Origin: Sedimentisphaerales bacterium | GTDB lineage: Bacteria > Planctomycetota > Phycisphaerae > Sedimentisphaerales > SM23-30 | Assembly (NCBI GenBank): GCA_030640865.1 | Contig: DAOWIP010000512.1 | Span: forward strand, 1 to 17,071 | Reading direction: 5' to 3' | Length of the DNA stretch: 17,071 nucleotides | Shown: piece by piece, positions 1-17,071 of the stretch | Layout of the letters: the number at the start of each line of letters is the position of its first letter | How positions within the stretch are numbered: the stretch's first letter is position 1 | Position numbers and translations under genes: made by a program | The notes under the pieces: generated by a model | Told to the model about the DNA's origin: nothing | What the model saw: the letters and a program-made list of their open reading frames with translations, nothing else | The model's database searches: none

Positions 1-70
1 CCTTGAATATGGATTCCTTCATCATTATCAGACTGCCTTTCTTTCTCGGTACATATTGACTAATGTTCCT

Positions 71-388
71 TTAACGTGGCTCTTCAGGTTCGAGACCCTG
101 GTCATCACCCTTTTCATCGTCCTGCTCGTCATACTTCCAGCTTTCGGATTCGTCATAGTCGTCCATTTCCCGTTTGACTATATCGAACATCTTTTCCTGC
201 ATTGGGGCCATTTTCTGATACCACCGCAGCATCATCTGATAAGATTGCAGTAACGCGTCAAGCCGTAAAAGCTGCATTTTCTCCAGGCAGGCCGGCTCTT
301 TAATCGTGCTGAAAGGGTCGCATTGCAGGGTTATCCGACCGGTGCTTTCGTCTCGGTGGAAGTATTCGCAATCTTTGCATTGTATCAT
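71..388 (-). CDS. Small Cys4 acidic-tail protein of unknown function
   Basis: I do not recognise this 105-residue protein as a named family. The N-terminus carries CxxC (C4, C7) and two further cysteines (C23, C34), which could bind one zinc or an iron-sulfur centre. A helical, Met- and Leu-rich middle (about 35-75) suits a coiled or amphipathic helix. The last 30 residues are very acidic (Asp/Glu/Ser) and look disordered. There is no signal peptide or membrane segment, so it is probably cytoplasmic. The start is well supported: AGGAG lies 8 nt before the ATG, and a promoter sits at 431-459. It lies downstream of flgM on the same strand, but the terminator at 484-515 separates them, so it is probably transcribed alone. 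Coding is credible because start, SD, promoter and cysteine spacing agree. A zinc-ribbon-like regulator is one guess only. Confidence 0.7.
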   Translation of the reverse strand: MIQCKDCEYFHRDESTGRITLQCDPFSTIKEPACLEKMQLLRLDALLQSYQMMLRWYQKMAPMQEKMFDIVKREMDDYDESESWKYDEQDDEKGDDQGLEPEEPR

Positions 389-430
389 CTTAAAATCTCC
401 TATATATCCCTACAGTCCCCCACGCTATTT

Positions 431-459
431 ATAATACGAGAATATCAGCAGGAAATCAA
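431..459 (-). promoter_or_regulatory. Sigma-70-type promoter of the Cys4 protein gene
   Basis: On the minus strand TTGATT (454-459) is followed after exactly 17 nt by TATTAT (431-436). Transcription would begin near 424, giving a leader of about 36 nt that includes the AGGAG ribosome binding site. This is a motif match only; the position between a terminator and a gene start supports it. Confidence 0.55.
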
Positions 460-483
460 GCTATAGAAAAAAGTAACCCGGCG

Positions 484-515
484 CATAAAAAAGGCAGGCC
501 CTGCTGCCTGCCTTT
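484..515 (-). terminator. Rho-independent terminator of flgM
   Basis: A perfect 10-bp stem (490-499 with 506-515) has a 6-nt loop. Read on the minus strand it is followed by a run of T residues (492-487). It lies about 30 nt past the flgM stop codon, in the correct orientation. Confidence 0.85.
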
Positions 516-543
516 ATGGGAAAAAAGAATCTGTTGTAAAACC

Positions 544-828
544 TTACATCAGGTTTTCGTCTAAAAATTTCTCCAATGCCACGGACAGTTTGCCCTCAAT
601 ATCGTAGGTTCCATCCGCCAGCGACTGCCGTACCGCCTCCACTTTCTCGGCCCTTATTTCCGGCATCTGGGCGATCTTGCTTAAAAATAGTGCCGCCTGT
701 GAAATTTGTACCTGGTCCTCGTTTTTGCCGGCATTGGACACGGATGGCCCATTCCGGTCCTTGCCACCCGAAGACGGGCCGATAGGCGGCAGTTTCTGAT
801 AGCCTTCGATTCGATTGATGTTGTTCAT
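544..828 (-). CDS. flgM: FlgM, anti-sigma-28 factor
   Basis: FlgM binds and inhibits the flagellar sigma factor FliA until it is exported through the completed hook-basal body, so it times late flagellar gene expression. The 94-residue protein has the usual FlgM layout: a disordered Pro/Gly/Ser-rich N-terminal half, then a helical sigma-binding C-terminus with the typical run RAEKVEAVRQSLADGTYDI. Length fits the family (about 90-100). I choose the ATG at 828 because GGAG lies 6 nt before it; the ATG at 840 is in frame but has no SD, and that GGAG overlaps its second codon. The gene is followed by a terminator, and no other flagellar gene is in the window, so this is a detached flgM. It is transcribed divergently from dnaJ. 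No convincing sigma-28 promoter was found. Confidence 0.85.
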   Translation of the reverse strand: MNNINRIEGYQKLPPIGPSSGGKDRNGPSVSNAGKNEDQVQISQAALFLSKIAQMPEIRAEKVEAVRQSLADGTYDIEGKLSVALEKFLDENLM

Positions 829-1040
829 AACTTGCTCCAATTGTGTTTATTCTGCTGTTCTGCTTTTTCTTACCCTTTACGGCAAAAGCACCGGACCACA
901 ATATATTGCGTTCTCTTCCTTTTGCCGCTTCCCATATCTTACACAGTATTTATCGACTTCAGACCGCCGGAAACTTGAAAAAAACCACCTATACCGGATT
1001 TATCCTGAAATCATCTTATCAGCGTAGTTATCGGTATATT

Positions 1041-1068
1041 ATTATCGTTATAGGTCCTTAATTGACAA
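1041..1068 (-). promoter_or_regulatory. Candidate promoter reading toward flgM
   Basis: On the minus strand TTGTCA (1063-1068) and GATAAT (1041-1046) are 16 nt apart. The leader to flgM would be about 205 nt, which is long, so this is tentative. One arm of the 12-bp inverted repeat lies inside the spacer (1048-1059), where a bound protein would block the promoter. Confidence 0.3.
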
Positions 1069-1149
1069 TGAGTTACCCCAAATTAAACCCGGCCGGTTTC
1101 TCTATCTTAACCAACAACGCCAAATTGACCTGGAAGCAAGGACCTATAA
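1048..1149. repeat. 12-bp perfect inverted repeat in the flgM-dnaJ intergenic region
   Basis: TTATAGGTCCTT at 1048-1059 is the exact reverse complement of AAGGACCTATAA at 1138-1149, with 78 nt between the arms. Each arm reads AAGGACCTATAA outward, toward flgM on one side and dnaJ on the other. Each overlaps a candidate promoter. The 841-1278 interval has no supported gene, so this is its main structure, together with a CCGCGA/TCGCGG repeat (1194-1199 with 1226-1231). Confidence 0.6.
1101..1112 (-). promoter_or_regulatory. Shared 12-bp element, copy facing flgM
   Basis: Read on the minus strand this is GGTTAAGATAGA. It recurs at 1205-1216 facing dnaJ and at 9455-9466 facing the glycosyltransferase gene. 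It lies 32 nt upstream of the candidate -35 at 1063-1068. It may be a binding site for a shared regulator. Confidence 0.3.
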
Positions 1150-1152
1150 ATT
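1125..1152 (+). promoter_or_regulatory. Candidate promoter reading toward dnaJ
   Basis: TTGACC (1125-1130) and TAAATT (1147-1152) are 16 nt apart. The plus-strand arm of the 12-bp inverted repeat (1138-1149) overlaps the spacer and the first bases of the -10. A leader of about 120 nt to dnaJ would result. The -10 is weak. Confidence 0.25.
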
Positions 1153-1202
1153 CATCTACAATATGTAGTGATATAAAAAAATTTGATAATATCCCGCGAT
1201 CA

Positions 1203-1219
1203 GGGGTTAAGATAGATAA
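1203..1219 (+). promoter_or_regulatory. 17-bp element shared with the glycosyltransferase promoter region
   Basis: GGGGTTAAGATAGATAA occurs here and, on the minus strand, at 9452-9468. Both copies point toward a gene start. Here it lies 21 nt before a candidate -35 (1241-1246), within a loop closed by CCGCGA/TCGCGG. Confidence 0.4.
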
Positions 1220-1240
1220 TTATTGTCGCGGAAGGCAATG

Positions 1241-1269
1241 TTGTCCTATTTGAGTGAGTATGATATATT
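1241..1269 (+). promoter_or_regulatory. Candidate near-leaderless dnaJ promoter
   Basis: TTGTCC (1241-1246) and TATATT (1264-1269) are 17 nt apart. The transcript would start about 3 nt before the dnaJ ATG at 1279, giving an almost leaderless mRNA that lacks the weak TTAGG ribosome site (1268-1272). The upstream candidate at 1125-1152 would keep that site. Confidence 0.3.
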
Positions 1270-1278
1270 AGGCTATAA

Positions 1279-2262
1279 ATGAGTAAGAAAGATTACTATG
1301 ATGTTTTGGGTGTGCCCCGTGGGGCCTCTGCCGACCAGATAAAGAAGGCTTATCGCCGTCTGGCCCGCAAGTTCCATCCTGACGCCACAGGCAATGACAA
1401 GAAAGCGGCTGAGCGGTTCAAAGAGGCCCAGGAGGCTTATGATTCGCTCAGCGACCCGCAAAAGCGTCAGGCTTATGATACCTTCGGGCATGCCGCGGCT
1501 AATATGGGTTCCGGACCCTTCGGTGGTGGGCCAGGGGCCGGAAGGAGCTATGCCCGACGGGGTGGTTCTGATGGTATTCATTTTGATTTTTCCGATTTTT
1601 TCGGTGGTTCTGGAGGTGTTGCCGGCCACGGGGGCATCGAGGACATCTTTGAGCAGTTACGTTCACAGCAGGGCCGCCGGGTCGCCCGCAAGCGTCCTCA
1701 GCCGCAACGCGGCCGGGATATCGAACATACGGTCAGAATAAGTTTCGATGAGGCTGTTAATGGTGTCAGCAGGGACATCGTGATGACTGTTACCCAGTCC
1801 GATAACAAACGACGACAGGAACGGCTCGCGGTCAAGATACCCCCCGGCGTCGATAACGGCAGTAAAATCAGGCTCCGCGGCAAAGGACAGCCCGGCCCGG
1901 GTGGAAGAAACGGTGATCTGCTTATTACCATTCAGGTTGATGAGCATCCCTATTTCGAGCGACAGGGTAATGATATATATCTGGAGGTTCCTATGAGCGT
2001 TACCGAAGCCGCTCTGGGTACCAGGATTGAGGTACCAACCTTGTCCGGTACTTCTACGGTTACCATACCGCCCGGCAGCAGTAGTGGTCGCAAACTTCGC
2101 TTAAAAGGAAAAGGGATAAAATCACAAAAAACCAAAACCAACGGCGATATGTTCCTGACCCTGAAAATTGTGCCTCCTGTTGAAATTGACGAGGATTCAA
2201 AACAATTACTACAGGATTTTGCCAAGGAAAATCCCCAACCTGACCTGCGTAAAAACTGGTAG
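1279..2262 (+). CDS. DnaJ-like (class B, CbpA type) Hsp70 co-chaperone
   Basis: J-domain proteins deliver substrates to DnaK and stimulate its ATPase in the cytoplasm. The 327-residue protein has a complete J domain (about 4-72) with the HPD motif at 33-35. A Gly/Phe-rich linker (about 75-125) follows, then two C-terminal substrate-binding beta domains (about 145-310), including [17 protein letters not shown]. The cysteine zinc-finger region of class A DnaJ is absent, so it resembles CbpA and eukaryotic class B proteins. ATG at 1279 starts with the family-typical [12 protein letters not shown]; the only SD is a weak AGG 6 nt upstream. No CIRCE (HrcA) operator is visible. The next gene starts about 60 nt later on the same strand, so it may share a transcript with it and rnpA. 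No dnaK or grpE is in the window. Confidence 0.9.
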
Positions 2263-2277
2263 TGGTCAGCAGGCAGC

Positions 2278-2298
2278 ATGGGCTGAAGCCCATCCTAC
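2278..2298 (-). repeat. REP-like GTAG hairpin, copy 1
   Basis: Read on the minus strand: GTAG (2298-2295), one G, then a 7-bp stem (2278-2284 with 2287-2293). It lies between the dnaJ stop and the next start. It belongs to a four-copy family in this window (also 7277, 9985, 16851). Confidence 0.6.
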
Positions 2299-2325
2299 GT
2301 GTCTGTCTTATTTGGAACTTCCGTT

Positions 2326-2760
2326 ATGCGCATACTGTTCAAGCTATTCACATACCGTAAGCTCTGCCATATCCGGTTGCTTAAGGTAATTGCAGGCATC
2401 ATAATCTCGCTTTGTGTGGCTACGGCCACAATGAGCCATACTTTTGCTACCGAAGGGCCTGCTCCCTCTGAAGATTCCACCAACGATATTCAACCTGTTC
2501 TCAGTCAGGAAAAAGCGTCAGATACGACGGAGGCGGCCGAAACACTCAAACAGAAGGAATTGAAACATCGCCAGTATAAACTGACGCTACTGGTTATAAT
2601 TGTAGGTATTGTCAGTCTTTTTATGGTGATACTGTTAATTACTATTATTCGAATCGGCCGTTATCGGCATCGCCGACTCGGACTGGGCCAAAAATCACCA
2701 CCAACGGAATATATCGACGCCTGGAGCCGGTACCGATTAAAGGATGATGAAAAAAAATAA
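2326..2760 (+). CDS. Small exported/membrane protein of unknown function
   Basis: I do not recognise this 144-residue protein. It begins with a basic stretch and a hydrophobic segment (about 15-36) ending TMSHTFA, which looks like a signal peptide or signal anchor. An acidic Ser/Thr/Glu-rich region (about 37-80) follows, then a strong transmembrane helix (about 85-112), then a basic cytoplasmic tail (RIGRYRHRR). The likely topology is an extracytoplasmic acidic loop with a cytoplasmic C-terminus. I choose ATG 2326, with GGAA 8 nt upstream; the in-frame GTG at 2299 has no SD and sits in the REP hairpin region. The 3' end overlaps the rnpA start by 17 nt, so the two are probably co-translated. 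The gene occupies a place near rnpA where membrane-insertion genes often lie, but no YidC or YidD similarity is seen. Confidence 0.7.
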   Translation: MRILFKLFTYRKLCHIRLLKVIAGIIISLCVATATMSHTFATEGPAPSEDSTNDIQPVLSQEKASDTTEAAETLKQKELKHRQYKLTLLVIIVGIVSLFMVILLITIIRIGRYRHRRLGLGQKSPPTEYIDAWSRYRLKDDEKK

Positions 2761-3139
2761 TACTTCTGTTTCCCATCAATCACATCAGCGACACCTGCGG
2801 CTGGACTCTCAGCGCCGATTAAAAAAGACGATTGAGTTTCAACGGGTTTTCAAGGCAAGGTGCAGCACAGCCGACAAGTACCTCGTGGTCTATGCCCGGC
2901 CGAACCAACTGGCCCATTCTCGTGTGGGGATATCCGTGGGCAAACGACTTGGCTCAGCCGTCAGGCGTAACCGTTATAAGAGAACACTGCGCGAGGCATT
3001 TCGCCTGTTACAGCCCGAATTGCCTGTCGGATACGATTTTGTCCTGATCCCCCGCCCGGTCGAAAAGGCAACAACCCAAATATATCGAAAATCCCTGCTA
3101 CCTATGTGCCGAAAACTCCAAAGAAAATGTAAAATATAA
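2744..3139 (+). CDS. rnpA: Ribonuclease P protein component
   Basis: RnpA is the protein cofactor of RNase P, which removes the 5' leader of pre-tRNAs; it binds the leader and the catalytic RNA. The protein has the family signature RRNRYKR at about 74-80, followed by TLREAFR, preceded by SRVGISVGKRLGSAV. Length (131) is slightly above the usual 110-120 because of a 20-residue basic, Ser/His/Gln-rich N-terminal extension. Two ATGs are adjacent (2744, 2747); AAAGG just upstream suits 2747 slightly better. The start overlaps the preceding gene. The usual order rpmH-rnpA-yidD-yidC is not kept: rnpA is preceded by dnaJ and a small membrane protein and is followed by a convergent tRNA gene. No clear terminator lies at 3140-3195, which is only AT-rich. 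Confidence 0.9.
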   Translation: MMKKNNTSVSHQSHQRHLRLDSQRRLKKTIEFQRVFKARCSTADKYLVVYARPNQLAHSRVGISVGKRLGSAVRRNRYKRTLREAFRLLQPELPVGYDFVLIPRPVEKATTQIYRKSLLPMCRKLQRKCKI

Positions 3140-3195
3140 GTAACCGAAAGTAAATTTCTTTTCTTTCATTTTCAATTTTATATCTTATATTCTAA

Positions 3196-3270
3196 TGACC
3201 CCGACGGGATTTGAACCCGTGTTGCAGGGATGAAAACCCTGTGTCCTGGACCTGGCTAGACGACGGGGCC
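3196..3270 (-). tRNA. tRNA-Glu (anticodon UUC)
   Basis: The minus strand folds into a complete cloverleaf. The acceptor stem GGCCCCG pairs with CGGGGTC (one G-T pair, discriminator A). The anticodon stem CAGGG/CCCTG encloses loop TTTTCAT, giving anticodon TTC. The T arm is ACGGG-TTCAAAT-CCCGT. The 3' CCA is not encoded and must be added after transcription. Identity follows directly from the anticodon. Confidence 0.95.
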
Positions 3271-3291
3271 GGTCATTTTACTGAATTGATG

Positions 3292-3320
3292 CTTTTATCA
3301 CAATAACCGGACTTTGTCAA
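3292..3320 (-). promoter_or_regulatory. Promoter of tRNA-Glu
   Basis: On the minus strand TTGACA (3315-3320) is a perfect -35. The -10 is either TAAAAG (17-nt spacer) or ATAAAA (16-nt spacer) at 3292-3298. Transcription would start about 15 nt before the tRNA. An inverted repeat ATAACCG/CGGTTAT (3303-3309 with 3334-3340) spans the -35. Confidence 0.6.
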
Positions 3321-3381
3321 AGAAAATCTCAATCGGTTATTTATTCTGGGACAAACAGGACTGATAATGGAGAAAGCGGAC

Positions 3382-4338
3382 CTATTGGATAGGGGTTTCC
3401 AGGTCGCCGGAGGCGATAACAACCCGGTCTCGACCGTCGCTTTTGGCCTTATAGAGGGCCATATCGGCCTGATATAGCAGTTGATCGGGTCCCTGCTCCG
3501 GTCGCAGTTGGGCCACGCCAAAGCTGGCTGTAATCGGGCCGGGCACTTCTTCGATGGGGTTTATTTTGATGAATTTGCGGATTCTCTCGGCCAGGTGTGC
3601 TGCCGCTTCGGCACCGTTATTTGGGACGATGACAAGAAATTCTTCGCCGCCCCAACGTCCCACCGCGTCCGGCTGACGCAGGTTGTGCGACAGAACACTG
3701 CCGATTCTGGCCAACACCTTATCGCCGACGTCGTGACCATAATTGTCGTTGACACGCTTAAAATGGTCGATATCAACCATAATTACTGACAGAAGTTGTT
3801 TATATCGGCGGGAGCGTTCGATCTCAGCTTTGAGCAGTTCGCTTACAGCCGAACGATTACAAAGCCCTGTCAGTTGATCTTTCCGTGACATCTGGAGCAA
3901 TTGCCGATGCGAGTCTTCGAGGGACACATGGGCCGAAATATCGCGAAAGACTTCTATTGCGCCGGTAATTTGCCCTTTGTCATTGCGGATGGCGGAGATA
4001 TGTGATTCGACAGGGATACGCTGGCCGTTCTTACGGCAGACATACCCTTTCCATGTACCGGGCATACCTGTTTCCAGCACAATGGAAATTCCATGTGTCT
4101 TTTCACGCACTGAGATAGTCGATTTATCCTCTATCCCGGCAAACGGGGTATCGCCGAAATTCAGCCCCCTCATCTCCTTGGCTGTATAGCCGCTGATACG
4201 GGAGCAGCTTTCGTTCCAGTACAGGATAGTCCCGTGCACATCGACCATATAAACAGCATCGAAAATACTGTCCAGCAGGGTCTTATAAAAGTCCCCGGTC
4301 AACAATTTTGTTACAGTTGCAGCCATAGTCCTGACCAT
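3382..4338 (-). CDS. PAS-GGDEF diguanylate cyclase
   Basis: It makes the second messenger c-di-GMP from two GTP, acting on the switch between motility and surface life. The protein (318 residues from 4338) has one PAS sensor domain (about 15-135; LDSIFDAVYMVDVHGTILYWNESC), a short linker helix and a C-terminal GGDEF domain (about 150-310). The catalytic motif is GGEEF (about 230-234), which is active in this family. RQPD lies five residues before it, exactly where the RxxD inhibitory I-site belongs, so product inhibition is expected. No transmembrane segment, so it is cytoplasmic. Start: ATG 4338 with GGA 8 nt upstream; a TTG at 4359 is in frame but weak, and ATG 4326 is an alternative. There is no EAL domain. 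It stands alone, followed on the same strand by tRNA-Glu. The PAS ligand cannot be read from sequence. Confidence 0.9.
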   Translation of the reverse strand: MVRTMAATVTKLLTGDFYKTLLDSIFDAVYMVDVHGTILYWNESCSRISGYTAKEMRGLNFGDTPFAGIEDKSTISVREKTHGISIVLETGMPGTWKGYVCRKNGQRIPVESHISAIRNDKGQITGAIEVFRDISAHVSLEDSHRQLLQMSRKDQLTGLCNRSAVSELLKAEIERSRRYKQLLSVIMVDIDHFKRVNDNYGHDVGDKVLARIGSVLSHNLRQPDAVGRWGGEEFLVIVPNNGAEAAAHLAERIRKFIKINPIEEVPGPITASFGVAQLRPEQGPDQLLYQADMALYKAKSDGRDRVVIASGDLETPIQ

Positions 4339-4359
4339 CTCAATAGTCCGGTAACACAA

Positions 4360-4557
4360 ACAAAAACCACATTCACTAAATAATCATCGACCAATCAGAC
4401 CAACCAGGTTAGCCCCCGGTTATTGTTATATGATAATTTTTTGATATTGTTCCAAAGCTTGGGGGAAAAGTGTATTTGGTGTACTATCAGTATTTACCGA
4501 AAAAGAGCTTTTTTCTCGGCCTGACGATTGTCAGTTAATATTTCTTGATTCTTAATT
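4360..4557. other. Intergenic region between the diguanylate cyclase and the propeller gene
   Basis: No gene is supported here. An A/T-rich imperfect hairpin is centred at 4497-4519 (CCGA...TCGG closing pairs) and a small CTGAC/GTCAG stem at 4521-4534. Either could end the propeller transcript, as both follow its stop codon on the minus strand, but neither has a clean GC stem with a U-tract. A promoter for the cyclase must lie here, yet none is convincing by eye. Confidence 0.4.
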
Positions 4558-7215
4558 CTATTTTATTCGCCAGGGTATGGTAAATGAGTCGGCCTCCGCG
4601 CCATATACCTGCGAAATCTGTAGGCCGTTGGCTTGAGAAGTATAAAAGATTCGGCCGTTTGACACTACCGCGCTCACGCATTCCCGCGCATCTACGCACG
4701 GACCGGAAGACACCAGTTTATTACCGTCTGTTGTGTCGATTATGTCCATATTGGTTCCGATAACATAAGGCTCCGAGAAGGTGAAGCGGGTACAGGCATA
4801 TTTTCGATCGAAAGATGACAGGATTTTCCCGGTATCCTTGTTTATCAGATAAGTGGGCTTGCCCGTGGAAGCGTGTATAAAGAGAAGTTTGTCACTTATC
4901 GTAACCACATTCACAGCCTTGGCGACCGGTTCTGACTGCCAGATTAAAGAGCCGTCCCTGGCGTCCAGACACCACACATAGCGATTATCTGTTTGTTCGT
5001 TGGGTTGATTATATCCGCCTAGGTACAGGCGGCCGTTTTTTCCGGAAACAGAGCAGCCGGCAGTAACGTAATACCGGCTCGTCTGCCACAGCACCTTACC
5101 GGTGTCGGGGTTGATTGCGGCGGTAAGGCCTTTTGATTTCGGAACACCTTTTTTTGTCTTTGCCGCATAGCCGAAAAAAGTGGAGTAATAGAGCGTGCCA
5201 TCCATCAAAGACAGGCCGGAATCATTACCACCGGAGCCAAATTCGGAAAAGTTCTTTGCCCAGACCACCTTTCCTGTTTCCATATCCCACGCCCGGATCA
5301 GTGGTTTATTATCCAGCGGGTAATACGGGTTATTGTGGCTGTAAATCCAACTCATTACCTCATTATCTTGTGGCGATTTTACGGGCTTGCCTTTATGAAG
5401 GTAAGCCTTTTCCGTGCCCTGGGCGGCGTATCGGCCCGATCCAAAGGAATAAATAGCGAGATTATTATGAATAACAGGAGCCGCCTGCCTGCTCCAGCTT
5501 GGCGAACCGGTGAAAGGCGCTTCCCAGAGTAACTTTCCGGTAGCCGCATCGAGGCAACGCATACTGGACTTTTTCATCCCCGACTGCGGCACTAACAGCC
5601 GACCCTTATAGTAAATTGGAGCTGTAAAGGAAACATGCACTCCGGGCCAATACCGCCGCCACAACAGCCGTCCCGTCTCCTGCTCGATAGCGAATATCTG
5701 TCCTTCAGCGGTATGGGTGTATATTCGGCCTCCGCCGCAAACGGGAATGTGTTTGAAAGTACCTTCGTATCGGCGAATCCATTTGACTTTGAACGGCGGC
5801 CGTGCTCCCTGATCGTTAGTGTTCGTACAGGCCATATTACCGAAGTTGGTGAACCAGTCATATTCGGCATCGGCTAATTTGCCGCTGAGCGGGCTACGAA
5901 TCTCATACAATCCCAGGTCTTTTTGTGGCAGCGGCGTATTGCCTTTCGGGCCAAGGACATAAAGGTAACCATCTTCGCAGCCGAAATATATTTTTCCGTC
6001 GCACACGGCAACGGGAGCGGTAATCGCCTTTCCGAAGGGGGTCTTGAACGACCATACTTTGCCGCTGCCGGACAAAGGCACTACATAAAGGCTGCCGTCC
6101 AGGCCGCCGTAGATTCCTTTGTCGCGTAGTAGAATCGGCGGAGTTATGGACGGATAGCCGCCCAGATATTCAGTTTGCTTACCGGGAGAATGACGGCAAA
6201 AACCAAAACCCGCTTCCGGGCTGCACCGATACACATCCTTGCCACGCGGACTCACCGAACTAAAGCTCAGCAGCCGGGGCATATTAATTGCCGTCTGCGT
6301 ACCGGGTACGAAGTCTGTTTCCGCCTTGCCGTCGCGAATCCGGATTATCTCTACTCGGCCCGTATTGTCCCGCCGATGCCATTGCCGATAGATTGCACCG
6401 TCTTGTCCTACGCTCAGCCCAAAGGTGGCCGGAGATTCCAAGCCTGCGTATGCGGGAACAGTTCCCATCGCCTTGAGTTTTACGCTGCCGCCAATATCTT
6501 CAAGGCAAACAGCCGACCCACCGGCTGGAACAACTATCATACGTTCATGGACAGCCAGGTCCTGCGAACAGCAGAACTGATCGCGCCACGTTACCCGCTT
6601 GCCTTTTTTGTGCTTGCACCACTGCTCACCGCTCCATCGGTCGCCGGTGAAAGACATTATCTCTTTGACGTAATCCCATATCCAGCAGATGGTCCCGTCG
6701 GGTTCGAGCGAATAAACCTGAGAACCCAGCGTGACAAAATAGACTCGGTTATTGGCTACGACCGGCGTGCTGAATATCGGCTCGCCGCAGGGAATTTCTT
6801 TTACGACTGTTCCGTCGGCCGTATTCAGTACATAGTAGCTCCCTGCCATCGTTCCGAAGTGCAGGTAACGGCCCGAAATGGCCGGCGACGACACATTATT
6901 GCAGTTGGCCCTGCCGCCACCGGAGGCGAATTTCCACACTATGCTTAACGATGAGCCGTCGATACAAAAAGCCGTCCCTGCTCCATCTATTATGTAAATA
7001 CGCCCGTCGGCTACTACCGGCGCCGTAAAAATCGCGTCCGTCAGCGGTATCGCCCCGAGTAATCCCAGGTTGGCCGCGACGCTTCTGTCGGGAACATTGC
7101 CTGAATGACGGCAATCGTATTTGAATTGTAACCAGTCCTCAGCAAATGTTACATTAGTTCCTACTGTAAGAAACAGAATTACCCATAAGAAAAATATTAC
7201 CTGCCTTAGTTTCAT
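4558..7215 (-). CDS. Secreted PQQ-repeat beta-propeller protein
   Basis: The protein is 885 residues from ATG 7215, chosen because AGGAG lies 9 nt upstream and a signal peptide follows at once (MKLRQVIFFLWVILFLTVG, cleavage after TFA at residue 25). An upstream in-frame extension to 7398 would translate the repeats at 7274-7369 and is rejected. The mature part holds many PQQ-like blades, with repeated units such as PVVADGRIYIIDGAGTAFCI, SPAISGRYLHFGTMAGSYYVL and DAATGKLLWEAPF, enough for about two seven- or eight-bladed propellers. It is therefore an extracytoplasmic propeller. Whether it binds PQQ is unknown; methanol-dehydrogenase-type catalytic motifs (adjacent Cys pair with Ca ligands) were not identified, so a scaffold or sugar-binding role is as likely. 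It follows the glycosyltransferase gene on the same strand, 196 nt downstream, probably in one transcript. Confidence 0.85.
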   Translation of the reverse strand: MKLRQVIFFLWVILFLTVGTNVTFAEDWLQFKYDCRHSGNVPDRSVAANLGLLGAIPLTDAIFTAPVVADGRIYIIDGAGTAFCIDGSSLSIVWKFASGGGRANCNNVSSPAISGRYLHFGTMAGSYYVLNTADGTVVKEIPCGEPIFSTPVVANNRVYFVTLGSQVYSLEPDGTICWIWDYVKEIMSFTGDRWSGEQWCKHKKGKRVTWRDQFCCSQDLAVHERMIVVPAGGSAVCLEDIGGSVKLKAMGTVPAYAGLESPATFGLSVGQDGAIYRQWHRRDNTGRVEIIRIRDGKAETDFVPGTQTAINMPRLLSFSSVSPRGKDVYRCSPEAGFGFCRHSPGKQTEYLGGYPSITPPILLRDKGIYGGLDGSLYVVPLSGSGKVWSFKTPFGKAITAPVAVCDGKIYFGCEDGYLYVLGPKGNTPLPQKDLGLYEIRSPLSGKLADAEYDWFTNFGNMACTNTNDQGARPPFKVKWIRRYEGTFKHIPVCGGGRIYTHTAEGQIFAIEQETGRLLWRRYWPGVHVSFTAPIYYKGRLLVPQSGMKKSSMRCLDAATGKLLWEAPFTGSPSWSRQAAPVIHNNLAIYSFGSGRYAAQGTEKAYLHKGKPVKSPQDNEVMSWIYSHNNPYYPLDNKPLIRAWDMETGKVVWAKNFSEFGSGGNDSGLSLMDGTLYYSTFFGYAAKTKKGVPKSKGLTAAINPDTGKVLWQTSRYYVTAGCSVSGKNGRLYLGGYNQPNEQTDNRYVWCLDARDGSLIWQSEPVAKAVNVVTISDKLLFIHASTGKPTYLINKDTGKILSSFDRKYACTRFTFSEPYVIGTNMDIIDTTDGNKLVSSGPCVDARECVSAVVSNGRIFYTSQANGLQISQVYGAEADSFTIPWRIK

Positions 7216-7273
7216 AATTTTCAACTCCTGCTCATCGTATTGTTTGCCCTGGTTTAATCTATGACTCACGTAG

Positions 7274-7345
7274 TTTGTAGGGCGGGCCATGCCCGCCATT
7301 TGGGATTGCTTTTGTTGGGTGGCATGCTTTACGCGTAGCTTATGC
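7274..7345. repeat. Composite repeat, copy A (REP hairpin plus 29-bp element)
   Basis: TTTGTAG, a GGCGGGC/GCCCGCC hairpin and CATTT are followed after a short spacer by a 29-bp sequence (7317-7345). That 29-mer is identical to 16885-16913, where it again follows a TTTGTAG hairpin in the same order. It sits between the glycosyltransferase and propeller genes. Confidence 0.75.
7277..7297 (+). repeat. REP-like GTAG hairpin, copy 2
   Basis: GTAG (7277-7280) is followed directly by a 7-bp GGCGGGC/GCCCGCC stem with a CAT loop. Same family as 2278, 9985 and 16851. Confidence 0.7.
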
Positions 7346-7369
7346 AAAGCATAAGTAAGCTTAAGCATG
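7323..7369. repeat. Nested hairpin at the 29-bp element
   Basis: The outer stem CATGCTT (7323-7329) pairs with AAGCATG (7363-7369). The inner stem CTTATGC (7339-7345) pairs with GCATAAG (7349-7355) around AAA. In the glycosyltransferase-propeller mRNA it would lie about 45-90 nt past the upstream stop and could act as a processing or stability element. Confidence 0.5.
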
Positions 7370-7411
7370 GTTTCCTGGCCTCTCTTGCCTTGAATCATTA
7401 AATCTCAAATC

Positions 7412-9346
7412 TTAAATTCTTCTCATCAGATCGAAGATATAGCACGGCGTATTGCGACGGTTACAGTAGTTTTCTTCGCCGGGCCGGGCCGTATTGTCAA
7501 AATACTCGTAGTGATATTTCTGTTTCATCAGTTTGATTATTTCCCGGCGACGTCGTTCACGCCACTCCCAGCTTGCCAGCATTTTGCTTTTGGGGTCCTG
7601 TAATAATTGAACTAATTGTTTTTGGGACAATTTCTTCAACTGTTCTTGGTAGTTCAGCGGAACTTTTGCGCCGCCGATAGACTGGTCGGCGTCTGGTATA
7701 AAATAGCGGGTAAAACGGCCGGTCTGGGCCTTCTTCTCGATTTCTGGTATCGTCTGGGCAACAATCATATCCCGGTCGAGGTACCACGCGTACTCTGGCC
7801 GATAGAAGGAGCCTTTAGCGGGGTGTTGTTTGATGACGAAGTCTTTAAAGGTTAATAGTGCTTTATCGGGCGGTATCTGTCGGTTCAGTTCCTGGAATAG
7901 TTCAATGGTCCGTGGAGACTGCCATCTGATTTGCCGATATGCGGCAAGTCCGCGTGTGCAGAACACCACTACAATTATCACGCCGGCAATTACGCCCGCC
8001 AATGCTGCCCGGCGATGTATTTTCCTGAGAATATCCGCGATCATCATCAGCCCAAGCGACGCACTGATTGCCACAAAGGGAGCAAACGGCCTTAGCCAGT
8101 ATTGATGTTCTCTGACCAGCCCCCGGAACACAATCAGCAGTATTACGCCCGGCAGTAAAAAAAGCCATATCTGAGGAAAATCCCGCGGCAATCGCGGCTT
8201 GTCGGGCATTGTCGATGATGTTCCGTCTGTTCCGCCGCGCGGGCCGGTGCGTCTGGGCCTTCTCCCGCCAGGCGAGGCGCCTCGGAAAAACAAGACCACC
8301 CTGCCCGCGAGCAGGTATCCGCAATGTCCAATCAACAGGACCAGAACGGGCCAGGTGAAATTGCTGACTGAGTGTTTTTTAAGAGTACTGAACCATTGGC
8401 CTGCCTGGATATTGCCGCCTTCATCCTTGGTTGCTCGCCACTTATACAGATCGAATATCTTCTGTGTCTCGCCTCCATACCCGGCCCGCATCACCGCGAA
8501 GTTCATCGCCAGACTTGTCAGCGGCATCACAATCAGAATCACCAGTACCGCCGGGTGCAACTTACCCCGGCGAAACACACAGCGTAAAACGTAATGCAGC
8601 CCGAAGGTGAAGGCATAAAACAGCCCCGACCAGTTCAGTTGGACCATCAGAAAAAGGGCTATGGCAAACTCAACGAGGTGCCGGGTTTTCGGAGACGGCC
8701 CATCGCTTAGCGATTCGATCAGTATAAGATACCGCCATAATGCCCACGACGTTATCACAAACAGCCAGCCGCCGACGCCGAAATAACCCATCAGCGGAAG
8801 CAGTCCCAAAAACAGCATTGCCAGTAGGGCCGTCTTTTCTTCGAACAATTCTCGCAGTACCTTCAAAAGTATGAGCATTCCAATGACTGTGGTAATAATT
8901 CTCACTAATTGTGGCGTCCAGTCGTTGGCTCCGAAAATGGCCATTACTCCCCCCATCAGCAGAGTCGGCAACTGGGGATGATCTACATAACGTTTTGGGT
9001 TTTCGGTCGGCGGATCGCCCACTGCCCAGGTTGTAAAGCCCTTGGTATAACCTAACCCGTAATGAGCATGTGATCTGGCAGACCATGATCCGGTGGCCCT
9101 TGCCCAACTGTGCAGCCCATAGAATGGCCCGTTAAACGGCCGAAACGACAGCGGGCGCAATTCCACTACCATAACAGCTACCGTAAGTGCAATCATCGCC
9201 GTTCCGATCAGCCAATAGTACCGGCGTAACAGATCATCGAAAAACAATTTATTTTTGACCGTCCCATCGGCCCGGACGGTTTCAGGCGAAGGTTGTTTTT
9301 TTCTGAGGCTGTGCTGTTTTGCGTGTAACGCTCTACGTTTGGCCAT
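7412..9346 (-). CDS. GT-C family membrane glycosyltransferase (ArnT/PMT-like)
   Basis: Enzymes of this kind use polyprenyl-phosphate sugars to glycosylate lipids or proteins on the outer face of the cytoplasmic membrane. The 644-residue protein has a basic cytoplasmic N-terminus, about 10-12 hydrophobic helices (first at about 38-60, last at about 455-480) and a C-terminal soluble part of about 160 residues. After the first helix comes a long loop of about 70 residues ending YVDHPQLP, close to the DHPPL element of the GT39/ArnT group. A later HQYWLRPFAPFVA segment also fits. Start ATG 9346 has AAAGG 6 nt upstream and a promoter at 9393-9421. An Arg/Gly/Pro-rich loop (GRRPRRTGPRGG) interrupts the helices. 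Donor and acceptor cannot be told from sequence; the linked exported propeller is a possible acceptor or partner. Confidence 0.75.
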   Translation of the reverse strand: MAKRRALHAKQHSLRKKQPSPETVRADGTVKNKLFFDDLLRRYYWLIGTAMIALTVAVMVVELRPLSFRPFNGPFYGLHSWARATGSWSARSHAHYGLGYTKGFTTWAVGDPPTENPKRYVDHPQLPTLLMGGVMAIFGANDWTPQLVRIITTVIGMLILLKVLRELFEEKTALLAMLFLGLLPLMGYFGVGGWLFVITSWALWRYLILIESLSDGPSPKTRHLVEFAIALFLMVQLNWSGLFYAFTFGLHYVLRCVFRRGKLHPAVLVILIVMPLTSLAMNFAVMRAGYGGETQKIFDLYKWRATKDEGGNIQAGQWFSTLKKHSVSNFTWPVLVLLIGHCGYLLAGRVVLFFRGASPGGRRPRRTGPRGGTDGTSSTMPDKPRLPRDFPQIWLFLLPGVILLIVFRGLVREHQYWLRPFAPFVAISASLGLMMIADILRKIHRRAALAGVIAGVIIVVVFCTRGLAAYRQIRWQSPRTIELFQELNRQIPPDKALLTFKDFVIKQHPAKGSFYRPEYAWYLDRDMIVAQTIPEIEKKAQTGRFTRYFIPDADQSIGGAKVPLNYQEQLKKLSQKQLVQLLQDPKSKMLASWEWRERRRREIIKLMKQKYHYEYFDNTARPGEENYCNRRNTPCYIFDLMRRI

Positions 9347-9392
9347 CTGAAACCTTTCGTCATACCAAAAAAAGAGTGCTGGTCTTGGACAT

Positions 9393-9421
9393 ATGATAAT
9401 CTACGGTCGGCATGTCGTCAA
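9393..9421 (-). promoter_or_regulatory. Promoter of the glycosyltransferase-propeller unit
   Basis: On the minus strand TTGACG (9416-9421) and TATCAT (9393-9398) are 17 nt apart, each 5 of 6 to consensus. The transcript would start near 9386, about 40 nt before the ATG. Just upstream lie a tandem TGTATGGG repeat (9423-9438) and the 17-bp shared element. Confidence 0.6.
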
Positions 9422-9422
9422 G

Positions 9423-9438
9423 TGTATGGGTGTATGGG
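9423..9438 (+). repeat. Tandem 8-bp direct repeat
   Basis: TGTATGGG occurs twice without a gap, immediately upstream of the -35 of the glycosyltransferase promoter. It could be an activator site or simple slippage. Confidence 0.5.
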
Positions 9439-9451
9439 GATGTCTGCCTGT

Positions 9452-9468
9452 TTATCTATCTTAACCCC
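9452..9468 (-). promoter_or_regulatory. 17-bp element, copy facing the glycosyltransferase gene
   Basis: On the minus strand this reads GGGGTTAAGATAGATAA, identical to 1203-1219. It lies 30 nt upstream of the -35 at 9416-9421. The other face of this divergent region leads to the PH-domain gene. Confidence 0.4.
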
Positions 9469-9481
9469 CAATTGTGGAGCG

Positions 9482-9510
9482 TTGGTTTTTTTAATTGTTT
9501 ATTTTATATT
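9482..9510 (+). promoter_or_regulatory. Candidate promoter of the PH-domain gene
   Basis: TTGGTT (9482-9487) and TATATT (9505-9510) are 17 nt apart. The start would fall near 9517, leaving a very short leader of about 13 nt with no SD before the ATG at 9530. The region is AT-rich, so chance matches are likely. Confidence 0.35.
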
Positions 9511-9529
9511 TAATATTTAATATGCCTTT

Positions 9530-9979
9530 ATGGCAGTTACCAAGACCGTTAAACAAGACAAGCCCACCCATACCAACATAGACGACCTGTTGCCGGGCGA
9601 CCTGCTCAGCGATGACGAACAGGTTGTCTTTGCTGTCAAGCCATCGCTCTGGACGATCGCCTTTTTGCAATGGCTAATCCGCAGCTATGTCCTTACCGAC
9701 AATCGTGTCATTCGTATCCGCGGGGTGTTGACCATCGACATTTTCCAGTGTTCACTCGTGCGTATCCAGAACACCTTTTTAGTTTTGACACTGCCCCAGC
9801 GGCTTTTGGGCCTGGGCAGTATCGTTTTCGCCACCGCCGGCACCGGTTCTGTCGAGGCAATATGGCAGCATATCAAAAACCCTCTTAGTATTCATCAACA
9901 GCTTATCCGCGCCATCAACGCCGCCGGTAGCAAACCAATCACGCCAACAGAGGGAACCGGCGGTGATAAATCATTATAG
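9530..9979 (+). CDS. Bacterial PH-domain (YdbS/DUF304-like) protein
   Basis: The 149-residue protein matches the bacterial pleckstrin-homology fold family. The segment YVLTDNRVIRIRGVLTIDIF, then QCSLVRIQNTFLVLTLPQRLLGLGSIVFATAG and EAIWQHIKNP, is the typical series of strands and the closing helix. The domain covers about residues 22-130. In YdbS-type proteins the PH domain follows membrane helices; here only a modest hydrophobic patch (PSLWTIAFLQWLIRSY) precedes it, so membrane association is uncertain. Its biochemical role in bacteria is poorly defined. ATG 9530 has no SD. The next gene, the sheath-like fusion, starts 65 nt later on the same strand behind a REP hairpin, so the two may be co-transcribed. 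Whether this domain works with the sheath protein is speculation. Confidence 0.75.
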   Translation: MAVTKTVKQDKPTHTNIDDLLPGDLLSDDEQVVFAVKPSLWTIAFLQWLIRSYVLTDNRVIRIRGVLTIDIFQCSLVRIQNTFLVLTLPQRLLGLGSIVFATAGTGSVEAIWQHIKNPLSIHQQLIRAINAAGSKPITPTEGTGGDKSL

Positions 9980-9984
9980 CAAGC

Positions 9985-10003
9985 GTAGGCGGGCCATGCC
10001 CGC
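9985..10003 (+). repeat. REP-like GTAG hairpin, copy 3
   Basis: GTAG (9985-9988) is followed by a 6-bp GCGGGC/GCCCGC stem with a CAT loop. It lies between the PH-domain gene and the TssB-TssC fusion gene, whose strong GGAGG site is 26 nt further on. Confidence 0.7.
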
Positions 10004-10043
10004 TATTTATTCTAAAAAGGTGAACATACGGAGGCGCTAATTT

Positions 10044-11636
10044 ATGTCCACAAACTTTACCCCAGGCAATATCGAGTTCGCGTTCAGAACGTCAAAATCA
10101 GCGGCTCATCCGCAGCCGTCAGACGATACGCCGTTTCGCCTTGTTGTGATGGGCGACTTCAGCGGCCGGAGCAATCGCGGCCTGTGTGAGACTGGAGCGG
10201 CACTAACCGCACGACGGCCGATTATGGTGGATGTGGACAATTTCGACCGGCTGCCGGCCAAACTCGACGCCGAGATTCACATCCCCGTCGGTGGCGAGGA
10301 AGGATCACGAATCGCGATTCGTTTTACCGAATTAGATGATTTTCATCCGGACAGTTTGTTCGACAAGATCGATATGTTCCAAAAATTGAAGTCGCTTCGT
10401 CGGCGTCTGAAGGATTCGAGTACATTTGCCGAGGCAGCCGCGGAGGTCCGCCTCTGCTATGCCGACCAGGCAGCTATCGACCAGACCACTGACGACCAAG
10501 TCACTGACAGCAATGTAAGTACGGCTCCGGCAGAGACAAAACCGGTTCAGAAAAGCGAAGCGGATGCCGATACAATCGAACGGCTGCTGGGCAAGCCTGC
10601 CACAGCTAAACAACCAACTCACATTGCGGGGAAAATCGCTGGTGTGGACGCCCTGATCCGCGACGCCGTCAAACCTTATATTGTCCCCACTCCCGACCCG
10701 CAACAGGATGAGCTTGTCGGACAAATTGATCAGGCTGTCAGCGGTCAGATGCGCGGCATTCTGCATCATCCGGACTTTCAGCGGCTCGAATCCGCGTGGC
10801 GGACTTTGCACTTTCTCGTTAGTAATATCGAAACGGACGAGACACTCAAGCTATATGTAATTGATATAAGCAGGGAAGAATTGGCCGCCGACCTAACCGA
10901 GGCGGAGTCGCTGCCGCGGAGCGGCATATATCGCATGCTTGTCGAGCAGTCCGTGAGCGTCCCCGGCGCCGACCCCTGGGCGGCCTTTCTCGGTTGTTAC
11001 AGTTTCGATCAGACGGCTGAAGACATAACCCTACTGCAAAAATTGGCTGGTGTTGCCCGGTCAGCCGGAGCGCCGTTCCTGACCGCCGCCCATCCTCATT
11101 TCGCCGGCTGTGAATCGTTTGCCGCCACCCCCGATCCGGACAATTGGCAATGGCAGCCGGATGCCGCGACTGCTCAAAAATGGCACGAACTCCGCACCTC
11201 GCCCGAGGCGGCCTCGCTCGGTCTGACTCTGCCGCGATTCCTGCTGCGTCTGCCCTATGGACGCGACGGCGAGTCTGTTGAGCGATTCGATTTCGAGGAA
11301 CTGCCCGATAAGGCTGCTCACGAAAAGTATTTATGGGGCAATTCGGCCGTCCTTTGTGCGTATCTATTGGCCCAGGCGTTTCGCGTGTCCGGCTGGTCTC
11401 TTACAAATGCGCTACAGACCGAGGTAACAGGGTTGCCTATGTATGTGTGCGAGACCGCCGGCGAAAAACAAATTGTCCCCTGCGCGGAAAACTACTTGAC
11501 CGAGCGGGCAATGCAAAGCCTTATTGACAGCGGGCTTATCCCTATGCTGAGTGTGAAGGGCCGGAATAGCGTCCTGGTTCCGCGGTTTCAGTCCGTTGGC
11601 GAGCCGCCGAGTCGCCTCGCTGGACGCTGGCAATAA
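10044..11636 (+). CDS. TssB-TssC fused type VI sheath-like protein, lacking the TssC C-terminal domain
   Basis: TssB (VipA) and TssC (VipB) normally form the contractile sheath of the type VI secretion system as two proteins. Here one 530-residue protein has a TssB-like part (about 1-140; FRLVVMGDFSGRSNRG at 31-46, then FDRLPAKLDAEIHI), a disordered Asp/Thr/Ala-rich linker (about 141-200) and a TssC-like part (about 200-515). The TssC part shows ILHHPDFQRLESAWRTLHFL (239-258), LYVIDISREEL (270-280), LGLTLPRFLLRLPYG (392-406) and YLWGNSAVLCA (429-439). It ends just after GLIPMLSVKGRNSVLVPRF, where usual TssC proteins continue for roughly 130 residues (VipB_2 region). The start has GGAGG at 9 nt. 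No other T6SS gene is in the window. A non-secretory sheath-derived role or an unlinked T6SS are both open. Confidence 0.85.
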   Translation: MSTNFTPGNIEFAFRTSKSAAHPQPSDDTPFRLVVMGDFSGRSNRGLCETGAALTARRPIMVDVDNFDRLPAKLDAEIHIPVGGEEGSRIAIRFTELDDFHPDSLFDKIDMFQKLKSLRRRLKDSSTFAEAAAEVRLCYADQAAIDQTTDDQVTDSNVSTAPAETKPVQKSEADADTIERLLGKPATAKQPTHIAGKIAGVDALIRDAVKPYIVPTPDPQQDELVGQIDQAVSGQMRGILHHPDFQRLESAWRTLHFLVSNIETDETLKLYVIDISREELAADLTEAESLPRSGIYRMLVEQSVSVPGADPWAAFLGCYSFDQTAEDITLLQKLAGVARSAGAPFLTAAHPHFAGCESFAATPDPDNWQWQPDAATAQKWHELRTSPEAASLGLTLPRFLLRLPYGRDGESVERFDFEELPDKAAHEKYLWGNSAVLCAYLLAQAFRVSGWSLTNALQTEVTGLPMYVCETAGEKQIVPCAENYLTERAMQSLIDSGLIPMLSVKGRNSVLVPRFQSVGEPPSRLAGRWQ

Positions 11637-11683
11637 CAGCAAAATTTCGGTAGCTTGATCGTATAAGAATTTGTATTCTGAAT

Positions 11684-11739
11684 GTACCGCGGACGTCCCG
11701 TCCGCATCTCTGTTTTTGCCGGCGAGACGCCAGCGGTAC
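11684..11739. repeat. Composite palindromic repeat
   Basis: Outer arms GTACCGC (11684-11690) and GCGGTAC (11733-11739) enclose a 7-bp hairpin GCGGACG/CGTCCGC (11689-11705, sharing two bases with the arm) and a small GGCG/CGCC hairpin (11721-11731). It lies between the sheath-like gene and the Tat-exported isomerase-like gene and resembles a paired REP unit. Confidence 0.6.
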
Positions 11740-11768
11740 AAAAGTCCCGTAGGAACAAATGATAATAA

Positions 11769-11788
11769 CCCAGCGATTTATCGCTGGG
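11769..11788. repeat. Perfect 9-bp hairpin before the isomerase-like gene
   Basis: CCCAGCGAT pairs with ATCGCTGGG around TT. There is no U-tract after it on the plus strand, so it is not a standard terminator. It lies about 15 nt before the AAGGAG site of the next gene and may influence its mRNA. Confidence 0.6.
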
Positions 11789-11814
11789 AAACCTGTATAA
11801 AAGGAGATTTAACA

Positions 11815-12762
11815 ATGGTAGATACAACTCGCAGATCGTTTCTGAAACAGTCGTTAAATATCGGCGGCGCTATGTTTGCCGCGGAATTCGGCGCCCTGGA
11901 AGCCCTTGCCGGGGCCTTGCCGAGCGGTTACCGTCAGAGCGGTTCTCTTATGCGTTTCGGACTGGTTACTTACCTGTGGGGCAAAGACTGGGACCTGCCC
12001 ACCCTCATCCGTAACTGCGAAAGGGCCAAGGCGTTCGGCGTCGAACTACGGACCCAGCATGCCCATAAGGTCGAGGCCGACCTTAGCCCACAACAGCGTA
12101 AAGAAGTCAAAAAACGCTTCGATGACAGTCCCGTTGTCTTTGTGGGGCCGGGCTGTAATTTTGCCTTCCATTATCCCGACAAGGCCAGAGTGAAACAGGA
12201 AATCGAAGGTGCCAAACAATATGTCAAACTCTCCCATGACTGCGGCGGCAGCGGACTCAAAGTCAAGCCAAACGGACTGCCCAAAGGCGTGCCGGTCGAA
12301 AAAACCTGTGAGCAGATCGGTAAGTCATTGAATGTTCTTGGCCGTTATGCCGCCGATTACGGACAGGAAATACGCGTCGAAGTGCATGGCAGCGGAACCA
12401 ATGACCTGCCGATTATGAAGAAAATCTTTGATTGGGTAACCGAACGCAACGTCGGCGTATGCTGGAACTGTAACCATCAGGACCTCAAAGGCAGGGGGCT
12501 GGAGTATAACTTTAATCTCGTCAAAAACCGCCTTGCCACGACCTGTCATATCCATGCGACTAATGATAATAAGTACCATTACCCATATCAGCAGTTGATG
12601 AATCTGCTCGTCAGGATGGACTATAAAGGCTGGATGTTGATCGAGGCCCACGGCAAACCCAAAGACCCTGCCAAAGCACTGGTCGAACAGAGTGAAATAT
12701 GGACGAAAATGATCGTCGGCACCCAGAAAAAACTTAATCTGCCGCCAATAAAAATCAAGTAG
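11815..12762 (+). CDS. Tat-exported xylose-isomerase-like TIM-barrel protein
   Basis: Proteins of this superfamily (AP_endonuc_2 / sugar phosphate isomerase-epimerase) isomerise or epimerise sugars at a divalent metal. The 315-residue protein starts with a twin-arginine signal (TRRSFLK at 5-11, then a hydrophobic stretch and an Ala-rich end), so it should be folded before export. The barrel follows from about residue 46 (MRFGLVTYLW). Likely metal ligands are E189 (IRVEVHG), N220/H221 or D223 (CWNCNHQD), H245/H247 (CHIHATND) and E277 (MLIEAHG), in the order expected. ATG 11815 has AAGGAG 9 nt upstream; a longer in-frame start at 11671 lacks an SD and reads through the repeats. It lies 178 nt after the sheath-like gene and before the promoter at 12770, so it is probably transcribed on its own. 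The substrate is unknown. Confidence 0.85.
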   Translation: MVDTTRRSFLKQSLNIGGAMFAAEFGALEALAGALPSGYRQSGSLMRFGLVTYLWGKDWDLPTLIRNCERAKAFGVELRTQHAHKVEADLSPQQRKEVKKRFDDSPVVFVGPGCNFAFHYPDKARVKQEIEGAKQYVKLSHDCGGSGLKVKPNGLPKGVPVEKTCEQIGKSLNVLGRYAADYGQEIRVEVHGSGTNDLPIMKKIFDWVTERNVGVCWNCNHQDLKGRGLEYNFNLVKNRLATTCHIHATNDNKYHYPYQQLMNLLVRMDYKGWMLIEAHGKPKDPAKALVEQSEIWTKMIVGTQKKLNLPPIKIK

Positions 12763-12769
12763 AAAGACA

Positions 12770-12798
12770 TTGACACCAAAGACAAATTTCTATAGTAT
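12770..12798 (+). promoter_or_regulatory. Strong promoter of the electron-transfer operon
   Basis: TTGACA (12770-12775) and TAGTAT (12793-12798) are 17 nt apart. The -35 is perfect and the -10 matches 4 of 6. The transcript would start near 12805, giving a leader of about 165 nt before the ETF gene. Confidence 0.65.
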
Positions 12799-12847
12799 TC
12801 CATCCTTTATTCCGCCTGCTGGAGTACGCATAACCAGTGAGACAGGA

Positions 12848-12924
12848 GTTTTTTGCCGTGAGTGATTGTGATAATAATCACAAAATGGAGCCGCAGTATC
12901 GTTTATCATACACCGGCAAAAAAC
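12848..12924 (+). promoter_or_regulatory. Structured 5' leader of the ETF operon
   Basis: GTTTTTTGCCG (12848-12858) pairs perfectly with CGGCAAAAAAC (12914-12924), 11 bp. Inside lies a second perfect 7-bp hairpin TTGTGAT/ATCACAA (12866-12872 with 12877-12883) with an AATA loop. I do not recognise a known riboswitch class. The outer stem would occlude the spacer after the AGGAG at 12844-12848, so it could control the small ORF at 12858. Confidence 0.5.
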
Positions 12925-12950
12925 AGGTGATAACAGGATTTTTGCGATAA
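12858..12950 (+). CDS. Possible 30-codon leader ORF
   Basis: A GTG at 12858 lies 9 nt after AGGAG (12844-12848) and opens a frame of 30 codons ending TAA at 12948-12950, 19 nt before the ETF start. The encoded peptide begins MSDCDNNHKMEPQYRL and ends GKKQVITGFLR; I recognise no family. The SD, the spacing and its position just after a strong promoter favour translation. It overlaps the leader's inverted repeat, so translation and folding would exclude each other. It could equally be chance. Confidence 0.25.
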   Translation: MSDCDNNHKMEPQYRLSYTGKKQVITGFLR

Positions 12951-12969
12951 TGCTGAAGGGCATAATATT

Positions 12970-15063
12970 ATGAGTCATTATATTGTATTAGTTAAGCAGG
13001 TACCTGACGTAACACAGATTACCGATAACGCGTTCGACCCTGAGACCGGCAACCTGATGCGTGGCAAGCTGGCCACCGTGATAAATGAGCTGGACGCTCA
13101 GGCTTTGGCGTTTGCCGACCGAATGAGGCAGCTCGATGCGACTTCAGACGGGAAGGTTATCGCCCTGACTATGGGGCCGCCTATGGCTGAAGAGGTGCTG
13201 CGTTACAGCCTGGCTCGCAGGGCCGATATGGCTGTGCTGTTGACTGACCGGTCTCTTGGCGGGGCCGATACGGTTGCGACGGCTAATCCCCTGGCTTATG
13301 CCGTCCGAAAAATTGTCAAGGACCTGTTAGGCGATACAAAGGACTATTTTGTCGTCTCCGGTATGCAGTCTGTCGATGGCGACACGGCCCAGGTGCCCGC
13401 CCAGATTGCGGAAGAGTTGGCCCTGCCCTGTATCGCTTATGCCACCGACGTCGAACGAAAAAACGGTCATCTTGAATTCACCAGGATTATCAGCGGCGGC
13501 AGTCAGATCGTAACGCCTAAAGAACTGCCGGCTGTCATTACCGTGGCCAAGTATGAATATCCGCTGTTCGCCACCTTTGCCGGCGGACGCCGTGCCAACG
13601 ATATGAAACTCGTCGTTTGGGGGACTGATGATGTAAAACCCACCCAGATAGGGGTAAAAGGTTCCAAGACCCGCGTTATCCGGGTCTTTCCGCCGCCCCA
13701 CACCTCCAGAAAATGTCAGGCAATCGAAAATGTCGGGGAATTTGCCCAACTGCTCATCGACAGCTATAAAAGTAACCAGGGCAATGGCGAAGCGGACGAT
13801 AAAACCGGGGCTAACTATGTTCTGCCCAGAAAAAGAGCCGACAAATTCGATCGGCACTACGAAGGCACGAAAAAGGAAAGCGAAGCCTTCATTAACCTGG
13901 CCGAAAAATTAGAAGCCCTGGGTATAAAAGATGCCGCTGATGTGGACGAGGCAATCAAGGAAAAAATCCTTGCTGATATTGACACGAAGCTGAACAAAAG
14001 GACCCTCGACAACCTGCTTTCTGGGATGCAGGCAGTTAAGCCGAGTTATTCCGGCGAGGTGTGGGTTATCGCTGAGCATGACGGCAGTCAGATGCACCCT
14101 GCTACCTTCGAATTGATCGGTAAGGCACGCGACCTGGCCGATTCTCTTGAGACCAAGGTTGGCGTGGTGATTGCCGGTGAAAAAGTCGAACCGATGGCCG
14201 AATCGTCGATCGAGGCCGGCGCGGACAATATTTATGTTATCGATGACGATCTGCTCGAACCGTTCGACCCGGCCGCCCATCGCACAGTTGTCGCCGAGGT
14301 GGTTAAGAAGTATGGGCCGCAGATCGCCCTTTATGCCGCCACGCCACGAGGTCGCGTACTGGCTCCGATGGTGTCCTATCGGCTGGGCTGCGGCCTGACC
14401 GCGGACTGCACGTCGCTGGACATCCGGGACAGTTCCCGAAAAGGCGACATTGCCGTGCTTATGCAGACACGGCCCGCTCTGGGCGGTAATGTGATGGCCA
14501 CTATCTGTACAAAGGATTCGAACTGCCAGATGGCCACGGCCCGGCCGGGTGTGATGAAACGGCTGCCCCCTGATAAGTCCCGTAAAGGCAGTATTATTCG
14601 GCATGAGGTGAAACTGACCAAAGGCGATCTCAGCATGAATATTATCAAGACCGAAGTCGGCCTTGGTACTGTGAATTTCGACGCCGACATTATCGTCTCC
14701 GGCGGTAAAGGTATTTCAAGCAAAGACAGTTTCGAGAAATGCACATCCGATCTCTGCAAGGCCCTCGCCGACAAACTCGACGCCGAGGTCGAGTACGGCG
14801 CCTCGCGGGCCGCCGTTGAACAGGGCTATGTCGAACGTGTGCATCAGGTCGGCCAGACCGGCACCGCTGTGGGACCGCGGATTTATCTCGCAATGGGTAT
14901 CTCCGGCGCTATCCAGCACATGATTGGTGTGGCCAACAGCGAAACAATTTTCGCTATCAACAGCGATCCTAACGCGCCAATTCTGAAACAATGTGATTAT
15001 TATATCGTGGGCAACGTTGAAGACATCGTGCCCCAGCTTGTCGAAACATTGGGAGCCAAATAG
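12970..15063 (+). CDS. Fused electron transfer flavoprotein, EtfB-EtfA
   Basis: ETF collects electrons from acyl-CoA and related dehydrogenases and passes them to ETF-quinone oxidoreductase. Usually two genes encode it; here both parts are in one 697-residue protein. EtfB (about 1-264) shows VLVKQVPD near the start and SGMQSVDGDTAQVPAQIAEELALP (130-153, written in part). A charged linker of about 100 residues (about 265-362) joins it to EtfA (about 363-697). EtfA starts GEVWVIAEHDG and has the FAD-binding VGQTGTAVGP (627-636) and GISGAIQHMIG (643-653), then FAINSDPNAPIL. ATG 12970 has AAGGG 9 nt upstream. The ETF-QO gene starts 2 nt after the stop. No acyl-CoA dehydrogenase is adjacent, so the electron donor is unknown. 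The frame is open throughout, so fusion is genuine rather than a frameshift. Confidence 0.92.
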   Translation: MSHYIVLVKQVPDVTQITDNAFDPETGNLMRGKLATVINELDAQALAFADRMRQLDATSDGKVIALTMGPPMAEEVLRYSLARRADMAVLLTDRSLGGADTVATANPLAYAVRKIVKDLLGDTKDYFVVSGMQSVDGDTAQVPAQIAEELALPCIAYATDVERKNGHLEFTRIISGGSQIVTPKELPAVITVAKYEYPLFATFAGGRRANDMKLVVWGTDDVKPTQIGVKGSKTRVIRVFPPPHTSRKCQAIENVGEFAQLLIDSYKSNQGNGEADDKTGANYVLPRKRADKFDRHYEGTKKESEAFINLAEKLEALGIKDAADVDEAIKEKILADIDTKLNKRTLDNLLSGMQAVKPSYSGEVWVIAEHDGSQMHPATFELIGKARDLADSLETKVGVVIAGEKVEPMAESSIEAGADNIYVIDDDLLEPFDPAAHRTVVAEVVKKYGPQIALYAATPRGRVLAPMVSYRLGCGLTADCTSLDIRDSSRKGDIAVLMQTRPALGGNVMATICTKDSNCQMATARPGVMKRLPPDKSRKGSIIRHEVKLTKGDLSMNIIKTEVGLGTVNFDADIIVSGGKGISSKDSFEKCTSDLCKALADKLDAEVEYGASRAAVEQGYVERVHQVGQTGTAVGPRIYLAMGISGAIQHMIGVANSETIFAINSDPNAPILKQCDYYIVGNVEDIVPQLVETLGAK

Positions 15064-15065
15064 AA

Positions 15066-16760
15066 GTGTCCAAAACCAAAAACTATAGCAAAGTTGACGT
15101 CTTGGTCGTCGGCGCCGGACCTGCCGGTCTGGCCGCGGCCATCACCCTCAAAAAGAAAAAACCAGACCTGGATATTTGTGTGCTTGACAAGGCCCATGAG
15201 CCCGGCGGCCATAATCTGTCCGGCGCCGTTATGGAAGAGCAGGCACTGATCGATTTGCTTGAGATAGCCAATGTCGATTGGCGTAACAGCGAACCGGCAC
15301 GGGAAATCTTCGGCCGTCGTATCGAAAAGGATAATGTTCTGCTGTTTCTGGGCAGTAAGCGGGCTGTTACTATGATGCCCGCTATCAAAATGGCGAAATT
15401 GATCCGCCTCGGCTTCGGCCAGATGGTGCATGAGGGGGACTATATTGTCTCAATCAGCAAACTGACGAAGTGGCTCACCCAACTGGCGAAGGATGTTGGG
15501 GTCGAGGTACTGCACGGTTTCGCGGCTGAGGACATCCTTATGGACGACCAGGACAGCCGAGCCGTGGGGGTCAGGCTTATCGAGCAGGGACTCGATAAAG
15601 AGGGCAAGCAACAGCCCAATTACGTTCCCGGTGAAACCGTAGCCGCCGATGTCATTATTCTCGCTGAGGGTTGTGACGGACTGCTGACCGAAATGTTCGT
15701 CAGTAAAGCCAATCTCCGGCGGCTCTCGCATCAGCTTTTCTCCGTTTGTGCCAAGGAGCTTATCGAGGTCAGCCCTGAGCAGTATCAAAAATTCGGCGAT
15801 AACCGTGTTGTCCACGCGATGGGGTACCCCATCTGGACGCCCCTGCTCGGACCGGCGATGTTCGGCGGCGGTATTATGTATTCTTTCGGCAATAATCAGA
15901 TAGCTGTCGGTATGATTGTCGGCGCCGACTGGAAATTCTGCAATTTCAATCCGCAGGAGGCGCTGGTCCGGTTCAAGGAACACGAATTTGTAAAACAATT
16001 TATTGACGGCGGCACCGTGGTCGAAGCTGGTGCCAAGATGATCCCGGAAGGCGGCTATTATGCCATACCACGCGATCCGCGGACAAATTCAATCGGCAAA
16101 AATAATGTGCTTATCCTCGGTGACAGCGCCGGCTTTGTCAACATGCTCAAAATCAAGGGCCTGCACAACGCCATCAATTCCGGCATCGCTGCCGGGACGG
16201 CCATTGCCGAAAACATAGCCGGCGACATCGACCATACTGCCGTGCGTTATACCGAACTTCTCCAGGCCGGCCCTGTCGAAAAAGAAATGCTTTCCGCCCG
16301 CAACTTCCGCCAGACCGTTGCCAAATTCGGTAACTCAATCGGCATGCCTTTATCGAGCTTAGGCGGTCTTCTGCCGCGTTTCAATGTCGAAAAAGACTAT
16401 GAGGCAATGACCACCGATCAATATGAACTGGCTACGGAGAAACCGTTCGACAAGGACTCTTTTACCGCGATGGCGATTGTGGAGCATCGGGAGGAGGAGC
16501 CCTGCCATTTAATAATTGATGATCCGGAAATCTGCGAGACAAAATGCAAAGACACCTACGGCGATCTGTGCGGCGAATACGGCCGTCCCTGCGTGGCTTT
16601 CTGCCCGGCTGGCGTCTATGAAATAATCCACGACGAGATGAAACCGGCCAATCCGTCAAACTGCCTGCACTGCAAGACCTGTCAGAACAAGTGCCCGTAT
16701 GATAATATTCGCTGGGTCGTCCCGGAAGGCGGCGGCGGACCACGATTCAGAAATATGTAA
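15066..16760 (+). CDS. Electron transfer flavoprotein-ubiquinone/quinone oxidoreductase
   Basis: ETF-QO takes electrons from reduced ETF and reduces membrane quinone, using FAD and one 4Fe-4S cluster. The 564-residue length is normal. The N-terminal FAD-binding Rossmann motif is VLVVGAGPAGLAAA (about 10-23), followed by HEPGGHNLSGAVM. A further FAD motif, VLILGDSAGFVNMLKIKGLH, lies at about 349-368. The C-terminal cluster domain has C513 (FCPAGVYE) and C533-x2-C536-x2-C539 (NCLHCKTC), the four expected ligands, plus extra cysteines at 509 and 543. The GTG start at 15066 follows the EtfBA stop by 2 nt with GGGAG 10 nt upstream, so the two are translationally coupled. Membrane association should be monotopic, as no full transmembrane helix is seen. 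The protein equals FixC joined to a FixX-like ferredoxin. Confidence 0.92.
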   Translation: MSKTKNYSKVDVLVVGAGPAGLAAAITLKKKKPDLDICVLDKAHEPGGHNLSGAVMEEQALIDLLEIANVDWRNSEPAREIFGRRIEKDNVLLFLGSKRAVTMMPAIKMAKLIRLGFGQMVHEGDYIVSISKLTKWLTQLAKDVGVEVLHGFAAEDILMDDQDSRAVGVRLIEQGLDKEGKQQPNYVPGETVAADVIILAEGCDGLLTEMFVSKANLRRLSHQLFSVCAKELIEVSPEQYQKFGDNRVVHAMGYPIWTPLLGPAMFGGGIMYSFGNNQIAVGMIVGADWKFCNFNPQEALVRFKEHEFVKQFIDGGTVVEAGAKMIPEGGYYAIPRDPRTNSIGKNNVLILGDSAGFVNMLKIKGLHNAINSGIAAGTAIAENIAGDIDHTAVRYTELLQAGPVEKEMLSARNFRQTVAKFGNSIGMPLSSLGGLLPRFNVEKDYEAMTTDQYELATEKPFDKDSFTAMAIVEHREEEPCHLIIDDPEICETKCKDTYGDLCGEYGRPCVAFCPAGVYEIIHDEMKPANPSNCLHCKTCQNKCPYDNIRWVVPEGGGGPRFRNM

Positions 16761-16763
16761 CCA

Positions 16764-16788
16764 GCATAGCATTTTAGCCAAATGATGC
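16764..16788 (+). terminator. Possible weak terminator after ETF-QO
   Basis: A 9-bp stem with a 2-nt bulge (16764-16774 with 16780-16788) follows the stop codon directly. A second GGCCC/GGGCC hairpin is at 16796-16808. Neither has a U-tract on the plus strand, so termination here is uncertain. Confidence 0.3.
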
Positions 16789-16847
16789 GAAATTAGGCCC
16801 AAAGGGCCGAAAAAAGGTATCCTGTATAATCCTCGATGGGTGGCAGT

Positions 16848-16915
16848 TTTGTAGGGTGGGGTCTTACCCCACCATTTTAAGAACGGGTGGCATGCTTTAC
16901 GCGTAGCTTATGCCA
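16848..16915. repeat. Composite repeat, copy B (REP hairpin plus 29-bp element)
   Basis: TTTGTAG and an 8-bp hairpin are followed by CATTT and then the 29-bp sequence (16885-16913) identical to 7317-7345. The spacer before the 29-mer is shorter than in copy A. A TGGCAT/ATGCCA pair (16888-16893 with 16910-16915) makes the 29-mer part of an imperfect palindrome around TACGCGTA. Confidence 0.75.
16851..16873 (+). repeat. REP-like GTAG hairpin, copy 4
   Basis: GTAG (16851-16854) is followed directly by an 8-bp GGTGGGGT/ACCCCACC stem with a CTT loop. Same family as 2278, 7277 and 9985. Confidence 0.7.
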
Positions 16916-17071
16916 ACCTGTGGGCGATTTGTTCTTCGAGAATGTTCTTAACGGTCAGGGCAATTATGCTTTTGCCGGTCCTTTTGAAAAAGGCCTGTAT
17001 CTCTTTTATCGCATCGCCGGAGTAATCGAATGATACGAAAAACCCTTTTGTGCGGTCTTCACGCATCATCA
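16908..17071 (-). CDS. C-terminal end of a gene cut by the window edge, possibly a DNA methyltransferase/restriction-type protein
   Basis: An open frame enters from the right edge and codes for 53 residues from the first visible Met: MMREDRTKGFFVSFDYSG, then DAIKEIQAFFKRTGKSIIAL and TVKNILEEQIAHRLA, stop. The KGFFVSFDY...AIKEIQAFF..TGK.I.ALTV..IL pattern reminds me of the C-terminal tail found after the catalytic domain in some site-specific adenine DNA methyltransferases that carry a restriction-endonuclease-like end. That recollection is not proof, and no catalytic motif (such as a DPPY-type motif) is within view. The last codon and the stop lie inside the 29-bp repeat, so the repeat forms the end of the gene. 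If the protein starts outside the window, this is only its tail. Confidence 0.45.
   Translation of the reverse strand, partial: MMREDRTKGFFVSFDYSGDAIKEIQAFFKRTGKSIIALTVKNILEEQIAHRLA

Follow-up and report, generated by a model that had tools for sequence, protein, structure and literature searches.

A widespread single-chain TssB-TssC protein without the VipB_2 domain, a possible accessory subunit of the type VI secretion sheath

The window analyzed here, a stretch of 17,071 nt that makes up the whole of contig G000:C457 (1-17071), encodes a single-chain fusion of the type VI secretion system (T6SS) sheath subunits TssB and TssC. Neither stray nor broken, the gene belongs to a widespread family of additional sheath-like proteins, and there is strong evidence that this family is part of type VI secretion. 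We document its architecture, its conservation, its genomic linkage to and dependence on the T6SS, and a linker motif that agrees in class with that of the partner TssC. We tentatively propose that the fusion is a dedicated T6SS accessory sheath subunit, which would form the terminal layer at the distal end of the sheath, limit or stabilise its growth and be removed by ClpV. A broader formulation, that of a third sheath protein spread over at least eight phyla which, as a pre-fused and handshake-less protomer, terminates the distal end and sets sheath length or stability, is put forward with rather less confidence.

The open reading frame starts with ATG, preceded by a GGAGG-like site. In Pfam searches of the protein, T6SS_VipA (PF05591) was matched at residues 27-125 (profile positions 24-123 of 155; 52.2 bits against a cut-off of 24) and VipB (PF05943) at residues 222-513 (profile positions 1-295 of 301; 247.9 bits against a cut-off of 27). 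The gp25-like VipB_2 domain (PF18945) had no match in the chain at E 0.01, and is present at 148.7 bits in the canonical TssC of the same genome. The NCBIfam model TIGR03355 aligned over positions 4-343 of 473, hence about 130 profile positions are absent, and its equivalog score of 244.2 lies below the cut-off of 271.5 (two relatives scored 250.7 and 184.6). The canonical TssB equivalog TIGR03358 likewise scored 46.6 against a cut-off of 97.25, the TssB part being fused and not a separate subunit. The initial annotation had described both sheath subunits in one chain, joined by a disordered linker, with a TssC half about 130 residues short, and had named VipA, VipB and VipB_2 as the profiles to search. 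The matches to the first two, the absence of the third and the TIGR03355 boundary agree with that description.

An AlphaFold2 monomer model, built from an alignment of 91 rows (A2, comprising 70 of 80 named loci and 20 of 120 listed homologues), likewise has two folded domains with a disordered linker between them (mean pLDDT 86.9, pTM 0.83), with pLDDT below 50 at residues 1-5, 7-18, 156-162, 164-173 and 183-200. The final residue of the model aligns to VipB residue 398; in the genome's own canonical TssC, the VipB match ends at 383 and VipB_2 starts at 393, placing the end of the fusion close to that border. The model suggests that the middle-layer sheath fold is retained and that the chain terminates near the start of VipB_2. 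The family-specific C-terminus is strongly conserved (W529, L525 and S517 each in 89 of 91 rows, G527 in 88) and its last block has a mean pLDDT of 89. At the other end, the strand-like pattern lies about 20 residues ahead of the core, like the handshake donor strand of canonical TssB. Its alternating positions are hydrophobic (position 10, I/V/M/L in 72 of 84 rows; position 12, F/L/V/I in 86 of 90; position 14, L/V/I/F in 81 of 89), and the residues that separate them are most often E or D. The pattern is probably equivalent to TssB strand 1; conservation there is only moderate, and pLDDT is low over residues 1-18 of the monomer model.

Table 1. Features of the fusion gene and its upstream neighbour, in window coordinates.
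Feature	Position	Strand	Basis
Whole gene: TssB-TssC(N) fusion, 530 aa	10044..11636	+	Pfam; same design in the best 120 of 2,343 homologues
N-terminal arm (aa 1-29), strand-like pattern at aa 10-14	10044..10130	+	Column counts of 91 rows
TssB/VipA core (aa 30-150)	10131..10493	+	PF05591 at 27-125; confident fold
Linker (aa 151-216), mostly disordered	10494..10691	+	pLDDT below 50 in three segments
Linker motif DADTIERLLGK (aa 174-184), helix 174-181	10563..10595	+	Alignment, AlphaFold2
TssC/VipB N-terminal domain	10707..11585	+	
Family-specific C-terminus LVPRFQSVGEPPSRLAGRWQ, ending near the expected VipB_2 start	11574..11633	+	Conservation, pLDDT
bPH_2 protein	9530-9979		Pfam

A protein search in which 8,000 candidates were scored returned 2,343 relatives at E 0.001, canonical TssC possibly among them; the best 120 of these are all 510-544 aa long and all carry PF05591 and PF05943. 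A genome scan gave 397 related stretches, and the best 80 were taken for study. By record title these 80 loci carry eight phylum labels, covering Planctomycetota (including Candidatus Brocadia), Acidobacteriota, Nitrospirota, Gemmatimonadota, Rokuibacteriota, Desulfobacteria and other deltaproteobacteria, Verrucomicrobiota (Pedosphaera) and Gammaproteobacteria (Competibacteraceae, Sedimenticola and a Lamellibrachia symbiont); single labels may be wrong, since most are metagenome bins. The encoded protein has 490-550 aa in 72 of the 80 loci, several of the rest being cut by a contig end, and 71 of the 80 have the C-terminal pattern F[QRH][SA]...W, mostly as RFQSxADPxxxLAGRW. Short fusions from the 80 loci and class relatives form one clade apart from canonical TssC with SH-aLRT 100, in a tree with 82 short rows among 113, from which 12 of 125 near-duplicate or partial rows had been dropped beforehand; a careful tree of 44 rows gave the clade a support of 100/100. 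In 9 of 10 close pairs, some of which share members, dN/dS is 0.07-0.18, the tenth pair being near-identical. The protein had been called truncated in the initial annotation, a term that does not fit, the best 120 homologues being as short as the window protein. Of the two findings named there as speaking against its reading, neither occurred: the chain has no VipB_2 match, and these 120 homologues are not of normal TssB-plus-TssC length beside a recently truncated copy.

The family co-occurs almost only with the T6SS, the pattern that marks a T6SS accessory component. A canonical-type TssC match was found in 48 of 50 fusion genomes, three of the 48 being partial or broken (G485, G487, G508); in G467 and G480 canonical TssC was not found. 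The fusion is an addition to a normal sheath and does not stand in its place as the reduced system considered initially. In an evenly drawn sample of 151 genomes of the Terriglobia bacterium class, 32 encode canonical TssC, each with exactly one VipB_2, always at the canonical TssC (32/32). The fusion occurs in 16 of these 32 and in 0 of the other 119 (Fisher p 4e-13), or in 13 of 29 against 0 of 119 when three genomes already in the set are left out. Among the 16, the fusion of G579 is cut by a contig end and that of G604 is in pieces; a match in G535 (38 positions, E 8e-5) was counted as chance, and one in G562 is a neighbouring tssB and tssC joined across a stop. In the window's order, 7 of 161 genomes have the fusion and 6 of the 7 have canonical TssC, one of them partial; the seventh, G014, is 54% complete. 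Five genomes of the order have canonical TssC without the fusion, and fragmentary matches in G039 and G040 were left unclassed. In a gammaproteobacterial sample, PF05943 was matched in 49 of 276 genomes, in 17 of the 49 by matches under 240 bits; two of these 17 genomes, G850 and G674, lack an accompanying canonical match and would count against strict dependence if their matches are fusions. Across the 45 fusion genomes with a near-full canonical match (G467, G480, G485, G487 and G508 excluded), distances among fusions correlated with those among partner TssC proteins (rho 0.61, 0 of 999 permutations as high), species relatedness being uncontrolled in this comparison.

Gene neighbourhoods point the same way. 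They were fetched up to 9 kb per side, many contigs being shorter, and neighbouring genes were named by sequence cluster, Pfam and NCBIfam serving to verify representatives. Of the 80 loci, 44 have at least one T6SS core or vgrG cluster near the fusion, and 24 have at least three; in the other 36 the stretch examined contained no recognisable T6SS core cluster. A common order is tssB-tssC-hcp-tssE-tssF-tssG-clpV, then zero to two genes, then the fusion; the clpV-then-fusion arrangement is seen in L096, L097, L102, L104, L106, L108, L134, L137 and L158, some of which are cut at a contig or stretch end or have no recognised hcp or tssE, and in L096, L097, L108, L137 and L158 vgrG follows the fusion either immediately or one to two genes later. 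Acidobacteriota and Gemmatimonadota have the fusion ahead of tssB-tssC-hcp-tagJ-tssA-tssE-tssF-tssG (L111, L115, L122, L142, L149 and L165, some incomplete). In the complete genome of Candidatus Brocadia pituitae the fusion lies 10 kb from TssC, in the single-contig genome G032 it is more than 2 Mb from tssC, and in G068 both are on one contig, where the fusion is found towards the tssM end of the gene cluster. Other copies have FGE-sulfatase, TPR, TrkH and methyltransferase genes in their vicinity, which reveal no common theme, and no non-T6SS gene is common to the unlinked named loci examined.

Some other neighbours recur. A gene of 321-397 aa with a start like AFGKHPGWDDHI and no Pfam or NCBIfam match follows tssM (L068:7174-8139, L060:7432-8397, L005:6312-7505); it adjoins the fusion in G068 and G072 and is also present on the T6SS contig of the window genome. 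A small gene, acetyltransferase-like by eye, is directly beside the fusion in five loci (L108:8499-8969, L117:8497-8967, L155:10505-11002, L096:10544-11023, L114:3919-4389). In Brocadia-type loci two small genes lie between clpV and the fusion (L104:8042-8982, L106:8093-8985), which one might guess to be an effector/immunity pair.

The linker holds a further trace of association with the T6SS. It had been supposed that a surface recognised by ClpV was lost with the C-terminal domain; the ClpV-binding helix of V. cholerae TssC (LLDEII type) is, however, N-terminal, and its counterpart appears to lie in the fusion linker, where the AlphaFold2 monomer has a helix at about the corresponding place. 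We regard it as a candidate ClpV-binding-type helix. A second TssC class without the ClpV-binding motif is described as tending to go with TagJ (PMC4239648; PMC5807055). The fusions, too, fall into two classes: class A, with an LLDQIL-like helix, comprises most acidobacterial, nitrospiral, desulfobacterial and Brocadia fusions, whose partner TssC is LLDQII-like, and class B, with an ERLLGK-like helix, comprises the Phycisphaerae-type and most gammaproteobacterial fusions, whose partner TssC is EFESLL-like. The window protein and its own TssC are both class B. A strict LLDxII-type pattern occurs in 30 of 91 fusion linkers; after shuffling of the linkers the mean was 0.06 rows. Classified by alignment columns, 42 pairs (3 of the 45 were absent from the alignment) comprised 32 A/A, 7 B/B, none discordant and 3 unclassified, such that fusion and partner agree in 39 of 39 classifiable pairs; an earlier, badly placed sequence segment had given 24 A/A, 8 B/B, 3 A/B and 10 unclassified of 45. 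Because the classes were set post hoc and follow one deep branch, the pairs are less independent than the Fisher p of 6.5e-8 implies. The match amounts to one or few events, yet it shows long joint inheritance.

We propose a sheath-end subunit because the N-terminal donor strand is kept and the handshake acceptor is absent. By the account of a cryo-EM study, each sheath subunit reaches with two arms, one strand from the TssB N-terminus and one from the TssC C-terminus, into the neighbouring ring on the baseplate side, where domain 1 takes them, and TssE is proposed as acceptor for the first ring (PMC5813253). The partner of the TssB arm in P. aeruginosa is placed in the same disc (PMC5807055), and since the two accounts differ on this point, the arm picture is not fully settled. 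The fusion is a single-chain TssB-TssC protomer without domain 1 (VipB_2, which carries both the acceptor strands of the handshake and the C-terminal donor arm of TssC); it retains the middle-layer fold, a putative N-terminal donor arm like that of TssB and a candidate helix of the ClpV-binding type. Its N-terminal arm could dock on the last ring of a sheath; offering no acceptor, a docked fusion would admit no further ring and would constitute a terminal, non-extendable layer at the distal end. Together with TssA it might limit or stabilise sheath growth, and ClpV would remove it along with the rest of the sheath. We infer the docking site, the termination and the handling by ClpV from anatomy, and the distal end would be the simplest place, with TssE or a free seed as the rival. 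A second end protein is not strictly needed, because TssA is encoded in the same kind of clusters, and 16 of the 32 TssC-bearing genomes of the Terriglobia-class sample do without the fusion.

The same half-handshake anatomy would suit an assembly brake, or a placeholder, where the sheath starts: with its N-terminal arm on TssE or on short TssBC seeds, the fusion would prevent polymerisation from beginning too early, until ClpV pulls it off at the onset of assembly. TssE is a gp25-like acceptor in the published account (PMC5813253), the linker carries the ClpV-type motif, and the gene lies near clpV and vgrG in several operons. Nothing singles out TssE, however, and the distal end presents an acceptor of the same kind on every sheath; we consider this reading unlikely. 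Slightly less probable is a paralogue repurposed off the sheath, either for another T6SS step such as VgrG or effector loading or as a cytoplasmic scaffold. A vgrG-cluster gene is the nearest ORF of at least 100 aa on one side in 16 of the 80 loci, and many copies, the window's included, have no T6SS gene nearby; on the other hand, the fusions follow TssC in where they occur, how they diverge and which motif class they have, and the unlinked copies examined have no partner gene in common. In the narrower sense of a specialised, non-polymerising paralogue, the initial suggestion of a repurposed protein is possible. About as doubtful, or a shade more so, is a ClpV adaptor or decoy that would present the flexible helix and tune disassembly, as proposed for TagJ/HsiE1. 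The motif does sit between two folded domains, in a class that follows the partner TssC, but the retained sheath fold and conserved C-terminus go beyond what an adaptor needs, TagJ/ImpE is encoded in some of the same clusters, and roseobacter fusions have no evident motif of this kind. A separate fused sheath with its own, non-contractile tube beside the normal one is very improbable, given that the handshake domain holding known sheaths together is absent and that canonical TssC accompanies the fusion in nearly all genomes, as counted above. That the gene is a duplicate in decay, or an artefact of assembly or of truncation, is scarcely credible: apart from the absent domain nothing favours it, and the uniform length, the C-terminus and the dN/dS values rule out recent truncation, frameshift or misassembly.

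The proposed sheath-end subunit can be set beside known components. Canonical TssB/TssC (VipA/VipB; PDB 5n8n, 3j9g, 5urw) are two chains, whereas the fusion is one, lacking VipB_2 and hence the handshake acceptor and C-terminal arm, and having a C-terminus of its own. The single-chain sheaths of eCIS, pyocins and phages (PDB 9qgl, 6rao, 6j0n) align in fold and extend past the matched part (e.g., 20-292 of 383). They share 6-13% identity with the fusion, which is without the VipB_2-type end and has T6SS sheaths as its closest relatives by far stronger matches. The T6SS sheath is described as built throughout from one TssB-TssC unit, its baseplate-distal end being occupied by TssA or TagA, which limit or stabilise sheath growth there (PMC6745524). 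TssA and TagA have the place and role proposed here for the fusion but belong to another family (ImpA_N). TagJ/HsiE1 (ImpE), linked to sheath and ClpV classes (PMC4239648), is also a T6SS accessory, but of another family, and some of the same clusters encode it in a gene of its own. The protein composition of the distal end is called unclear in the cryo-EM study (PMC5813253), and a conserved sheath-like protein without the next-ring domain naturally suggests itself as a candidate for a piece that ends the sheath or controls its length.

The closest published counterpart is TssCL, described in 2022 in roseobacters as a TssB-TssC fusion in T6SS clusters that keep tssB and tssC, with Pfam VipA and one VipB (PF05943) and no second VipB, 1,684 aa long with a further VipA domain; its authors report it only from Alphaproteobacteria and assign it no function (PMC9515649). 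The window protein resembles it in joining VipA and one VipB in a single chain within a genome that has canonical tssB and tssC, and differs in its 530 aa, its single PF05591 match and its lack of a second VipA domain. A plasmid protein search gave 435 records with TssC-like matches. Among the 40 listed, the first 23 are fusion-type (91-99% of the window protein covered, 31-34% identity), 22 of them within one annotated gene and one, H23, over two; rows below these are mostly tssC with a neighbouring tssB. Rhodobacterales, Leisingera among them, account for 22 of the 23, and the betaproteobacterium Eleftheria terrae for the remaining one. Leisingera and its relatives align over residues 11-529 (98% of the query) at about 33% identity, and the Leisingera-type fusion sits between tssH and vgrG. 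Three fetched plasmid fusions lie in T6SS clusters, carry PF05591 and PF05943 and gave no VipB_2 match at E 1; in all three an acidic tail follows the core, ending DMDAEL.ALL or EMDAELAALL. In the roseobacter branch this tail is long, and the linker shows no evident motif. We take the fetched Leisingera caerulea gene to be TssCL from its organism, its place and a frame open for 953 codons upstream, and the likeness was judged on this gene. TssCL, published as an alphaproteobacterial novelty, is, to judge by these alignments, very probably one branch of a far wider short-fusion family.

An acidic C-terminal tail of the same kind is seen in L064, from the window's class. Such low-complexity tails with an M[DP]..LAALL-like end (L233:12019-13800, L234:6459-9650, L235:7956-9734, L064:8829-10619) are common to Alphaproteobacteria, a betaproteobacterium and this one genome, and two alphaproteobacterial fusions with the tail have long upstream extensions.

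Beyond TssCL, we found no other account of the family in the open-licence literature, and other reports may exist. New here are its distribution across many phyla, the absence of VipB_2 from every member examined, the dependence on the T6SS, the class-matched motif and a testable mechanism. Family members elsewhere are annotated as TssC/ImpC or "contractile sheath domain-containing protein"; because automatic annotation counts them as TssC, T6SS gene counts can mislead.

Other families of the window's class contain longer TssB-TssC fusions of about 570-610 aa (L047:18161-19984, L050:2828-4648, L051:2141-3964, and in L053, L056, L058, L066, L078 and L079), several of them 17-21 kb from canonical tssC on the same contig, which appear to be a second kind of fused extra sheath protein. 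Like the window protein they stand beside canonical TssC; unlike it, they have some 600 aa and a divergent VipB_2-like end and form a separate clade. Their last 125 residues match VipB_2 weakly but colinearly (hhalign probability 71). Neither they nor canonical C-termini were linked to TssE by hhalign, which is insensitive at that distance because the canonical C-termini were also missed. We considered the long fusions as full-length parents of the window protein, a view that the trees, with their separate clades, do not bear out; a common fusion origin of long and short forms was neither favoured nor rejected (AU p 0.315).

As had been stated initially, no tube, baseplate, membrane complex or ClpV gene was recognised near the fusion, nor any other T6SS gene in the window, and because the window is an entire contig, the statement reaches no further than about 10 kb upstream and 5.4 kb downstream. 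The description of the gene as lone does not hold for the genome, where Pfam finds tssB, tssC and two hcp on contig C501 and tssK, tssL and tssM on C97, with a piece of tssA by clustering only, nor for the many relatives in which the gene sits within T6SS operons. Of Hcp, TssK and ClpV, which the initial annotation proposed to look for elsewhere, the first two are thus present in the genome; ClpV was not seen in this assembly (86% complete, 601 contigs), whose single AAA_lid_9 match is nearer ClpB than ClpV (958 against 747 bits, both under cut-off). The two close neighbours were correctly identified as a PH-domain protein (Table 1) and a TIM barrel, with a likely ATG at about 11815. The TIM-barrel protein starts TRRSFLKQ, presumably a Tat-like motif. 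Neither neighbour recurs at other loci of the class, and both were rejected as conserved partners, as they do not cluster with genes there. A PQQ/BamB-like gene near the fusion in the window did cluster with one in G032. Elsewhere in the window, 1279-2262 encodes a DnaJ-type protein with J and C-terminal domains and no Pfam match to the cysteine-rich zinc domain. At 12970-15063, ETF beta and alpha are apparently fused (697 aa, two ETF domains and ETF_alpha), directly followed at 15066-16760 by an ETF-quinone oxidoreductase-like gene.
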